From positions 124,001 through 188,000 of the forward strand of contig NZ_JEOE01000002.1 of the NCBI RefSeq assembly GCF_000708885.1: 64,000 bases of DNA. The letters are read 5' to 3'. The notes beneath the pieces were generated by a model. It saw nothing but the letters and a program-made list of their open reading frames with translations. It did not search any database and was not told the origin of the DNA. This DNA is from Cellulomonas sp. HZM (GTDB taxonomy: Bacteria > Actinomycetota > Actinomycetes > Actinomycetales > Cellulomonadaceae). The first letter of the stretch is position 1. Each line of letters opens with the position of its first letter. This document shows, one piece after another, positions 1-64,000 of the stretch. The position numbers were made by a program, and so were the translations under genes.

Positions 1-1
1 C

Positions 2-436
2 CGCCGGCACGCCCTCTACCTGTCGTACTGGACCGACGGGGACACCCGCCGACGCGGAGAGGTGCTCGGCCGGTTCAAGGCGGCGTACCGCGCGAGCGGG
101 TTCCTGGTCGACACGCGCGGAGAGCTCCCCGACTACCTGCCGATGGTGCTCGAGTTCGCTGCGACGGTCGATCCCGACGTCGGCGAGCAGATCCTGCGCG
201 AGTACCGCCCGAGCCTCGAGCTGCTGCGCATCGGGCTCGTCGAGGACGCGACGCCGTCGACCCTGGCGTACGGACAGGTCGTCGCCGCGGTGTGCGCGAC
301 GCTGCCCGGCGCCTCGCCCGCCGACCGAGCCGCCGTCCAGGCGATGGTCGACGGACCGCCCGCGGAGCTCGTCGGCCTCGAGCCGTACGACCCGCGCCTG
401 CTCCCCCTGTCCGCGTCGAACGCAGGAGGCCGCTGA
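2..436 (+). CDS. narJ: Nitrate reductase molybdenum cofactor assembly chaperone NarJ (5'-truncated)
   Basis: C-terminal 144 residues of a NarJ/NarW-type chaperone; the start lies before the window. NarJ is a cytoplasmic, TorD-like chaperone that helps insert the Mo cofactor into NarG and assemble the membrane nitrate reductase. The first residues read RRHALYLSYW and TDGDTRRRGEVL, followed by a RFKAAYRASGF segment, which is typical of the family. The stop overlaps the narI start (ATGA at 436). The narJ-narI order is canonical, so narG and narH should lie just upstream of the window. Confidence 0.92.
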   Translation, partial: RRHALYLSYWTDGDTRRRGEVLGRFKAAYRASGFLVDTRGELPDYLPMVLEFAATVDPDVGEQILREYRPSLELLRIGLVEDATPSTLAYGQVVAAVCATLPGASPADRAAVQAMVDGPPAELVGLEPYDPRLLPLSASNAGGR

Positions 437-1191
437 TGGACGTGGTCCTGTGGGGCGTCCTGCCGTACCTGGTGATCGCGACGCTGGTGCTCGGCACCGT
501 CTGGCGCTACCGGTACGACAAGTTCGGGTGGACCACGCGCTCGTCGCAGCTCTACGAGTCGCGCCTGCTGCGCATCGGGTCGCCGCTGTTCCACTTCGGC
601 ATCCTCGTCGTGCTCGTCGGTCACATCGGCGGCCTGGTGATCCCGGAGTCATGGACGGAGGCGGCAGGGATCTCGGAGACGCAGTACCACGTGACCGCTC
701 TGGTCATGGGCGGCATCGCAGGAGTGTGCACGCTCACGGGCATCGTCATCCTGATCGTGCGCCGGCGCACGACCGGTCCCGTGTTCATGGCCACGACGAA
801 GAACGACAAGGCCATGTACGTGCTCCTCGTCGGGGCGATCGCGCTCGGCCTGCTCACCACGCTCGTCGCCGTCGGCGCGGGCGCCGAGGCGCACGACTAC
901 CGGCAGACCGTGTCGCCGTGGTTCCGGTCGCTGTTCCGCCTCGACCCCGACGTCGACGCGATGGCTGCGGCGCCGGTGCAGTTCCACGTCCACGTGCTCG
1001 TCGGGATGCTGCTGTTCGCGGCCTGGCCGTTCACACGCCTCGTCCACGCGTTCACGGCACCCGTGCACTACCTGTTCCGCCCCTACGTCGTGTACCGCAG
1101 CCGTGACGCGGTGCAGCCCGCCCCGACCGGCCGACCGCGCGCAGGCTGGAGCCCCGTCGGCACACCCGACCGTGACAGGAGCACCCGATGA
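436..1191 (+). CDS. narI: Respiratory nitrate reductase gamma subunit NarI
   Basis: 251 aa membrane cytochrome b subunit that takes electrons from quinol and passes them to NarH/NarG. Five hydrophobic segments are visible. The four expected haem-ligand histidines are present: H53 and H63 (spaced 10) and H186 and H204 (spaced 18), the same spacing as H56/H66 and H187/H205 of E. coli NarI. The start at 436 overlaps the narJ stop and the end overlaps the narK start, so the three genes are translationally coupled. Length matches the family, with a slightly extended, Pro-rich cytoplasmic C-terminus. Confidence 0.96.
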   Translation: MDVVLWGVLPYLVIATLVLGTVWRYRYDKFGWTTRSSQLYESRLLRIGSPLFHFGILVVLVGHIGGLVIPESWTEAAGISETQYHVTALVMGGIAGVCTLTGIVILIVRRRTTGPVFMATTKNDKAMYVLLVGAIALGLLTTLVAVGAGAEAHDYRQTVSPWFRSLFRLDPDVDAMAAAPVQFHVHVLVGMLLFAAWPFTRLVHAFTAPVHYLFRPYVVYRSRDAVQPAPTGRPRAGWSPVGTPDRDRSTR

Positions 1192-2396
1192 CGGCGACGA
1201 CGAGCACGACGCCCGCGGAGCTGCGCACCGGGCAGACGAAGAACCTCGCGCTCGCCACCCTCGCGTTCGCGATCAGCTTCTGGGCGTGGAACATGATCGC
1301 CCCGCTCGGGGTCCGCTACGCCGAGGGGATGGGCCTGTCCGCGACGCAGAAGTCGCTCCTCGTCGCGACACCCGTGCTCGTCGGGTCGCTGGGCCGCATC
1401 CTCGCGGGCGCTCTCACCGACCGGTTCGGCGGGCGGCTGATGTTCACGGTCCTGCTCGTCGCGACCGCGCCGTTCGTCCTGCTCGTCGCCTACGCCGGCA
1501 ACCAGCAGTCGTACGGTCTCATGCTGCTGTTCGGCTTCTTCCTCGGGATCGGCGGCACGACGTTCGCGGTCGGCATCCCGTTCGTGAACGCGTGGTACAC
1601 CGCCGCGCGCCGCGGGTTCGCGACCGGCGTGTTCGGCGCCGGCATGGGCGGCACCGCGCTGTCGGCGTTCTTCACGCCACGCTTCGTCACCTGGTTCGGG
1701 TACGGCGCGACGCACGTGATCATCGCGGTCGCCCTGCTCGTCGTCGCGGCGATCGTGTGGGTGATGATGCGGGACTCGCCCGGGTGGTCGCCCAGCACGG
1801 ACCCGGTGGTGCCGAAGCTCGCGGCAGCGATGCGCCTGCCCGTCACATGGCAGATGTCCTTGCTGTACGCCGTGGCGTTCGGCGGCTTCGTCGCCTTCTC
1901 GACGTACCTGCCGACCTACCTCAAGGACGTGTACTCGTTCGACCTGACGCAGGCCGGCACCCGCACCGCGGGCTTCGCGATCGCCGCCGTGATCTGCCGC
2001 CCGCTGGGCGGGGTGCTGTCAGACCGTGTCGGTCCGCGGGCCGTGGCGGCGACATCGTTCGCGGGCGTCGCGGTCATGGCGGTCGTCGTGGCGCTGCAGC
2101 CCCAGCCGGAGGTCCCCGCGGGCATCGCGTTCGTCCTGCTCGCGGCCTTCCTCGGTCTCGGCACCGGCGGCGTGTTCGCCTGGGTGGCCGCGCAGGCACC
2201 GAAGGAGCGCGTCGGCAGCGTCTCCGGCATCGTCGGTGCGGCGGGCGGGCTCGGCGGGTTCTTCCCGCCGCTCGTCATGGGCGCGACGTACGACGAGACC
2301 GACCACAGCTACACCGTCGGGCTGGCGCTGCTGTGCGCGACCGCCGTCGCGACGCTGCTCTACACGTTGCTCGGCATGCGCCGCCGAGAGCCGTGA
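1188..2396 (+). CDS. narK: MFS nitrate/nitrite transporter (NarK/NasA family)
   Basis: 402 aa, twelve hydrophobic segments, major facilitator superfamily. The nitrate-porter signature regions are present: a Gly-rich stretch around residues 115-125 (FFLGIGGTTFAVGIPFVNAW) and GIVGAAGGLGGFFPP near residue 350. It overlaps narI by ATGA, so it is the last gene of the nar operon. The role is probably nitrate import and/or nitrite export during anaerobic respiration; sequence alone does not decide uniport, proton symport or antiport. A strong hairpin follows the stop. Confidence 0.93.
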   Translation: MTATTSTTPAELRTGQTKNLALATLAFAISFWAWNMIAPLGVRYAEGMGLSATQKSLLVATPVLVGSLGRILAGALTDRFGGRLMFTVLLVATAPFVLLVAYAGNQQSYGLMLLFGFFLGIGGTTFAVGIPFVNAWYTAARRGFATGVFGAGMGGTALSAFFTPRFVTWFGYGATHVIIAVALLVVAAIVWVMMRDSPGWSPSTDPVVPKLAAAMRLPVTWQMSLLYAVAFGGFVAFSTYLPTYLKDVYSFDLTQAGTRTAGFAIAAVICRPLGGVLSDRVGPRAVAATSFAGVAVMAVVVALQPQPEVPAGIAFVLLAAFLGLGTGGVFAWVAAQAPKERVGSVSGIVGAAGGLGGFFPPLVMGATYDETDHSYTVGLALLCATAVATLLYTLLGMRRREP

Positions 2397-2400
2397 GGCC

Positions 2401-2433
2401 GGGCGGAGCCGCCCGTCGCGGGCGGCTCCGCCC
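2401..2433. terminator. Bidirectional hairpin terminator after narK
   Basis: Perfect 14-bp inverted repeat (GGGCGGAGCCGCCC and its complement) with a 5-nt loop, placed between the convergent narK stop (2396) and the end of the minus-strand gene at 2438. A short pyrimidine run (TCTCTC) follows on the + side. Confidence 0.8.
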
Positions 2434-2437
2434 TCTC

Positions 2438-3925
2438 TCAGCCGGTGACCGTCGTCGGCGCGTCCTGCGCCTCGGCGTCGGCCTCGACCTGGGGAGGCGC
2501 CGAGAGGAGCTGCAGCACACCGATCACGGCCAGCGCGACGAGGATCACCCCGAACACCAGGCCGGGCGTCGGGGTGTCCGCGAGGATGATCACGAGTGCG
2601 CCGGCGGCTCCGACCACCCACCGGGTCACGACCCGGTACCGGTAGAGCCACACACCGAACGCTCCCGTGCTCAGACCGCGACCAGCACCCCAGCCACGCA
2701 GCGCGCCCGCACCGCCGGAGGCGGAACGACGCGCCGCGAGCGCCGCGGCCGAGCCGCCCGCGAAGAACGCGATGACCGCGACGAGCAGACCGACGACCGC
2801 GACGGTCCGCATGGAGATGCGCATGAACCGCACGAGGCCCTCGAACAACGTGGTCGCGGCGGCGCCCGACGAACCCGCGGGCAGGGCGCCGACGATCGCG
2901 TTCCGGGCGATCGCGAGCCCGACCGCCAGCAGCAGCATGCCGACGACCACGGCCAGCGCGGCGGCCACCGTCATGCGCGCACGCCGGGGCGCTACCAGCA
3001 CGCCGGCGACGAGGAACGCGAGCGCGATCCACGGCAGCCAGTCCCCCAGGGTCTTCATGAGCTGGTAGCCGTGCCGCAGCTGCACGAGCGAGTCCGACTG
3101 CGCCACCGCTACCGTCGGGTTGATCTCAGGCAGGCTCGCCGCGATGCCGAGACCTGCGTCGACGAGCTTCTGCTTCACGGCGTCGATCACGGGTCCGAGC
3201 TGCAAGGTCAGGTTGCCCTCGTCGTCGAGCTGCGCCACCGTCGTCGGGTCGCCCTCCAGGATCGCCGTGAGCTGCTTCTGCGCCGTGCGGTTCACCTGCA
3301 GCCAGATCGAGCTGAACGCGTCGGAGTGCACGAACCGCGTGACGACGCGTGTGACGAGCGTGTCGACGCCGTTCTGGAGCGGTGTCTCGAGCAGCCCGAT
3401 CCGGTCCGTGAGCTGCTGGGGCGCGCCCTGCTGGACGAGGAACGCCTGCAGCTCGTCGGTCACCTGGCTCACGTCGATGCGGGACGTGATCGCGTCCGAG
3501 GTCCGCACGATGATGGCGTTCTGGATCGCAGGCTTCTCCGACAGCGGTGCGACCGTCTCGAGGTATCGGTCGGGGTCGGTGATCGTGCGCTCGGCCCAGG
3601 CGGACACCAGGCCGATGGGCGCGAGCAGCGCACCGATCGCGACGAGCGCGACGGCCACCCAGCGGCGCGTGCGCAGCGACGACGTGCGGTGCGCCGCGGG
3701 CTCCACGACGGCGACGGCGGCCTGCGCCTGCGCCACCTGGCGTCGGAGCTCGGCGTTCTCGCGTTCGAGCCGGGCGATCTGCTCCGCGTCCGCGGCCGCG
3801 GCGACGTCGATCACGTCGGTGTCGGCCTCCGAGGGGTGCTGCGAGGGCAGGTCCTCGGCACCGCGCACCGGCTCGGGCTCCTCCCCCTGCGGGGTCGACG
3901 ACTTACGGGGACGGGGCGGCGTCAT
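2438..3925 (-). CDS. Multi-pass membrane protein with N-terminal coiled coil, function unknown
   Basis: 495 aa. I do not recognise a characterised family. Residues 1-45 are charged and Pro/Glu-rich. Residues about 45-75 (AEQIARLERENAELRRQVAQ) form a short coiled coil. A first membrane helix lies near 90-110, then a large extracytoplasmic domain of about 190 residues, then several further helices. This resembles large actinobacterial surface-domain membrane proteins. ATG at 3925 is preferred over 3928 because GGAGG then stands 4 nt rather than 1 nt upstream. It is divergent from the AI-2E gene. Confidence 0.7.
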   Translation of the reverse strand: MTPPRPRKSSTPQGEEPEPVRGAEDLPSQHPSEADTDVIDVAAAADAEQIARLERENAELRRQVAQAQAAVAVVEPAAHRTSSLRTRRWVAVALVAIGALLAPIGLVSAWAERTITDPDRYLETVAPLSEKPAIQNAIIVRTSDAITSRIDVSQVTDELQAFLVQQGAPQQLTDRIGLLETPLQNGVDTLVTRVVTRFVHSDAFSSIWLQVNRTAQKQLTAILEGDPTTVAQLDDEGNLTLQLGPVIDAVKQKLVDAGLGIAASLPEINPTVAVAQSDSLVQLRHGYQLMKTLGDWLPWIALAFLVAGVLVAPRRARMTVAAALAVVVGMLLLAVGLAIARNAIVGALPAGSSGAAATTLFEGLVRFMRISMRTVAVVGLLVAVIAFFAGGSAAALAARRSASGGAGALRGWGAGRGLSTGAFGVWLYRYRVVTRWVVGAAGALVIILADTPTPGLVFGVILVALAVIGVLQLLSAPPQVEADAEAQDAPTTVTG

Positions 3926-4098
3926 CATGCCTCCAGCGGTGGGCGAGCGTGACCGGACGAGGACCGGCAACGACGATCCTGCCAGCGCAAACGCCCCAGG
4001 ACGAGGGGCCACGACACATCGTCCGACGGATCTCACCGATCGGACCCGTCTCGGCCGGTAGGTTGCTACTGACGCCTCATGCCGACCAGAGGACGACG

Positions 4099-5265
4099 AT
4101 GGCGGAGCCAGGCAGCGAGCAGCTCACGAGGACGCGTGAGCGACCCCCCACGTGGTTGCCGCGCGCCCTGCTCATGACGGTCGTGGCGACGATCGCCGGC
4201 GTCCTCGTCTGGCGTGCTCTCGGGCTGCTGACCCACGTCATCACGATCGTGATCCTGTCCTGGTTCATCGCGCTCGCGATGGAGCCGTCGATCCGCTGGC
4301 TCGTCCGGCACCGCATCCGCCGGACCCGCGCGACGGGCATCGTGATGTCCACGGCGATCGTCGGCGGCGGCCTGGTGCTCGTGCTGTTCGGCGGCCTCTT
4401 CGTCCAGCAGCTCGTCGACCTGGTGAGGTCGCTGCCCCAGTACTACGCGGACCTCGCCGGCTGGCTCGACTCCACGTTCGACGTGCAGATCCCCACGGCG
4501 GACGACGCGGTGGACACGATCGCTGCGCACTGGAAGGACCTCGCGCCGGGCGTCGTCGGTGCCGGGGTCTCGCTCGTCGGCGCGTTGTTCACGCTGAGCG
4601 CGATCCTGCTCGTCGTCTACTACATGGCGAGCCAAGGACCGCGGTTCCGTGCGGCCGTCCTGAGCTTCTTCGCGCCCGCACGGCAGGTCGAGGTGCTGCG
4701 GCTGTGGGAGGTGTCGCAGGAGAAGATCGCGGACTTCATCTCGTCCCGACTGGTCCTGGCCGGCCTGTCGACGGCCTTCACCTTCGTGTTCCTCACGATC
4801 GTCCGCGTGCCGTACGCACTGCCGCTCGCCGCGTTCACCGGCATCGTGTCGCAGTTCGTGCCGACGATCGGCACGTACATCGGCGGGGCCCTGCCGGTGG
4901 CCGTCGCGCTCACGATCTCACCCGCCAAGGGCATCCTCGTGCTGGCGTTCATCATCGCCTACCAGCAGGTGGAGAACCTGATCTTCTCCCCCAAGGTCTC
5001 CGCACGCTCGCTCGAGATCAACCCCGCGGTCTCGTTCCTCGGCGTCATCGCGTTCGGAGCCGTGTTCGGCGCGATGGGTGCCTTCCTCGCGCTGCCGGTC
5101 ATCGCGACCATCCAGGCCGTCTCGCACACCTACGTGCGCCGGCACGAGCTCGTGGACTCCCCGCTGCTGCAGGAGGACGTCGCGGCCCTGCGTCGGCGCC
5201 ACGGCTGGACGGAGGTCGACGACGCCGTCGACGAGGAGACCGACCCGTCGGCAGATCAGCCGTAG
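4099..5265 (+). CDS. AI-2E family transporter (PF01594)
   Basis: 388 aa integral membrane protein of the AI-2E/TqsA/PerM family, with about eight helices and the family's central soluble segment (SLPQYYADLAGWLDSTFDVQ). The family includes autoinducer-2 exporters and Na+/H+ antiporters; the substrate here is unknown. The start at 4099 has AGAGGA 5 nt upstream. A longer in-frame start at 3949 would add 50 poorly hydrophobic residues with no ribosome site and was rejected. The C-terminal tail is acidic. The stop overlaps the convergent glnE stop by 10 bp, so no intergenic terminator separates them. Confidence 0.9.
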   Translation: MAEPGSEQLTRTRERPPTWLPRALLMTVVATIAGVLVWRALGLLTHVITIVILSWFIALAMEPSIRWLVRHRIRRTRATGIVMSTAIVGGGLVLVLFGGLFVQQLVDLVRSLPQYYADLAGWLDSTFDVQIPTADDAVDTIAAHWKDLAPGVVGAGVSLVGALFTLSAILLVVYYMASQGPRFRAAVLSFFAPARQVEVLRLWEVSQEKIADFISSRLVLAGLSTAFTFVFLTIVRVPYALPLAAFTGIVSQFVPTIGTYIGGALPVAVALTISPAKGILVLAFIIAYQQVENLIFSPKVSARSLEINPAVSFLGVIAFGAVFGAMGAFLALPVIATIQAVSHTYVRRHELVDSPLLQEDVAALRRRHGWTEVDDAVDEETDPSADQP

Positions 5266-8200
5266 AAGACGCGTTCGACGACCGTCCGGGCACGCCGCGC
5301 CGTGCGCAGGTAGTCCTGCTCGAGCTCGCCGCCCGAGCCCGGCGGGTAGCCGACGACGCGCGCGACGCCCGCGAGCGCCTGCCGGTCGTGCGGCAGCACG
5401 TCCGCGTGCGCGCCCTCGGTCCGGCCGGTCCACAGCACGTTCGCGTCGCGCAGGCGGGACGCGAGCTCCCAGGACTCGACGAGCGTCTGACGATCGGCCT
5501 CGTCGAGCAGCCCGGCCTCGGTGGCGGCACGCAGCGCCTGGGTCGTCGAGGTCGTCCGCAGCCCGGGCACGTCGTGCGCGTGGCACAGCTGCAGGAGCTG
5601 CGCGGTCCACTCGACGTCGGAGATCCCGCCGCGGCCCAGCTTGAGGTGGCGCGCCGGGTCGACACCGCGCGGGAGCCGCTCCGACTCGACGCGCGCCTTG
5701 ATGCGACGCACCTCGCGGACCGTCGCAGGGTCCAGGCCGCCGTCCGGGTAGCGCAGCGGCGCGACGAGCTCGACGAACCGACGCCCGAGCTCGTCGTCGC
5801 CCGCCACGGGACGCGCACGCAGCAGCGCCTGGCTCTCCCAGGGCGACGACCATCGTCCGTAGTACTCGGCGTAGGCGTCGAAAGACCGCACGAGCGGGCC
5901 GTTGCGCCCCTCCGGACGCAGGTCGGCGTCGACGCTGAGCGTGGGCTCGGGTCCGACCGCCCCCAGCAGCGCGCGGACCTTCGTGGCGGTCGCGAGCGCG
6001 AACTCCTGGGCGAGCACCGGGTCGGCGCCCGGGACGGGGTCGTGCACGAACAGCACGTCGGCGTCCGACGAGTAGCCCATCTCGCGGCCGCCCAGGCGTC
6101 CCATGGCGACGACGAGGAACCGCGTCGGGTCGTCGTCCAGGCCGCGCTCGTGGCGTACCTCCCACAGCGCGACGCGCACCGTGCCGACGAGCACGACGTC
6201 CGCGGCGCGCGTGAGGCTCGCGGCGGCCCGGGTGCCCGTGACGACGCCCAGCACGTCGGCCGCGGCGGTGCGTGCGAGCTCCCGGCGGCGCAGACCGCGC
6301 AGGAGACCGGCGGCGGCGGTCGGGTCGTCGGCGCGGGTGAGCACCGCGTCGACCTCCGCGGCGAGTCGTTCCTGCGAGCGCGGTTCGAGCTCGTCGTCCT
6401 CGGCGAGCCACCCGACCGACTCGGGCGAGCGCGTCAGCGCGTCGGCGACGTACCTGCTCGTCGCGAGCACGCGCGCGAGGCGCTGCGCCGCCGCCGCCGA
6501 GTCGCGCAGGAGCTTGAGGTACCAGTGCGTCGCACCGAGCTCGTCGGACAGCCGCCGGAACGCGAGCAGCCCGCCATCGGGATCGGGGCCGTCGGCGAAC
6601 CAGCCGAGCATCACGGGCAGCAGCTGACGCTGGATCGCCGCGCGGCGCGAGACGCCCTCGGTGAGCGCGGCGATGTGCCGCAGCGCGCCCGCGGGGTCGC
6701 GGTAGCCGATCGCCGCGAGGCGCGCGCGGGCCGCGTCGGGGGCGAGGCTCGCCTCCTCCGCGGACAGCTGCGCCGTGGCGGGCAGCAGCGGGCGGTAGAA
6801 GAGCTCCTCGTGCAGACCGCGGACCTCGCGGCGCACCGAGCGCCAGCGTTCGAGCAGGCCTGCCGAGCCCTCGGCCCGCAGGCCGACCGAACGCGCCAGC
6901 CGGCGCAGGTCCGCGTCCGCCGTGGGCAGCAGGTGCGTGCGTCGCAGCCGATAGAGCTGGATCCGGTGCTCGAGCAGCCGCAGGAACCGGTAGCAGACCG
7001 CGAGCCGCGCGGCGTCGTCACGTCCGACGTAGCCGCCGGCGGCGAGCGCCGCGAGCGCCGTGAGCGTGCTGGGGCTCCGGATCTCCTCGTCGGCCCGGCC
7101 GTGCACCAGCTGGAGCAGCTGCACGGTGAACTCGACGTCCCGCAGACCTCCGATGCCGAGCTTGAGCTGGCGGTCCGCCTCGGCGGCGGGAACGTGCTGC
7201 TCGACGCGACGGCGCATCGCCTGCGAGTCCTCGACGAAGTGCTCTCGCTGCACGGCCGCCCACACGAACGGCTGCGTGAGCTCGACGTACCGCGCACCCA
7301 GCTCACGGTCGCCCGCCAGCGGTCGGGCCTTGAGCAGCGCCTGGAACTCCCACGTCTTGGCCCAGCGCTCGTAGTACGCGCGATGGCTCTCGAGCGTGCG
7401 CACGAGCGGGCCGTCCTTGCCCTCGGGTCGCAACGCCGCGTCGACCGGCCACAGCGCGGGTTCACCCGACGTCGAGGCGCATGCGCGTGCGAGCCCAGCC
7501 GCCAGGCGCGCGCCCGCCGCGAGCGCGTCGGCCTCGTCGACCCCGTCGACCGGCTCCGCGACGTAGACCACGTCCACGTCGGAGACGTAGTTGAGCTCGC
7601 GGCCCCCTCCCTTGCCCATGCCGATCACGGCGAGGCGCACGCCCCGCCCGTGGTCGTCCAGGTCGGCGCGAGCCAGCGCGAGCGACGCCTCGAGCGCGGC
7701 ACCCGCGAGGTCGGCGAGCGCTGCGGCGACGCCCGGCAGGCGGCTGAGCGGGTCGCTCGCGGTGAGGTCACTGGCCGCGATGCGCAGCAGGCGAGCGCGG
7801 TAGGCACGGCGCATCGCGTCGACCCCGGGCGGCCCGACGAGGGTCGCGACCGGCATGTCGTCGTCCGGCGCCGCGCCGACCGCCTGCAGGAGCTCGGCGC
7901 GCACGTCGGCGACGGGGACGCCCGTCCCGGGCTCGTCGTCCGCGAGCACGCGCAGGTTCGCGGGGTGCGCGACGAGCGTGTCGCCCAGCGCGACCGACGC
8001 ACCGACGACCGCAAGCAGACGAGCTCGCGCAGGACCGTCCTCGGTGAGGATCTCGCGCAGCAGCGAGCGCAGCGCGTCGTCCGTCCGCACCGCCCCGGCG
8101 AGCTTCGCGAGGGTCAGCAGGGCCGCGTCCGGGTCGGCGACCTCGGCGAGCGGGCCCACCAGGACGTCGGGCGCGTCGGGCAGCACCTCGAGCAGCGCGG

Positions 8201-8291
8201 CGTCGGTGACGAGCCGCTCGGCCCGCGGGACGTCGTCCACGCCCGCGCGCGTCAGCCGCCCCGCGAGGCTGGCCCCGCGTGCATCGCTCAC
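5256..8291 (-). CDS. glnE: Bifunctional glutamine synthetase adenylyltransferase/deadenylase GlnE
   Basis: 1011 aa, full length for the actinobacterial enzyme that adds and removes AMP on glutamine synthetase in response to nitrogen status. Both nucleotidyltransferase halves are visible: GMGKGGGRELNYVSDVDVV near residues 225-242, and in the C-terminal half AMGRLGGREMGYSSDADVL. Each is followed by a GlnE-type helical domain. It starts at GTG 8291, 43 bp after the glnA2 stop on the same strand, so the two are probably cotranscribed. The target should be an adenylylatable GS encoded elsewhere. Confidence 0.96.
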   Translation of the reverse strand: MSDARGASLAGRLTRAGVDDVPRAERLVTDAALLEVLPDAPDVLVGPLAEVADPDAALLTLAKLAGAVRTDDALRSLLREILTEDGPARARLLAVVGASVALGDTLVAHPANLRVLADDEPGTGVPVADVRAELLQAVGAAPDDDMPVATLVGPPGVDAMRRAYRARLLRIAASDLTASDPLSRLPGVAAALADLAGAALEASLALARADLDDHGRGVRLAVIGMGKGGGRELNYVSDVDVVYVAEPVDGVDEADALAAGARLAAGLARACASTSGEPALWPVDAALRPEGKDGPLVRTLESHRAYYERWAKTWEFQALLKARPLAGDRELGARYVELTQPFVWAAVQREHFVEDSQAMRRRVEQHVPAAEADRQLKLGIGGLRDVEFTVQLLQLVHGRADEEIRSPSTLTALAALAAGGYVGRDDAARLAVCYRFLRLLEHRIQLYRLRRTHLLPTADADLRRLARSVGLRAEGSAGLLERWRSVRREVRGLHEELFYRPLLPATAQLSAEEASLAPDAARARLAAIGYRDPAGALRHIAALTEGVSRRAAIQRQLLPVMLGWFADGPDPDGGLLAFRRLSDELGATHWYLKLLRDSAAAAQRLARVLATSRYVADALTRSPESVGWLAEDDELEPRSQERLAAEVDAVLTRADDPTAAAGLLRGLRRRELARTAAADVLGVVTGTRAAASLTRAADVVLVGTVRVALWEVRHERGLDDDPTRFLVVAMGRLGGREMGYSSDADVLFVHDPVPGADPVLAQEFALATATKVRALLGAVGPEPTLSVDADLRPEGRNGPLVRSFDAYAEYYGRWSSPWESQALLRARPVAGDDELGRRFVELVAPLRYPDGGLDPATVREVRRIKARVESERLPRGVDPARHLKLGRGGISDVEWTAQLLQLCHAHDVPGLRTTSTTQALRAATEAGLLDEADRQTLVESWELASRLRDANVLWTGRTEGAHADVLPHDRQALAGVARVVGYPPGSGGELEQDYLRTARRARTVVERVFYG

Positions 8292-8334
8292 GAGGGCACC
8301 GCCCGATGCCCGTGCTCCCGCCGCACCACTGGGC

Positions 8335-9672
8335 TCACAGCACCGGCAGGAACCGCCGCAGCTCGTACGGCGTGACCTGCGCCCGGTACTCGTCCCACTC
8401 CTGACGCTTGTTGCGCAGGAAGAAGTCGAAGACGTGCTCTCCCAGCGTCTCGGCCACCAGCTCCGAACGCTCCATCACCGAGATCGCGGCCTCGAGCGAC
8501 TGCGGCAGCGGCTCGATGCCGAGCGCGCGACGCTCCGCGTCGGTCAGCTCCCACACGTCGTCCTCGGCGCCCTCGGGCAGCTCGTAGCCCTCCTCGATGC
8601 CCTTGAGGCCGGCCGCGAGCATCACCGCGAACGCCAGGTACGGGTTGGTCGCGGCGTCGACCGCGCGGTACTCGATCCTGCTCGAGTTGCCCTTGCCGGG
8701 CTTGTACATCGGCACGCGCACGAGCGCGGAGCGGTTGTTGTGGCCCCAGCAGATGTAGCTCGGCGCCTCGGCACCGCCCCACAGGCGCTTGTAGGAGTTG
8801 ACGAACTGGTTGGTGACCGCCGTGATCTCCGCGGCGTGCGTGAGCAGCCCGGCGATGAACGATCGCGCGACCTTGGACAGCTCGAGGTGGCCACCGGGCT
8901 CGTAGAACGCGTTGCGGTCGCCCTCGAACAGGGACAGGTGGGTGTGCATGCCCGAGCCCGGCTGGTCCGCGAGCGGCTTGGGCATGAACGAGGCGAAGAC
9001 GCCCTGCTCGAGCGCGACCTCCTTGACGACCGTGCGGAACGTCATGATGTTGTCCGCCGTCGTCAGCGCGTCGGCGTAGCGCAGGTCGATCTCGTTCTGG
9101 CCCGGGCCGGTCTCGTGGTGGGAGAACTCCACCGAGATGCCCATCGACTCGAGCATCGTGATCGCGGCGCGGCGGAAGTCGTGTGCGGTGCCGCGCGGGA
9201 CGTGGTCGAAGTAGCCGCCCTGGTCGACCGGGACGAGCGGCAGGTTCGGGTCCGCCGGCGCGTCGAAAAGGTAGAACTCGACCTCGGGGTGCGTGTAGAA
9301 GGTGAAGCCCTTGTCGCTGGCCCGGTTCAGCGCGCGCTTGAGCACGTTGCGCGAGTCCGCGAGCGACGGCTCGCCGTCGGGCGTCAGCAGGTCGCAGAAC
9401 ATGCGGGCCGTGCCGTGACGCTCGCCGCGCCAGGGCAGCACCTGGAACGTCGACGGGTCCGGCTTGGCGATCATGTCCGCCTCGTAGACCCGGGTCAGGC
9501 CCTCGATCGCGCTACCGTCGAAGCCGATCCCCTCGGCGAACGCGGCCTCCAGCTCGGCCGGCGCGACCGCGACCGACTTGAGGATGCCGAGCACGTCGGT
9601 GAACCAGAGACGGATGAAGCGGATGTCCCGCTCCTCGACCGTGCGGAGAACGAACTCCTGCTGCCTGTCCAT
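8335..9672 (-). CDS. glnA2: Type I glutamine synthetase, GlnA2-like
   Basis: 445 aa, cytoplasmic; ATP-dependent condensation of glutamate and ammonium, or a related gamma-glutamyl ligation. Seen: the N-terminal beta-grasp segment, GFDGSAIEG, the metal and ATP motifs YTHPEVEFYLFD and SGMHTHLSLF, and NNRSALVRVP. Start M at 9672 fits the known start MDRQQEFVLRTVEERD; ATG 9681 is an alternative. The segment where adenylylated enzymes carry NLYDLP reads DDVWELTD, with Trp at the Tyr position, so this isoform is probably not a GlnE target. Its promoter lies in the 91-bp gap shared with nadE. Confidence 0.94.
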   Translation of the reverse strand: MDRQQEFVLRTVEERDIRFIRLWFTDVLGILKSVAVAPAELEAAFAEGIGFDGSAIEGLTRVYEADMIAKPDPSTFQVLPWRGERHGTARMFCDLLTPDGEPSLADSRNVLKRALNRASDKGFTFYTHPEVEFYLFDAPADPNLPLVPVDQGGYFDHVPRGTAHDFRRAAITMLESMGISVEFSHHETGPGQNEIDLRYADALTTADNIMTFRTVVKEVALEQGVFASFMPKPLADQPGSGMHTHLSLFEGDRNAFYEPGGHLELSKVARSFIAGLLTHAAEITAVTNQFVNSYKRLWGGAEAPSYICWGHNNRSALVRVPMYKPGKGNSSRIEYRAVDAATNPYLAFAVMLAAGLKGIEEGYELPEGAEDDVWELTDAERRALGIEPLPQSLEAAISVMERSELVAETLGEHVFDFFLRNKRQEWDEYRAQVTPYELRRFLPVL

Positions 9673-9751
9673 AGCGTACATCCTGCCTGATCGTGGCTCG
9701 TGCGGGGCGCCATCTCGGCGACCGGTCGGCACGCGTCGCGCGTGCCCTCGA

Positions 9752-9757
9752 TAGTCT
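9752..9757 (+). promoter_or_regulatory. -10 element of a leaderless nadE promoter
   Basis: TAGTCT followed by 6 nt and the nadE ATG; no Shine-Dalgarno sequence. The spacing places transcription start at or next to the start codon. Confidence 0.6.
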
Positions 9758-9763
9758 CGGTCC

Positions 9764-11395
9764 ATGCCCCGCCCTCGGATCGCGCTCGCCCAGGTCGACA
9801 CGTGCGTCGGCGACGTCGCCGGGAACGCGGCGACGGTCCTCGAGTGGTCACGCCGGGCCGCTGACGCGGGCGCCGACGTCGTCGTGTTCCCCGAGATGAC
9901 CCTCACCGGCTACCCGATCGAGGACCTCGCCCTGCGGGCGTCGTTCCGCCGCGGTGCCTCCGCTGCACTCGACGGCCTGGCCCGCGACCTGGTGTCGGCC
10001 GGGCTGGGCGACCTCGCGGTGCTCGTCGGGACGGTCGGTGAGGTCACGCGTGGCGACGGGCGCACCCGGCCCACGAACCGGGCGGTCCTCGTGCGTGGCG
10101 GCACGGTCGAGGCGACCTACGACAAGCACCACCTGCCGAACTACGGCGTCTTCGACGAGGCGCGCATCTTCGCCTCGGGGGACGACGTGTGCGTGATCGA
10201 GGTCGCGGGTGCGCACCTCGGCGTCGTGATCTGCGAGGACATCTGGCAGGACGGCGGGCCCGTCTCGCAGATGGACGCGCGCGAGGTCGACGCGCTGCTG
10301 GTGCTCAACGGGTCACCGTTCGAGGAGGGCAAGGGGCACGTGCGCACCGACCTCGCCGTGCGCAGGGCTGCGGAGGTCACGGCACCGGTCGCCTACGTCA
10401 ACCTCGTCGGCGGGCAGGACGACCTGGTGTTCGACGGCGGGTCGTTCGTCGTCGCCGAGGACGGGTCGCTGCTCGCGACCGCGCCGCAGTTCGTCGAGCA
10501 CCTGCTCGTCTGGGACCTGGGCGAGCAAGGACCGCAGGTGCCCGCGCTGCAGCCCGACGAGGAGACCTACCGCGCGCTCGTCACCGGGCTGGCCGGCTAC
10601 GTGCGCAAGAACGGGTTCCGATCCGTGGCGCTCGGCCTGTCGGGCGGGATCGACTCGGCGCTCGTCGCGGCGATCGCGGCCGACGCGATCGGCGGCGAGA
10701 ACGTGCACGGCGTCTCGATGCCGTCGGTGTACTCGTCCGAGCACAGCAAGGACGATGCCGAGGACCTCGCGCGGCGCATCGGCGCGCACTACCGCGTGCA
10801 GCCGATCAAGCCGATGGTGGACGCGTTCCAGGGCGAGCTCGGGCTCACCGGTGTCGCCGAGGAGAACCTGCAGGCGCGCATGCGCGGCGTGATCCTCATG
10901 GCACTGTCCAACTCCGAGGGTCACCTCGTGCTGGCGACCGGCAACAAGTCCGAGCTCGCGGTCGGGTACTCGACGATCTACGGCGACGCCGTCGGCGGGT
11001 TCGCGCCGCTCAAGGACGTCGACAAGTCACGCGTCTGGGCGCTGTCGCGGTGGCGCAACGACCACGCCCTCGACGCGGGTGAGATCCCGCCGATCCCCGA
11101 GTCCTCGATCACCAAGCCTCCGAGCGCCGAGCTGCGCCCCGGCCAGGTGGACCAGGACTCGCTGCCGCCCTACGACCTGCTCGACGAGGTGCTGGACGCG
11201 TACGTCGAGCACGCCGAGGGTCGCGCCGAGCTGCTCGCGCGCGGGTTCGACGCCGAGGTCGTGGACAAGGTCCTCTCGCTCGTCGACCGCGCCGAGTGGA
11301 AGCGCCGCCAGTACCCGCTGGGCCCGAAGGTCACCGCGCTCGCGTTCGGGCGGGACCGGCGCCTGCCGGTCACGAGCCGCTGGCGTGAGCCGTGA
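9764..11395 (+). CDS. nadE: Glutamine-dependent NAD+ synthetase
   Basis: 543 aa, two-domain enzyme making NAD+ from nicotinic acid adenine dinucleotide, ATP and glutamine. The N-terminal nitrilase-type glutaminase domain has the catalytic triad E44 ([10 protein letters not shown]), K121 ([14 protein letters not shown]) and C157 (VICEDIW). The C-terminal synthetase domain has the ATP-pyrophosphatase loop SGGIDS at 293-298 and the GNKSE motif. It is shorter than the roughly 680-residue mycobacterial type and close to the roughly 540-residue bacterial type. Divergent from glnA2. Confidence 0.96.
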
Positions 11396-11407
11396 CCCCC
11401 GACCCCC

Positions 11408-11452
11408 ACGCAGAACCGCTCGACGCAGAACCGCTCGACGCAGAACCGCTCG
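11408..11452 (+). repeat. Three perfect tandem copies of a 15-bp unit
   Basis: ACGCAGAACCGCTCG is repeated three times without a mismatch in the 79-bp gap between nadE and panB, immediately before the panB ribosome site (AAGGAG). Confidence 0.85.
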
Positions 11453-11474
11453 GCACGACGAAGGAGCTCCCCCG

Positions 11475-12284
11475 ATGACCACCCCGAAGCGCGTTCGTGT
11501 GCACCACCTGCGCGAGGCCAAGGACCGCGGCGAGCGACTCACGATGCTGACGGCCTACGACGCCGTGACGGCGCGCATCTTCGACGAGGCCGGCGTCGAC
11601 ATGCTGCTCGTCGGCGACTCGATCGGGAACACGATGCACGGGGACGCCACGACGCTGCCCGTGACGCTCGACGAGATCGTCGTGGCTGCGCGCTCGGTCG
11701 CGCGTGGGGCGCAGCGCGCGTTCGTCGTCGCCGACCTGCCGTTCGGCACCTACGAGGCCGGTCCGGAGCAGGCGCTCGCGTCCGCGGTACGCGTCATGAA
11801 GGAGACCGGCGTCTCCGCGGTGAAGTTCGAGGGCGGCCGCCGCGTGGTGCCGCAGATCCGAGCGCTCACGGAGGCGGGCATCCCCGTGGTCGCGCACCTC
11901 GGCTACACGCCGCAGTCGGAGAACCTGCTCGGTGGTCCCCGCGTGCAGGGACGCGGCGACGAGGCCGCGGAAGCACTGAGCGCGGACGCCGTGGCTGTCG
12001 CCGAGGCCGGCGCGGTCGCCGTCGTCCTGGAGATGGTGCCGGCGCCGGTCGCGGCCCGTGTCACGGAGATCGTGCAGATCCCGACGATCGGCATCGGGGC
12101 GGGCGCCGAGTGCGACGGCCAGGTGCTCGTGTGGGTCGACATGGCGGGCATGACGGACTGGTCGCCGCGGTTCGCGAAGCGGTTCGGCGAGGTCGGCGCC
12201 GCGCTGCGTGCCGCCGCGTCCTCGTACGTCGAGGAGGTGCGCGGCGGGACGTTCCCCGACGCGGCCCACCAGTTCGACGCGTGA
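11475..12284 (+). CDS. panB: 3-methyl-2-oxobutanoate hydroxymethyltransferase PanB
   Basis: 269 aa TIM-barrel enzyme, first committed step of pantothenate (coenzyme A) synthesis: transfers a hydroxymethyl group from methylene-tetrahydrofolate to ketoisovalerate. Motifs: [47 protein letters not shown] and the catalytic-glutamate region [11 protein letters not shown], then [16 protein letters not shown]. Start ATG 11475 has AAGGAG 8 nt upstream. The next gene follows 10 bp after the stop. Confidence 0.96.
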
Positions 12285-12294
12285 GGGCGGGCGC

Positions 12295-13275
12295 GTGAGG
12301 CGGGCGCTGCTCGCGCTCGCGGTCCTCGCTGGAGCCGTCGGCCTGACGCTGGCGGTCCCGCTGCTGGGCGGCGCCCTCGGCGTGGCGCAGCTCGTGTCGT
12401 TCCGGGCGGTCGTGGCGCTCGCCGCGGTCGTGGTCGCGCTCGTCGCCCTCGGTGCCGGGGCACTCACCCGGTCGGTTCGGCTCGTCGTCCCGCTCGTCGT
12501 CGTGCTCGTCGTCGCCGCCCTCGCCCAGATCGGCGTGCTGGCCGCCCGCGCAGTCCCGCGATCGCAGGTGGACGCCGACGGCCCCAGGCTCACCGTCCTG
12601 TCCTTCAACACGCTCGGCACCGTGCGGCCCGACGAGCTGGCGCGGCTCGTCGAGAGCACCGGCGCGGACGTCGTCGTCCTGCCCGAGACCTCCGAGCAGA
12701 CCGCGGTCCGGACCGCGACTCTCCTCGCCGACGAGGGCCGGACGATGCAGGTCCACGCGGCCGCGAGCCGGTCGGCCTACGTGGACGGCGTCGCCCTGCT
12801 CGTGTCGCCCGCCGTCGGCGACTACCCGGACGCGACGTCGCTCGGGATGGAGCACGGGGCGCTGCGAGCTCGGCCCTCCGGCACCGGCCCCGTCCTGGTC
12901 GCCGTCCACCCGGTCGCGCCCGTGGCGGCCGACGCGATGGGCACCTGGCGACGGGAGACCCGCGAGGCGGCCGACGAGTGCGCGATCCCCGGTGCGATCG
13001 TCGCGGGCGACCTCAACGCGACGCTCGACCACCCCGGGCTTCGTCACCTGCGGTGCACCGACGCCGCACGCGCCGTCGGCCAGGCGTGGCATGGGACGTG
13101 GCCCGCGAGCACACCCGGCTGGCTGGCGACCCCGATCGACCACGTGCTCGTCGACGGTGCCACCTGGCGCGTCGATGACTTCCGCGTGCTGCCCGCCACG
13201 GGCGGCAGCGACCACCGACCCGTCGTCGCCGTCCTCACGCACCGCCAGCCGCACGCCGGGCTCGGCGATCAGTAG
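12295..13275 (+). CDS. Membrane-anchored endonuclease/exonuclease/phosphatase family protein
   Basis: 326 aa. Three N-terminal membrane helices (residues about 3-80) are followed by an EEP-fold domain (PF03372). The fold's catalytic signatures are present: VLSFNTLG, VVLPETSEQT, VAGDLNATLDHPG and GGSDHRPVV. Such membrane-linked EEP proteins are common in actinobacteria and usually of unknown substrate (phosphodiesters, possibly phospholipid or nucleic acid). GTG 12295 is the first start after panB and has GAGGGCGGG upstream. It is convergent with, and overlaps by 7 bp, the gene at 13269. Confidence 0.82.
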   Translation: MRRALLALAVLAGAVGLTLAVPLLGGALGVAQLVSFRAVVALAAVVVALVALGAGALTRSVRLVVPLVVVLVVAALAQIGVLAARAVPRSQVDADGPRLTVLSFNTLGTVRPDELARLVESTGADVVVLPETSEQTAVRTATLLADEGRTMQVHAAASRSAYVDGVALLVSPAVGDYPDATSLGMEHGALRARPSGTGPVLVAVHPVAPVAADAMGTWRRETREAADECAIPGAIVAGDLNATLDHPGLRHLRCTDAARAVGQAWHGTWPASTPGWLATPIDHVLVDGATWRVDDFRVLPATGGSDHRPVVAVLTHRQPHAGLGDQ

Positions 13276-13883
13276 CCCGTGTACCTGCCCGGCCGGTGGT
13301 TGAGCGCGAGGATCACGTTGAGCAGCACCGCACCCAGCGCGGACAGCGCGACCGTCGTGGGGTCCGTCACGGTGAACGCGCACAGCACGACGACCGAGTC
13401 GAGCGCCATCTGCACGTACCCCGCCCGCCAGCCGGCTCGTTCCTGCGCGATCAGCGCGACGATGTTGAACCCGCCGACGCTCGCCCGGTGCCGGAACAGG
13501 ATGAGCAGCCCGACGCCGGCCAGGACGTTGCCCGCGACGACGCCGTAGGGCGTGGGCATGTGCAGCGTCCCGAGCATCGCCGGGTGCAGCGCGCTGAACC
13601 CGGACACCAGCCCGATGCACAGCGCGGTGCGCAGCGTGAAGTCCCACCCCTTCTTCGAGACGGCCAGCACCAGGAAGGGGACGTTGACCAGCGCGAACAG
13701 CACTCCGAAGGGGACGGACACGACGTTGACCAGGAGCAGCGACAACCCCGCCGTCCCACCCGTCACGGCATGCACCTCGTGCAGCAGGAACAGCCCGAGC
13801 GACAGCACGAACGTGCCGGTCAGCAGCCCGACGACGTCCTCGACGACCGAGTGACGGACGACCGGCCAGGCATCGGTGGGCAC
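13269..13883 (-). CDS. YitT/YczE-type membrane protein
   Basis: About 204 aa with five or six hydrophobic helices and the family segments GGTAGLSLLL near the N-terminus and GGFNIVALI near the C-terminus. YczE/YitT-like proteins (DUF161 group) are integral membrane proteins without a settled function. The start is uncertain. GTG 13883 is used. A CTG at 13919 would overlap the upstream stop and add 12 residues. The next upstream in-frame ATG would require reading through the neighbouring gene. Confidence 0.75.
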   Translation of the reverse strand: MPTDAWPVVRHSVVEDVVGLLTGTFVLSLGLFLLHEVHAVTGGTAGLSLLLVNVVSVPFGVLFALVNVPFLVLAVSKKGWDFTLRTALCIGLVSGFSALHPAMLGTLHMPTPYGVVAGNVLAGVGLLILFRHRASVGGFNIVALIAQERAGWRAGYVQMALDSVVVLCAFTVTDPTTVALSALGAVLLNVILALNHRPGRYTGY

Positions 13884-13915
13884 GCGCTGGACCGCCTTCC
13901 GGGCCGGCTGCTGGC

Positions 13916-14086
13916 TCAGCGCTGCTCGTCCTCCTCGTCCCACGCCTTCGCGCGGGCCTTCGCCTTCTCGATCGCGTGCGCCGCCTCGTCGCGCGACGGG
14001 TACGGACCCATCACCTTGCTCCAGTCGCTCTGGCGACCCTCCTCGACCTCGTGCGTCTCGGTGTTGAACCAGTACTCGGTGGCCAT
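13916..14086 (-). CDS. Small conserved SPOR/Met-aminopeptidase-adjacent protein
   Basis: 56 aa, highly charged: begins MATEYWFNTETHEVEEG and contains MGPYPSRDEAAHAIEKA followed by an acidic end. The GPYPSRDEA pattern resembles the core of SPOR-like small actinobacterial proteins. A good ribosome site (AGGAGAGG, about 6 nt before ATG) supports it. It is divergent from map and lies just upstream of the YitT gene with the same orientation. Function unknown. Confidence 0.75.
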   Translation of the reverse strand: MATEYWFNTETHEVEEGRQSDWSKVMGPYPSRDEAAHAIEKAKARAKAWDEEDEQR

Positions 14087-14115
14087 GTGAGTCCTCTCCT
14101 GTCGGTCGGCGTTCG

Positions 14116-14121
14116 TAGACT
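14116..14121 (+). promoter_or_regulatory. -10 element of a leaderless map promoter
   Basis: TAGACT, then 6 nt, then the map ATG. No Shine-Dalgarno sequence is present. Confidence 0.6.
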
Positions 14122-14127
14122 GCCAGC

Positions 14128-14997
14128 ATGTCGATCTCGTCCGCCCGCGCCGCGCTCGTGCCCGGAACCGTCAGCCCGCGTCGGGCCGTCCCGCCGACCA
14201 TCGCGCGACCGGAGTACGTCGGCAAGCCGGGACCGCAGCAGTGGACCGGGTCGGACGTGTTCGACGCCGACACGATCGAGCGCATCCGGGTGGCGGCGCG
14301 CATCGCTGCGCAGGCCCTCGCGGAGGTCGGCCGGCACGTCGAGCCCGGTGTCACCACCGACGAGCTCGACCGCATCGGGCACGAGTTCATGGTCGACCAC
14401 GGCGCCTACCCGTCGACCCTCGGCTACCGCGGCTTCCCCAAGGCGCTGTGCACCTCGGTCAACGAGGTGATCTGCCACGGCATCCCGGACTCGACGGTCG
14501 TGCAGGACGGCGACATCGTGAACGTCGACGTCACGGCGTACATCGGCGGGGTGCACGGGGACAACAACGCGACGTTCCTCGCGGGCGACGTCGACGAGGA
14601 GTCGCGGCTGCTCGTCGAGCGCACGCAGGAGGCGCTCGCGCGCGCGATCAAGGCGGTCCGCCCCGGGCGTGAGCTCAACGTGATCGGCCGGGTGATCGAG
14701 AAGTACGCGGCGCGCTTCGGCTACGGGGTCGTGCGCGACTACACGGGTCACGGCGTCGGCCCGGCGTTCCACACGGGCCTCGTGGTCCCGCACTACGACG
14801 CAGCGCCGATGTACGACACCGTGATGGAGCCCGGCATGGTCTTCACCATCGAGCCGATGCTGAACCTGGGAACTCCTGATTGGATCATGTGGGACGACGA
14901 CTGGACGGTCGTGACGGCCGACGGCCGCCGCAGCGCGCAGTTCGAGCACACCCTGCTGGTCACCGATGACGGAGCGGAGATCCTGACACTGCCATGA
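14128..14997 (+). CDS. map: Methionine aminopeptidase, type I
   Basis: 289 aa; removes the initiator Met from nascent proteins. All five metal ligands are present: D134, D145, H208, E242 and E273, plus the substrate-binding His (H117 in CHGIPDS). The roughly 40-residue N-terminal extension containing PxxPTIxRPEYVGK is the linker extension typical of the longer actinobacterial MetAP1c paralogue. The stop overlaps the ppgK start (ATGA), indicating coupled translation. Confidence 0.96.
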
Positions 14998-15764
14998 GCA
15001 AGCACTCGAAGAAGCACGAGACGGCGTTCGGCATCGACATCGGCGGCAGCGGCATCAAGGGCGCTCCTGTCGACCTGCACGACGGCGAGTTCGCCGACGA
15101 CCGGCTGCGCATCCCGACGCCGCAGCCTGCGACGCCCGACGCGGTGGCGAAGACCGTTGCGGAGATCGTCGACTCGTTCGACCTGGGCAAGCACGTGCCG
15201 ATCGGCGTCACGTTCCCGGCCGTCATGCTGCACGGCGTCGCGCAGTCGGCTGCCAACGTCGACGAGTCGTGGATCGGCACCGACGCTGAGAAGCTCTTCA
15301 GCAAGGCGACCGACCGCACGGTCGTGGCCGTCAACGACGCCGACGCCGCCGGGTACGCCGAGGTGCTGTACGGCGCGGCGAAGGACGTCAAGGGCGTCGT
15401 GCTCGTCGTCACGCTCGGCACGGGCATCGGGTCGGCACTGGTCGTCGACGGTCGGCTCGTTCCCAACACCGAGCTCGGGCACCTCGAGATCGACGGCCAC
15501 GACGCGGAGTCGCGTGCGGCCGAGTCCGCGCGCGACCGGGACGGTCTCGACTGGGAGCAGTGGGCACAGCGGCTGCAGCGCTACTTCTCCGTCGTCGAGA
15601 ACCTGTTCTGGCCCGACCTCATCGTCGTGGGCGGCGGCGTCAGCAAGCACGACGAGGACTTCCTGCCGCTGCTCGACCTGCGCACCAAGATCGTGCCCGC
15701 GAAGCTGCGCAACGCCGCGGGCATCGTCGGGGCGGCCGCACTCGCGGCAGAGGCCGACGACTGA
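14994..15764 (+). CDS. ppgK: Polyphosphate glucokinase
   Basis: 256 aa ROK-family kinase that phosphorylates glucose with polyphosphate (and usually ATP). The N-terminal phosphate motif is [15 protein letters not shown]. The enzyme-specific [13 protein letters not shown] segment follows a [11 protein letters not shown] stretch. These closely match mycobacterial and Arthrobacter PpgK. Translationally coupled to map. It can feed glucose from the maltodextrin locus (52.7-63 kb) into glycolysis. Confidence 0.95.
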
Positions 15765-15770
15765 CCGGGC

Positions 15771-17705
15771 TCACTCCCCCAGCACGGGCTTGAGCTCCTC
15801 GATGTGCCACCGGCGCCGCTCGCGCACGACGAGCACGCCGGCGGCCACGGCCACCACCAGGAACCCGAGCACGACGACGACGTCGCGCCAGAACCGGCCG
15901 TCGGGACCGCCGGTCATCGCGATCCGCAGGCCGTCGACCACGTAGGTCATCGGCAGCACCGGGTGGATCGCCTGGAAGAAGCCCGGCAACGTCTGCACGG
16001 GGTAGATCCCCGCGCAGCTGGTGAGCTGCAGCATCAGCAGCGCGAGCGCGATCGACGACCCGACGACGCCGAACGCGGTGCGCAGCGTGTGCGCCACCGC
16101 GGTGAACGCGAGCGACGCGAGCACGACGAGCAGCAGCAGGCCGGGCCACGACACCGGGTCCAGGCCGAGCGCGAGCGCGATCACCGCCGTGAGCACGAGC
16201 GCGCCCGCGACCCCGATCGCCGCGACCGGCAGGAAGCCCGCGAGCGCGACGGTCACGGATCGCGCGCGTGACGCGAGCCCTCGCGGGTTCACCGGACGCA
16301 GCACGGTGAACGCGACCACGCCGAACACGCACAGCGCGATCCCGAAGAAGAACGGGGCGAGCCCCGCACCGTACGTCGCGGCCTGATGGACGCCGCGCTG
16401 CTCGATGAGCGACGGCGAGGAGATGGACTGGGCCGTCGCGTCGGGGTCGGTCACGGACGGCACCTTCGTCGCGGCGCTCGACAGCTTGTCCGCCAGCTCG
16501 CCGGCGCCGTCGTGCAGCTTCTGCGTGCCGGTCGCCAGGTCGTCGGCCCCGTCCTGCGCCTTCGCGAGCGCCGGCGTGAGCTTCGCCAGGCCGTCGGCGA
16601 CGTCACGTGAGCCGGTCGCGAGCCGATCGATGTCCGCCTGCGCCCCTCGGATCTTCGACTGGATCGCCGGCACCTTCGCGTCGACCGCCTTCGCGCGCGA
16701 GTGCACGGTCCCCGCCGCGCTCGCGACGTCCTTCGTCGCGTCGACGACGTCGTCGGCTCGCGCGTCGGCCTGCTTCGCCGTCTTGAGCGCACGCACGTAG
16801 GCCGGGTCGTCTGCGAGCTCGGGGTGCGCCTTGGCGAGCGCCGTCAGGTCGTCGACGGTCGCCGACGTCCGGCCCGCGAGGCCGTCCGAGCCCGAGGCGA
16901 CGGCATCGGTGAGGTCGGCGACCGCGCCGGTGAGGTCGTCGGCAGCGTCCGCGACGCCCGGCAGCGCCGGGACGATCTCGTCGACGAGCGGGTCGACGAC
17001 CGCGGCGATGCGCTCGTCGCCGTCCGCCACCTGGTCCGCGCCGTCGGTGAGCTTGCCGCTCGCGGTCACCGCGTCGCCCAGCCCGTCGGACAGCTTCTCG
17101 GCCCCGTCGTGTGCCTTCGTCGCGCCGTCCGCGAGCTGCGTCGCGCCGTCCGCCGCCTGCTCCAGGCCGTCGCGCAGGTCGTCGAGCTGCCCGAACGCGA
17201 CCCGCAGGTACGCCGCCGTCGCCGCCTGGTTGATGCGTTCCTGCAGCTCGAGCGCCGCCCCCCTGCTCGCGACCGACACGACGAAGCCGTTGGCGCCGTC
17301 GCGAGCGAGGATCACGTGCGCCTGCTGCGGGTCCTTCCCGGCGACCGACGCGAGCGACGCGGAGAACTCGCGCGGGATCGTGAGCGTCATCAGGTACGTG
17401 CCGTCGGCCAGGCCGCTCGCGGCATCCGCGGCGTCGGTCGTCGTCCAGTCGACCACCGGTTCGGCCTCGAGCTGTTCGACCATCTCGTCACCCGCGGCGA
17501 CGCGCTCGCCCTGCTCGGTCACGGGCTCGTCCTCGTTGACGACCGCGACCTTGATCGAGCCGACCTTCGAGTACGGGTCCCAGTTGGACCAGAGGTACAG
17601 GCCGCCGTACAGCGTCGGGACGATCACGAGGAACGCGATCGCCGCGCGCTCGAGCGGCCGTCGGTAGCGGCGCAGCTCGCTCCACGCGAGCGCCAGCGCG
17701 CTCAC
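15771..17705 (-). CDS. YhgE/Pip domain membrane protein
   Basis: 644 aa. One N-terminal membrane helix (IAFLVIVPTLYGGLYLW, about residues 20-40) is followed by a large extracytoplasmic region rich in DGA/AxxL heptads (DGATQLADGATKAHDG), then five C-terminal helices of the ABC-2 permease type. This is the YhgE/Pip architecture, related to phage-infection protein Pip and the ESX/type VII-linked YueB; members act in export or as phage receptors. Start GTG 17705 overlaps the stop of the ATPase gene (GTGA), so the two form an ABC-like pair. Confidence 0.88.
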   Translation of the reverse strand: MSALALAWSELRRYRRPLERAAIAFLVIVPTLYGGLYLWSNWDPYSKVGSIKVAVVNEDEPVTEQGERVAAGDEMVEQLEAEPVVDWTTTDAADAASGLADGTYLMTLTIPREFSASLASVAGKDPQQAHVILARDGANGFVVSVASRGAALELQERINQAATAAYLRVAFGQLDDLRDGLEQAADGATQLADGATKAHDGAEKLSDGLGDAVTASGKLTDGADQVADGDERIAAVVDPLVDEIVPALPGVADAADDLTGAVADLTDAVASGSDGLAGRTSATVDDLTALAKAHPELADDPAYVRALKTAKQADARADDVVDATKDVASAAGTVHSRAKAVDAKVPAIQSKIRGAQADIDRLATGSRDVADGLAKLTPALAKAQDGADDLATGTQKLHDGAGELADKLSSAATKVPSVTDPDATAQSISSPSLIEQRGVHQAATYGAGLAPFFFGIALCVFGVVAFTVLRPVNPRGLASRARSVTVALAGFLPVAAIGVAGALVLTAVIALALGLDPVSWPGLLLLVVLASLAFTAVAHTLRTAFGVVGSSIALALLMLQLTSCAGIYPVQTLPGFFQAIHPVLPMTYVVDGLRIAMTGGPDGRFWRDVVVVLGFLVVAVAAGVLVVRERRRWHIEELKPVLGE

Positions 17706-18544
17706 GACGCGTCCCGCACGTGCTCGGCCGGCGTACGTGGGAGCTCGACGACCCTCGTCGCGCTGCCGCTCTCCCTGCTGGTCGTCGCGAGCACCGCGAC
17801 ACCTGTCGCTGCGATCGCGGCGAGGGTCTCGCCCGCGGCGCGCAGCTCGTCGGCCCGGAGCCCGCGGTCGAGGTCGTCGACCACGAGCACCTCGTGCGGT
17901 GCGAGCAACGCGAGCGCGAGGGCCAGGCGGACCTGGTCGAGACGGCCCAGGTGCTCGACCATCGTGGAACGCGGCGCGTCGAGGCCGACGAGCCGCGCGG
18001 CCTCGTCGAACGCGAGCGGAGCACCGTTGCCGTCCGTGGGCCGCCCGCGCTCCCAGCGTGAGCGTTCTCTCGCGGACTCCCCGACCGTGAGCCACTCCTG
18101 CGGCTCTACCTGCGGCAGCACGCGGGCCACCGAGGTCCGCGCGCGCACGGACCGCGCCGCACCGGCGCCCGCCCGCGCGTGGCTCAGCTCCGCACCCAGC
18201 ACCCGCAGCGAACCCGCGGTGAATCGTGCGCGTCCGACGAGCGCCAGGAGCAGCATCGACCGTCCCGTCCCACCGCTGCCGACGAGCTCGACGGACTCCC
18301 CCGGGTCGACGTCGAGGTCGACGTGCCGGAACACCCAACCCGTACGGAGTCGCAGGCCGAGCCCGCGCGCGACGACCACGGGCGCCGACGCGACGTCGTC
18401 GGGCTCGTCGGGCTCGTCGGGCTCGTCCTGCTCGCCGACCGCTGCGTCGTCCTCGACGGCCGGGCCCTCCGTCCGGTCGCCGGCCCACGGCTCGTCCGGT
18501 GCATCGTCTACCGACGGTGCGGCGATCTCGGCGGGGTCGGTCAC
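17702..18544 (-). CDS. Degenerate ABC-type ATP-binding protein paired with YhgE/Pip
   Basis: 280 aa. ABC ATPase fold, but key motifs are altered. The Walker A region reads GSGGTGRS (about residues 89-96), with Arg for the invariant Lys. The signature LSGGQ is replaced by LGRLDQ. Walker B ends VLVVDDLDRG, with Asp rather than Glu as catalytic carboxylate. The N-terminus is acidic with a DEPDEPDEPDD repeat. GTG 18544 has GGAGG 5 nt upstream; ATG 18583 has no ribosome site. Coupled to the YhgE/Pip gene. It may bind but not hydrolyse ATP. Confidence 0.8.
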   Translation of the reverse strand: MTDPAEIAAPSVDDAPDEPWAGDRTEGPAVEDDAAVGEQDEPDEPDEPDDVASAPVVVARGLGLRLRTGWVFRHVDLDVDPGESVELVGSGGTGRSMLLLALVGRARFTAGSLRVLGAELSHARAGAGAARSVRARTSVARVLPQVEPQEWLTVGESARERSRWERGRPTDGNGAPLAFDEAARLVGLDAPRSTMVEHLGRLDQVRLALALALLAPHEVLVVDDLDRGLRADELRAAGETLAAIAATGVAVLATTSRESGSATRVVELPRTPAEHVRDAS

Positions 18545-18710
18545 GGGGTCCTCCACGGGCGTCGACGACGGTGCTCCCAGCATGGTCGACCGATGCGGTC
18601 GCCGCACCGTGCCTACCTGCTACCCGCTGCTACCCGCGTGCCCGCCGGGACCCAGCGACACCCCGCGCGGTCGCACCCATCCGACGAGCGCGCGGCTCCG
18701 AACCCCGCGC

Positions 18711-19007
18711 ATGACGATCCCGCCCTGGCTCTCGAGCCGCGAGCTCGTGATCCTCTCCCACCTGGCCCTGCCGCTGACGCTCGAGCAGATCGGCGCCTCG
18801 CTGTTCGTGTCGCGCAACACCGTGAAGACCCAGGTGCGGTCGATCTACGCGAAGCTCGGCGTGAGCGACCGTGCGAGCGCGGTGCGCCGGGCCCACGACC
18901 TCGGCCTGCTGCCGGTGAGCGAGCTGCCAGCGCGCGACGCCCCCGAGGTGCCGTTGCCGCACGCCCCGTGGACGGGAGCCCGCAGACCTCCGCGGTACCT
19001 GTCGTGA
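18711..19007 (+). CDS. Small LuxR-type helix-turn-helix protein
   Basis: 98 aa. Almost the whole protein is a GerE/LuxR DNA-binding domain: LSSRELVILSHLALPLTLEQ, IGASLFVSRNTVKTQVRSIY, AKLGVSDRASAVRRA. No receiver, sensor or ATPase domain is seen. It could be a stand-alone regulator or the surviving C-terminus of a larger LuxR protein. The ATG at 18711 lacks a clear ribosome site, and an in-frame GTG at 18609 is possible but would add Pro/Cys-rich sequence unlike a protein domain. Confidence 0.7.
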   Translation: MTIPPWLSSRELVILSHLALPLTLEQIGASLFVSRNTVKTQVRSIYAKLGVSDRASAVRRAHDLGLLPVSELPARDAPEVPLPHAPWTGARRPPRYLS

Positions 19008-19039
19008 CGCGCCCGCGCGCGGATGTCGGTGGGTGCCCG

Positions 19040-19045
19040 TAGCGT
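19040..19045 (+). promoter_or_regulatory. -10 element, probable leaderless promoter of the VOC gene
   Basis: TAGCGT with 8 nt to the ATG at 19054 and no ribosome site between. Confidence 0.45.
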
Positions 19046-19053
19046 GCGGCCGC

Positions 19054-19479
19054 ATGGGACTCGTGATCTCGCAGCTGACCATCGACGCCTCGGACCCGGT
19101 CGCGCTCGCACGGTGGTGGGCGGACGCCCTCGGCTGGCAGCTGGACCCGGACTCGGACGACGAGGAGGTGTCGATCTCCCCCGCCGGTGAGCTGGTCGGC
19201 GGCTGGCTCTTCATCCGTGTTCCCGACGCGAAGCAGGTGAAGAACCGGCTGCACGTCGACCTGCGGCCGTCGGACGGCTCCGACCAGGACACCGAGCTGG
19301 TCCGGCTCCTCGAGCTGGGGGCGACGCGGGTGGACATCGGCCAGGGCGACGTCCCGTGGCACGTGCTCGCCGACCCGGAGGGGAACGAGTTCTGCCTCCT
19401 GCTGCGGACGCCGTCGGCGCTGGCGGAGCTGGTCGCGCAGGAGCACGCCGCCGACTCCGGGCCCGTCGAGGTGCAGTGA
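19054..19479 (+). CDS. VOC superfamily (glyoxalase-like) protein
   Basis: 141 aa with the beta-alpha-beta-beta-beta pattern of the vicinal oxygen chelate fold: [20 protein letters not shown] at the start and [14 protein letters not shown] at the end, as in glyoxalase-like domain proteins. Such proteins are metal-dependent lyases, dioxygenases or antibiotic-binding proteins; the substrate cannot be told. ATG 19054 is chosen over GTG 19033 because homologues start just before the first beta strand and because of the upstream -10 hexamer. Confidence 0.85.
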
Positions 19480-19558
19480 CGTAGTCGACGTTGTGCCAGG
19501 TCGCCGCGCCGCGGGACGCTTGCCTCCCCGCAGGCCCCCCACGCGAGGAGCACCCGTC

Positions 19559-20695
19559 ATGGCGCGTCCGACCACCACCCGACGAGTCGGCATCCTCACC
19601 GCGGGCGGTGACAGCCCCGGCCTGAACGCGGCGATCCGCGGGTTCGGAAAGGCCGCGATCGGCCACCACGGCATGGAGCTGTTCGGCTTCCGTGACGGCG
19701 TCACGGGGCTCGTCGAGAACCGCTACATCGAGCTCGACTCAGCGCGGCTGTCCGGCATCCTCACGGTCGGCGGCACGATCCTCGGCACGAGCCGCGACAA
19801 GGTGCACCGCTGGAACGTCGACGGCGAGACGCGGGACATGGTGCCCACGGTCGTCGAGAATTACGAGGCGCTCGGGCTGGACGCGCTCGTCGTGCTCGGC
19901 GGCGGCGGGACCGCCAAGAACGCGCAGCGCCTGGTGGACGCCGGTCTCAACGTCGTGCACCTGCCCAAGACGATCGACAACGACATCGCCGAGACCGACA
20001 CGACTTTCGGCTTCGCGACGGCCACCGAGATCGCGACCGAGGCGGTGGACCGCGTGCACTCCACCGCGCACAGCCACCACCGGATCATCCTCACGGAGAT
20101 CATGGGCCACCGGGCAGGCTGGCTGACCCTCGCCGCGGGCATCGCGGGCGGCGCCGACGTGGTGCTCATCCCGGAGATCCCCTACACGGTCGAATCCGTG
20201 GCGGACACCATCAAGGCCCGGCTGGAGCGCGGCAGCTCGTTCTCGGTCGTCGCGGTCGCGGAGGGTGCGCGAGACGTCGAGGACACCGCCGACTACGAGG
20301 CCGCCCAGTTGCTCGTGCAGGTCGCCAAGACCCCCGAGGCCCGCCGCGCCGCGAAGGCGCACCTCGCGCACGTCGAGGACTCCCAGCGCGAGCACTCGTT
20401 CCGGCTCGCGCGTGAGCTCGAGGCCGCGACCGGCCTGGAGTCACGGGTCACGATCCTCGGCTACGTGCAGCGCGGCGGCGCACCGTGCGCCGCGGACCGG
20501 CTGCTCGCGACGCGGCTGGGTGCAGCGGCGGCGGACCTCGTGGCGCGGGGCGAGTACGGCGTCATGGTCGCCGCACGCGGCGACGGGACCGTCCCCGTGC
20601 CGCTCTCGGACGTCGCCGGCAAGGTCAAGCTGGTGCCGCCGGACCACGGCTGGGTCGAGGCAGCCCGCAAGGTCGGCACGGGCTTCGGAGACTGA
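19559..20695 (+). CDS. pfkA: 6-phosphofructokinase (PfkA family, mixed-substrate-like clade)
   Basis: 378 aa; phosphorylates fructose 6-phosphate. Seen: [18 protein letters not shown], catalytic PKTIDND (136-142), and the substrate loops EIMGHRAGW and GYVQRGG. The Lys in PKTIDND is typical of the group III/PPi-type enzymes; classical ATP enzymes have Gly. The nucleotide loop reads GGGGT (114-118), lacking the Asp or Glu usual at its third position. ATP versus pyrophosphate use cannot be settled by eye. GAGGAG stands 8 nt before ATG 19559. Confidence 0.92.
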
Positions 20696-20722
20696 CGGCG
20701 CAGTCGCCTCGGCGGTCTTGTG

Positions 20723-20752
20723 AGCGGATGAGTCAGTCGGTACGCCGGGTTC
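20723..20752. repeat. attL-like 30-bp direct repeat, copy of the rnpB 3' end
   Basis: Identical over 30 bp (AGCGGATGAGTC ... GCCGGGTTC) to 24281-24310, where the sequence forms the 3' end of the RNase P RNA gene. Flanking bases differ on both sides of both copies, as expected for an attachment site duplicated on integration. Confidence 0.9.
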
Positions 20753-21169
20753 GACTATCGGACGCCTGTGACCTGCGATGACGTCCAAGAATCGGCCGCT
20801 GACCTGCAGGAACGTCTCACGACGTCTCACGCGTCCTCACGCGGTTTCACGCCAACTCTCGGAGTGTTTTCGGACTGCACGAGCGTCGAGTTTTTCTGAC
20901 ACGCCGTTCCTCGCTCGCGACGACGACCTGTCAGGTGGGGAATTGGCCTCACGTGACAACGAGGTCGGACTGGACGGCGGCACGAGCCCGGCGTCGGCGG
21001 CGCGGCCCCACGCGTCGATGACGAGCGCTCGCTCTGTCCCTTGCCGCGCTCCACCGAGCACGCGACGAGCACGGCGAACGGGCCAGCGCTCGCCCTGTCC
21101 GGCGGGTTGCACGAGGCCGTCGCCGTGGTTCACGACTACGGCGACCCTCGGCGACGAGACGATGCTGCG
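20753..21169. other. Left end of the island, no convincing gene
   Basis: ORFs here (for example 20778-21173 on + and 20837-21133 on -) have no recognisable domain, no ribosome site and uneven composition. The only structure seen is the 10-bp periodic repeat at 20811-20850 and a short GTTTTCGG/GTTTTTCTG AT-richer stretch near 20866-20900. Confidence 0.5.
20811..20850 (+). repeat. Four 10-bp phased repeats near the left att site
   Basis: Successive 10-mers AACGTCTCAC, GACGTCTCAC, GCGTCCTCAC and GCGGTTTCAC: each ends in TCAC, one helical turn apart, about 60 bp inside the left att repeat. The position suggests recombinase arm-type or other protein-binding sites (inference). Confidence 0.5.
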
Positions 21170-22006
21170 CTAGGGCCTTATGCCGGAACGAACGGCCAGG
21201 AGAGCCTTTGCGGCCCGATCCAACTGACCCGGTGGCCAATGCGCTGGGTCGTTGGAATACGTGATGTACCTGCTGGGATCTGCGATCGAGTCGGTGCGAA
21301 TCTCCTGCGTGCGCACTCGACGCCACCCCTTTCCATCTCGCAGCACCAGCAGGGTCGCCAGCACTGGCAGTCCGGTCGACATGACGAGGGGGTCAGCGGC
21401 GAAGTCCACGAACTTCGTCACGACCGACCGCCCCGGCACAACGTACGGGTGGGGGAAGTCCTCCATATCGTCGGAGCTCGGCATGATCGATCGGCGGTAT
21501 TGCTTTGACGGAGCGACTGCCCTTGCCGACCCACTCGTCATGTCGAGGCGGAGGTCGACTACCACCAAGGGTTTCGCTCCCGTGTTGTACAGAGTGATCG
21601 GAATCCGGAGCGAAGCACGGTCCGCTCGAACGTGGCCGGAGAACACCACCACGGTCGTCCACGTGAGTCGACCCCGACGCACGTTGATCCACCAGAAGCT
21701 CAAGATCGTGAACGCGAGGGCGCACAGCGCGACGATGACGGCGGACGACACGGTCGGGGACGACGACGCAGCCGAGTAGTCGGCAGGGGGCGTCGGCAAG
21801 TCATGCCCGTCCCCGGCAGCGATGTGGCCCCAGACGGCGGCGTAGTCGATCGGCACGCTCGGACCGTAGCGCCGGAGGGCCAGCGTGTCTGTACCGTCGA
21901 CGGCCACGATCTCCGGCGTGTCGTCAGGTCCGTCGCCGGTCGCAGGAGGACGCTCGTCGGCACGCCGACACGAACCCGCGAAGTGACGGTCTGCGACTTG
22001 CCTCAC
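21170..22006 (-). CDS. Hypothetical single-pass membrane protein of the island
   Basis: Up to 278 aa, no family recognised. A Pro/Ser-rich N-terminal region of about 85 residues is followed by one strong membrane helix (VIVALCALAFTILSFWWINV) and a C-terminal domain with beta-strand-like segments (IPITLYNTGAKPLVVVDLRL). The latter is reminiscent of an immunoglobulin-like fold, but this is only an impression. The start is uncertain: ATG 22006 has no ribosome site; GTG 21907 has GGAG 3 nt upstream. It lies downstream of the trypsin-like protease gene on the same strand. Confidence 0.6.
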   Translation of the reverse strand: MRQVADRHFAGSCRRADERPPATGDGPDDTPEIVAVDGTDTLALRRYGPSVPIDYAAVWGHIAAGDGHDLPTPPADYSAASSSPTVSSAVIVALCALAFTILSFWWINVRRGRLTWTTVVVFSGHVRADRASLRIPITLYNTGAKPLVVVDLRLDMTSGSARAVAPSKQYRRSIMPSSDDMEDFPHPYVVPGRSVVTKFVDFAADPLVMSTGLPVLATLLVLRDGKGWRRVRTQEIRTDSIADPSRYITYSNDPAHWPPGQLDRAAKALLAVRSGIRP

Positions 22007-22141
22007 GACGCTCTGACGGAGGGGGCGACCGTGACCGTGGAGATGCTGGACGACGTCCTAGAGATCGATCTGTGCGACGAGCACATCGCGACGCTCTTCG
22101 GCCCGCTGGCTGCAGCGGGTCAGACGATGCCGACGTCCTAG
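21983..22141 (+). CDS. Small ORF, possible phage/plasmid-type protein
   Basis: 52 aa from GTG 21983: starts VTVCDLPHDALTEGATVTVE and continues with an EIDLCDEHIATLFGPL segment. The pattern Cys-x-x-x, then a YEIDLCxxH-like strand/helix, resembles small phage proteins and the N-terminal dimerisation segment of Lsr2-like proteins. There is no clear ribosome site, and it overlaps the 5' end of the opposite-strand gene by 24 bp. It may be a real small gene or a relic. Confidence 0.35.
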   Translation: MTVCDLPHDALTEGATVTVEMLDDVLEIDLCDEHIATLFGPLAAAGQTMPTS

Positions 22142-22199
22142 CGCTCGACGAGCGTGCCTGGTCGGGCCGTCGCCAGTTCGGCGACCGTCACGGTCCACG

Positions 22200-22880
22200 T
22201 CAGAGCGAGGGCAAGCCAGCGGCACGACGTGCCTGATCCGCATCGGTTGCAGTCGAGAGTCCGGAGGCGAACCGTTCGGTCGAGCCTTCCTCGATCGGTC
22301 CGGACATGGTCCCCGCGACGACGCCGACGAACTGCCACGCTCCGTTGACACGTGCCACGACTGGACCACCCGAGAATCCAGGGTTTGCGACGACGTCTAG
22401 CAGCATCCAGACGCCGTCACCAAGCTTGGGGTTCCGCGTAAAGCCCGCGATGGTGCCGCGCTTCGCTACGGGCAGGGTCACCTCGATACCACCGAGCTCC
22501 AGGTCGAACGTCAGTCCGTAAGGGAATCCGAGGATGAAGCACTCCTGCGTGAATCCGATCCCTGTCGAGCTCAGCACCACCGATCCCGGCATCGCCACTG
22601 TGTCGAGCTCAGTGCCCGAAAGCAAGAATGCAGCGACGTCGCCTCCCTCTAGCGGATCGCCGACTCGGGTCAGCTCGACGGTCAGCGGCTTCGTACCGTT
22701 CGCCCAGGCGTAGGTGATGGTGAAAGTCTCGCTCGGTGCGTCTACGCACAAGTGTTGCGCCGTGACGAGGTAGCGAGAGCCCGGGCCGTCGACGACGAAC
22801 CCGGTCCCCGGGCGACCGGTCCCCTCGCTCTGAAGCTGAACAACGCGCTGCCAGATTTCGGCGGTGATCGGATCATTCAT
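22200..22880 (-). CDS. Cytoplasmic trypsin-like serine protease
   Basis: 226 aa, S1-type chymotrypsin fold without a signal peptide or membrane helix. The triad is visible: H43 (YLVTAQHLC), D81 (EGGDVAAF) and S170 (NPGFSGGPVV). The N-terminus is a short helix (AEIWQRVVQLQSEG) and a GTGFVV strand, typical of intracellular trypsin-2 domains that sit beside stress or phage-defence effectors. Downstream (193 bp) is the membrane protein at 21170. The substrate is unknown; cleavage of a partner on stress or phage infection is an inference. Confidence 0.82.
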   Translation of the reverse strand: MNDPITAEIWQRVVQLQSEGTGRPGTGFVVDGPGSRYLVTAQHLCVDAPSETFTITYAWANGTKPLTVELTRVGDPLEGGDVAAFLLSGTELDTVAMPGSVVLSSTGIGFTQECFILGFPYGLTFDLELGGIEVTLPVAKRGTIAGFTRNPKLGDGVWMLLDVVANPGFSGGPVVARVNGAWQFVGVVAGTMSGPIEEGSTERFASGLSTATDADQARRAAGLPSL

Positions 22881-22958
22881 CCTCGGAGCGTCCCATGCGC
22901 GGTTCGCGACGCCGAGCGCGGCGCGCAGGGGCAGGAACGCGCGTGCGGCGTTGCCCCG

Positions 22959-23234
22959 CTAGCTCGTGCGCCGACACTTAGGCGCCCCGTAGCGCCTGCC
23001 CGCCCAGATGCCGAACGTCGGGTGCGTGCGCGCCGCCACCTCGCGCCACAGCCCCAGCATCGGGCATCCCGGGCACAGCGGGATCGCCTCAGCAACCTCA
23101 GCCGACGTCGTGCGCGCCGAGATCCACGCACCCGCGCTCGTCGTGCACGGCGCACCCCGCACGATCGCCGCCACCGTCGGCTCGCCGACGAGCGCCGACG
23201 CGTCCGCACCCGGACGCGCGGTCGTCCACGTCAT
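22959..23234 (-). CDS. WhiB-like protein lacking one cluster cysteine
   Basis: 91 aa. A Cys near residue 31 (GAPCTTS) is followed by IPLCPGCPMLGLW and TFGIWAGRRYG. This matches the WhiB layout (Cys, CxxCPxxxxC, then G[VI]WGG). The fourth iron-sulfur cysteine position is Trp (TGG, one base from TGC). Actinophages and integrative elements often carry WhiB-like proteins. It overlaps the stop of the upstream gene by ATGA, so the two are coupled. ATG 23234 is preferred to the upstream GTG. Confidence 0.55.
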   Translation of the reverse strand: MTWTTARPGADASALVGEPTVAAIVRGAPCTTSAGAWISARTTSAEVAEAIPLCPGCPMLGLWREVAARTHPTFGIWAGRRYGAPKCRRTS

Positions 23235-23566
23235 GGCCGTCGCGCCCAACCCAGCTCGACCGGCACGTCGTCGTCCGGGACCAGCTCGATCGCCCGGACC
23301 CACATCGCCTCAGCCTCGGGCGTGTGACCGTCCTGCAGTTCCTGTCGGATGCGCCAGCACCAGAACGCTTCGCCCGGCGCCCGCAGCGGCCCCGCAGGCT
23401 CCCAGGACGGCACGTTAGCCGCCGCAGCGGCCTCTCGGGCGGCGTCCCGAGCGACCACCCGGGCCCACTGCGCACGACGACGGCAGCGCAGCGAGCAGAA
23501 CAGCACCGGCCGGTGCCGACCGGCTAGCGATTCGCTGCAGCTAAGTCCCGCGCACACTCGGGACAC
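23231..23566 (-). CDS. Small zinc-finger-like protein of the island
   Basis: 111 aa. The N-terminal Cys-rich region (CAGLSCSESLAGRHRP, then FCSLRCRRRAQWAR) looks like a CxxC...CxxxC zinc finger. The rest is Ala-rich helix and an acidic tail. Coupled by ATGA to the WhiB-like gene. Just upstream in another frame an ATG at 23576 opens MDTSCPECARDLAAANR before a stop. Joining that frame to this one would give a more regular CPEC...FCSLRC finger, so a frameshift is possible. Confidence 0.5.
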   Translation of the reverse strand: MSRVCAGLSCSESLAGRHRPVLFCSLRCRRRAQWARVVARDAAREAAAAANVPSWEPAGPLRAPGEAFWCWRIRQELQDGHTPEAEAMWVRAIELVPDDDVPVELGWARRP

Positions 23567-23842
23567 GACGTATCCATCAGGCGGGAGAGGTTGATCGGGT
23601 TCAGTGGAGACGATCGGGTCATCGTCGGGCTGATCCGGCCGCGATCGAGATGTATGGCATACATCGGGTTCAGAAAGAAACGAGAACGAGCGCGGGGTGT
23701 TCCGGCGACCGCGCCAGAAAGAACCCCGCCCCCGTCGCGCTCGTGACCGTCGTCGTCATGATCGGCTCGCGTGTGCTGAAAGGCTGCGCCACTCTTTGCT
23801 CATGCCCGCCTGCCCGCTGCGTAGCAGCGTGGTGGTCCCGTC

Positions 23843-24022
23843 GTGACTCGACTCGGCACCGTCGGGGTCGCGCTCATCGTCGTCGGCGCGATCATGTCGA
23901 TCGGTGTCGCCGTGAGGATGTACAGGCACCCCAACTCGTGCTTGCAGGAGCGTCGCCAGGCGGCGTTCCTGCTGTGGTTGCAGGTCCGCGACGGCGATGT
24001 GCCGTGCACGTCATCGTCATGA
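23843..24022 (+). CDS. Small membrane protein
   Basis: 59 aa from GTG 23843: one N-terminal hydrophobic helix (VGVALIVVGAIMSIGVAV) and a soluble tail with QERRQAAFLLWLQVRDGD. No family recognised. It lies inside the integrative element upstream of the recombinase remnant. Confidence 0.4.
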   Translation: MTRLGTVGVALIVVGAIMSIGVAVRMYRHPNSCLQERRQAAFLLWLQVRDGDVPCTSSS

Positions 24023-24049
24023 TGCTCGTCGTCATCACGCTCGTCACGT

Positions 24050-24247
24050 GTGGGCCTGCATGATCGCCTCGCGTCGCTGCCCGGCCTGCTAAAGGCGGTG
24101 CAGGAACGGCTCGGTCACGCCTCTGTCGTCGAGACGCTGGACACCTACTCGCACCTGTGGCCGGATTCTGACGACCGGACCCGCGAAGCCGTCGACACGG
24201 CGATGGGACGAAACGGTGTTCGGACTGCGGGCGGACTGGCGCAGTAG
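24050..24247 (+). pseudogene. int: Tyrosine recombinase (integrase) C-terminal remnant
   Basis: 65 codons. GLHD, then LKAVQERLGHASVVETLDTY and SHLWPDSDDRTREAVD, is the C-terminal catalytic block of pSAM2/phage-type integrases: the LGH histidine box and the nucleophilic Tyr in TLDTY. The N-terminal domains are missing. The segment between GLHD and LKAVQ, where LRHxxAS with the catalytic Arg should lie, has collapsed to RLASLPGL, so an internal deletion is likely too. It ends 33 bp from the right att repeat, as expected for the element's integrase. Confidence 0.8.
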
Positions 24248-24280
24248 TCGCTGCGCGAAACGGCAGTTCAGAGGCCTAAA

Positions 24281-24310
24281 AGCGGATGAGTCAGTCGGTA
24301 CGCCGGGTTC
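24281..24310. repeat. attR-like 30-bp direct repeat within the rnpB 3' end
   Basis: Identical to 20723-20752. It contains the 3' strand of the RNase P P1 helix and the adjacent conserved block. Confidence 0.9.
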
Positions 24311-24664
24311 TGTCCTCGTGCGCGGTCTCCCCCGCACGAGTGGCGGCCATCCATCTACGACGTACGTTGCCGCACGCCTCCAGCGGCCTACCCGGGAGCT
24401 CGGGCGGGCAGCCCTCGGACGCTCCCTGTCTGGCCTTGCTCCGGGTGGGGTTTACCTAGCCGCACCGGTCGCCCGGCACGCTGGTGGTCTCTTACACCAC
24501 CGTTTCACCCTTACCTCGGTCCGAGGACCAAGGCGGTCTGTTCTCTGTGGCACTGTCCCGCGGGTCACCCCGGGTGGGCGTTACCCACCACCCCGCCCTG
24601 CGGAGCCCGGACGTTCCTCGGCGAGCCCGGAGGCTCGACGCGGCCGCCTGACTGACTCATCCGC
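24282..24664 (-). ncRNA. rnpB: RNase P RNA (bacterial class A)
   Basis: About 383 nt catalytic RNA for tRNA 5' maturation. The ends pair perfectly over 15 bp (24650-24664 with 24282-24296), forming helix P1. Conserved blocks seen on the minus strand: GAGGAACGTCCGGGCTCC near the 5' side, ACAGTGCCACAGAGAACAGA, AGGTAAGGGTGAAACGG, GGTAAACCCC, and GACAGAACCCGGCGTAC before the 3' strand of P1. The 5' end lies 11 bp from the tautomerase stop. An exact transcript end cannot be fixed by eye. The 3' end serves as the integration site of the adjacent island. Confidence 0.95.
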
Positions 24665-24674
24665 AGTCCGGAGT

Positions 24675-25058
24675 CTAGACGTCGACCCGGTAGTCGAGCG
24701 CCAGCTCGTCGCCCGCGACGCCGCGGATGCCCCAGTGCGTGGGCGGCGACTCGAGGATCACGAGCTCGAGGTCGTCGGCGTCGAGGCCGAGGGCGGGTGC
24801 GACGGAGTCGAAGAACGCGGCGACGAGCTCCCGGACGGCCTGGGGCGACCGTCCCGTGAAGCAGACCACCTCGACGAAGAGGTAGGCGGCCGAACGCGGT
24901 GCGACGAGGTCCTCGTCGTCGAGGAGCAGGAACCGGTGGAAGCGCTTGTCCTGCGGCAGCGACCACGCGTCGACCAGTGCCGCGTGGACGGCGTCCGAGA
25001 CCTCCCCGCGACGGTCCGCCCACGCCGAGCGGCGTCCGTAGATCTTCACCTGTGCCAA
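24675..25058 (-). CDS. Tautomerase family protein
   Basis: 127 aa, tautomerase/MIF fold (tautomerase_2-like): FHRFLLLDDEDLV, then a FVEVVCFTGRSPQAVRELV helix and a C-terminal LELVILESPPTHWGIRG. The start is TTG 25058 (LAQVKIYG), with GAGAGG 9 nt upstream; GTG 25049 is too far from it. The usual N-terminal catalytic Pro after Met is not seen (Ala follows), so activity is uncertain or the chemistry differs. It lies immediately upstream of rnpB on the same strand. Confidence 0.8.
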   Translation of the reverse strand: MAQVKIYGRRSAWADRRGEVSDAVHAALVDAWSLPQDKRFHRFLLLDDEDLVAPRSAAYLFVEVVCFTGRSPQAVRELVAAFFDSVAPALGLDADDLELVILESPPTHWGIRGVAGDELALDYRVDV

Positions 25059-25118
25059 CGTCGTGAACCTCTCACCGCGGAGCCCGGGTCGCGGCGGGCG
25101 ACCGCGCGTCCGAGACCC

Positions 25119-25124
25119 TACAGT
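25119..25124 (+). promoter_or_regulatory. -10 element of a leaderless yaaA promoter
   Basis: TACAGT, 6 nt, then GTG 25131. No ribosome site. Confidence 0.55.
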
Positions 25125-25130
25125 CAGGGC

Positions 25131-25907
25131 GTGCTCGTGCTCCTGCCGCCCTCCGAGGGCAAGACGGCCCCTCGCCGCGGCGCACCCGTCGAGGTCGCGT
25201 CCCTGTCCGCTCCCGAGCTGGGGCCGATGCGGGAGAAGGTGCTGGACGCTCTCGTCGAGGCGTCCGCACGCGCGGACGCGGTGCAGGTGCTGGGGGTCGG
25301 CGCGAGTCTCGCCGACGAGGTGGCGCGCAACGTGCTGCTCCGCGAGGCGCCGACCGCTCCTGCGCGGCAGGTGTACTCGGGCGTGCTGTACGCGGCGGCT
25401 GGGCTCGACCGGCTCACACCCACCGGACGGCGGCGCGCTGCCGAGCACGTGCGGATCGCCTCGGGGCTGTGGGGGCTCGTCTCGCCCGAGGACCACATCC
25501 CCGCATACCGCCTCTCGATGGGCGTCGACCTGCCCGGCGTCGGTCCGCTCGCGTCGGCGTGGCGTCCGCTGGTCGACGAGCAGCTCGCCACGCTGGCGTC
25601 GGACGAGCTCGTCGTCGACTGCCGCTCGTCGACCTACGCGGCCTCGGGCCGCCCGCCCGCGGACGCGCGTTGGGTCGCCGTCCGCGTGCTGCGGGAGGCC
25701 GACGGGCGTCGCGCGGTGGTGTCGCACAACGCGAAGCACACGCGCGGCGTGCTCACACGGCACCTGCTCACGCGGCGCGGCAAGGCGCCGGAGACCGCGG
25801 AGCAGCTCGCGCGGGTCGCCGCCGAGCTGGTCGGTACCGAGCTGCTCGCGGTGGAGCTCCGCGAGCCGCGGCGCGGGGCCCGCGTGCTCGACCTCGTGGT
25901 GGGCTGA
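25131..25907 (+). CDS. yaaA: Peroxide stress protein YaaA (DUF328)
   Basis: 258 aa: LLPPSEGKTAP at the N-terminus, YSGVLYAAAGL in the middle, and SHNAKHTRGVLTRHLL near the end, all family-typical. YaaA lowers intracellular iron-driven damage in E. coli under peroxide stress and binds DNA in vitro. It starts at GTG with a leaderless-type -10. The permease gene begins one base after its stop. Confidence 0.92.
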   Translation: MLVLLPPSEGKTAPRRGAPVEVASLSAPELGPMREKVLDALVEASARADAVQVLGVGASLADEVARNVLLREAPTAPARQVYSGVLYAAAGLDRLTPTGRRRAAEHVRIASGLWGLVSPEDHIPAYRLSMGVDLPGVGPLASAWRPLVDEQLATLASDELVVDCRSSTYAASGRPPADARWVAVRVLREADGRRAVVSHNAKHTRGVLTRHLLTRRGKAPETAEQLARVAAELVGTELLAVELREPRRGARVLDLVVG

Positions 25908-25908
25908 C

Positions 25909-27081
25909 GTGGCGTCTCGGCGCCGACGGTTCCCGTGGTGGGCGGTCGCGCTCGCCGTGGCGGTCGTCATCCCCGTGGCGGGGGTGCTGTCGGCCGACGA
26001 GACGCGCGCGCTGGCCGAGCGCACGTTCCCCGTGCTGGGCTTCGTCGCGGCCCTCACCGTGGTCGCGGAGCTGTGCGCAGGGGCAGGGCTGTTCGCGGCC
26101 GCCGCCGAGCTCGCCGCGAGGGCAGCGGGCGGACGCCGCTGGCTCCTGTGGGTGCTCGTCGTGCTGCTCGCCACGCTCAGCACCGTGGTCCTGTCGCTCG
26201 ACACCACGGCCGTGCTGCTGACTCCGGTGGTGATCGCGCTCGCCCGGCACACGCGCTCGTTCCCGCTGCCGTTCGCCCTGGTCGTGGTCGCGCTCGCCAA
26301 CACCGCGTCCCTCGTGCTGCCGGTCTCCAACCTCACGAACCTGCTCGCCGACCACACGTTCCGCGCCGCGCAGGTGAGCTACATCGGCCTCATGTGGGTG
26401 CCTGCGCTCGTCGCGATCCTCGTGACGGTGCTGGTGCTGGGAGTGCGCGACCGGTCCGCGCTGCGCGGCCGGTACGAGCCGCACCCCTCCCCGCGCGCCA
26501 AGGACCCGGTGCTGCTGCGCGTCGCGGCGATCGTCACGGGCGTCATGGCGGTCGCGTTCGTCGTCGGCGTGACGCCGTGGGCCGCGGCGACAGTCGCGGC
26601 CCTCGTGCTGCTCGTCGTGACACTCGCACGACGCCGGCCGCTGCCGGTGCCGGCGTCGGACCTCGTGCCGTGGCGCACGCTGCTCGTCGTCCTCGGGCTG
26701 TTCGTGGCCGTCGAGGCCGCGCACGCGCACGGCGCCGGGCAGGTGCTCGCGTCGATGGCCGGCGACGGTGACGACGTGTGGTCGCTGCTGCGGCTCGCGG
26801 GGGTCGGCGTGCTCACGTCGAACGCCGTGAACAACCTGCCCGCGTACCTCGCGCTCGAACCGGCGACCGGTGGCGACCCGCTGCGGGTCGGCGCATTGCT
26901 CATCGGCACCGGTGCGGGTGCGATCCTGACGCCGTGGGGCTCGCTCGCGACCGTCCTGTGGTGGCAGCGCGCGCGCCAGGTCGGCCTGCACGTGCGCACG
27001 CGCACCGTCGTCCTGCAGGGGCTGCTGCTGGGGCCTGCGATCGTCGTGCTCGCGGTGCTCGCGCTCGTCGCGACGAGCTGA
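25909..27081 (+). CDS. SLC13/ArsB-type membrane permease
   Basis: 390 aa with 10-11 membrane helices. SLDTTAVLLTPVVIAL and SNAVNNLPAYLALEP match the conserved helices of the ion transporter superfamily (ArsB, NhaD, SLC13). GAILTPWGSLATVLWW is the C-terminal re-entrant region of this group. Substrates in the group include arsenite, sodium and dicarboxylates; none can be chosen here. GTG 25909 follows the yaaA stop by one base, so the genes form an operon. Confidence 0.82.
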   Translation: MASRRRRFPWWAVALAVAVVIPVAGVLSADETRALAERTFPVLGFVAALTVVAELCAGAGLFAAAAELAARAAGGRRWLLWVLVVLLATLSTVVLSLDTTAVLLTPVVIALARHTRSFPLPFALVVVALANTASLVLPVSNLTNLLADHTFRAAQVSYIGLMWVPALVAILVTVLVLGVRDRSALRGRYEPHPSPRAKDPVLLRVAAIVTGVMAVAFVVGVTPWAAATVAALVLLVVTLARRRPLPVPASDLVPWRTLLVVLGLFVAVEAAHAHGAGQVLASMAGDGDDVWSLLRLAGVGVLTSNAVNNLPAYLALEPATGGDPLRVGALLIGTGAGAILTPWGSLATVLWWQRARQVGLHVRTRTVVLQGLLLGPAIVVLAVLALVATS

Positions 27082-27106
27082 GCCGTCCCCAGACGTACCG
27101 CCGGCC

Positions 27107-27826
27107 CTACCCCCAGCCCTCGCTCGGAACGCCCACCACCGCGATCTCGTCGCGCCGGTCCGGGTACAGCCGCACGATGCTGAGCGACGCGGGCGCGACC
27201 CGCAGCTGGCTCCACGACGAGGGCTGGGCGCGCATCGCGACGCCCAGCGCCGCACGGATCGCGACCGCGTGGCTCACGACGACGACCGTGCGCCCGCCAC
27301 CCCCGGCACGCAGCTCGTCGAGCCCACGGGCGAGCCGCTCGCCCACCTGCGCGATCGACTCGCCGCCGGGCGGGACCACGTCCGCGCGCGTGTGCCACGG
27401 CTCGAGCTGACCGGGCCAGCGTTCCTCGATCTGCGCGGCCGTGAGCCCCTGCCACGCACCGAAGTCGGCCTCCTGGAACGTCGCGTCCGTACGCACCGGC
27501 AGCCTGAGTCGCTCGCCGACGATCGCACCGGTCTGCTGGGTGCGCACCATCGGCGACGCGACGACCTCGGACGGGTAGTGGATGTCTCCCCACAGGTCAC
27601 GCCCCACGCGGTCCACGAGCGCCGCGGCAGCATGGGCCTGCGCGATCCCGTGCCCGTCGAGCGGCGGCCCGGGCTCGCCCGAGCCGGAGTACCCGCCGGC
27701 GACGGTCATCGTGGTCTGCCCGTGCCGGACGAGCACGACCGTGACGGGCTCGGCGTCGTCGAAGCGGGCGGATGCGCCCGAGGGTCGCGGTGCGCGACCG
27801 GATCCGGGGTCCGAGGCTGCGTTCAC
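27107..27826 (-). CDS. Histidine phosphatase (phosphoglycerate mutase-like)
   Basis: 239 aa. VVLVRHGQTTMTVAGGYSG has the RHG phospho-accepting His. Glu of the QEADFGAWQGL segment and SHAVAIRAAL with the second His complete the active site. Branch 1 histidine phosphatase; substrates vary (phosphosugars, alpha-ribazole phosphate). In many actinobacteria the same family is fused to RNase H; no RNase H domain is present here. GTG 27826 is used. It follows the zinc-ribbon gene by 46 bp on the same strand. Confidence 0.88.
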   Translation of the reverse strand: MNAASDPGSGRAPRPSGASARFDDAEPVTVVLVRHGQTTMTVAGGYSGSGEPGPPLDGHGIAQAHAAAALVDRVGRDLWGDIHYPSEVVASPMVRTQQTGAIVGERLRLPVRTDATFQEADFGAWQGLTAAQIEERWPGQLEPWHTRADVVPPGGESIAQVGERLARGLDELRAGGGGRTVVVVSHAVAIRAALGVAMRAQPSSWSQLRVAPASLSIVRLYPDRRDEIAVVGVPSEGWG

Positions 27827-27872
27827 GTGCCCAGACTGGTCCGGGCCGCGGCCGGGCGCCACCGCTGCGAGC

Positions 27873-28610
27873 TCAGTCCTTGGGCAGCCGCACCAGGATG
27901 CGCCCGCACTCCTCGCACCGCACCACGGTGTCCTCCGACTTCTGCCGGATCGCATCCAGGTCCAGAGGGTTGAGGTCGAGCCGGCACCCGTCGCACCGCG
28001 TCCCGCGCAGCGCTGCGGCCCCGACGCCGCCGAGCTGGCCACGCAGGCGCTCGTACAGCGTCACCAGGCCCGCGTCGAGACCCTCCGCAGCCGTCGCGCG
28101 CTGGCCCGCGACCGTCGCGGTCTCGGCGTCGATCTCGGCGTACGCCGCGTCCCGCTCGCCCTCGACACCCGCCTTCGACTCGACGAGCGCCGTATGGGAA
28201 GCGGACACCTCGGACAGCGCGCTCTCGTGCGCCTCGAGCCGCTCCATGACCTCGAGCTCGACCTCCTCGAGGTCGGACTGCCGACGGGCGAGCGACTCGA
28301 TCTCGCTCTGCAGCGCCTGCAGGTCCTTGGCGGTGCCCTGCCCGGAGTCGAGCCGCGCCTGGTCACGAGCGGCACGGCTGCGCACCTGCTCGACGTCGCC
28401 CTCGGCCTTGGTCACCTCGCGGCGCAGGTCCGAGACCGCGGTCTGCGAGGTGACGAGGGACGTGTGCAGGTCCGCGAGCTGCGTGTCGAGCTCCGCCAGG
28501 CGGGCGAGCTGCGGCAGCGTCCGCCTGCGGTGCGCGAGCTGGTCGAGGCGCGTGTCGAGCGCCTGCACGTCCAGGAGCCGGCGCTGGTCGGCGGCGGGGG
28601 CAGTGCTCAC
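27873..28610 (-). CDS. Coiled-coil protein with C-terminal C4 zinc ribbon
   Basis: 245 aa. Residues about 15-180 are a long coiled coil. The C-terminus has CDGCRLDLNPLDL and CEECGRILV, a C4-type zinc ribbon (PF02591 group). It matches the CT398/CdsZ-like nucleic-acid-binding family usually found beside Nif3 genes in actinobacteria. GTG 28610 overlaps the nif3 stop (GTGA). Its molecular function is not established. Confidence 0.9.
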   Translation of the reverse strand: MSTAPAADQRRLLDVQALDTRLDQLAHRRRTLPQLARLAELDTQLADLHTSLVTSQTAVSDLRREVTKAEGDVEQVRSRAARDQARLDSGQGTAKDLQALQSEIESLARRQSDLEEVELEVMERLEAHESALSEVSASHTALVESKAGVEGERDAAYAEIDAETATVAGQRATAAEGLDAGLVTLYERLRGQLGGVGAAALRGTRCDGCRLDLNPLDLDAIRQKSEDTVVRCEECGRILVRLPKD

Positions 28611-29479
28611 GGGTGTCCTTCCGACGGGTTCTCGGCGCGTCCCGTCCACGGGTCGGTGCGGACGGTGCTGACGCGGGTCTCCACCGTAGTGCCCCGCGCG
28701 GCGAGGTCGTGCTCGAGCGCCCGCGCGGCGTGCTCGAGCCAGGGCCACTCGGACGCGAAGTGCGCGAGGTCGACGAGGTACGGGCGGCCGTCCTCGAACT
28801 CGGCACGCTCGCGCAGCTCCGAGGCCGGGTGGTGGCGCAGGTCGGCGGTGACGTACGCGTCGACCCCGGCGGCACATACGTCGTCGAACAGCGAGTCGCC
28901 CGAGCCGCCGACCACTGCGACGCGCTCGACGAGCCCCCCTGGGTCGCCCGCGAACCGCACTCCCTGGGCCGTCGCCGGGACGGCAGCAGCCACGCGCTCG
29001 GCGAACGCGGCGAGCGTCGTCGGCTCGGCGAGCCGCCCCACCCGCCCGATCCCCGTGCTCTCGTCGGCCCCGGCGACGAGCGGCACGGTGTCGACCACGC
29101 CGATCGCCTCCGCGAGCGCGTCCGCGACCCCGCCGCGTGCCGCGTCGGCGTTGGTGTGCGCGGCGTACAGGGCGATCCCCGAGCGCACGAGCCCGTGCAC
29201 GAGCGCGCCCTTGAAGCTCGTCGCGGCGACCGAGTGCACACCCCGCAGGAGCAGCGGGTGGTGGGTCACGACGAGGTCGGCGCCCCACTCGCGGGCCTCG
29301 TCGAGCACTGCCGCGACGGGGTCGACGGCGAGCAGCACGCGGCGTACCTCGTCGACGGGGTCGCCGACGACGAGACCGACCGCGTCCCACGGCTCGGCCG
29401 TGCCGGGCGGGTAGCGCCGCTCGAGGGCTGCGACGACGTCGGCGAGGCTGGCGCTGCTGGCGGTCACGGGTGCGTCCAC
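28607..29479 (-). CDS. Nif3-like dinuclear metal-centre hexameric protein
   Basis: 290 aa NIF3/YbgI/GTP cyclohydrolase I type 2 family. VVTHHPLLLRGVHS carries the metal-binding His pair. AAHTNADAARGGV and the C-terminal LVDLAHFASEWPWLE motif give further ligands. Biochemical role unsettled; structures show two metals. GTG 29479 sits 7 nt behind a TAGCGT hexamer. First gene of the nif3/zinc-ribbon/histidine-phosphatase operon. Confidence 0.92.
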   Translation of the reverse strand: MDAPVTASSASLADVVAALERRYPPGTAEPWDAVGLVVGDPVDEVRRVLLAVDPVAAVLDEAREWGADLVVTHHPLLLRGVHSVAATSFKGALVHGLVRSGIALYAAHTNADAARGGVADALAEAIGVVDTVPLVAGADESTGIGRVGRLAEPTTLAAFAERVAAAVPATAQGVRFAGDPGGLVERVAVVGGSGDSLFDDVCAAGVDAYVTADLRHHPASELRERAEFEDGRPYLVDLAHFASEWPWLEHAARALEHDLAARGTTVETRVSTVRTDPWTGRAENPSEGHP

Positions 29480-29486
29480 GCCGCCG

Positions 29487-29492
29487 ACGCTA
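29487..29492 (-). promoter_or_regulatory. -10 element of a leaderless nif3 promoter
   Basis: On the minus strand TAGCGT, 7 nt, then GTG 29479. Confidence 0.55.
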
Positions 29493-29511
29493 CCGGTCGC
29501 GAACGGTGGCC

Positions 29512-30369
29512 TCAGGACGCCGAGACGCGGTCGCCCACGCGTAGCACCCCGGTCCGCACCGGGACCGCCTGGATGCCGAACCACACCTCGCCGTCGCGGC
29601 GCCGGTGCCGCGCGAGGGAGCGCAGGGGCTCCTTGCCCTTGAGGTACGTGTCGGGGTCGACGGTCGTCATGACGCACCGCCCGGTGTGGTCCGCGAACCG
29701 CAGCTCGAGCCCGCCGACGACGAAGCGCGACCAGTCGTCCTCCGCGAACGGCTCGTCGACGCCGTCGACCAGGATGTTGGGCCGGAACCGACGCACGTCG
29801 AGCGGGTGGGCAGCGTCGGGGACGGGGCGTCCGGCGGCGAGCGCCCGCTCGACCGCCTCGTCGTGCGCCTGTGCCGCCCACTGGTCGAGCCGGCGCAGCG
29901 ACGCCGTGGTGAACAGGTGCAGCGGCGCGGTGTCGGTGAGCGACATCGGGTCGTCGGCCGTGCCCCCGTGCGCGGCCGACATGCCGCGCCGGGACGGGTC
30001 GTCGAGCCAGACGAGCCGCGCGGGGCGGCCGACGAGCTCCGAGCACCAGGCAGCGGCATCGTCGCCGGCGTCGGTCGCGTGCTCGACGCGGGACATCGTG
30101 ACGTCCACCCGGCGGCCGTCGAACGGAGCGGCGACCTCGAGCAGGCCGAGGGTCGCGTGGTCGAGCGCGACCCCGTGGCCCACGGGAAGGGCACGCGCGC
30201 CGAGCATCTGCGGGAGCTTGCGCGCGGTGAGCGTCTCACCACGCTCGTCCACCAGCATCCAGCGGCGGTCCCCCGAGGGCCCCTCGGGGCCGACGACGAC
30301 CTCGTCCACCCGGTACCCCGCGAACGACTTCACGGGGTAGACGGTCAGGGCACTGACGTGGGGGGTCAC
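29512..30369 (-). CDS. MOSC N-terminal beta-barrel/MOSC domain protein
   Basis: 285 aa. N-terminal MOSC_N barrel (VSALTVYPVKSFAGYRVDEV), then the MOSC domain with RFRPNILVDG and a FADHTGRCVMTTVDPDT segment holding the conserved Cys. Family members (mARC, YcbX, YiiM) handle Mo-cofactor-dependent reduction of N-hydroxylated compounds. GTG 30369 has GGAG 5 nt upstream. The next feature upstream is tRNA-Val on the same strand. Confidence 0.88.
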   Translation of the reverse strand: MTPHVSALTVYPVKSFAGYRVDEVVVGPEGPSGDRRWMLVDERGETLTARKLPQMLGARALPVGHGVALDHATLGLLEVAAPFDGRRVDVTMSRVEHATDAGDDAAAWCSELVGRPARLVWLDDPSRRGMSAAHGGTADDPMSLTDTAPLHLFTTASLRRLDQWAAQAHDEAVERALAAGRPVPDAAHPLDVRRFRPNILVDGVDEPFAEDDWSRFVVGGLELRFADHTGRCVMTTVDPDTYLKGKEPLRSLARHRRRDGEVWFGIQAVPVRTGVLRVGDRVSAS

Positions 30370-30397
30370 GCGATCTCCGGGGACGACGACGAGCGGG

Positions 30398-30471
30398 TGG
30401 GCCCGGCCGGGTTCGAACCGGCGACCCCCGCGGTGTAAGCGCGGTGCTCTGACCAGCTGAGCTACAGGCCC
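30398..30471 (-). tRNA. tRNA-Val (anticodon TAC)
   Basis: 74 nt including discriminator A. Acceptor GGGCCTG pairs with CGGGCCC. The D arm is GCTCAGCTGGTCAGAGC; the anticodon loop CTTACAC is closed by a CCGCG/CGCGG stem; the T arm is GCCGGTTCGAACCCGGC. CCA is not encoded in the next bases. Confidence 0.95.
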
Positions 30472-30550
30472 CTGCGTCGCGGCGTGCGCAGGAACGGCAC
30501 GGCCGACGACGGTCGCCCAGCCTACCGGCCGGTGCGCCGTCCCCCTCCGG

Positions 30551-31012
30551 TCAGGCCGACAGCCGCCCGAGCGCCTCGCGGTACGCCGACAGCGGCCGCG
30601 CCTGGCCGGCCTCGTTGACGACCGACCACACCACGGTGCCCTCGGCGTCGACCAGGAACGACCCGCGGCGGGCGAACCCGCGCTCGTCGTCGAACACACC
30701 GTAGGCGCGCGCGACCTCGCCGTGCGGCCAGAAGTCCGACAGGAGCTCGAAGCCGTACCCCTCGTGCTCCGCCCAGGCCCGCAGCGAGTGCACCGGGTCG
30801 CACGAGATCACGAGCAGCTGGACGCCTGCGTCCTGGAAGGCGGAGATGTTGTCGCGCAGCTCGCACAGCTCACCCGTGCACGTGCCGGAGAAGGCGAACG
30901 GCACGAACACGATCGCCACGGGTCCGCCGCGCAGGCCCGAGAGCGAGACGGGCGTGCCGTGCGTGTCGGTGAGCGTGAAGTCGGGGGCGACGTCGCCCTG
31001 CTGCGGGCTCAC
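30551..31012 (-). CDS. AhpE-like peroxiredoxin
   Basis: 153 aa thioredoxin-fold peroxidase reducing H2O2 and organic or peroxynitrite substrates. The active-site region is PFAFSGTCTGELCELRD with peroxidatic C45; Arg of the active site is near residue 117 (RRGSFLV). Mycobacterial AhpE is a one-Cys enzyme. Here a second Cys stands five residues later (C50) and a third at C70, so an internal disulfide is possible. GTG 31012 overlaps the DUF3052 stop (GTGA). Confidence 0.92.
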   Translation of the reverse strand: MSPQQGDVAPDFTLTDTHGTPVSLSGLRGGPVAIVFVPFAFSGTCTGELCELRDNISAFQDAGVQLLVISCDPVHSLRAWAEHEGYGFELLSDFWPHGEVARAYGVFDDERGFARRGSFLVDAEGTVVWSVVNEAGQARPLSAYREALGRLSA

Positions 31013-31428
31013 TTGCCGCGTCCGCGGGTCGCCAGACGCGTCGCGGACCAGTCCGGCGCGATCGAGAAGGTCGTCATCGCGTGCAGGCCCGACGTGGTCG
31101 CGGCCTCCTCGATGTCGGAGTGCGAGACGTGCCCGCCGCGGCCCGACTTCGGGGTGAGCACCCAGATGGGTCCGTTGTCGTCGAGGACCGTCATCGCGTC
31201 GACGAGGTAGTCCGTGAGGTCGCCGTCGTCCTCGCGGAACCAGATCACGGCGCCGTCGGTCACGTCGTCGTAGTCCTCGTCGACGAGCTCGGTGCCCGTG
31301 ACGCCCTCGATCGCGGCGCGCAGGTCGTCGTCGGCGTCGTCGTCGTACCCGATCTCCTGGACCACCTGCCCCGAGGTGAAGCCGAGGCGTGCCACTGCCT
31401 GCGCGTCGACGTCAGCGCTGTCTGCCAC
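31009..31428 (-). CDS. DUF3052 family protein
   Basis: 139 aa acidic conserved actinobacterial protein: ARLGFTSGQVVQEIGYDDDA at the N-terminus, then VIWFREDDGDLTDYLVDAM and LTPKSGRGGHVSHSDIEEAA. Function unknown; it is usually linked to aceE and peroxiredoxin genes, as here. GTG 31428 matches the family start. A longer GTG start at 31494 lies on the promoter hexamer and is rejected. Confidence 0.88.
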   Translation of the reverse strand: MADSADVDAQAVARLGFTSGQVVQEIGYDDDADDDLRAAIEGVTGTELVDEDYDDVTDGAVIWFREDDGDLTDYLVDAMTVLDDNGPIWVLTPKSGRGGHVSHSDIEEAATTSGLHAMTTFSIAPDWSATRLATRGRGK

Positions 31429-31494
31429 GTCCTGACCGGTCCCTTCGTCCGAGGTCCACGCGTCGTGCGCGCGGGTCCTGCCTGATGTCCGCAC

Positions 31495-31500
31495 ACGTTA
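31495..31500 (-). promoter_or_regulatory. -10 element of the DUF3052-peroxiredoxin operon
   Basis: TAACGT on the minus strand. The predicted transcription start leaves a leader of about 60 nt before GTG 31428. Confidence 0.45.
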
Positions 31501-31560
31501 GCCCACAGCGCCACCACCCGGCCTGGCAAGGGGTGTCGCACCCGTTGCCCGGGACCCGCC

Positions 31561-31600
31561 CGGGACTCGCCGGGGACTCGTCGGGGACTCGTCGGGGACC
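31561..31600 (+). repeat. Tandem 11-bp repeats upstream of aceE
   Basis: Units CGGGACTCGCC, GGGGACTCGTC, GGGGACTCGTC and a partial GGGGACC in the 340-bp divergent region between DUF3052 and aceE. Nothing else in 31501-31840 looks coding. Confidence 0.7.
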
Positions 31601-31671
31601 GCTGCCCGCACCCGGTCGCCGCTGTGCAATGCCCGGGTGTCGTGCACGTCACGGCCTCCTACCCGGTACCC

Positions 31672-31682
31672 AAAGTGACTTT
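31672..31682. promoter_or_regulatory. 11-bp palindrome in the aceE upstream region
   Basis: AAAGTGACTTT (arms AAAGT/ACTTT around one G) about 160 bp before the aceE start, in one of the few A/T-rich spots of the region. Possible operator; no regulator can be named. Confidence 0.35.
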
Positions 31683-31840
31683 CTGGCCCCGGCAGTCCGA
31701 GAATGGGTCGACGAACCCCCGATCCGGCGCCGAACCAGCATGGGACCAGAACGGAACCAGCACGGGACCACCGGACCGGGTCGAACGATGTGCGCCGAGG
31801 CCTTCGGGCTCCGCGCGCGGACGAGAGGCGAGGAGCACTG

Positions 31841-34588
31841 GTGGCTTCGATCGACGAGACGGGACCGCTCATCGGCGGCCTGCTCAGCCAGGTACCGGAC
31901 ATCGACCCCGAGGAGACCGGCGAGTGGGTCGAGTCGCTCGACGGGCTGATCGACGACAAGGGCGGCCCGCGCGCCCGCTACGTGCTGATGAGCATGCTGC
32001 GGCACGCGCGCGAGCGGAACGTCGCGATCCCCGCGTCGCTCAACACGCCGTACGTCAACACGATCGCGGTGCACAACGAGCCGTACTTCCCCGGTGACGA
32101 GGTCATCGAGCGCCGCTACCGCTCGTGGAACCGCTGGAACGCGGCCGTCATGGTCACGCGCGCGCAGCGGCCGGGTGTGGGCGTCGGCGGCCACATCTCG
32201 TCGTACGCGTCGGTCGCGACGCTGACCGAGGTGGGTCTCAACCACTTCTTCCGCGGCAAGGACCACCCGGGCGGCGGCGACCAGGTCTACTTCCAGGGCC
32301 ACGCCTCCCCCGGCGTCTACGCCCGTGCCTTCCTCGAGGGGCGCCTGTCCGAGCACCAGCTCGACGGGTTCCGCCAGGAGCTGTCGCACCCGGGCGGCGG
32401 CCTGCCGTCCTACCCGCACCCGCGCCTCGCGCCGGACCTGTGGGAGTTCCCGACGGTGTCGATGGGCCTCGGCCCCTCGTCGGCCATCTACCAGGCGTGG
32501 ACCAACCGCTACCTGCACAACCGCGGGATCAAGGACACGAGCCAGCAGGACGTGTGGGCGTTCCTGGGCGACGGCGAGATGGACGAGCCCGAGTCGCGCG
32601 GCATGCTCCAGCTCGCGGCGCAGCAGAACCTCGACAACCTGACGTTCGTCGTGAACTGCAACCTGCAGCGGCTCGACGGGCCCGTGCGCGGCAACGGCAA
32701 GATCATCCAGGAGCTCGAGGCGCAGTTCCGCGGCGCGGGCTGGAACGTCATCAAGGTCATCTGGGGCCGCGAGTGGGACACCCTGCTCAACGCCGACAAG
32801 GACCGCGCGCTCGTCAACCTCATGAACACGACGCCTGACGGAGACTTCCAGACCTACCGGGCCGAGAACGGCGCGTTCATCCGCGAGCACTTCTTCGGTC
32901 GCGACCCGCGCACCAAGCAGCTCGTCGAGAAGATGTCGGACGACGAGATCTGGGCGCTCAAGCGCGGTGGCCACGACTACCGCAAGATCTACGCCGCCTA
33001 CAAGGCTGCGCGCGAGCACACCGGCCAGCCGACGGTCATCCTGGCGCACACCATCAAGGGCTACGGGCTGGGCTCGGGCTTCGCGGGGCGCAACGCCACG
33101 CACCAGATGAAGAAGCTGAAGGCCGACGACCTCAAGACGCTGCGCGACTCGCTGCACATCCCGATCACGGACGAGCAGATCGACGAGAACCCGTACGTCC
33201 CGCCGTACTTCCACCCGGGTCCGGACGACGAGGCGATCCAGTACCTGCTGGAGCGCCGTCGTCAGCTCGGCGGGTTCGTGCCCGAGCGCCGCTCGACCCA
33301 CGCGCCGGTCACGCTGCCCGAGGCGAAGGTGTACGAGAGCCTGGCGAAGGGCTCCGGTCACCAGGAGGTCGCCACGACGATGGCGCTCGTGCGCCTGTTC
33401 AAGGACCTCGTGAAGGACAAGGAGTTCGGCCACCGCCTGGTGCCGATCATCCCCGACGAGGCGCGCACGTTCGGCCTGGACTCGATCTTCCCGAGCGCGA
33501 AGATCTTCAACACGGTCGGCCAGCACTACCTCGCCGTGGACCGCGAGCTCATGCTGAGCTACAAGGAGTCCGAGTCCGGGCAGATCATGCACACGGGCAT
33601 CAACGAGGCCGGCTCGGCCTCGGCGTTCCAGGCCGTCGCGACGTCCTACGCGACGCACGGCGAGCCGCTCGTGCCGTTCTACTTCTACTACTCGATGTTC
33701 GGGTTCCAGCGCACGGGCGACCAGTTCTGGGCCGCCGGTGACCAGATGGCACGCGGGTTCCTCATCGGGGCGACCGCCGGACGGACGACGCTCACGGGCG
33801 AGGGCCTGCAGCACGCCGACGGCCACTCGCCGCTGCTCGCCGGCACGATGTCGCACGTCGTGCACTACGACCCGGCGTACGGGTACGAGATCCGGCACAT
33901 CGTGCGCGACGGCATCGAGCGCATGTACGCCGAGGACAACGGCGGCCGGGACCGCGACGTCATCTACTACCTCACGGTCTACAACGAGCCGATCGTCCAG
34001 CCGGCTGAGCCGGAGGACGTGGACATCGAGGGGATCCTGCGCGGCATCCACCTCGTCTCCCCCGCCGAGGGCGAGGGTCCGCGCGCGCAGATCCTCGCGT
34101 CGGGCGTGGCCGTGCCGTGGGCGCTCGAGGCACAGAAGCTGCTCGCCGAGGACTGGGGCGTGCGCGCCGCGGTGTGGTCGGTGACCAGCTGGAACGAGCT
34201 GCGGCGCGACGGCCTGGCCGCCGAGCAGCACGCGTTCCTGCACCCCGGCGAGGCGCCGCGCGAGGCGTACCTCACGCAGAAGCTGGCCGGCGCGGAGGGC
34301 CCGTTCGTCGCGACGACGGACTACGACCACCTCGTCGCCGACCAGGTGCGCCAGTGGGTTCCCGGCACGTACGCGACGCTCGGTGCGGACGGCTTCGGCT
34401 TCTCCGACACGCGCGCCGCGGCGCGCCGGCACTTCAAGATCGACGGCCCGTCGACCGCGGTGCGGGTGCTGCAGCAGCTCGCCCGCACGGGCGAGGTCGC
34501 GGCGGACGCCGCTGCGCAGGCCATCGAGCGCTACCGCCTGCACGACGTCACGGCCGGCACGTCCGGCAACGCGGGCGGCGAGTCCTGA
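31841..34588 (+). CDS. aceE: Pyruvate dehydrogenase E1 component, homodimeric type
   Basis: 915 aa thiamine-diphosphate enzyme that decarboxylates pyruvate and acetylates the E2 lipoyl domain. The ThDP motif runs from [12 protein letters not shown] to [40 protein letters not shown] and [13 protein letters not shown] are diagnostic. GTG 31841 follows GAGGAG; an in-frame extension to 31703 has no support. No E2/E3 genes adjoin, as is usual in actinobacteria. It sits beside the FasR/fatty-acid cluster that consumes its acetyl-CoA. Confidence 0.97.
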
Positions 34589-34596
34589 TCGGCTGA

Positions 34597-34653
34597 CCCC
34601 GTACGACGAGAGCGCGTGGCCCCCGCGGGGTCACGCGCTCTCGTCGTACGGGG
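34597..34653. terminator. Long-stem bidirectional terminator after aceE
   Basis: Perfect 22-bp inverted repeat (34597-34618 with 34632-34653) and a 13-nt loop, between aceE and the convergent gene ending at 34672. No long U tract. Confidence 0.8.
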
Positions 34654-34671
34654 GGCGATCGACGCCGCTCG

Positions 34672-35358
34672 TCAGGTCCCGGGGATGGACTGCTCCGCGT
34701 GCGCCACCTCACGCTCGAGCTCCTCGCGCAGGCCGACGACGACGCGCTGGTCGTGGAACAGGTCGAGCGACCGCAGGTGCTGCTTGGCCTCGAGCGGACG
34801 ACCCGCCTCGATCGAGGCGAGCACGAGCTGGCGGGCCACCTCGGGCTCGTGGTCCTTCGGGTGGTAATGCCCCACGCCCAGGCCGATCGCGTCCACCGGG
34901 GCCCCGGCGTCGCGCAGCAGCTTGAGCGACTCGGCGAGGGCGCGTCCCGACGGGTCGCGCTCGGCGGCGGTACGCAGCCGGCGCAGGGTGCCCTCGTGGT
35001 CGTCTCGGACCGAGAGCCGGGCGACCTCGAGGAGCGGGAACCAGGCACGCGGGTTGCCGGCGAGCTCCTCACCCAGCGCCCACACCGCGAGGTCGGCCGC
35101 GCGCTGGCGCTCCTCGTCCGCCGCGTCGGCGGTCAGCGGGTCGTCGTGCGCCACCGAGTCGGACGCGCGACGCCGGACGATCTCGGCGAGCGCCGCGAAC
35201 GCGCGCTCGTTGTTCGGGTCGTCGCTGAGCATCGAGCGCAGCGCGTCCTCGTGCAGCGTGTCGCCACGGCGGGCGGTGCTGGTGGGCCGGCGCGCTCCCA
35301 CGCGCGACGCGGACGCAGGACGACGGATGAGCTGTCGGAGCCTGGGCAGGAGTGCCAT
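34672..35358 (-). CDS. Hypothetical helical (TPR-like) protein
   Basis: 228 aa. After a basic N-terminus the protein is a series of amphipathic helices (ERAFAALAEIVRRR, AWFPLLEVARLSV, EVARQLVLASIEAGRPLEA) consistent with TPR-like repeats. No catalytic motif is seen. The same position, divergent from fasR, is typical in Cellulomonas-like genomes. ATG 35358 lies 6 nt behind TAGGGT, with no ribosome site. Confidence 0.72.
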   Translation of the reverse strand: MALLPRLRQLIRRPASASRVGARRPTSTARRGDTLHEDALRSMLSDDPNNERAFAALAEIVRRRASDSVAHDDPLTADAADEERQRAADLAVWALGEELAGNPRAWFPLLEVARLSVRDDHEGTLRRLRTAAERDPSGRALAESLKLLRDAGAPVDAIGLGVGHYHPKDHEPEVARQLVLASIEAGRPLEAKQHLRSLDLFHDQRVVVGLREELEREVAHAEQSIPGT

Positions 35359-35364
35359 GCGTCG

Positions 35365-35370
35365 ACCCTA
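35365..35370 (-). promoter_or_regulatory. -10 element, leaderless promoter of the TPR-like gene
   Basis: TAGGGT on the minus strand, 6 nt before ATG 35358. Confidence 0.55.
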
Positions 35371-35469
35371 GCCGCAAGCAACCAGCGGCACCGGGCGGAG
35401 CGGGCGGACCCCCGCGCGAGCGTGGTCGGCGTAGCGGAGCCGTTTGTCGACTTCCCACAAGCGGACCCC

Positions 35470-35475
35470 TATGCT
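35470..35475 (+). promoter_or_regulatory. -10 element of a leaderless fasR promoter
   Basis: TATGCT, 6 nt, then ATG 35482. Confidence 0.6.
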
Positions 35476-35481
35476 CGGCCC

Positions 35482-36771
35482 ATGCCCGCCAGCCCCCCGG
35501 CGTCCACGACGTCGTCCGCTTCGGCACCTTCGTCCCCGCCGCCGACCCGCGCGACCCGCAGCTCGAAGCGGCCCGACCGCTCACGAGCCGCCCTCATGCC
35601 GACACCCGGTGCCGAGACGCAGCGCCGCGTGCGCGACGGGTCGGGCCAGCTGGCCGCGGCGACGATGCGCCGCCTCGAGGAGGACCTCGACTGGTATCGC
35701 GCGCTCCCAGCGGAGGACCGCTCGTGGGTGGGGCTCGTCGCACAGGCGGGCATCACCGCGTTCGTCAGCTGGTTCGCCGACCCGTCGCGCCCGCCGCACG
35801 GGGTCGGCGACATCTTCGCGGCGGCCCCGCCGGAGCTGACGCGCTCGATCTCGCTGCAGCACACGCTCCACCTCGTGCGCGTGGTCGTGGACGTCGTCGA
35901 GACGCACAGCGACCGGCTCGCCGCACCGGGCGAGGAACGAGAGCTGCGCGAGGCGGTGCTGCGCTACTCGCGCGAGGTCGCGTTCTCGGCGGCCGAGGTC
36001 TATGCGCGGGCCGCCGAGGTGCGCGGCGCGTGGGACGCCCGACTCGAGGCGCTCGTCGTGGACGCGCTGGTGCGCGGCGACGTCGACGACTCGTTGCGCT
36101 CGCGGATCGGCGCGCTGGGCTGGAGCGGACGCGGCTCCACGCTGGTCATGGTGGGGACGAGCACGTCGGCGCTCGACGAGGTGCGCGCTGCGGACCTGCG
36201 CCGTGCGACGCGGCGCGCGGCCGACGACGCGCTGGTCGGCATCCAGGGCGACCGGCTCGTCGTGTTCCTCGGCGGGGACGGCGACCTGCGTGCCGCCGCG
36301 GTCTCGCTGCTGCCGCGCTTCGGTCCCGGTCCGGTGGTGCTCGGCCCCCAGGTCGCCGACCTGCTCGACTCGGCACGATCGGCGCGCGCCGCGCTCGCGG
36401 GTCTCGTCGCCGCTCGCGCGTGGGAGCAGGCGCCACGCCCCGTGCTGGCCGACGACCTGCTGCCCGAACGCGTGCTCGTCGGCGACGCCGCCGCGCGCAG
36501 GACTCTCGTCGTGCAGGCGTACGAGCCTCTCGCGGCGAGCCAGGGGTCGCTGCTCGAGACCCTCTCGGCGTACCTCGGCACGGGACGTTCGCTCGAGGCG
36601 GCCGCGCGCTCGCTGTACGTGCACCCCAACACCGTCCGGTACCGCCTCAAGCGGGTCGCCGACGTGACGGGGTGGGACCCCCTCGACGCGCGCGAGTCCT
36701 ACGTGCTGCAGACCGCGCTCGCCGTGGGCAGGCTCGACACGTCCGACCCGAGCCCCGACGCGCGTTTGTAG
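35482..36771 (+). CDS. fasR: PucR-type transcriptional activator of fatty acid synthesis (FasR-like)
   Basis: 429 aa. A Ser/Pro-rich N-terminal tail of about 40 residues precedes an all-helical region (LAAATMRRLEEDLDWYRALP), a GGDEF-like middle segment and a C-terminal PucR HTH (LEAAARSLYVHPNTVRYRLK). Location directly upstream of fabD-fabH-acpP-fabF matches Streptomyces FasR, which activates that operon and responds to acyl-CoA status. The Ser/Thr/Pro tail is probably disordered; a later in-frame ATG at 35596 is an alternative start, but the -10 box favours 35482. Confidence 0.88.
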   Translation: MPASPPASTTSSASAPSSPPPTRATRSSKRPDRSRAALMPTPGAETQRRVRDGSGQLAAATMRRLEEDLDWYRALPAEDRSWVGLVAQAGITAFVSWFADPSRPPHGVGDIFAAAPPELTRSISLQHTLHLVRVVVDVVETHSDRLAAPGEERELREAVLRYSREVAFSAAEVYARAAEVRGAWDARLEALVVDALVRGDVDDSLRSRIGALGWSGRGSTLVMVGTSTSALDEVRAADLRRATRRAADDALVGIQGDRLVVFLGGDGDLRAAAVSLLPRFGPGPVVLGPQVADLLDSARSARAALAGLVAARAWEQAPRPVLADDLLPERVLVGDAAARRTLVVQAYEPLAASQGSLLETLSAYLGTGRSLEAAARSLYVHPNTVRYRLKRVADVTGWDPLDARESYVLQTALAVGRLDTSDPSPDARL

Positions 36772-36786
36772 GAGCCGCACAAGGGT

Positions 36787-36806
36787 GCGCACCAAGGTTG
36801 GTGCGC
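36787..36806. promoter_or_regulatory. Candidate FasR operator upstream of fabD
   Basis: Perfect inverted repeat GCGCACCAA-GG-TTGGTGCGC in the 78-bp gap between fasR and fabD, centred about 53 bp before the fabD start. No U tract follows, so an operator is preferred over a terminator, though a fasR terminator remains possible. Confidence 0.5.
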
Positions 36807-36849
36807 GCCGTGACCGGGTCGGCCGCCGCTCACCCGGCAGAGTTGTCGG

Positions 36850-37827
36850 GTGCTCGTCGTCGCCTGCCCCGGTCAGGGTGCCCAGTCCCCCGGAATGCTC
36901 GCCCCGTGGCTCGAGCTCCCCGTCGTCGCCGAGTCGATCGGTCGTGCGAGCGAGGTGACGGGTCTCGACCTCGTCGCGCACGGCACGACGAGCGACGCCG
37001 ACACGATCCGTGACACGGCCGTGGCGCAGCCCCTGCTCGTCGCCTCCGCGCTCGCGTCGCTGCGCGCGGTCCTCGACCTCGACGCGTCCGCGCGGCTCGG
37101 CGCGGCCACGGGGGTCGACGTCGCCGCCGGCCACTCGGTGGGCGAGCTCGCCGCCGCCGCGGTCGCGGGCGTCCTGTCCGACGACGAGGCGCTCGCGCTG
37201 GTCGCCGTGCGCGGCGCGGCGATGGCCCGCGCGGCCGCCGCGATGCCGACCGGCATGGCGGCCGTCCTGGGCGGCGACGCCGCCGAGGTCCTCGCCGCGC
37301 TCGAGCAGCACCGGCTGGTCCCCGCCAACGTGAACGGCGGCGGCCAGGTGGTGGCTGCCGGCGCGCTCGACGACCTCGCAGCGTTCGCCGCGGCCCCGCC
37401 GGCCCGCGCGCGCGTCGTCCCCCTGCAGGTCGCGGGGGCGTTCCACACGTCGTACATGCAGCCCGCGGTCGCGGAGCTCGAGGCGGCAGCGACCGGCATC
37501 GTCCCGGCCGACCCCGATGCGACGCTGCTCACCAACTCGGACGGCTCGGTGGTCACCGACGGCGCCCGCGCGCTCGCGCTCGTCGTCGCGCAGGTCGCCA
37601 ACCCGGTCCGCTGGGACCTGTGCTGCGAGACGATGCTCGAGCTCGGCGTGACCGGGCTTCTCGAGGTCGCACCCGGCGGTGTCCTGACCGGCCTGGCGCG
37701 GCGTACGCTGCCCGGGGTCGAGACGGTCGCCGTCAAGACCCCCGCCGACCTGGATGCCGCGCGCGACCTCGTGCGCCGGCACGCCGGCACGTCCAGCACC
37801 GAGAGCCCCCAGGAGCAGTCGTCGTGA
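36850..37827 (+). CDS. fabD: Malonyl-CoA:ACP acyltransferase FabD
   Basis: 325 aa; loads malonate onto ACP. VACPGQGAQSPGML at the N-terminus, catalytic Ser in GHSVGELAAAAVAG, and the second active-site His in VAGAFHTSYMQPA. The conserved Arg/Gln shell is present (RGAAMARAA, ANVNGGGQVV). GTG 36850 is used. The stop overlaps the fabH start by GTGA. First gene of the type II synthase operon. Confidence 0.95.
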   Translation: MLVVACPGQGAQSPGMLAPWLELPVVAESIGRASEVTGLDLVAHGTTSDADTIRDTAVAQPLLVASALASLRAVLDLDASARLGAATGVDVAAGHSVGELAAAAVAGVLSDDEALALVAVRGAAMARAAAAMPTGMAAVLGGDAAEVLAALEQHRLVPANVNGGGQVVAAGALDDLAAFAAAPPARARVVPLQVAGAFHTSYMQPAVAELEAAATGIVPADPDATLLTNSDGSVVTDGARALALVVAQVANPVRWDLCCETMLELGVTGLLEVAPGGVLTGLARRTLPGVETVAVKTPADLDAARDLVRRHAGTSSTESPQEQSS

Positions 37828-38828
37828 CGCGTCCCACCCTGACCCAGGCCACCGGCCCCGCCCACACCCGGATCCTCGGGCTCGGCGGTGTGCGCGGGGA
37901 GAACGTCGTCCCGAACGACGACCTCGTCGGCCCGATCGACTCCTCCGACGAGTGGATCCGCCAGCGCACCGGGATCGCGACCCGCACGCGCGCCGGTGCG
38001 GGCACCGACGTGCTCGACCTCGCCGAGGACGCAGCCCGCGCCGCGATCGAGAACGCCGGGCTCACGGGTGCGGACATCGACGCCGTGATCCTCTCGACGG
38101 TCACCTACTTCCACCAGACGCCCGCGGGTGCGGCGATCATCGCCGACCGCATCGGGGCCACCCCCGCCGCGGCCTTCGACATCTCCGCCGCGTGCGCCGG
38201 CTACTGCTACGGCATCGGCCAGGCGGACGCGCTCGTGCGCTCGGGCGCCGCGCGCAACGTCCTGGTGATCGGCGCGGAGAAGATGAGCGAGTTCGTCGAC
38301 CCGACGGACCGCACGATCTCGTTCCTGCTCGGGGACGGCGCCGGGGCGGTCGTCGTCGGCCCGTCCGACACGCCGGGCATCGGCCCGACCGTGTGGGGCT
38401 CGGACGGCGGCCAGGCGCAGGCGATCCGCCAGACGCACTCGTGGCTCGCGACGCGCGACGAGGGCGCGGGCTGGCCGACGCTGCGCCAGGAGGGCCAGTC
38501 CGTGTTCAAGTGGGCCGTGTGGCAGATGGCTCCCGTCGCCCAGAAGGCGCTCGACGCGGCCGGCATCACGGCCGACGAGCTCGACGCCTTCATCCCGCAC
38601 CAGGCGAACAACCGGATCATCGACCAGATGGTCAAGACGCTCAAGCTGCCGGAGTCCGTCGTCGTCGCCCGCGACATCGTCGACACGGGGAACACGTCCG
38701 CCGCGTCGATCCCGCTCGCGACCGAGCGCCTGTACCGCGAGGGGCTCGTCAAGAGCGGTGACCTCGCGCTGCAGATCGGTTTCGGCGCCGGCCTGGTGTA
38801 CGCGGCGCAGGTCGTCGTCCTGCCGTAA
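37824..38828 (+). CDS. fabH: Beta-ketoacyl-ACP synthase III FabH
   Basis: 334 aa; condenses acetyl-/branched acyl-CoA with malonyl-ACP to start fatty acid chains. Catalytic triad C124 (ISAACAGYCYG), H259 (IPHQANNRI) and N290 (DTGNTSAAS). Length and motifs are standard. Translationally coupled to fabD. Confidence 0.96.
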   Translation: MTRPTLTQATGPAHTRILGLGGVRGENVVPNDDLVGPIDSSDEWIRQRTGIATRTRAGAGTDVLDLAEDAARAAIENAGLTGADIDAVILSTVTYFHQTPAGAAIIADRIGATPAAAFDISAACAGYCYGIGQADALVRSGAARNVLVIGAEKMSEFVDPTDRTISFLLGDGAGAVVVGPSDTPGIGPTVWGSDGGQAQAIRQTHSWLATRDEGAGWPTLRQEGQSVFKWAVWQMAPVAQKALDAAGITADELDAFIPHQANNRIIDQMVKTLKLPESVVVARDIVDTGNTSAASIPLATERLYREGLVKSGDLALQIGFGAGLVYAAQVVVLP

Positions 38829-38920
38829 GGCCCCGTACCAGCCCTGTACCGTTCGTCCCGAAAACCGTCCGGGCACATGTCCTGACCCCATCCCGCACCA
38901 CCAACCGAGGAGACACCCCC

Positions 38921-39169
38921 ATGGCGTACAGCGAGCAGGAGATCCTTGCCGGCCTGGCCGAGATCGTCAGCGAGGAGACCGGCCTTCCCACGGACTCCGT
39001 CCTGGCCGAGAAGTCCTTCACGGACGACCTGGACATCGACTCGCTCTCGATGATGACGATCGTCACCCTCGCCGAGGAGAAGTTCGACGTGCGCATCCCC
39101 GACGACGAGGTCAAGAACCTCGCGACCGTCGGCGACGCCGTCTCGTTCATCGCGGGCGCCCAGGCCTGA
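38921..39169 (+). CDS. acpP: Acyl carrier protein
   Basis: 82 aa acidic helical protein. The phosphopantetheine site is S41 in DDLDIDSLSMM. GAGGAG precedes the ATG. A 92-bp gap after fabH contains TACCGT (38847-38852), a possible internal -10 that would allow extra ACP expression. Confidence 0.96.
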   Translation: MAYSEQEILAGLAEIVSEETGLPTDSVLAEKSFTDDLDIDSLSMMTIVTLAEEKFDVRIPDDEVKNLATVGDAVSFIAGAQA

Positions 39170-39197
39170 CGGCCGCCCCGCAGCACCACCTCGGGGC

Positions 39198-39221
39198 TGC
39201 CCCGGGCACCCGCCCGGGGCA
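39198..39221 (+). promoter_or_regulatory. Hairpin between acpP and fabF
   Basis: TGCCCCGGG and its complement separated by 6 nt, just upstream of the fabF ribosome site. It may attenuate transcription or stabilise the acpP mRNA 3' end. Confidence 0.4.
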
Positions 39222-39254
39222 CCCCACCCCCCGACCGCCGAGCCAGGAGCACCG

Positions 39255-40499
<1,245 letters not shown>

Positions 40500-40508
40500 A
40501 CCCGGTCC

Positions 40509-40557
40509 ACGACGAAGGCCCGCACCCCGGCTCTCCCGGGGTGCGGGCCTTCGTCGT
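40509..40557. terminator. Strong bidirectional terminator after fabF
   Basis: Perfect 22-bp inverted repeat (40509-40530 with 40536-40557) and a CTCTC loop, between convergent fabF and the DUF3145 gene. Confidence 0.88.
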
Positions 40558-40564
40558 TGGTCGG

Positions 40565-41065
40565 TCAGCCGACGCGGTGCAGCCAGCGCACGGGCGCCCC
40601 GGCACCCGCGTACCGGAAGGGCTCCAGCTCGTCGTCCCAGGCCTGCCCGAGAGCGAGGTCGAGCTCGGTGCGCAGGCGTTCCGGGTCGGCGACATGCTCC
40701 ATCGCCGCCCGGATGCGGTCCTCGGGGACGACGACGTTGCCGTGCACGTCGGTCGCGGCGTGGAAGATCCCCAGCTCGGGCGTGTGGCTCCAGCGCGAGC
40801 CGTCGGTGCCGCGACTGGCCTCCTCGGTGACCTCGTAGCGCAGGTGCGCCCAGCCGCGCAGCGCCGACGCGAGGCGCGCGCCCGTGCCGGGCTCGCCCTG
40901 CCACGAGTGCTCGGCGCGGAAGAACGCCGGGCCGGCGGGCTGCTCGGTCCAGTCGAACGCGACCCTGCCGCCCAGCACGTTGCCGGCCGCCCACTCGACG
41001 TGGGGGCACAGCGCACGGGGCGCAGAGTGCACGAAAAGAACACCGCGGGTGATCGCACCTGCCAT
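40565..41065 (-). CDS. DUF3145 family protein
   Basis: 166 aa conserved actinobacterial protein of unknown function: ITRGVLFVHSAPRALCPHVE at the N-terminus, FFRAEHSWQGEPGTGARLAS, and LALGQAWDDELEPFRYAG. Commonly found next to fabF. ATG 41065 has GGAGG 5 nt upstream and matches the family start; the ORF extends 23 codons further without support. Confidence 0.92.
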   Translation of the reverse strand: MAGAITRGVLFVHSAPRALCPHVEWAAGNVLGGRVAFDWTEQPAGPAFFRAEHSWQGEPGTGARLASALRGWAHLRYEVTEEASRGTDGSRWSHTPELGIFHAATDVHGNVVVPEDRIRAAMEHVADPERLRTELDLALGQAWDDELEPFRYAGAGAPVRWLHRVG

Positions 41066-41220
41066 GTCGTCCTCCATCAGCGGCTCGAGGTTCGCCTTCC
41101 CCAACGACCTCGCCCCTTGCTGAGGGGTACGCACGGACTCGCGGCGTGCTGCGGCCCACTATGCCCGACGACGGGCCTCGAAGCCAGCAGGCGCGACCTC
41201 GAGCTCGAGCAGCGACGCGC

Positions 41221-41709
41221 TCAGAGCTGTTCGCGCACTGCCCTCATCGCCTTCTTGCGCACCGAGCGCTCGAGGCGGTCGAGGTAGAGCATCCCGTCGA
41301 GGTGGTCCACCTCGTGCTGGAGGCAGCGCGCCATGAGCTCGGTCCCCTCGACCACGACCTCCTTGCCGTCGAGGTCGGTGCCGACGACGCGCGCGTACCA
41401 CGCACGACGCGTGGGGAACCACAGCCCGGGGACCGACAGGCAGCCCTCGTCGCCGTCCTGGTACTCGTCCTCGGAGAGGTCGACGATCACAGGGTTGAGG
41501 ACGTAGCCGATCTCGTCGTCGATGTTCCAGGAGAACGCTCGCAGCCCGACGCCGATCTGGTTGGCGGCGAGACCGGCGCGGCCGTCGTGGTCCACGGTCT
41601 CGAGCAGGTCGTCGACCAGCGTGCGCACGCGCTCGTCGATCGTCGTGATCGGGTCGCACGGGGTGCGCAGGACGGGGTCGCCGACGGTCCGGATCTCTCG
41701 CATCGCCAT
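41221..41709 (-). CDS. def: Peptide deformylase
   Basis: 162 aa metalloenzyme removing N-formyl groups from new proteins. All three motifs are present: GLAANQIGV (46-54), EGCLSVPG (metal C90) and QHEVDHLDG (H132, E133, H136). ATG 41709 has GGAGGA 6 nt upstream. The functional partner map lies at 14 kb. Confidence 0.96.
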
Positions 41710-41777
41710 GGGTCGATCCTCCCATGACACCGCACCGTGTCCCGCACCGTGTCCCGCATCGTCGAGCGCGCAGCACA

Positions 41778-41817
41778 CACGAAGGCCCGGTGACGTCGAC
41801 GTCACCGGGCCTTCGTG
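41778..41817. terminator. Perfect 40-bp palindrome, terminator of bldC
   Basis: 20-bp arms meeting without a loop (41778-41797 with 41798-41817), downstream of the bldC stop at 41837 and upstream of def. The RNA hairpin would need a few opened pairs at its tip. Its CGAAGGCCCG arm resembles the fabF terminator. Confidence 0.75.
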
Positions 41818-41836
41818 ATCGGGTACTGCTGCGGGG

Positions 41837-42061
41837 TCACTCCCCCGCGCGCTGCTGCGGGACGCCGGTGAGGAGCTGACGCACCTCGGCCTCGTGGAAG
41901 CGGCGGTGGCCGCCGAGGGTACGGACGGCCGAGAGCTTGCCGGCCTGGGCCCAGCGCGTGACCGTCTTGGGGTCGACGCGGAAGAGGACTGCGACCTCGC
42001 CCGGCGTGAGCAGGGCGCCCTGCGAGAGAGGGGCCTCGGTGGAGGGGGTGGTGATCGCCAT
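41837..42061 (-). CDS. bldC: BldC family MerR-like DNA-binding regulator
   Basis: 74 aa. [40 protein letters not shown] is the winged-helix MerR head found alone in BldC, a developmental regulator that binds tandem repeats cooperatively. No C-terminal effector domain. ATG 42061 has AGGAG (42069-42073) 7 nt upstream. The 5' leader carries a riboswitch-like structure that ends right before the ribosome site. Confidence 0.94.
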
Positions 42062-42076
42062 GATCGTGCTCCTGTC

Positions 42077-42151
42077 GTTCGGTAGCTCGGCTGACCCTGT
42101 AGGCCCCGTGGCTTTGCGTCCCCACCTTGCGGCGGGTTTGCCGTTTTCGCT
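42077..42151 (-). ncRNA. Cyclic-di-GMP class I (GEMM) riboswitch in the bldC leader
   Basis: On the minus strand: GGCAAACC (42135-42142), a 6-bp stem CCCGCC/GGTGGG capped by a GCAA tetraloop (42121-42136), then GACGCAAAGCCAC (42108-42120), a short second hairpin, and GTCAGCC leading to CTACCG. This order (GGCAAACC, GNRA hairpin, GGGACGCAAAGCC, variable hairpin, CAGCC) is the GEMM-I aptamer. The bldC ribosome site starts 4 nt beyond its 3' edge, suggesting control of translation. Boundaries are approximate. Confidence 0.82.
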
Positions 42152-42160
42152 GACACCGGA

Positions 42161-42189
42161 ACTATGCCCGAATCTGGACGCTTGTGCAA
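42161..42189 (-). promoter_or_regulatory. Sigma70-type promoter of the riboswitch-bldC transcript
   Basis: TTGCAC (-35, 42184-42189), a 17-nt spacer, then CATAGT (-10, 42161-42166), placing transcription start just before the aptamer. Confidence 0.65.
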
Positions 42190-42360
42190 GAAGCAACCGA
42201 CGCCCGATTCGCGAGCGATCGGGTGAAATCCATCCGGGCGGTACCGGACGGACCGGACATGACAGCGTTGGCGCAGGTCAGGCGCAGGTCAGTCCGAGGT
42301 CAGGCACGGCGCTGGCGCGGCTCGGCGGCGCACGGGCCGCGCTGCCGCACGGTGGGCGGG

Positions 42361-42434
42361 TGGGGCAGGTGGGGCTTGAACCCACGACCCACGGATTATG
42401 AGTCCGCTGCTCTGACCGACTGAGCTACTGCCCC
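42361..42434 (-). tRNA. tRNA-Met, elongator type (anticodon CAT)
   Basis: 74 nt with discriminator A. Acceptor GGGGCAG/CTGCCCC, D arm GCTCAGTCGGTCAGAGC, anticodon loop CTCATAA, T arm GTGGGTTCAAGCCCCAC. A lysidine-modified tRNA-Ile2 has the same anticodon in DNA and cannot be fully excluded; the first acceptor pair shows it is not the initiator type. Confidence 0.85.
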
Positions 42435-42470
42435 CGGGTGCGCGGCAAGGCTACGGCACGTCACTCCGCT

Positions 42471-42499
42471 TTGCGGTTGTACCTGTGGGTAGGTACAGT
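42471..42499 (+). promoter_or_regulatory. Promoter of the tetR-gap operon
   Basis: TTGCGG (-35), 17-nt spacer, TACAGT (-10, 42494-42499). ATG 42507 is only 7 nt further, so the transcript is probably leaderless. Confidence 0.6.
42478..42497. promoter_or_regulatory. Operator-like inverted repeat over the tetR promoter
   Basis: TGTACCT-GTGGGT-AGGTACA: perfect 7-bp arms spanning the spacer and the first part of the -10 box. Ideal position for autorepression by the TetR protein encoded next. Confidence 0.7.
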
Positions 42500-42506
42500 C
42501 GCGATC

Positions 42507-43109
42507 ATGGACACCCGCCAGCTGCTGGTCGACACCATGAGCGACCTGCTGTGGGAACGCGGCTACGCCGACACCAGCCCGCGTGAGGTGCGCGAACGCG
42601 CAGGGGTCGGTCAGGGCAGCCAGTACCACCACTTCAGGTCGAAGCACGACCTCGCCCTCGCAGCGCTGGAGCAGAACATCGCGGCCCTGCTGCCTGCCTC
42701 GTCGGAGTTGTCCGGCCCCGGCAGCCCGCTCGGACGCGTCGAGGCGTACCTCATGGCCCCGCGTGACGCGCTGCGGGGCTGCAAGGTCGGCCGGATGACG
42801 CAGGACCCGCAGGTCCGCGAGGACCCGCTGCTCCTGGCGCCGGTCGCCCGCGCGTTCACGCAGGCGCACGAGCGCTGGGCCTTGGCCCTGGGCGAGGCGG
42901 TCCGCGTCGGCGAGCTCCCTGCGGACCTGGATCCGGACGCGCTCGCGCACACGCTCATGGCGGTCCTGCAGGGCGGATACGTGCTCGCGATGGCCCAGCA
43001 GGACCCCGCCCCGTTCGAGGCGGCTCGGGCCGGCGCACTGGCCCTGCTCCGCGCCGCCGCTCTCCGACCCTCCCCCGTACCGACCACAGAGGAGCACCCC
43101 GAGCCATGA
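42507..43109 (+). CDS. TetR/AcrR family regulator
   Basis: 200 aa. N-terminal TetR HTH (ADTSPREVRERAGVGQGSQY, YHHFRSKHDLALAAL), then an all-helical ligand domain with GCKVGRMTQDPQVRED resembling the LmrA/YxaF-type C-terminal domain. Its stop overlaps the start of a GAPDH gene (ATGA), so regulator and enzyme are translated together under an operator that overlaps their promoter. The ligand is unknown. Confidence 0.92.
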   Translation: MDTRQLLVDTMSDLLWERGYADTSPREVRERAGVGQGSQYHHFRSKHDLALAALEQNIAALLPASSELSGPGSPLGRVEAYLMAPRDALRGCKVGRMTQDPQVREDPLLLAPVARAFTQAHERWALALGEAVRVGELPADLDPDALAHTLMAVLQGGYVLAMAQQDPAPFEAARAGALALLRAAALRPSPVPTTEEHPEP

Positions 43110-44110
43110 CCACACGCATCGGCATCAACGGCTTCGGCCGCATCGGACGCACGTACCTGCGCGCGGCGCTCCAGAACGCCGCGGACGTGGAGGTCGTCGC
43201 CGTGAACGACCTCGCGGACGCGCGCACTCTCGGGACGCTGCTCGAGTGGGACTCCCTGTCGGGCCGCCTCGACGGCGTGCACGTCGAGGCCGACGCGCTG
43301 ACCGTGGGCGAGCGACGCATCGCCGTCCTCGCCGAGCCGGACCCCTCCCGCATCCGGTGGGGCGACGTCGGCGCCGACGTCGTCATCGAGTCGACTGGTC
43401 GGTTCACCGACCGCGCCTCGGCGTCGGCCCACCTCGCGGGCGGCGCCAAGAAGGTGGTCGTCTCCGCGCCCGCCAAGGGAGACGTCCCCACGTTCGTCCT
43501 CGGCGTCAACGACGACCGGCTCGACCCGGCTGCCGACGACGTGTTCTCCAACGGCTCGTGCACGACGAACTCGCTCGCACCGCTCGCGAAGGTGCTGCAC
43601 GAAGCGTTCGGCATCGAGTCCGGCCTGATGACCACCGTGCACGCCTACACCAGCGACCAGAGGCTCCACGACGCGCCCCACCCGGACCTGCGCCGCGCCC
43701 GCGCGGCCGCGGTGTCCACGATCCCGGCTTCCTCAGGTGCGGCCGCCGCGATCGGGAAGGTCCTTCCCGAGCTGGACGGTCGGCTCACGGGGGCCGCCCT
43801 GCGCGTGCCCGTCCCGGTGGGTTCGATCACGGACCTCACGGTCGTGCTCGAGCGGGAAGCAGACGTCGAGGAGGTCAACGCCGCGTTCCGTGCGGCCGCC
43901 GCGGGCCAGCGACTGAGCCGCTACCTCCAGTACTCCGAGGCGCCGCTCGTCTCCGCGGACATCGTCGGCAACCCGTTCTCGACGGTGTTCGACGCCCCGC
44001 TCACGCAGTCGCTCGGCCGTCAGGTCAAGGTGCACGGGTGGTACGACAACGAGTGGGGGTTCTCGAACCGGCTCGTGGAGTTCTCCGAGCGCATCGGCGC
44101 GGGCCTGTGA
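43106..44110 (+). CDS. gap: Glyceraldehyde-3-phosphate dehydrogenase paralogue
   Basis: 334 aa. NAD-binding INGFGRIGR, catalytic C152 (SNGSCTTNS) and H179 (TTVHAYTSDQ). The residue four after the nucleophile, Cys in the usual CTTNC, is Ser (S156). The phosphate-site loop reads STIPASSGAA rather than the common NIIPTSTGAA. It is not linked to pgk or tpi but coupled to a TetR gene, so this is probably a second, conditionally expressed isoenzyme rather than the main glycolytic one. Confidence 0.93.
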   Translation: MTTRIGINGFGRIGRTYLRAALQNAADVEVVAVNDLADARTLGTLLEWDSLSGRLDGVHVEADALTVGERRIAVLAEPDPSRIRWGDVGADVVIESTGRFTDRASASAHLAGGAKKVVVSAPAKGDVPTFVLGVNDDRLDPAADDVFSNGSCTTNSLAPLAKVLHEAFGIESGLMTTVHAYTSDQRLHDAPHPDLRRARAAAVSTIPASSGAAAAIGKVLPELDGRLTGAALRVPVPVGSITDLTVVLEREADVEEVNAAFRAAAAGQRLSRYLQYSEAPLVSADIVGNPFSTVFDAPLTQSLGRQVKVHGWYDNEWGFSNRLVEFSERIGAGL

Positions 44111-44159
44111 GCGTCGGCTCCGGCACGGGTCGGGGCTGCGGCGTCAGGACCGCGGCCGG

Positions 44160-44948
44160 TCAGAGCCGGCCGTAGCGCGCGCGGACGAACGAGTACAGCC
44201 CGTACGCCACGAACCCCGCTCCCGCCGCCACCAGCAGCCACGTTCCCGCCGGCGCGTCGCGCAGCGTGCGCAGGGCACCGTCGAGCCCGGTCGCCTTGTC
44301 CGGGTCGTGCTTCGCGGCAGCGACGACGAACAGCACGCCGACGATCGCGAGCGCGATGCCCTTGGCCACGTACCCGACGACGCCGAGCCGCCGCGACCAC
44401 GCGCCGGCCGGACCGGGCGGCAGCCCGTGGAGGTCCTCGAGGAACGTGCGACGCAGACCCTTGACCGCGTAGACGACGCCACCGACCGCGACCGCCACGC
44501 CCACGACACCCACCAGGATGCGACCGCCCGGTGCGGACATGAGGGACTGCGTCGCATCGGAGGTCTGCTTCGAGCTCGACCGACCGCTGCCGAGCGCGAA
44601 GGACAGGGACGTGACCGCCAGGGCCAGGTAGAGCACGGCGCGGAAGGCCGCCTGCACCCGGTCGCCGGTCCCGGACCCCTGGCTCGTCGGCTGCTTGCGC
44701 AGCGCGACCGCGGCCTGCCACGTGCCGAGGGCGACGAACGCCACGAACGAGGCCCACAGCACGATCGCTCCGAAGGGCGTGCGCGCGATCGTCGCGAGCG
44801 CTCCGGACTGGTCGGCGTGCCCGCCGCCGCTGCCGAGAGCGACCCGCACCGCGAGCACCCCGATCAGCACGTGCAGCACACCGCTCGTCACGTACCCGGA
44901 CCGTGCCGCGAGCTGCCAGCCGCGCTGGGCCGTCGTCGTCCCCGACAT
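44160..44948 (-). CDS. DUF1206 membrane protein
   Basis: 262 aa with six membrane helices in three two-helix repeats (for example SGYVTSGVLHVLIGVLAV, FRAVLYLALAVTSLSFAL, LGVVGYVAKGIALAIVGVLF). This is the DUF1206 triple repeat, function unknown. ATG 44948 has GAGGAG upstream. Convergent with gap. Confidence 0.9.
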   Translation of the reverse strand: MSGTTTAQRGWQLAARSGYVTSGVLHVLIGVLAVRVALGSGGGHADQSGALATIARTPFGAIVLWASFVAFVALGTWQAAVALRKQPTSQGSGTGDRVQAAFRAVLYLALAVTSLSFALGSGRSSSKQTSDATQSLMSAPGGRILVGVVGVAVAVGGVVYAVKGLRRTFLEDLHGLPPGPAGAWSRRLGVVGYVAKGIALAIVGVLFVVAAAKHDPDKATGLDGALRTLRDAPAGTWLLVAAGAGFVAYGLYSFVRARYGRL

Positions 44949-45043
44949 CCGCTCCTCCTCGCCAGCCCGCTGCCGCAGGCACGTGGTGGCGATCGTGGCA
45001 GGCCACGGCCCGGTGTGCGACCGGAAGCCGGCGCCTGCGCGGG

Positions 45044-45049
45044 TAGCGT
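45044..45049 (+). promoter_or_regulatory. -10 element, leaderless promoter
   Basis: TAGCGT, 6 nt, then GTG 45056. Confidence 0.6.
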
Positions 45050-45055
45050 GGGACC

Positions 45056-45568
45056 GTGCCAACCTCGCCCCGCAGTCGTCGGTTGACGGCCGCCGACCGT
45101 GCGCGCGTCGCGCTGCGCCCCGGCGACCGCGTGCTCGCCTCGGCCACGCTCGCGGACGAGCGCGTGGTGGTCTGCAGCCGTCTCGCTCTGCACGTGCTCG
45201 CACCCGGCGAGATCCTGCGCACCCCGTGGGCCGACGTCGACCACGGTGCGCTCGACCCCGCGACCCGCACGCTCGTGGTCCGGTGGGTGTGGGGTGGGTC
45301 GAGCGAGCTGGCCTTCGCCGACGACCGCGCGTCCGTGGCCGTCGCGCAGACCTTCCGCGAGCGGGTGCAGCAGTCGGTCGTGCACACGACGAACGTCGCG
45401 CTCCCGGGTGGTCGGCGCGCCCGGGTCGCGCTGCGGCGCGACGAGGACGGCGAGCTGTTCAGCCAGGTCCTCGCCGACCCCGACGTCGACCTCGCCGACC
45501 CCGTCGTCGCGCGTCTCGTCGACGCCGCGGAGGACGACGTCCGCGACGCCGCAGGCCTTCCGCGCTGA
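45056..45568 (+). CDS. Conserved hypothetical protein
   Basis: 170 aa, no named family recognised. The N-terminal half is beta-rich (GDRVLASATLADERVVVCS, LALHVLAPGEILRTPWADVD), like a small PH-like barrel that senses or binds a ligand. The C-terminus is helical and acidic. No signal peptide or membrane helix. It lies between divergent DUF1206 and tRNA-Asn. Confidence 0.75.
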   Translation: MPTSPRSRRLTAADRARVALRPGDRVLASATLADERVVVCSRLALHVLAPGEILRTPWADVDHGALDPATRTLVVRWVWGGSSELAFADDRASVAVAQTFRERVQQSVVHTTNVALPGGRRARVALRRDEDGELFSQVLADPDVDLADPVVARLVDAAEDDVRDAAGLPR

Positions 45569-45647
45569 CGCTCGTCGCGCACCCGCCCGCGCCCCTGCCG
45601 GGTGTCCGGAGCACCCTGCGCCGGCTGCTAGAGTTCTTCCCGCACGA

Positions 45648-45720
45648 TCCCCCGTAGCTCAATTGGCAGAGCATTCGACTGTTAATCGAAGGGTTACTGG
45701 TTCGAGTCCAGTCGGGGGAG
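45648..45720 (+). tRNA. tRNA-Asn (anticodon GTT)
   Basis: 73 nt including discriminator G. Acceptor TCCCCCG/CGGGGGA, D arm GCTCAATTGGCAGAGC, anticodon loop CTGTTAA, T arm ACTGGTTCGAGTCCAGT. Confidence 0.97.
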
Positions 45721-45725
45721 CACAT

Positions 45726-45760
45726 CGAGGCCCTGACCAGCACCGCTGGTCGGGGCCTCG
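45726..45760 (+). terminator. Terminator of tRNA-Asn
   Basis: 16-bp stem with one T-G pair (45726-45741 with 45745-45760) and an ACC loop, followed by CCCCTTTC. Confidence 0.75.
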
Positions 45761-45810
45761 CCCCTTTCGCCGTGGGACGCGCCGACGCTGCTCGAGCCGC
45801 TGCGCTCCCC

Positions 45811-45816
45811 TACGCT
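45811..45816 (+). promoter_or_regulatory. -10 element, leaderless ybaK promoter
   Basis: TACGCT, 6 nt, then ATG 45823. Confidence 0.6.
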
Positions 45817-45822
45817 GCGGTC

Positions 45823-46302
45823 ATGGCAGCCTCCTCGCACCCCGCGGTCGACCGCGTGGTCGCCGACCTCGCCGACCGGGGTGTGGAGGCACGCGTGCGG
45901 TGGCTCGACGACGCCGTCACCACGGCGCAGCTCGCCGCCGACGCCCTCGGGGTCGACGTCGGGCAGATCGCGAACTCGCTCGTGTTCCTGCTCGACGACG
46001 AGCCTGTCCTGGTGCTCACGTCGGGCGCCCACCGCGTCGACACGACGTGGCTCGGCGAGCAGCTCGACGGCCGGATCACGCGCGCGTCCAAGGAGGTCGT
46101 GAAGGACGCGACCGGACAGGTCATCGGCGGTGTCGCACCGCTCGGGCACCCGGCTCCCGTGCGCACGTTCGTCGACGTGCACCTGGGCACGTACGACGAG
46201 GTGTGGGCCGCCGCCGGCCACGCGCGGACGGTGTTCCCGACGAGCTACGCCGAGCTGGTGCGCGTCACGGGCGGCACGCCCACCGCGGTAGAGCCGGGCT
46301 GA
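45823..46302 (+). CDS. YbaK/EbsC-type aminoacyl-tRNA deacylase
   Basis: 159 aa. YbaK/ProX fold that clears mischarged tRNAs. Conserved pieces: LGVDVGQIANSLVFLLDDEP, ASKEVVKDATGQVIGGVAPL with the catalytic Lys/Gly loop, and GHARTVFPTSYAELVRVTGG. Substrate (Cys-tRNA-Pro, Ala-tRNA or other) cannot be set by eye. Confidence 0.92.
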   Translation: MAASSHPAVDRVVADLADRGVEARVRWLDDAVTTAQLAADALGVDVGQIANSLVFLLDDEPVLVLTSGAHRVDTTWLGEQLDGRITRASKEVVKDATGQVIGGVAPLGHPAPVRTFVDVHLGTYDEVWAAAGHARTVFPTSYAELVRVTGGTPTAVEPG

Positions 46303-46324
46303 CCTCCCGCCGTCGAGCTGGCGG

Positions 46325-47110
46325 TCAGGCGGCCGCCGCGAGGTCGACCGGCTCCTCGACACGGGTCGGTGCGAACATCCGCTGGACGACCACCACGAGC
46401 GCCCACGACACCCCGAAGACCGCCGCACCCGCGGCCGCGTCGAGCAGGAAGTGGTTGCCCGTCGCGATGATGACGAACAACGTCGCGGTGGGGAAGAGCA
46501 CCGCGATCACGCGCTGCCAGCGCACGACGGTCGCCCGGAAGAACGCCACGCCGCACCACAGCGCCCAGCCGAAGTGCATGGACGGCATCGCGGCGAACTG
46601 GTTGGACACGCCGTGCCCGCCCTCGCCCGGGGCCTTGCCCCAGATGCCGAAGACCTCGACGGTGTCGATGTACCCGGCGCCGGGCAGCAGTCGCGGTGGC
46701 GCCGCCGGGAAAGCCCAGTAGATCGCGAGCGCCATCGTCGTCATGACCACCAGGACCGTCCGGTGGGCGTGATAGATGCCGGGCGTGCGGAACCACATCC
46801 AGCCCAGCACGAAGATGGCCGACGGCAGGAACAACGTCGCGTACATGTAGTTGGCGACCGTGATCCCAGGCAGGAAGCTCGCCGCCCAGTGGTTGATCGC
46901 GTGCTCGGCGTCGACGCCGAGCCACGTCTCGACGCGCAGGATCTCTCGCGAGTGGTGGAAGGCCAGAGCGGTGCGGTTGGGCGCGTGGTTGCGGATGATC
47001 GAGTACACGACGTAGATCGCGACCATGATCGCGGCCTCGCGTGCGATCAGCACGTGCCGCGCCCGCTTCGCCCCCGTCGCCTCCCCCTGCGACACGGGAC
47101 GCGACGTCAC
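46325..47110 (-). CDS. PAP2 superfamily membrane phosphatase/transferase
   Basis: 261 aa with six membrane helices. The PAP2 active site appears as MPSMHFGWALWCG (C2, SxH) and ATGNHFLLDAAAG (C3, HxxxD). It resembles Aur1/IPC-synthase-like PAP2 proteins of actinobacteria that act on lipid phosphates or transfer inositol phosphate. GTG 47110 overlaps the stop of a 27-codon ORF. Confidence 0.88.
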   Translation of the reverse strand: MTSRPVSQGEATGAKRARHVLIAREAAIMVAIYVVYSIIRNHAPNRTALAFHHSREILRVETWLGVDAEHAINHWAASFLPGITVANYMYATLFLPSAIFVLGWMWFRTPGIYHAHRTVLVVMTTMALAIYWAFPAAPPRLLPGAGYIDTVEVFGIWGKAPGEGGHGVSNQFAAMPSMHFGWALWCGVAFFRATVVRWQRVIAVLFPTATLFVIIATGNHFLLDAAAGAAVFGVSWALVVVVQRMFAPTRVEEPVDLAAAA

Positions 47111-47190
47111 GCGCCTGCCTCGATGTCGAGCACCGCGCGCGCGGCGCGCGCGACCAGGCCGCGACGGGGTACCGCACGAACCGTAGGCAT
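47107..47190 (-). CDS. 27-codon ORF coupled to the PAP2 gene (possible leader peptide)
   Basis: MPTVRAVPRRGLVARAARAV... ending in a TGA that overlaps the PAP2 GTG start (GTGA). It is Arg/Ala-rich and lies on what should be the PAP2 transcript. Translation of this leader would deliver ribosomes to the PAP2 start, which has no ribosome site of its own. Confidence 0.45.
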   Translation of the reverse strand: MPTVRAVPRRGLVARAARAVLDIEAGA

Positions 47191-47382
47191 GCTCCGATTG
47201 TGGCACTCGAACGTGCGGTGTACAGGCGTTTTCGGGCACAGGAACGGACAGTTTCGCGGTGATCTGGGCCACGCGGCGAGGACGCTGTCCGCCCGCTGGA
47301 CACCCGGGGACCTCTGCCTCACACTTGCGCTGCCCCTCTTGATGGTCCGGCCGCCGACGGCCGGGGAAGGAACCTCGCGGCC

Positions 47383-48174
47383 GTGCTGCGCACCGTGACA
47401 TCCCACCTCAGCCTCGACGTGCGCGCCCCGCTCGAGCTCATCCTCTCCGTCGCCGTGGCGGACGGCGCCTACGACCGGTCCGAGCAGCTCGCGGTGAGGC
47501 ACGACGACGGTCCGCTCGACGCCCTCGAGATCAAGACCTCCCACGGAGGTCGGGTGCACCGTGTGCTCGCCCCGGCCGGTCGCGTCGTCGTCGACTACTC
47601 CGCGGTGGTCCACGGGCAGGCGGACGTGCCCGCCGTCGACGACGTCGACCTCGTCGAGTACCGCCGCCCGAGCAGGTACGCCGACTCGGACCGGCTGCTC
47701 GCGTTCGCGCGTGACCAGTTCCGCGGCCTCGCGGGCTCCGAGCTGCTCGACGCGGTCGTCGACTGGGTGCACGGGCACGTCACGTACCTGTCGGGTTCGA
47801 GCCTGCCGACCGACGGCGCGACCGACACCCTCCTCAAGCGCCGGGGCGTGTGCCGGGACTTCGCGCACCTCGTCGTCGCGCTGCTGCGCGCGTGCGACAC
47901 GCCCGCCCGTCTGACCTCGGTCTACGCACCCGGGCTCAAGCCGATGGACTTCCATGCCGTCGCGGAGGCGTACGTCGACGGGACGTGGCTCGTGGTGGAC
48001 GCGACCCGGCTGGCTCCGCTGGGCTCGCTCCTGCGCATCGCGACCGGCCGGGATGCCACCGACACGGCGTTCCTCTCCTACTACGGCGGCTCGCTCACGC
48101 TGCGCGCGATGACCGTGACCGCTTCCACGCACGGCGAGCAGCCGACGACCGACGGGCCCCACGTGCTGCGCTGA
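47383..48174 (+). CDS. Transglutaminase-like cysteine protease family protein
   Basis: 263 aa, N-terminal beta domain then a transglutaminase core: RRGVCRDFAHLVVALLRACD with the catalytic Cys, DFHAVAEAYVDGTWLVVDAT with His and Asp. Cytoplasmic (no signal peptide). Substrate unknown. GTG 47383 stands 12 nt from GGGGAAGG; GTG 47395 is an alternative. A small hairpin (47347-47364) precedes the ribosome site. Confidence 0.88.
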   Translation: MLRTVTSHLSLDVRAPLELILSVAVADGAYDRSEQLAVRHDDGPLDALEIKTSHGGRVHRVLAPAGRVVVDYSAVVHGQADVPAVDDVDLVEYRRPSRYADSDRLLAFARDQFRGLAGSELLDAVVDWVHGHVTYLSGSSLPTDGATDTLLKRRGVCRDFAHLVVALLRACDTPARLTSVYAPGLKPMDFHAVAEAYVDGTWLVVDATRLAPLGSLLRIATGRDATDTAFLSYYGGSLTLRAMTVTASTHGEQPTTDGPHVLR

Positions 48175-48191
48175 GGCGTGAGCGCTCGACG

Positions 48192-49298
48192 TCACGACTC
48201 GTCCGTGGCGACGTCGTGCGCGTCGGCCTTCGACGTCCTGCCACGCGTCGCGTCCTGGACCACGCGTGCGCGGCTCTCCAGCAGACGTGTCACCAGCTCC
48301 TGGCAGAACCCGAACAGGAGGGCGAAGACGGCGACCTGCGAGACCCGGGTGAGCGCCAGGCCCGGGACCTCGCCGCTCTGCACGAGGAGCACACCGACGA
48401 CCGCCGTGAGCCCGCCCAGCGGCACCCGCAGCAGCGACAGCGCCGGGGTGATCCGGTACGGCGACGCCCCGGGGCTCGCACGGCGCATCGCGACGATCGC
48501 GGCCAGCGCCCCGCCCAGCGCACCGAGGAACGCGACCACCCGCGCGTCGTCCGCCCCCGGTGCTCCACCGCCCGGGCACACCGGCGCAGCGCCCGCCTCG
48601 GCGACGCACAGCGGCAGGAAGCCCGGGTGCGTGCCGGCGACGACGAGGGTGAGCGCGAGCGCGACGGTCGCGAGCGCGGCGACCCGGAGCAGGCGATTGC
48701 GCCAGTCCCGCAGCCGGCGGTGCTCGTCGTCGCCGATCTCGAGCGCCGCCTGCAGCGCGGCACCGACCGTGACACGGTCCTCGTCGGTCGCGGCGCCCTC
48801 CTGCACACGGCCGGCCAGGTCCGTGTCCTCGAGCGCGAGACGCACGGGGTCGCCCTTGGCGAGGCGGAGCACCGCGCGACGTCGGGCGTCGACGACGTAG
48901 CGCGCCAGGGCCGTGTCGGCGACGACCAGCGGCAGCTGCGACTGCGCGAGGTGCACGCAGCTCCACGCCGTCTCGATGCTGGTGCCGTTCCACCACTGCC
49001 GGCGCGGGAACGGCGGCAGCGTCGCTCTGCGGGCCGCCGCGAGCTGCGCGTCGATGTCGGAGCGCCGGGGTGCCGGGACGCCTCGGGCCTGCACCTCGAG
49101 GTCGTCGACTCGATGACGCACCTCGACCTGCCAGGGCTGCACGCGCGTGGAGTGCGACCACCACCGGGCGTGCGGGGCGGGCAACGCGTCGGGGCCCGGC
49201 GCTGCCCCGGCGCGTCCGTCCGGACGGTGCTGTGGACGTGCGCCGCGCGCGGCCGGGGCGTCGACCGCGACGAGCGGGTGCGAGATCTGTGCCGTCAT
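48192..49298 (-). CDS. Hypothetical membrane protein
   Basis: 368 aa, no named family. About 200 N-terminal residues are soluble (RQWWNGTSIETAWSCVHLAQ, DDEHRRLRDWRNRLLRVAAL), followed by four hydrophobic helices (LATVALALTLVVAGTH, FLGALGGALAAIVAM, LGGLTAVVGVLLVQSG, VAVFALLFGFCQELVTRLL). ATG 49298 has AGGA upstream. Convergent with the transglutaminase gene. Confidence 0.75.
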   Translation of the reverse strand: MTAQISHPLVAVDAPAARGARPQHRPDGRAGAAPGPDALPAPHARWWSHSTRVQPWQVEVRHRVDDLEVQARGVPAPRRSDIDAQLAAARRATLPPFPRRQWWNGTSIETAWSCVHLAQSQLPLVVADTALARYVVDARRRAVLRLAKGDPVRLALEDTDLAGRVQEGAATDEDRVTVGAALQAALEIGDDEHRRLRDWRNRLLRVAALATVALALTLVVAGTHPGFLPLCVAEAGAAPVCPGGGAPGADDARVVAFLGALGGALAAIVAMRRASPGASPYRITPALSLLRVPLGGLTAVVGVLLVQSGEVPGLALTRVSQVAVFALLFGFCQELVTRLLESRARVVQDATRGRTSKADAHDVATDES

Positions 49299-49380
49299 GA
49301 CGTCGTCCTGACGTCGAAGGTCGGTCCGAGGGCGGACCCTGTCACCCGTAAGGGTGATGCGGGTCGTCCTCAGATACGCG

Positions 49381-51318
49381 TCAGGCGCTCTCGCGCAACG
49401 TCCGGCGGCGGCCCTCGACGGCCACCAGCTCCGCGAACGCCGCCGAGTACGCGGCGGGGTCGGCGTCGGCGTCCATGCGCTGCAGGCGTCCGCGCAGCTC
49501 GGCGATGTGCCGCGTGAACCCCATCTCCACGAGGCGCACGACGACGCCGCGCGCGTAGTCCGCGATCGCCTCTGGACGATCCTCGGGCAGCGGCGCGACG
49601 GCGAGCTCCGTGACGAGCGCGCGCACCGGCTCCGCCGCCTCCTCGATCACCGCTCCGACCCAGCCGGTCGCGTCGTCCGGCGTGCTCAGAGGTCTCGCGA
49701 CCGCGAGGCCGCCAGCAGCACGGATCGCCTCGTGCACGGCACGGTAGGCGGGTGCGGCGAACGCGTCGGCGGCGAGCTCGTCGAACTGCTCCGGCACGAG
49801 CAGCGGCTGCTGCAGCACCACCTCGAGCGCGGTGCGCTCGACCTGCGCGACGGGGTCGCGGCGGTCGGGCACCGGCATGCGGACCGGTGCGGGCGCCGCG
49901 TCGCTCGTCGTGCGCTCGTCGAGCCGGCGCTGCCCGCGATCGGCGGGCGCTCCCCCGCGCGACGCCTGCGCGACGGCTCGGCGGACGGGCTCGACGTCCT
50001 CCATGCCGAGCCAGCCCGCGAGCAGGCGCGTGTACTCGGGTCGCAGCGCGGCGTCCCGGATCCCCGCGACCACGGGCGCCGCGGCCCGCAGCGCACCGAC
50101 ACGGCCCTCGGCCGTCGCGAGGTCGTACGCGGCGAGCGTGGACTGGATCACGAACGCGTACAGCGGACGCCGGGCCGCGACGAGCGCACGCACGGCGTCG
50201 GGGCCGCGCGACTGCCGCAGCTCGCACGGGTCCTGGCCGCTCGGCTCGACGGCCACGAACGTCTGCGCCGAGAACGTCTGGTCCTCGCCGAACGCGCGCA
50301 GGGCCGCCTTGCGCCCGGCCTCGTCGCCGTCGAACGTGAAGATGATCTCGCCGCCCACGGACGTGCCGGACGCGAGCTGGACGCCCCCGCTGCCACCGCT
50401 GTCGCCGATCAGGCGGCGCACGACGCGCGCGTGGTCCGAGCCGAACGCGGTGCCGCACGTGGCGACCGCGGTCCCGACGCCCGACAGGTGCATCGCCATG
50501 ACGTCGGTGTAGCCCTCGACGACGACCACGCGCTTCTCGCGCTGCATCTCCCGCTTGGCGAGGTCCAGCCCGTACAGCACGTGGGACTTGCGGTAGAGCG
50601 GGGTCTCCGGGGTGTTGAGGTACTTGGGTCCGGGGTCTTCCTCGAACAGGCGGCGCGCACCGAAGCCGATCGTCTCGCCCGTGACCTCGCGGATCGGCCA
50701 CACGAGGCGGCCGCGGAACCGGTCGTAGATGCCGCGCTGGCCCTGGCTGACGAGACCCGACGCCAGCAGCTCCGCCTCGGTGAACCCGCGTCCGCGCAGG
50801 TGCCGCAGCAGCCCGTCCCACCCCTGCGGTGCGAAGCCGACGCCGAACTGCTCGGCCGCGCCGCGGTCGAAACCGCGCTCGGCCAGGAACGCGCGACCTG
50901 CAGCCGCGCCCGGGCTGACCAGCTGCTCGCGGTAGAACTGCTCGGCGACCGCGTGGGCCTCGACGAGTCGACGCCGCTTGCCGGGCTCCTCGCCCGGCCG
51001 CGGCGCGCCGCCCTCCTCGTACCTGAGCTGGATGCCGACCCGCCCCGCGAGGTACTCGACAGCCTCCGTGAACCCGAGACCGTCGACCTTCTGCACGAAC
51101 GAGATGACGTCCCCGCCCTCGCCGCAGCCGAAGCAGTGGTAGCGACCCACGTGCGGGCGGACGTGGAACGACGGCGAGCGCTCGTCGTGGAACGGGCACA
51201 GGCCCTTCAGCGACCCGACGCCCGCGGGCTTCAACGTGACGTGCGCACCGACGATCTCCTCGATCCGGGCGCGCTCGCGGACCGCCTCCACGTCCTCCCG
51301 CCGGATGCGTCCCGCCAC
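49381..51318 (-). CDS. dnaG: DNA primase
   Basis: 645 aa; makes RNA primers at the replication fork. CHC2 zinc finger C41, H44, C62, C65. The TOPRIM catalytic core includes VVVVEGYTDVMAMH and FTFDGDEAGRKAA. The C-terminal region (about 450-645) is the DnaB-interacting helical domain. GTG 51318 stands 7 nt behind TAGACT. dgt follows upstream on the same strand, as in other actinobacteria. Confidence 0.97.
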   Translation of the reverse strand: MAGRIRREDVEAVRERARIEEIVGAHVTLKPAGVGSLKGLCPFHDERSPSFHVRPHVGRYHCFGCGEGGDVISFVQKVDGLGFTEAVEYLAGRVGIQLRYEEGGAPRPGEEPGKRRRLVEAHAVAEQFYREQLVSPGAAAGRAFLAERGFDRGAAEQFGVGFAPQGWDGLLRHLRGRGFTEAELLASGLVSQGQRGIYDRFRGRLVWPIREVTGETIGFGARRLFEEDPGPKYLNTPETPLYRKSHVLYGLDLAKREMQREKRVVVVEGYTDVMAMHLSGVGTAVATCGTAFGSDHARVVRRLIGDSGGSGGVQLASGTSVGGEIIFTFDGDEAGRKAALRAFGEDQTFSAQTFVAVEPSGQDPCELRQSRGPDAVRALVAARRPLYAFVIQSTLAAYDLATAEGRVGALRAAAPVVAGIRDAALRPEYTRLLAGWLGMEDVEPVRRAVAQASRGGAPADRGQRRLDERTTSDAAPAPVRMPVPDRRDPVAQVERTALEVVLQQPLLVPEQFDELAADAFAAPAYRAVHEAIRAAGGLAVARPLSTPDDATGWVGAVIEEAAEPVRALVTELAVAPLPEDRPEAIADYARGVVVRLVEMGFTRHIAELRGRLQRMDADADPAAYSAAFAELVAVEGRRRTLRESA

Positions 51319-51325
51319 GGCCCGA

Positions 51326-51331
51326 AGTCTA
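51326..51331 (-). promoter_or_regulatory. -10 element of a leaderless dnaG promoter
   Basis: TAGACT on the minus strand, 7 nt before GTG 51318, in the 48-bp gap after dgt. Confidence 0.55.
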
Positions 51332-51366
51332 GGCGCCCCGGCCTTGCCGCAGGCGCGGGCCGTGGA

Positions 51367-52653
51367 TCAGTGCCGCGGCGGGTGGACGAGGCGGGCGTGC
51401 AGGTCGGCGGCGGAGACGTCCGTGAGCGACGCGACCTGGTCGACCACGACGCGCAGTCGGGCGGCGTCGTCGGCCGCCTCGCGCCAGTCCGCGGCGAACG
51501 GCGGCTCGAGCGCGATCGGCGCCCGCTCGGACAGGACGTGCACCAGGTCGGTCAGCACCTCGCGCTGGCGCTGGTACAGAGGTTCGAGCTCGCGGGGGGC
51601 CATCACGTAGGCGACGGCCAGGCCCTTGAGCACCAGGATCTCCGCGAGCGTGCCGTGCGGGACCACGAGGTCCGCCGCGTACCGGGTGAGCGGCCCGGGG
51701 CCGAACTCCTCGCGCGTCGCCTTCTGCGACGCCTTCGCGAACCGGCCGATGAGCTGGCTCGTCGCGTCCTTGAGCATCGCGAGCGCAGCGCGCGAACCGT
51801 CGAACCCGTGGCCCCACAGCCGGGCGCGCACGAGACGGTCCATCGCGTCGCGCAGCCCGTCGGCGCTCACCGCGTCGCCGTACCAGGTGCTGACGGCCTC
51901 GACGACGCGCTCGCGCTCGTCGGGCTGCGTGAGCACGGCGAGGTCCAGGCGCCCGCCCACCACCGCGTCCTCGACGTCGTGCACCGAGTAGGAGATGTCG
52001 TCGGCCAGGTCCATGACCTGGGCCTCGAGGCACTTGCGGCCCTCGGGAGCGTCGCGGCGCAGCCACTCGAACACGGGCAGGTCGTCCTCGTAGACACCGA
52101 ACTTGTGCGTCGGTCGCCCGCTCGCGGCGCTGACCGGACCCTGCAGGTAGCGCCACGGGTACTTGACCGATGCGTCGAGCGACGCGCGCGTGAGGTTGAG
52201 ACCGACGGACCGCCCGTCCGGGCCGACGACCTTCGGCTCGAGCCGTGTCAGCAGCCGCAGCGTCTGCGCGTTCCCCTCGAACCCGCCGATGTCGCGCGAG
52301 AGCTGCGCGAGCGCGCGCTCGCCGTTGTGCCCGAACGGCGGGTGCCCGAGGTCGTGCGCGAGGCACGCGGTGTCGACGACGTCCGGATCGCACCCCAGTG
52401 CCTTGCCGATCTCGCGGCCCACCTGCGCGACCTCGAGCGTGTGCGTGAGGCGGGTGCGCACGAAGTCGTCGGACGACGGACCGAGCACCTGGGTCTTCGC
52501 GCCGAGGCGCCGCAGGGCCGACGAGTGGACGAGGCGAGCCCGGTCGCGCTCGAACGCCGTGCGCGACCGCGACTTCGAGCCCTCGGTGACCCACCGCTCG
52601 CGGTCCGCGCCGACGTAGCCGTCGAGGGCGCGGGTCTCGTCGAGCGCGGTCAC
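51367..52653 (-). CDS. dgt: Deoxyguanosinetriphosphate triphosphohydrolase-like protein
   Basis: 428 aa HD-domain dNTP triphosphohydrolase. RLTHTLEVAQVGREI and CLAHDLGHPPFGHNGE give the metal-binding H...HD pattern; DLADDISYSVHDVEDAV supplies the last Asp. It adjusts dNTP pools or has a house-cleaning role, and sits next to dnaG in many actinobacteria. GTG 52653 stands 6 nt from TAGGCT. Confidence 0.95.
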   Translation of the reverse strand: MTALDETRALDGYVGADRERWVTEGSKSRSRTAFERDRARLVHSSALRRLGAKTQVLGPSSDDFVRTRLTHTLEVAQVGREIGKALGCDPDVVDTACLAHDLGHPPFGHNGERALAQLSRDIGGFEGNAQTLRLLTRLEPKVVGPDGRSVGLNLTRASLDASVKYPWRYLQGPVSAASGRPTHKFGVYEDDLPVFEWLRRDAPEGRKCLEAQVMDLADDISYSVHDVEDAVVGGRLDLAVLTQPDERERVVEAVSTWYGDAVSADGLRDAMDRLVRARLWGHGFDGSRAALAMLKDATSQLIGRFAKASQKATREEFGPGPLTRYAADLVVPHGTLAEILVLKGLAVAYVMAPRELEPLYQRQREVLTDLVHVLSERAPIALEPPFAADWREAADDAARLRVVVDQVASLTDVSAADLHARLVHPPRH

Positions 52654-52659
52654 GCACCC

Positions 52660-52665
52660 AGCCTA
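52660..52665 (-). promoter_or_regulatory. -10 element of a leaderless dgt promoter
   Basis: TAGGCT on the minus strand, 6 nt before GTG 52653. Confidence 0.6.
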
Positions 52666-52675
52666 ACGATCGACC

Positions 52676-54529
52676 TCAGGCCAGCCGCCACACCCCGACC
52701 GTCGGGCCGGCCCCCGGCAGCACGAGCCCGTCGTCGGTGGCCGCGAGGTCGACGTCGCCGTACAGCGTCGTCGCCGCGCCGCGCGTCAGGAGGTGGCGGG
52801 GCAACGTCGCGCCGGACCACGGCGAGCGCGCGAGGAGGACGAGCACCCGCTCGTCGCGGGTCTCGCGCAGGTACGCGACCGCGTCGTCGGCCACGACGGC
52901 CCAGCGCAGCCCGCCGTCCCGCAGCGCTCGCGACGAGCGGCGCAGCGCGATGAGCGCGCGGTACACCTCGAACGTCGCGGGGTCCCAGCGCGGACCGCCG
53001 CCGGCCGCGATGTCGTCCCACGGCATCGGGACGCGCGCGTGCTCGCCGTTGACGCCGGTCGCGCCGCCCTCGTCGCCCGCGAACAGCACGGGCGTGCCCG
53101 GGTAGGTCAGCAGGAGCGCCGCGGCGACCTCCTGCAGCGCCGCGGAGCCGACCACGGTGCGCAGGCGAGCGGTGTCGTGCGACGCGAGCATGTTCCACTG
53201 GTGCCGCGTCACGGACCACGGGACGGCGGAGTCGAAGTCGCGCATCGTCGCGACCATCGACCCCGCGCCGCGGTGCGGCACCGGTGCGGGCAGTCCCATG
53301 AACGACGCCGGCGTCCCCGGCTCCCCCAGCCACGTCCACGCGGGTCGCGTGAACGCGGAGTAGTTCATGTTGACGTGCCAGCCGCCCACGCCCAGGTCGG
53401 CCGCGGCGTCGTGGAAGTGCTCCGAGACGAGCACCGCGTCGGGGTTCTGCGCCTCGATCGTCGCGCGGATGGTGCGCGCGACCTCGTGCGTGAGATCCAG
53501 CTCGCCGTAGCGGCCGGTCATGTTCGCGACGTCGATGCGCCAGCCGTCCACCGAGAACGGCGCGCGCAGCCAGCGCCCGATCACCGAGCCCGGGCCGTCG
53601 ATCATGCGAGCGGTGACCTCGGGCGAGCGGTAGTCCAGCTTCGGCAGCGAGGCGTGCTCGAGCCACCCGACGTAGCCAGGGTCGCCGGTGGTCCAGTAGT
53701 AGAACGACGCCTCGGTCGACGAGCTGTCGTCGCGAGCGCGTGCGAACCACTCGTGGCCGGCGCCCGTGTGGTTCGTCGTGAGGTCGGCGACCAGGCGCAT
53801 GCCGCGGCCGTGCAGCGCGGCGGACAGCGACGCGTAGGCCGCGTCCCCGCCGAGCAGCGGGTCCACCTCGTCGAACGTGGTCGCGTCGTAGCGGTGGTTC
53901 GACCGGGACGGGAACACGGGTGTCAGGTAGAGGGTGTCGACTCCGAGCCGCTGCAGGTGGTCGAGGTGCTGCTCGATCCCGGCCAGGTCGCCCCCGTACA
54001 GCTGCTCGGGCGTTCCCGGGCCCTGCGCGATGGGCTCGTCGGACCAGTCTGCGGGGAGCGCCCAGTCCGGCAGCGGTCCCGCGGGAGGCCCGTCGTGACC
54101 CGACGAGCGCGCGAAGCGGTCCGGGAACACCTGGTAGACCACCGCGTCGTCGAGCCAGCCCGGCGCCGGCGCGTGCACCGTGAGCCGGAAGTCGGCCGCG
54201 TCCGTGACGTCGCGATCGTGCACGCCCGTGCCGTTGACCCAGCGGTAGCCGCCAGGCTCGTCGAGCAGGAAGCGGTAGCCGGTGACGGGGTTGTGCACCA
54301 GCACGTCCGCGACGTACCAGCGCTCGTGCGCATCCGCGTGGTCGAGCCGCGCGAGCGACATCCGTGGCTCGCCGTCACGGACCGTGCGCACCCACACCGC
54401 ACGCTCGTCGCCGCCGGCCGGTACGCGCAGGCGCACGGGGACGACGTCGCCGAGCCGCGGCGTGGCGCGCGGGACGTACAGCTCCGACCCGTCGTGGTGC
54501 GGGCCGAGCTGGTGGGACGGACCGCTCAT
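52676..54529 (-). CDS. GH13 alpha-glucosidase/neopullulanase-type enzyme
   Basis: 617 aa, intracellular. An N-terminal beta domain (about residues 1-120, CBM34-like) precedes the GH13 barrel: DAVVYQVFPDRFA, LVADLTTNHTG, FSVDGWRIDVANM (nucleophile Asp), VLVSEHFHD (acid Glu) and LASHDTARL (third Asp). The layout matches maltogenic amylase/cyclomaltodextrinase/neopullulanase enzymes that cut imported maltodextrins. ATG 54529 overlaps the malG stop (ATGA), making this the last gene of the malEFG operon. Confidence 0.92.
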   Translation of the reverse strand: MSGPSHQLGPHHDGSELYVPRATPRLGDVVPVRLRVPAGGDERAVWVRTVRDGEPRMSLARLDHADAHERWYVADVLVHNPVTGYRFLLDEPGGYRWVNGTGVHDRDVTDAADFRLTVHAPAPGWLDDAVVYQVFPDRFARSSGHDGPPAGPLPDWALPADWSDEPIAQGPGTPEQLYGGDLAGIEQHLDHLQRLGVDTLYLTPVFPSRSNHRYDATTFDEVDPLLGGDAAYASLSAALHGRGMRLVADLTTNHTGAGHEWFARARDDSSSTEASFYYWTTGDPGYVGWLEHASLPKLDYRSPEVTARMIDGPGSVIGRWLRAPFSVDGWRIDVANMTGRYGELDLTHEVARTIRATIEAQNPDAVLVSEHFHDAAADLGVGGWHVNMNYSAFTRPAWTWLGEPGTPASFMGLPAPVPHRGAGSMVATMRDFDSAVPWSVTRHQWNMLASHDTARLRTVVGSAALQEVAAALLLTYPGTPVLFAGDEGGATGVNGEHARVPMPWDDIAAGGGPRWDPATFEVYRALIALRRSSRALRDGGLRWAVVADDAVAYLRETRDERVLVLLARSPWSGATLPRHLLTRGAATTLYGDVDLAATDDGLVLPGAGPTVGVWRLA

Positions 54530-55434
54530 CCCTTCACGGACCCCGAGGTCAGACCGCCGACGATGTAGCGCTGCAGGAACATGAACAGCAGGATCACCGG
54601 GATGGCTGCGACCACCGCACCCGCCGCGAACAGACCCCAGGGGGCCGTCCGCTCGTCCGCCGCGAGCGAGTAGAGCCCCACCGCGACGGTGTACTGCTCC
54701 GGGCGCTGGATCACGACCTTCGCGATGAGGAAGTCTCCGAACGACGAGACGAACGACAGCAGCCCGACCACGGCGAGGATCGGCGTCACCAGGCGCAGGA
54801 TGATCGTCCAGAAGATCTGCGCGTGCGTCGCGCCGTCGATCTTCGCGGCCTCGTCGAGCTCGCGCGGGACCGTGTTGAAGAACCCGTACATGAGGAACGT
54901 GTTCACGCCGAGCGCGCCGCCGAGGTAGACGCAGATGAGGCCGAGCAGGCTGTTGAGGCCCAGCGCGGGGAACACCTCGCCGATCGTCAGGAGCAGCAGG
55001 AAGATCGCGACGAACGCGAGCGTCTGCGGGAACATCTGCGCGAGCAGCAGGCCCGTGAGCGTGCCACGCCGACCACGGAACCGGAACCGGGAGAAGGCGT
55101 ACGCGGCGGCGGCGCCCATGAGGACCGTGCCGATCGCCGTGACCGTGCAGACGATCAGGGAGTTGCGCGCCCAGCTCCAGAATCCCCGGTCCCCGAGGTT
55201 CGTGTAGTTCGACAGGTCGAAGCTGCGGAAGAGCTGGTTCGACCCGGTGAGCGTCCCTCCCGGGACGAGCGACGCCGACAGCACGTAGAGCAGCGGCACG
55301 ACGCAGATGATGATCATCACGACGCCGACGACGTGACGCCAGCCGATCTCCTTCCACCACCGCAGCCCGCGGACGTGGTCGGCGTTGACGTTGGTGGCGG
55401 TCGCCTTGGGAGCACGGACCTCGGTGTACGACAT
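54526..55434 (-). CDS. malG: Maltodextrin ABC transporter permease MalG
   Basis: 302 aa, six membrane helices. The EAA loop ELDEAAKIDGATHAQIFW contacts the ATPase (an MsiK-type shared ATPase would be encoded elsewhere). The C-terminus VGGLTSGSVKG is the conserved tail of MalG proteins. It starts one base after the malF stop and overlaps the GH13 gene by ATGA. Confidence 0.95.
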   Translation of the reverse strand: MSYTEVRAPKATATNVNADHVRGLRWWKEIGWRHVVGVVMIIICVVPLLYVLSASLVPGGTLTGSNQLFRSFDLSNYTNLGDRGFWSWARNSLIVCTVTAIGTVLMGAAAAYAFSRFRFRGRRGTLTGLLLAQMFPQTLAFVAIFLLLLTIGEVFPALGLNSLLGLICVYLGGALGVNTFLMYGFFNTVPRELDEAAKIDGATHAQIFWTIILRLVTPILAVVGLLSFVSSFGDFLIAKVVIQRPEQYTVAVGLYSLAADERTAPWGLFAAGAVVAAIPVILLFMFLQRYIVGGLTSGSVKG

Positions 55435-55435
55435 G

Positions 55436-57058
55436 TCAGAGCTCCTCGAGGCGACGGGTCCGACGGAATCCCCACCAGGAGATGACGCCGACGATCACGA
55501 AGATCAGGATGGACAGGGCGCTCGCGAAGCCGTACTGCTTCACGCCCGACTCGAAGGCCACGGAGTAGACCATCGAGATGAGGATGTCGGTGTGCCCGAC
55601 GATGATCGGGGTCCCCTGGAAGTCGGGACCGCCGCCGGTGAGCATGTAGATGAGCGAGAAGTTGTTGAAGTTGAAGGCGAACGACGACACCAGCAGCGGT
55701 GCGACGGACACCATCAGCAGCGGGAAGACGATCGAGCGCTGGACCCGCACCGGGCTCGCGCCGTCCATCTTCGCCGACTCGAGCACGTCGCCCGGGATCG
55801 ACTGCAGGGCGCCCGTGCAGACGAGGAACATGTACGGGAACCCGAGCCAGAGGTTCACCATGAGGACGGAGAGCTTGGCGAGCCACGGGTCGGTCAGCCA
55901 CGGGATGCTGGCGCCGTGCAGCAACGTCTGGTTGACGAAGCCGAAGTCGACGTTCAGCATCCCCTTCCACACGAGAGCCGCGAGAAAGCCCGGGAAGGCG
56001 TACGGGAGGATCAGGAGCGCGCGGTAGACCTTCCGACCGCGGATGCGTGGGTCGTTGAAGACGACGGCGAGGAACAGCCCGAGCGCGAAGGTCGTGAGCA
56101 CGGACAAGAACGCGAACGCGAAGGTCCAGACCAGGATCTGCAGGAAGGGGCCCGAGATCCGGCTGTCGGTGAACGCGCGCGTGAAGTTCTCGAAGCCGAC
56201 GGTCACGCGCCAGCCCGGCGTGAGCGCCGTGCCGTCCGCCGAACGGAAGTTGCCGTGGTCGTCGGCGGTGTAGACCGTCCCCGTTGCCGAGTCCGTCATC
56301 GTGTCGGTCGCCGGGTCGTACGTCATCGTCGACTGGTAGACGTACGCGGTGAGGCCGTCGGAGGTGCGCAGCGAGCCGTCGGCGGCGTCGTCGGAGACCG
56401 GGACGCGCAAGTTCACGACGGCGTCCTGCTCCTGCGCGATCTGCGCGAACCCGAGCACGTCCCAGCCGGGGACCGTCGCCGCCTTGTCCCCGTCGGCGGT
56501 GGCCCCCGTCACGGGTGCGAGCGGGTCGTCCTGCGTGCCGACCTCCACGGTCCCGTCCTGGACGACCGCGAAGCCCAGCGTCCCGCCCTGACTCACGATC
56601 GTGAGCGGGTACGCGGCTGAACCCTCGACGCGCTGCTCGTTCTGGATGAGGATCGCCTGCACGGCGTCGGACTTGGTCGAGTTGTGGCCGTCGCCGTAGT
56701 TGGTGAACGCGATGAACGCCGTGTAGCACGCAGAGAAGATGACGTACACGAACAGGAAGACCAAGCCCGGGAGCAGGTACTTCGCGGGCAGGGCACGCTT
56801 CGAGAAGTACGCCCAGTTCACCAGCACCAGCGCGAGCACGAGGAAGCCGGCGATCGCCCACTGGGAGACCGACACCGCCGAGAGGATGCCGTAGACCGCG
56901 CCGGCGTCGATGAGGGCGACGAGCACGAGCTTGACCCAGAAGCCCCGCCCGAAGTCGCGCGCATGGCTCACACCGCCCGTGCCGTTCCTCGGCCGCTCGC
57001 CCGGCGGTCGAGGTGGCGTCCCCTCGTCCTCGGGGGTGATGGTCTGCTGGTGGGACAT
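55436..57058 (-). CDS. malF: Maltodextrin ABC transporter permease MalF
   Basis: 540 aa. After an N-terminal tail come paired helices, a large extracytoplasmic loop (about residues 120-265, rich in Asp/Thr, like the MalF P2 loop that touches MalE), then the permease core with EAA loop VLESAKMDGASPVRVQRS. ATG 57058 with GGAGG 6 nt upstream is chosen; the ORF runs 18 codons further without support. Confidence 0.95.
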   Translation of the reverse strand: MSHQQTITPEDEGTPPRPPGERPRNGTGGVSHARDFGRGFWVKLVLVALIDAGAVYGILSAVSVSQWAIAGFLVLALVLVNWAYFSKRALPAKYLLPGLVFLFVYVIFSACYTAFIAFTNYGDGHNSTKSDAVQAILIQNEQRVEGSAAYPLTIVSQGGTLGFAVVQDGTVEVGTQDDPLAPVTGATADGDKAATVPGWDVLGFAQIAQEQDAVVNLRVPVSDDAADGSLRTSDGLTAYVYQSTMTYDPATDTMTDSATGTVYTADDHGNFRSADGTALTPGWRVTVGFENFTRAFTDSRISGPFLQILVWTFAFAFLSVLTTFALGLFLAVVFNDPRIRGRKVYRALLILPYAFPGFLAALVWKGMLNVDFGFVNQTLLHGASIPWLTDPWLAKLSVLMVNLWLGFPYMFLVCTGALQSIPGDVLESAKMDGASPVRVQRSIVFPLLMVSVAPLLVSSFAFNFNNFSLIYMLTGGGPDFQGTPIIVGHTDILISMVYSVAFESGVKQYGFASALSILIFVIVGVISWWGFRRTRRLEEL

Positions 57059-57174
57059 GGCCGGCCTCCGTCGGGCGCGTCGTCGCGCCCTGCCTGTGAG
57101 GGCAGTGTCCACCGGGCCTGAGCGGCGCGCACGGCGGACCTGCGGGGATGTGGGTGCCGTCGCTGCGACGGCTG

Positions 57175-57210
57175 GAGGTCGCCCCGGCCAGCGTGGACCG
57201 GGGCGACCTC
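57175..57210 (-). promoter_or_regulatory. Intercistronic hairpin between malE and malF
   Basis: Perfect 13-bp stem (GAGGTCGCCCCGG with its complement) and a 10-nt loop, 17 bp after the malE stop within the 168-bp malE-malF gap. Its position suggests partial termination or 3' stabilisation giving more MalE than MalF/MalG. Confidence 0.65.
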
Positions 57211-57226
57211 GTCGACTACCGGCGTG

Positions 57227-58495
57227 CTACTTGCCGGCCTTGTCGATCGCGTCCTGCATGTTCTTGACCATCTTGGTCCAGGCCGCTGCCGGGTCCTTGG
57301 CCTGGCCGCTGATGATCTGCACCTGCGTGGTGCCCCAGAAGGCCCACATGGCACCCATCTCGGGGATCGACGGCATCGGCGCGCCGGTCGCCCCGGCCTC
57401 GTTGAAGCCCTTGAGCACCGGGTCGTCGACCTGCTCGGCCGAGGCCTTGAGCGCCGGCAGGCGACCGCCGGCCTTGTAGAGCTCCGTCTGAACCTTCTCG
57501 GTCGTGAGGAAGCTGGTCACGAACGCCTGCGCGAGCAGCGGGTTCTTGGACTTGGACGAGATGAACGCGCCCTGGACGCCGACGAACGGCTTGGCCTCCG
57601 AGCCGCCCGCGCTCGGGACGGGCAGGACCGAGATGTCCATGCCCTTCTGCGTGAACTCCGTGGTGTACCAGGGGCCGGTCACGATGTAGGGCGAGTCGCC
57701 CTTCTCGAACGCGGCCTTGGCCTGGTCGCCACCGATGCTGGCCGACAGGACCTTCTCCTTGCCGAGCTTGGCGATGTACTTGGCGAACTTGTCGCCGTTC
57801 GCGCCGCCGAGGCCGAGCTCGTTGGTGTACGAGCCGTCACCGCTCTGCTTGAAGATCGGGGCGTCGAAGGACGTCTGCAGCGGATACAGGTGGTACGCGT
57901 CGCCCTGGTCGCCCTGCTGGATGAGGACCGAGTACTTCTTGCCGGCCTTCTTGCCCTCGGTGACGAGGTCGTCGAAGGTCTTGGCCGTCGTCTCGGGCTG
58001 GAGCTTGTTGTTGCGGACCAGCGCGATGTTCTCGATCGCGTACGGCGCACCGTAGAGCTTGCCGTCGTACGTGAACGCCTGGATGGCGGAGGTGGCGAAG
58101 CCGTCCGCCTTGTCGCCGAGCTCGATGGGCGCGACCACACCGTTGTTGACGAACTCACCGGTCCAGTCGTGCGCGCCGATGATGACGTCCGGGCCCTGAC
58201 CCGTGGGGACCTGCTTGACGAAGTCCGTGCGGATGTCGCCCGACACCTTCTGGACCAGGTCGACCTTGACGCCCGTCTGCGCGGTGAACTCCTGGACGAT
58301 GGGCTTCATGACGTCGATGCGCGTCTCGTCGACCCACATCGTCAGCGTGCCGGACAGCGTGGGGGCTGCGCTCGTGGGCGCCTCGCTCGGAGGCGCCGAG
58401 GTCTGGTCACCGGTGCTGCTGCCGCCGCTCGAGCAGGCGGTCATCGTCAGCGCGAGGCCGAGGGCCGCGGCAACGACAGGGATGCTCCGTCGCAT
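57227..58495 (-). CDS. malE: Maltodextrin-binding lipoprotein MalE
   Basis: 422 aa solute-binding protein. Lipoprotein signal [15 protein letters not shown] with lipobox LTMTAC (C21), then a Ser/Thr/Pro linker. The binding fold has [23 protein letters not shown], and [11 protein letters not shown] near the C-terminus, typical of maltose/maltodextrin receptors. First gene of malE-malF-malG-GH13. Its promoter region carries TTGCAAG inverted repeats. Confidence 0.95.
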
Positions 58496-58580
58496 CTTCG
58501 TTCTCCTGGGTGTCAGTGGAGGTGCCTGCGGCAGGGTTCCTCACCACCGACGCTGGCCTGATGCGCCGAACGTAGCCTCG

Positions 58581-58598
58581 TTGCAAGCAGCCTTGCAA
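58581..58598. promoter_or_regulatory. LacI-type operator upstream of malE
   Basis: Perfect inverted repeat TTGCAAG-CAGC-CTTGCAA, about 85 bp before malE, in the malE/malR divergent region. Probable MalR binding site. Confidence 0.7.
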
Positions 58599-58676
58599 GT
58601 CGTTACGGTAACTTTCAGGCAACGGTTTCAGAGCCGCGCTCAACGTCTGAGTGCTGCACCCCGAGATCGCTGAGAA

Positions 58677-58696
58677 CTTGCACGGATCACCTTGCA
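58677..58696. promoter_or_regulatory. CTTGCA repeats upstream of malR
   Basis: Two direct CTTGCA copies (58677-58682, 58691-58696) spaced 14 bp, about 47 bp before the malR start. They share the half-site of the malE operator and would allow autoregulation. Confidence 0.55.
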
Positions 58697-58742
58697 GGAG
58701 CTGCTCCACCACCGCACGACCGACCCAGGACGAGGAGGTCCC

Positions 58743-59807
58743 GTGTCCCCAACGCTGCCCCCCGTGCGCACGCGTCTGACCGATCTCGCCGACCAGGCGG
58801 GCGTCAGCACGGCCACGGTCTCGCGCGTGCTCAACGGCAAGCACGGCGTCTCCGCACAGGCCCGCCAGTCGGTGCTCGCGGCACTCGACGTCCTCGGCTA
58901 CGAGCGGCCCGAGAAGCTGCGCACGCGGTCCGCGGGGCTCGTCGGCCTCGTCGTCCCGGAGCTCGTGAACCCCGTGTTCCCGGCGTTCGCGCAGGTCATC
59001 GAGTCCATGCTCACCGAACGCGGCTACACGCCCCTGCTGTGCACGCAGTCCCCCGGGGGGACCACGGAGGACCAGTACGTCGAGATGCTCCTCGAGCACG
59101 GCGTCGCCGGCATCGTGTTCGTCTCCGGCCTGCACGCCGACAGCGCGGCGTCCAAGGACCGGTACCACCGCCTGCGCGCGCGCGGCATGCCGATCGTCAT
59201 GGTGAACGGCCACGCCGACGGCGTCGACGCCCCGAGCGTCTCGACCGACGACGCCGCGGCGCTCGACCTCGCGTTCCGGCACCTCGTCTCGCTGGGCCAC
59301 CGCAACATCGGGCTCGCGATCGGCCCCGACCGCTTCGTCCCCGCCGCGCGCAAGCGCGCCGAGTTCACCGCGAACCTGCAGCGGCACCTGGGTGTCGACG
59401 ACCCGACGGGGCACGTGGTCTCCACGCTGTTCACCGTCGAGGGCGGTCAGGCCGCCGCGCTCGAGCTCATCGCGAGCGGGCACACCGCGATCGTGTGCGG
59501 GTCCGACCTGATGGCGCTCGGCGCGATCCGGGGCGCACGCGCGCAGGGCCTGTCCGTCCCCGGGGACGTGTCCGTCGTCGGCTTCGACGACTCGCCGCTC
59601 ATCGCGTTCACCGACCCGCCGCTGACCACCGTGCGCCAGCCGGTCCTCGCGATGGGGCACGCGGCCGTGTCCGCTCTGGTGTCCGAGATCAACGGCACGC
59701 CTGCGTCCCGCACCGAGCTGAAGTTCCACCCCGAGCTCATCGTCCGGGGCTCGACCGGCGCCGCGCCGGCGCTCGCCGACCACACCCCGCTCGCCGCGGC
59801 GCTCTGA
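58743..59807 (+). CDS. malR: LacI family maltose regulator MalR
   Basis: 354 aa. N-terminal LacI HTH ([28 protein letters not shown]) and a periplasmic-binding-protein-like sensor domain ([40 protein letters not shown]). Divergent from malE and next to an alpha-glucosidase, so repression of the maltodextrin genes is the likely job. GTG 58743 has GAGGAGG upstream; the longer TTG start at 58692 would lie on the operator. Confidence 0.92.
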
Positions 59808-59870
59808 CCTCCGGACCCGACCACCTCGTCGCGTGCGCGATCCCGCGCGCCCTCTCGTGAAAGGCCCTTC

Positions 59871-61580
59871 GTGACCTCGCTCGACACCCGCTCCCTGCTC
59901 GTGCACGCCCCGTCCGACTCGGACGGCGAGTGGTGGCGGCACGCCGTCATCTACCAGGTCTACCCGCGCTCGTTCGCCGACGGCTCGGGCGACGGGGTCG
60001 GCGACCTGCCCGGCGTCACGTCGCGGCTCGACCACCTGGCGGCGCTCGGCGTCGACGCCGTCTGGCTGTCGCCGTTCTACCGCTCGCCGCAGGCCGACGC
60101 GGGCTACGACGTCGCCGACTACCGCGACGTCGACCCGCTGTTCGGCACGCTCGACGACTTCGACGCGCTGCTCGCACGCGCGCACGGCCTCGGCCTGCGT
60201 GTCGTCGTCGACCTCGTGCCGAACCACACGTCCGACGAGCACGTGTGGTTCCGCGCCGCCGCTGCGAGCGCACCGGGGTCGGCCGAGCGCGCCCGGTACC
60301 ACTTCCGCGAGGGACGCGGCGAGAGCGGCGAGCTCCCGCCGAACAACTGGGACTCGATCTTCGGCGGCCCCGCGTGGACCCGCGTGCCCGACGGTCAGTG
60401 GTACCTGCACCTGTTCGACTCGCGTCAGCCGGACCTGAACTGGGAGCACCCCGAGGTCCGCGCCGAGTTCGAGGACGTGCTCCGGTTCTGGCTCGACCGC
60501 GGCGTCGACGGGTTCCGGATCGACGTCGCGCACGGCATGGTCAAGGCTCCCGGGCTGCCCGACTGGTCCGGGCACGTGTCGATGATCGACGGCTCGGACG
60601 GCGTCGACCCCCTGGACCGCGCGGACGAGGTGACCGGCTCCGGGAACCAGGGGCCCATGTTCGACCAGGACGGCGTGCACGACATCTACCGCGCGTGGAA
60701 CCGCGTGCTCGCGGCCTACGACGGCGACCGCGCGCTCGTCGCAGAGGCGTGGGTCGAGCCGCTGTCCCGCCTCGCCCGGTACGTCCGGCCCGACGAGATG
60801 CAGCAGGCCTTCAACTTCGCGTTCCTCGCTACCCCCTGGCACGCACCCGCGCTGCGCGAGGTGATCGAGGCCTCCTACGCGACGAACGACTCGGTGGGTG
60901 CGCCCACCACCTGGGTGATGTCGAACCACGACGTCGTGCGTCACGCCTCACGGCTCGGCCTGTCCGAGCCCAACGCGCGCCCCAACGGGATCGGCCGCGG
61001 CGACGAGCAGCCCGACGAGCAGCTCGGCCTGCGCCGGGCACGCTCGGCCTCCCTGCTGATGCTCGGCCTGCCCGGCTCGGCGTACCTGTACCAGGGGGAG
61101 GAGCTGGGCTTGCCCGACCACACCGATCTCCCCGACGACCTGCGCCAGGATCCCGCCTACTTCCGCACGGGCGGTGCGGAGCGCGGACGCGACGGCTGCC
61201 GCGTGCCGCTGCCGTGGGAGGCCGGGGCCCCCGGTCTGGGCTTCTCGCCCGCCGGCCTGACCTGGCTCCCCCAGCCTGCGTCGTGGACGGCCTACGCCGC
61301 CGATGTCCAGCGCGGCGTGCCCGGTTCCACGTACGAGACCTACCGGGCCGCGCTGGTCACGCGGCGCGCAGACCGGCTCGGCACGGGCGGCCTGACGTGG
61401 GACCACACGTTCGGGGACGACGTGATCGCGTTCCGGAACCGCGACGTCCTGGTGGTGGCGAACCTCGGGTCCCTGCCCGTGGCGCTGCCCGAGGGCGCCG
61501 CCGTCCTGCTCTCGTCGGCGGACCTGCCGGGCGACGGCACGCTTCCCGCGGACACCACTGCCTGGCTGCGCACGCGTTGA
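59871..61580 (+). CDS. aglA: GH13 alpha-glucosidase (oligo-1,6-glucosidase/maltase type)
   Basis: 569 aa, cytoplasmic. [20 protein letters not shown] at the N-terminus, [25 protein letters not shown] (nucleophile), [10 protein letters not shown] (acid Glu) and [10 protein letters not shown] (third Asp). Releases glucose from maltose and short maltodextrins. GTG 59871 has GAAAGG 7 nt upstream. It lies 63 bp behind malR, probably cotranscribed. Confidence 0.94.
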
Positions 61581-61606
61581 ACGGCACGAGCTGAACGGCA
61601 CGCGCC

Positions 61607-63064
61607 TCAGGGCGCGAGGTGCGCGACGTCGAACGCAGCCGCCCCGTGGGCGGGCACCGTCACGGTGACCTGCCCGTCGGAGACCTTCGTCGCCGTGCAC
61701 GACGACGCCAGCACGTCGCAGTAGGAGGCGTCCGCGAGCGAGGTGTGCAGCGTCGTCGTCAACGCCTGGTCGCCGGCGTTCACGACGACGAGGCCGCGCT
61801 CGCCCCTGCCGAACGCGACGGCGTCGCCGTCCGACCAGGTGTCGACGACGGCCGCGTCACCGACGACCGCGCGCCACGCCACCATCGCAGCGATCTGGGG
61901 CCACCGGTGCTGGCACACGCGGTCGCCGTCCTGCCACGTCCGTACCGGCCCGACGTCCGACGCGCACGACGCGTCGAGGACCAGGCCCTTCGCGTCCTGC
62001 GGAGGTCCTGCGTCGCGGTCCGAGAACGCGTAGCCCGACATGACCTCCGGTGTGCCGTACGCGCCCGCGAGCATGAGCACGTTCGCGGCCAGGTAGTCCT
62101 GGTCCGGGTACGCGAGGGTCGAGCCGTCGCGCTCGGTGTCGTGGTCGTCGACGAACACCACGGCGTCCTTCGACGGCACGTACCGGGCGGTCGCCGACCC
62201 CAGGTCGAGGAACAGGCCAGGGGTACCCGCGAGCACGCCCTCGAGCTCCTTCGCGAACGTGAACTCGTACACCTTGCCGTTGGCGAGGTACTGCTCGGGC
62301 TGCACGGGCTCGTCGGTCCCACGGATCACCTCCTGGACGATCCCGGTGCCCGCCGGGAGCGGGGCGAGGATCGCCGCGACGTCCTGCGGGGCCATGTGCT
62401 TGGCCGCGTCGATCCGGAACCCGTCGACGCCGAGCGAGAGCAGGTCCTGCAGGTACCGCGTGAGCCGCTCGCGTACGCGCGTGCTGCCGGTGTCGAGGTC
62501 CGCGAGGTTCAGCAGCTCGCACGTCTGGACCTGGTCGGCGTCGTGGTAGTCGGCGATGTCGTCGCCCGCGGTGAGCCCGCAGTGGTGGAAGTCGTCCCGC
62601 GTCCAGATCCCCGGGTACTCGTAGTGGGAGAACGACGACCCCGCCCAGCCCGTACCCGGGGCGTCCTGCCCGGTCATGTGGTTGAGCACGGCGTCCGTCC
62701 ACACCTGCACGCCCGCCGCGTGGCACGTGCGGACCATCTCCGCGAACTGCTCGCGCGTCCCGAGCCTGGACTCCACGAGGTAGCTCACGGGCTGGTACGA
62801 CGTCCACCACTGCTCGCCCAGCACGTGCTCCTGCGGCGGCGAGGTCAGCACCCACGCGTAGCCCGCCGGTCCGATCTGGTCGGTGCACTCGCGCGCGATC
62901 GAGTCCCAGGTCCACTGGAACATCTCGATGCCGACGTCACGTCCGGAGCCGTCCGCCGCGGGCGAGCGCGCCGGGTCCGGCGGCGCGGCGGACGTGCAGC
63001 CGGCGAGGGCTGCGAGGGCCAGCGAGACGACGAGCGCGACGCGCGCTCGGCGGGACATCGTCAT
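61607..63064 (-). CDS. amy: Lipoprotein alpha-amylase (GH13, Streptomyces/animal-type)
   Basis: 485 aa. Signal peptide RARVALVVSLALAALAGC with lipobox LAGC, then a short Pro/Ala linker. GH13 core: [24 protein letters not shown] (nucleophile), GIVQEVIRG (acid Glu) and FVDDHDTERDG (third Asp). These are the marks of the compact Ca/Cl-type amylases of Streptomyces and animals. ATG 63064 is preferred to GTG 63070 because GGGA then stands 6 nt upstream. It makes the dextrins imported by MalEFG. Confidence 0.93.
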   Translation of the reverse strand: MTMSRRARVALVVSLALAALAGCTSAAPPDPARSPAADGSGRDVGIEMFQWTWDSIARECTDQIGPAGYAWVLTSPPQEHVLGEQWWTSYQPVSYLVESRLGTREQFAEMVRTCHAAGVQVWTDAVLNHMTGQDAPGTGWAGSSFSHYEYPGIWTRDDFHHCGLTAGDDIADYHDADQVQTCELLNLADLDTGSTRVRERLTRYLQDLLSLGVDGFRIDAAKHMAPQDVAAILAPLPAGTGIVQEVIRGTDEPVQPEQYLANGKVYEFTFAKELEGVLAGTPGLFLDLGSATARYVPSKDAVVFVDDHDTERDGSTLAYPDQDYLAANVLMLAGAYGTPEVMSGYAFSDRDAGPPQDAKGLVLDASCASDVGPVRTWQDGDRVCQHRWPQIAAMVAWRAVVGDAAVVDTWSDGDAVAFGRGERGLVVVNAGDQALTTTLHTSLADASYCDVLASSCTATKVSDGQVTVTVPAHGAAAFDVAHLAP

Positions 63065-63081
63065 CGACACTCCCGAGTCGG

Positions 63082-63100
63082 TTGCAACTTTTGCAGCAAT
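63082..63100. promoter_or_regulatory. TTGCA repeats upstream of the amylase
   Basis: TTGCAACTT followed by TTGCAGCAA: TTGCA half-sites 9 bp apart, 17 bp before the amylase start. They resemble the malE operator, so joint MalR control is likely. Confidence 0.55.
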
Positions 63101-63118
63101 TTCCAGGGATCGTCACAG

Positions 63119-63124
63119 TAGCGT
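63119..63124 (+). promoter_or_regulatory. -10 element, leaderless promoter of the PfkB kinase
   Basis: TAGCGT, 7 nt, then GTG 63132. Confidence 0.55.
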
Positions 63125-63131
63125 GGTCGAC

Positions 63132-64000
63132 GTGCCTCACGTGCTCGTCAACGGAGCCGCCTCGTGGAACACGCTCGTGCGCCTGCCCGAGCTGCCCGAG
63201 CCGCGGCCCGCCACGCTGTTCGCGAGCGGGCTCGACGACGGTCTCGGCGGCACGTCGGCCGGCAAGGCGGTGACCCTCGCTGCGCTCGGCGTCGACGTCA
63301 CGCTCGCGACGCTGCTCGGCCACGACGACGAGGCCGACCTGGTGCGCACCGCGCTCGGCCCGCACGTGCGCCTCCTCGCCGCGCCCGCGCGGGCGGGACG
63401 CACCGAGCGGCACCTCAACCTCATGGCCGACGACGGCTCGCGCGTGTCGATCTACCTCGAGCTGCCCGCCGCGGTGTCGCCCGACCCGCCCGCGGCCGTG
63501 CTCGAGACGCTCGCGCTGGCCGATGTCGCCGTCCTGGACCTCGCCGAGTCGTCCCGACCGCTGCTGCGCGCCGCACGCGCGCTCGACGTCCCCGTGTGGT
63601 GCGACGTGCACGACGACGACGGCACCGCCGAGTACCCGCGCGCGTTCGCCGACGCCGCCGACGTCCTCGTCGTGAGCGACGCCCGGCTGCCCGATCCGCA
63701 CGCCTACCTCGAGGCCCGCGTGGTCGGCGGTGCCGCGCTCGCCGTGTGCACGCGCGGCGCAGCGGGCGCGGTGGCGTTCGACGGCACGACCTGGTGGGAC
63801 GTGCCCTCCGCACCGGTGGACGTCGTGGACACCAACGGCGCCGGGGACGCGTTCGTGTCCGGGCTGCTCGCGGCGACGCTCGCAGGGCGACCCACCGCCG
63901 ACGCGCTGGCCTGGGCATCCGCGGCCGGTGCGATCGCGGTCGGCGGGCGCGACCTCGGAGCACCGCACGCGAGCGTGCAGGCCGTCGTCGAGCTGGCGAC
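63132..64000 (+). CDS. PfkB family carbohydrate kinase (3'-truncated)
   Basis: At least 289 residues, running off the window. Ribokinase fold: GLGGTSAGKAVTLAALGVDV near the N-terminus (substrate side) and the catalytic anion-hole motif DTNGAGDAFVSGLLAATLAG near residues 235-255 with the base Asp. The substrate could be a sugar, ribose or fructose; an Asn replaces the second Thr often seen in DTTGAGD. Divergent from the amylase. Confidence 0.9.
   Translation, partial: MPHVLVNGAASWNTLVRLPELPEPRPATLFASGLDDGLGGTSAGKAVTLAALGVDVTLATLLGHDDEADLVRTALGPHVRLLAAPARAGRTERHLNLMADDGSRVSIYLELPAAVSPDPPAAVLETLALADVAVLDLAESSRPLLRAARALDVPVWCDVHDDDGTAEYPRAFADAADVLVVSDARLPDPHAYLEARVVGGAALAVCTRGAAGAVAFDGTTWWDVPSAPVDVVDTNGAGDAFVSGLLAATLAGRPTADALAWASAAGAIAVGGRDLGAPHASVQAVVELA

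What the first reader, a model, noticed from the sequence alone, without database searches (positions are those of the whole stretch)
17702..18544. ABC ATPase with Walker A Lys to Arg and lost signature, coupled to YhgE/Pip
The sequence reads GSGGTGRS where GxxGxGKS/T is expected, LGRLDQ in place of LSGGQ, and DD in place of the catalytic DE. All three ATP-hydrolysis elements are altered but the fold and the GTGA coupling to the permease are kept. Together they suggest selection for a non-hydrolysing or regulatory partner of the Pip exporter.
Basis: seen in the sequence. Interest (0 to 1): 0.5.

Follow-up and report, generated by a model that had tools for sequence, protein, structure and literature searches.

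The report
Dead ATPase paired with Pip permease
Beside a bacterial membrane protein built like an ATP-driven pump sits an engine subunit that has lost the parts needed to burn ATP, and the same broken but preserved engine turns up beside this membrane protein in many actinomycetes, which suggests that the pump-like protein does not run on ATP in the usual way.

Summary
The gene lies on the minus strand (18544..17702) and overlaps a YhgE/Pip permease gene by 4 bases. Walker A reads GSGGTGRS, the signature LGRLDQ, Walker B VLVVDD; the H-loop His is missing too. It is not local decay: its 7 same-genus orthologues show the same losses. A class-level census started from the permease (110 Pip genes) found an NBD-like ORF just upstream of 103. 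In the 76 clear ones the Lys position is R 62, K 9, Q 5; signature GG 0, H-loop His 0, catalytic Glu 1. Twenty NBDs not next to Pip, read the same way, have Lys 19, Glu 20, GG 12, His 10 (6 unread). The gene is under purifying selection and predicted as a complete NBD fold; the Pip core is predicted ABCG-like (ABC-2, type V). P-loop glycines, Arg/Lys, Ser/Thr and an acidic D-[D/N]-x-[D/E] cluster are among the most conserved columns; signature GG and H-loop His columns drift. Best reading: a family-wide pseudo-ATPase, probably nucleotide-binding but not hydrolysing, docked on an ABC-2-type permease that works without ordinary ATP turnover. Hydrolysis, binding, docking and transport are untested.

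The parts
17702..18544 (-). pseudo-NBD gene (280 aa from GTG at 18544; in-frame starts also at 18583 and 18607)
   Evidence: ORF; GGAGG-N5-GTG read; PF00005 46 bits; AF2 model of the core (17705-18382) pLDDT 92.6, pTM 0.90
18257..18280 (-). Walker A, GSGGTGRS; Arg codon CGG at 18260-18262 in place of the Lys codon
   Evidence: read; Arg also in 7 of 7 same-genus orthologues
17933..17950 (-). signature position, LGRLDQ in place of LSGGQ
   Evidence: read; GG in 0 of 76 clear Pip-linked relatives
17873..17890 (-). Walker B VLVVDD, Asp at the catalytic Glu position; start of the family's D-[D/N]-x-[D/E] cluster
   Evidence: read; Glu in 1 of 76; conservation ranks
17774..17800 (-). H-loop region VAVLATTSR, no His
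   Evidence: read; His in 0 of 76 clear relatives
17702..17705 (-). GTGA stop/start overlap between NBD and Pip genes
   Evidence: GTGA or ATGA at the same junction in the window and all 7 orthologous loci
15771..17705 (-). YhgE/Pip permease gene, 644 aa, ABC-2-type membrane core (residues about 443-633)
   Evidence: TIGR03061/TIGR03062, PF12698 88.9 bits, cut-off 31.6; predicted core fits ABCG2 7nez_A, Z 18.7, 189 residues, 2.4 A
18395..18427 (-). acidic low-complexity stretch DEPDEPDEPDD before the NBD core
   Evidence: read; coordinates counted by hand

Best explanation
The gene encodes the partner subunit of an ABC-2-type (type V, ABCG-like) YhgE/Pip permease. It is an ABC nucleotide-binding domain that keeps its fold, its phosphate-binding loop and an acidic cluster but has lost the signature, catalytic Glu, H-loop His and Q-loop Gln, and in most members the Walker A Lys. 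I propose that it docks on the cytoplasmic face of a Pip dimer where an active ATPase would sit, probably with a nucleotide bound in the P-loop, and stabilises or gates the permease without hydrolysing ATP; any transport by Pip then uses another energy source or none. Shown: motif loss, family-wide conservation, linkage to Pip, purifying selection. Predicted by computation: both folds. Inferred: complex formation, nucleotide binding, absence of hydrolysis, gating.
For: Motifs and overlap. Same genus: the NBD and its Pip type occur in the same 8 of 60 genomes, all 8 with Arg, Asp for Glu and no signature or His. Class level, started from Pip: 103 of 110 Pip genes have an NBD-like ORF just upstream; among 76 clear ones R 62/K 9/Q 5, GG 0, Glu 1, His 0; in the 27 weak ones GG 0, Glu 0, His 0. 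Controls, 20 NBDs not next to Pip: Lys 19, Glu 20, GG 12, His 10 with 6 unread. A separate profile built from 20 canonical NBDs hits 88 ORFs near the census Pips; 0 of 88 combine a Lys-type Walker A with a signature-like or DE pattern. Conservation ranks of 207 columns: P-loop Gly 8 and 5, Arg/Lys 12, Ser/Thr 17, Walker B Asp 7, next Asp/Asn 11, Asp/Glu +3 9; signature GG columns 126 and 177, His column 148. dN/dS NBD 0.21-0.30, Pip 0.08-0.20. Model pLDDT 92.6, Z up to 23.4 to ABC NBDs. Because Walker-side and signature parts are lost in the same polypeptide, no composite ATP site would be complete in a homodimer or with a canonical partner (inference from the established architecture of ABC dimers).
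Against: No biochemistry. Lys-bearing members exist (9 of 76; 16 of 104), and one member has Glu (L216), so some could retain weak activity. P-loop conservation would also fit a low-activity or altered enzyme. The Walker B Asp is Gly in 17 of 76 clear members, 16 of them in family group f22, and 26 of 27 weak members lack the P-loop pattern, so nucleotide binding cannot be universal. The NBD-Pip complex was not modelled.
Confidence: 0.6

Rival explanations
1. Pure structural scaffold: the NBD binds no nucleotide and only holds the permease dimer together or protects it; the P-loop is kept because the fold needs it.
For: Decay series in the census: 27 of 110 Pip genes have only a weak NBD-like neighbour (28-100 bits), and 26 of these 27 lack the pattern GxxxxG[KR][ST]; five Pip genes inspected in Bacillota and Deinococcota have no ABC gene beside them.
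Against: In 104 clear members the P-loop Gly, Arg/Lys and Ser/Thr and the acidic cluster rank in the top 17 of 207 columns while signature GG and His columns drift; a scaffold would not need that chemistry.
Confidence: 0.25
2. The NBD still hydrolyses ATP, with Arg and Asp/Asn doing the work of Lys and Glu, perhaps slowly.
For: P-loop and acidic residues conserved; Lys kept in 16 of 104 representatives.
Against: Signature GG and H-loop His absent in 76 of 76 clear members, 2 of them gapped at the His column; the composite site needs the signature (established).
Confidence: 0.1
3. Pip borrows a canonical ATPase encoded elsewhere, and this NBD is the passive half of a heterodimer.
For: Heterodimers with one degenerate site are common (PMC7756269, passages). 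Unlinked ABC genes abound in these genomes.
Against: In the known cases the losses on both subunits fall into one composite site; here one subunit has lost Walker-side and signature parts, so both sites would be defective with any partner (inference). Among the three genes shown on each side of the 7 group A loci, only L039 has another BLAST match to the NBD.
Confidence: 0.08
4. Local decay, pseudogene or sequencing error.
For: NBD dN/dS is higher than that of Pip and of the neighbouring genes in each pair.
Against: Same losses in other genomes, dN/dS well below 1, open frames, intact predicted fold.
Confidence: 0.01

Closest known systems
Degenerate-site ABC exporters (TAP, ABCG5/ABCG8, Pdr5)
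   Same: Loss of catalytic Glu and signature; Walker A Lys to Arg is reported for ABCG5/G8, and Lys to Cys, Glu to Asn and His to Tyr with signature LNVEQ for Pdr5 (PMC7756269, passages).
   Different: Those pair a degenerate with a canonical composite site (passages); here the one NBD gene beside Pip has lost both halves, so a homodimer has no complete site.
RbsA/NupO fused NBDs of Bacillus subtilis
   Same: Second Walker A without Lys and a deviating signature (PMC11466899, passages); a sugar-type NBD (named by eye) with Arg also appeared among our hits (L020).
   Different: Two NBDs fused in one chain, one site degenerate; type II importers, not ABC-2 (same passages).
YhgE/Pip proteins of Bacillota (phage infection protein; EsaA relatives)
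   Same: Same permease family (TIGR03061/03062); the Enterococcus paper calls the domain one without known function and notes the EsaA relation (PMC4999554, passages).
   Different: No ABC gene beside the 5 non-actinomycete Pip genes inspected (8 of 40 plasmid records with a match were opened).
SbmA (SLiPT family)
   Same: A membrane part related to that of ABC transporters that runs on the proton gradient (PMC13316013, abstract in listing).
   Different: Another ABC fold class and no NBD (recalled); whether Pip uses a proton gradient is unknown.
ABCA/ABCG transporters
   Same: The best sequence-profile hit of the NBD family in the PDB is ABCA3, with ABCA4, ABCA7 and ABCA1 and also Rv1281c close behind; the Pip core fits ABCG2.
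   Different: Those are ATP-hydrolysing transporters (recalled).

Membership tests
ABC ATPase domain (PF00005) | profile match above curated cut-off | tested here: met
   46 bits against 25; 74 of 76 aligned family members match at E 0.001
ABC ATPase domain (PF00005) | complete NBD fold | tested here: met
   predicted model pLDDT 92.6; Z 23.4, 199 residues, 2.4 A to 4yer_B
Catalytically active ABC ATPase | Walker A Lys | tested here: not met
   Arg, 18260-18262
Catalytically active ABC ATPase | LSGGQ-type signature | tested here: not met
   LGRLDQ; GG in 0 of 76 clear relatives
Catalytically active ABC ATPase | Walker B Asp | tested here: met
   first D of VLVVDD
Catalytically active ABC ATPase | catalytic Glu after Walker B | tested here: not met
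   Asp; Glu in 1 of 76 clear relatives
Catalytically active ABC ATPase | H-loop His | tested here: not met
   Ser at that column; His in 0 of 76 clear relatives
Catalytically active ABC ATPase | ATP hydrolysis | not testable with these tools
   no biochemistry
YhgE/Pip family | TIGR03061 and TIGR03062 above cut-off | tested here: met
   159.6 over 96.15 and 200.4 over 102.2 bits
ABC-2 / type V exporter | membrane-domain fold | tested here: met
   PF12698 88.9 bits, cut-off 31.6; predicted core Z 18.7, 189 residues, 2.4 A to ABCG2 7nez_A
ABC-2 / type V exporter | NBD encoded with the permease | tested here: met
   GTGA overlap; NBD-like ORF upstream of 103 of 110 Pip genes
ABC-2 / type V exporter | export powered by ATP hydrolysis | not testable with these tools
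   the sequence argues against it
Degenerate-site heterodimeric ABC exporter | one complete composite ATP site | tested here: inconclusive
   Walker-side residues and signature are lost in the same polypeptide, so neither site is complete in a homodimer; a second NBD in trans could not be tested

The most novel reading that the evidence does not exclude
A whole family of actinomycete ABC-2-type systems has turned its motor into a nucleotide-sensing subunit: the P-loop (G-x-G-[R/K]-[S/T]) with a D-[D/N]-x-[D/E] cluster binds a nucleotide or another phosphate ligand and gates Pip, while energy comes from elsewhere; the same route, continued to full loss of the NBD, would give the solitary Pip and EsaA-like proteins of Bacillota.
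Probability: 0.35. Interest if true: 0.8.

Novelty: new variant of a known kind. Interest (0 to 1): 0.6.

Why it matters
ABC transporters with one degenerate site are well known, but a permease class whose adjacent NBD lacks nearly every catalytic motif would be an ABC-2 system that cannot be a conventional ATP-driven pump. It makes the unknown function and energy source of YhgE/Pip (phage receptor, EsaA relative) testable: the actinomycete members offer a natural series from Lys-bearing to Arg, to lost P-loop, to no NBD.

Tried and rejected
Local decay or sequencing error was rejected by orthologues. A biased sample was a concern: the genome-contig scan used peptide patterns that themselves contain the DD motif, so its rows were not used for the census, which starts from Pip. 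In the census 13 Pip places below the curated TIGR03062 cut-off were not fetched; one Pip (L272) was dropped because its start was out of view; one family group (f21) supplies many rows; L204's second Pip may share the first one's NBD. Weak NBD-like neighbours (28-100 bits) rest on a profile built from the family itself. Since a canonical NBD scores only 26-90 bits with it (controls), the weak class could have hidden canonical NBDs, so I read its motifs and searched again with a profile of 20 canonical NBDs: no weak member has GG, Glu or His at the aligned columns, and of 88 ORFs near Pips 9 have a Lys-type Walker A, 9 a DE pattern somewhere in the ORF, 1 a signature-like word, none two of these. 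By eye two weak members (L178, L257) have a His, and one (L248) a GG, one column off the aligned position.

Same phylum but other class or unplaced (17 loci: L174-L177, L182-L194): 1 clear NBD (L174, Lys), 2 weak (L193, which has a His at the H-loop column, and L194), 14 none, of which L190 has almost no upstream sequence in view.

A C-terminal tail of Pip (basic and aromatic, then L-x-P) goes with having an NBD neighbour. A first, strict pattern matched 59 of 95 with and 0 of 12 without; I then relaxed it to L.P in the last 16 residues: 81 of 95 against 0 of 12 (6.5% of background 16-mers). This is post hoc and not corrected for kinship, and the twelve without an NBD include the five Bacillota/Deinococcota genes; Pip ORFs with the C-terminus out of view were left out. 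It is a hint for a docking site only.

The tree (quick method, 104 rows) needs at least 7 changes at the Walker A Lys position; the root is not inferred, so Lys to Arg cannot be told from the reverse. A sigma-70 consensus scan found no promoter. A PDB sequence search with the Pip profile gave coiled-coil and helical-bundle proteins, no transporter (34 hits), and Foldseek on the whole Pip model ranked mostly coiled-coil proteins with a few ABC transporters; the ABCG match comes from the second look at those hits.

Paper searches: (and 96 for SbmA). Their listings showed no paper on a degenerate ATPase beside YhgE/Pip; listings were capped (for 'YhgE' 40 of 71), and subscription journals are mostly missing, so absence from print is not claimed.
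Full report
Observation. The finding's range 17702-18544 holds a minus-strand gene. Its upper limit is a GTG preceded by GGAGG and 5 nt, the likeliest start; longer in-frame starts exist at 18583 and 18607. Motifs: GSGGTGRS (18257-18280), LGRLDQ (17933-17950), VLVVDD (17873-17890), VAVLATTSR without His (17774-17800). It matches PF00005 (46 bits, cut-off 25). The next gene, 17705-15771, is a YhgE/Pip protein; stop and start overlap as GTGA.

Same genus. In 60 genomes of the genus, 8 carry this NBD (own plus 7 at 42-55% identity over the matched stretch). All 8 have G[SA]GGTGRS, Asp at the Glu position, no signature and no H-loop His, and in all 8 the stop overlaps the Pip start by 4 bases (GTGA or ATGA). 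A Pip profile finds this type of Pip (986 bits or more, the next best 848) in exactly the same 8 genomes. A second, paralogous set (group B, 20 loci: L009-L029 without L020) also has Arg, no signature, Asp and no His, and has a Pip match beside it; in the 20-kb neighbourhoods it often lies near a peptide deformylase gene, a TetR gene and a small MerR-type HTH gene (families checked for L048). Of the 30 loci, 28 have a Pip match; the two without, L020 and L030, look like a sugar-type NBD and a type I exporter by eye.

Wider sample. A scan of named genomes with the family alignment gave 80 loci from Cellulomonas, Actinomadura, Microbispora, Streptosporangium, Arthrobacter, Nocardia, Streptomyces and others; 76 of 80 contain a Pip ORF (none in L148, L150, L159, L161). 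That scan used patterns with the DD motif, so it cannot measure how often the motifs are lost.

Census from the permease side. TIGR03062 was found in 99 of 296 genomes of the class (E up to 1e-15). I fetched 94 regions with places above the cut-off and used 13 loci for the rest; 13 listed places below the cut-off were left out. This gave 111 Pip ORFs, one without its start in view. Of 100 Pip ORFs scoring 400 bits or more, 75 have a clear NBD (100 bits or more) just upstream on the same strand, 22 a weak one (28-100 bits), 3 none (L252, L279, L288). Of 10 scoring lower, the numbers are 1, 5 and 4. In the 76 clear NBDs the Walker A Lys position is R 62, K 9, Q 5; the signature GG is present in 0; the Walker B Asp is D 59, G 17; the catalytic position is D 56, N 10, G 5, S 2, E 1 (L216), H 1, Q 1; H-loop His 0 (2 gaps). 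The 9 Lys members also lack GG and have Asp or Asn for Glu. The same pipeline on 20 NBDs not next to a Pip gives Lys 19 and Arg 1, GG 12, Glu 20, His 10 with 6 gaps. Because canonical NBDs score low with the family profile, I also read the 27 weak ones (GG 0, Glu 0, His 0, P-loop pattern 1) and searched with a profile of canonical NBDs: of 88 ORFs near census Pips none combines two of Lys-type Walker A, signature-like word and DE pattern. So the pipeline recognises canonical motifs, and the loss belongs to the Pip-linked family.

Outside the class. Of 17 same-phylum loci 1 has a clear NBD (Lys), 2 a weak one, 14 none, one of these with little sequence in view. Of eight plasmid-borne Pip genes opened (40 records matched), the Rhodococcus and Arthrobacter ones follow a gene annotated as ATP-binding cassette or ABC ATP-binding protein and the Tsukamurella one a hypothetical protein; those of Latilactobacillus, Deinococcus, Roseburia, Lactiplantibacillus and Listeria have no ABC gene beside them (5 of 5). 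The Deinococcus gene is followed by an 'ATP-binding protein' whose part in view holds GAF domains, not an ABC domain.

Selection. Between close relatives dN/dS of the NBD is 0.30, 0.21 and 0.26 in three pairs (the last two share a genome), of Pip 0.08, 0.15 and 0.20, of neighbouring genes 0.01-0.11. The NBD evolves faster than Pip but under clear constraint. In 104 representatives under 72% identity, 207 columns could be ranked by conservation. Two P-loop glycines rank 8 and 5 (the first glycine 29), the Arg/Lys column 12, Ser/Thr 17; Walker B Asp 7, the following Asp/Asn 11, and an Asp/Glu three after the Walker B Asp 9. The signature GG columns rank 126 and 177 and the His column 148, though the signature's leading Leu ranks 28; Gln is rare in every column of the Q-loop region. 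The protein therefore keeps a phosphate-binding site and an acidic cluster and has dropped what completes and fires a composite ABC site. A tree of these rows needs at least 7 changes at the Lys position (R 84, K 16, Q 3, L 1), so the residue has moved more than once.

Structure. The NBD core with 76 rows is predicted at pLDDT 92.6, pTM 0.90 and fits ABC NBDs over about 200 residues (4yer_B Z 23.4, 2.4 A; HrtBA, FtsE, MJ0796). By sequence profile its best solved relatives are ABCA NBDs, with Rv1281c among them. Pip is predicted with lower confidence (pLDDT 79.8, pTM 0.61); residues 443-633 fit the membrane domain of ABCG2 (Z 18.7, 189 residues, 2.4 A). An earlier survey already noted that PIP homologues include putative ABC-2 proteins (PMC3924187, passages).

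Mechanism. In an ABC dimer each ATP site joins the Walker motifs of one NBD to the signature of the other (established). Here Lys, Glu, His and signature are lost in one polypeptide, so a homodimer has no complete site, and pairing with a canonical NBD would leave both sites defective. That separates the system from transporters in which one site is degenerate and the other canonical (PMC7756269, passages). The best reading is a pseudo-ATPase that docks on Pip, probably holds a nucleotide, and stabilises or gates it. Binding, docking and gating are inferred. A Pip C-terminal tail that co-occurs with the NBD (81 of 95 against 0 of 12, after a stricter pattern gave 59 of 95 against 0 of 12) is a possible docking element, found after the fact and not corrected for kinship.

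Novelty. The paper searches showed no description of it in their capped listings, in a library without most subscription journals. Degenerate NBDs are a known kind; a family-wide NBD dead at both halves of its site, beside an ABC-2-type permease and decaying stepwise to absence, is a new variant as far as I could see.

Noticed in passing
window 18711-19007 (+): Small stand-alone LuxR-type HTH gene (PF00196, 98 aa) divergent from the NBD gene; a similar 89-aa gene (PF00196) lies near the same system in L036 8178-8447.
   Followed up: partly
window 41710-41836: A peptide deformylase gene (PF01327) and a small MerR-type HTH gene (BldC by recall) are 127 bases apart here; in several same-genus genomes a second NBD-Pip pair plus a TetR gene lies between such genes, so this genome seems to lack system B at that site.
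   Followed up: partly
window 18395-18427: Low-complexity DEPDEPDEPDD repeat in the N-terminal extension of the NBD protein.
   Followed up: no
L035 7967-9307: Second Pip-like gene of the same genome (70.2 bits with TIGR03062, under the cut-off), next to a TetR gene and with no NBD match among its near neighbours.
   Followed up: no
L289 2977-6451; L296 1-5763: Pip genes of Rhodococcus and of Listeria both have a glutamate decarboxylase gene nearby, possibly an acid-stress link.
   Followed up: no
L282, L284: Tandem Pip genes without an NBD in two same-order genomes (family group f19), of a lower-scoring Pip type.
   Followed up: no
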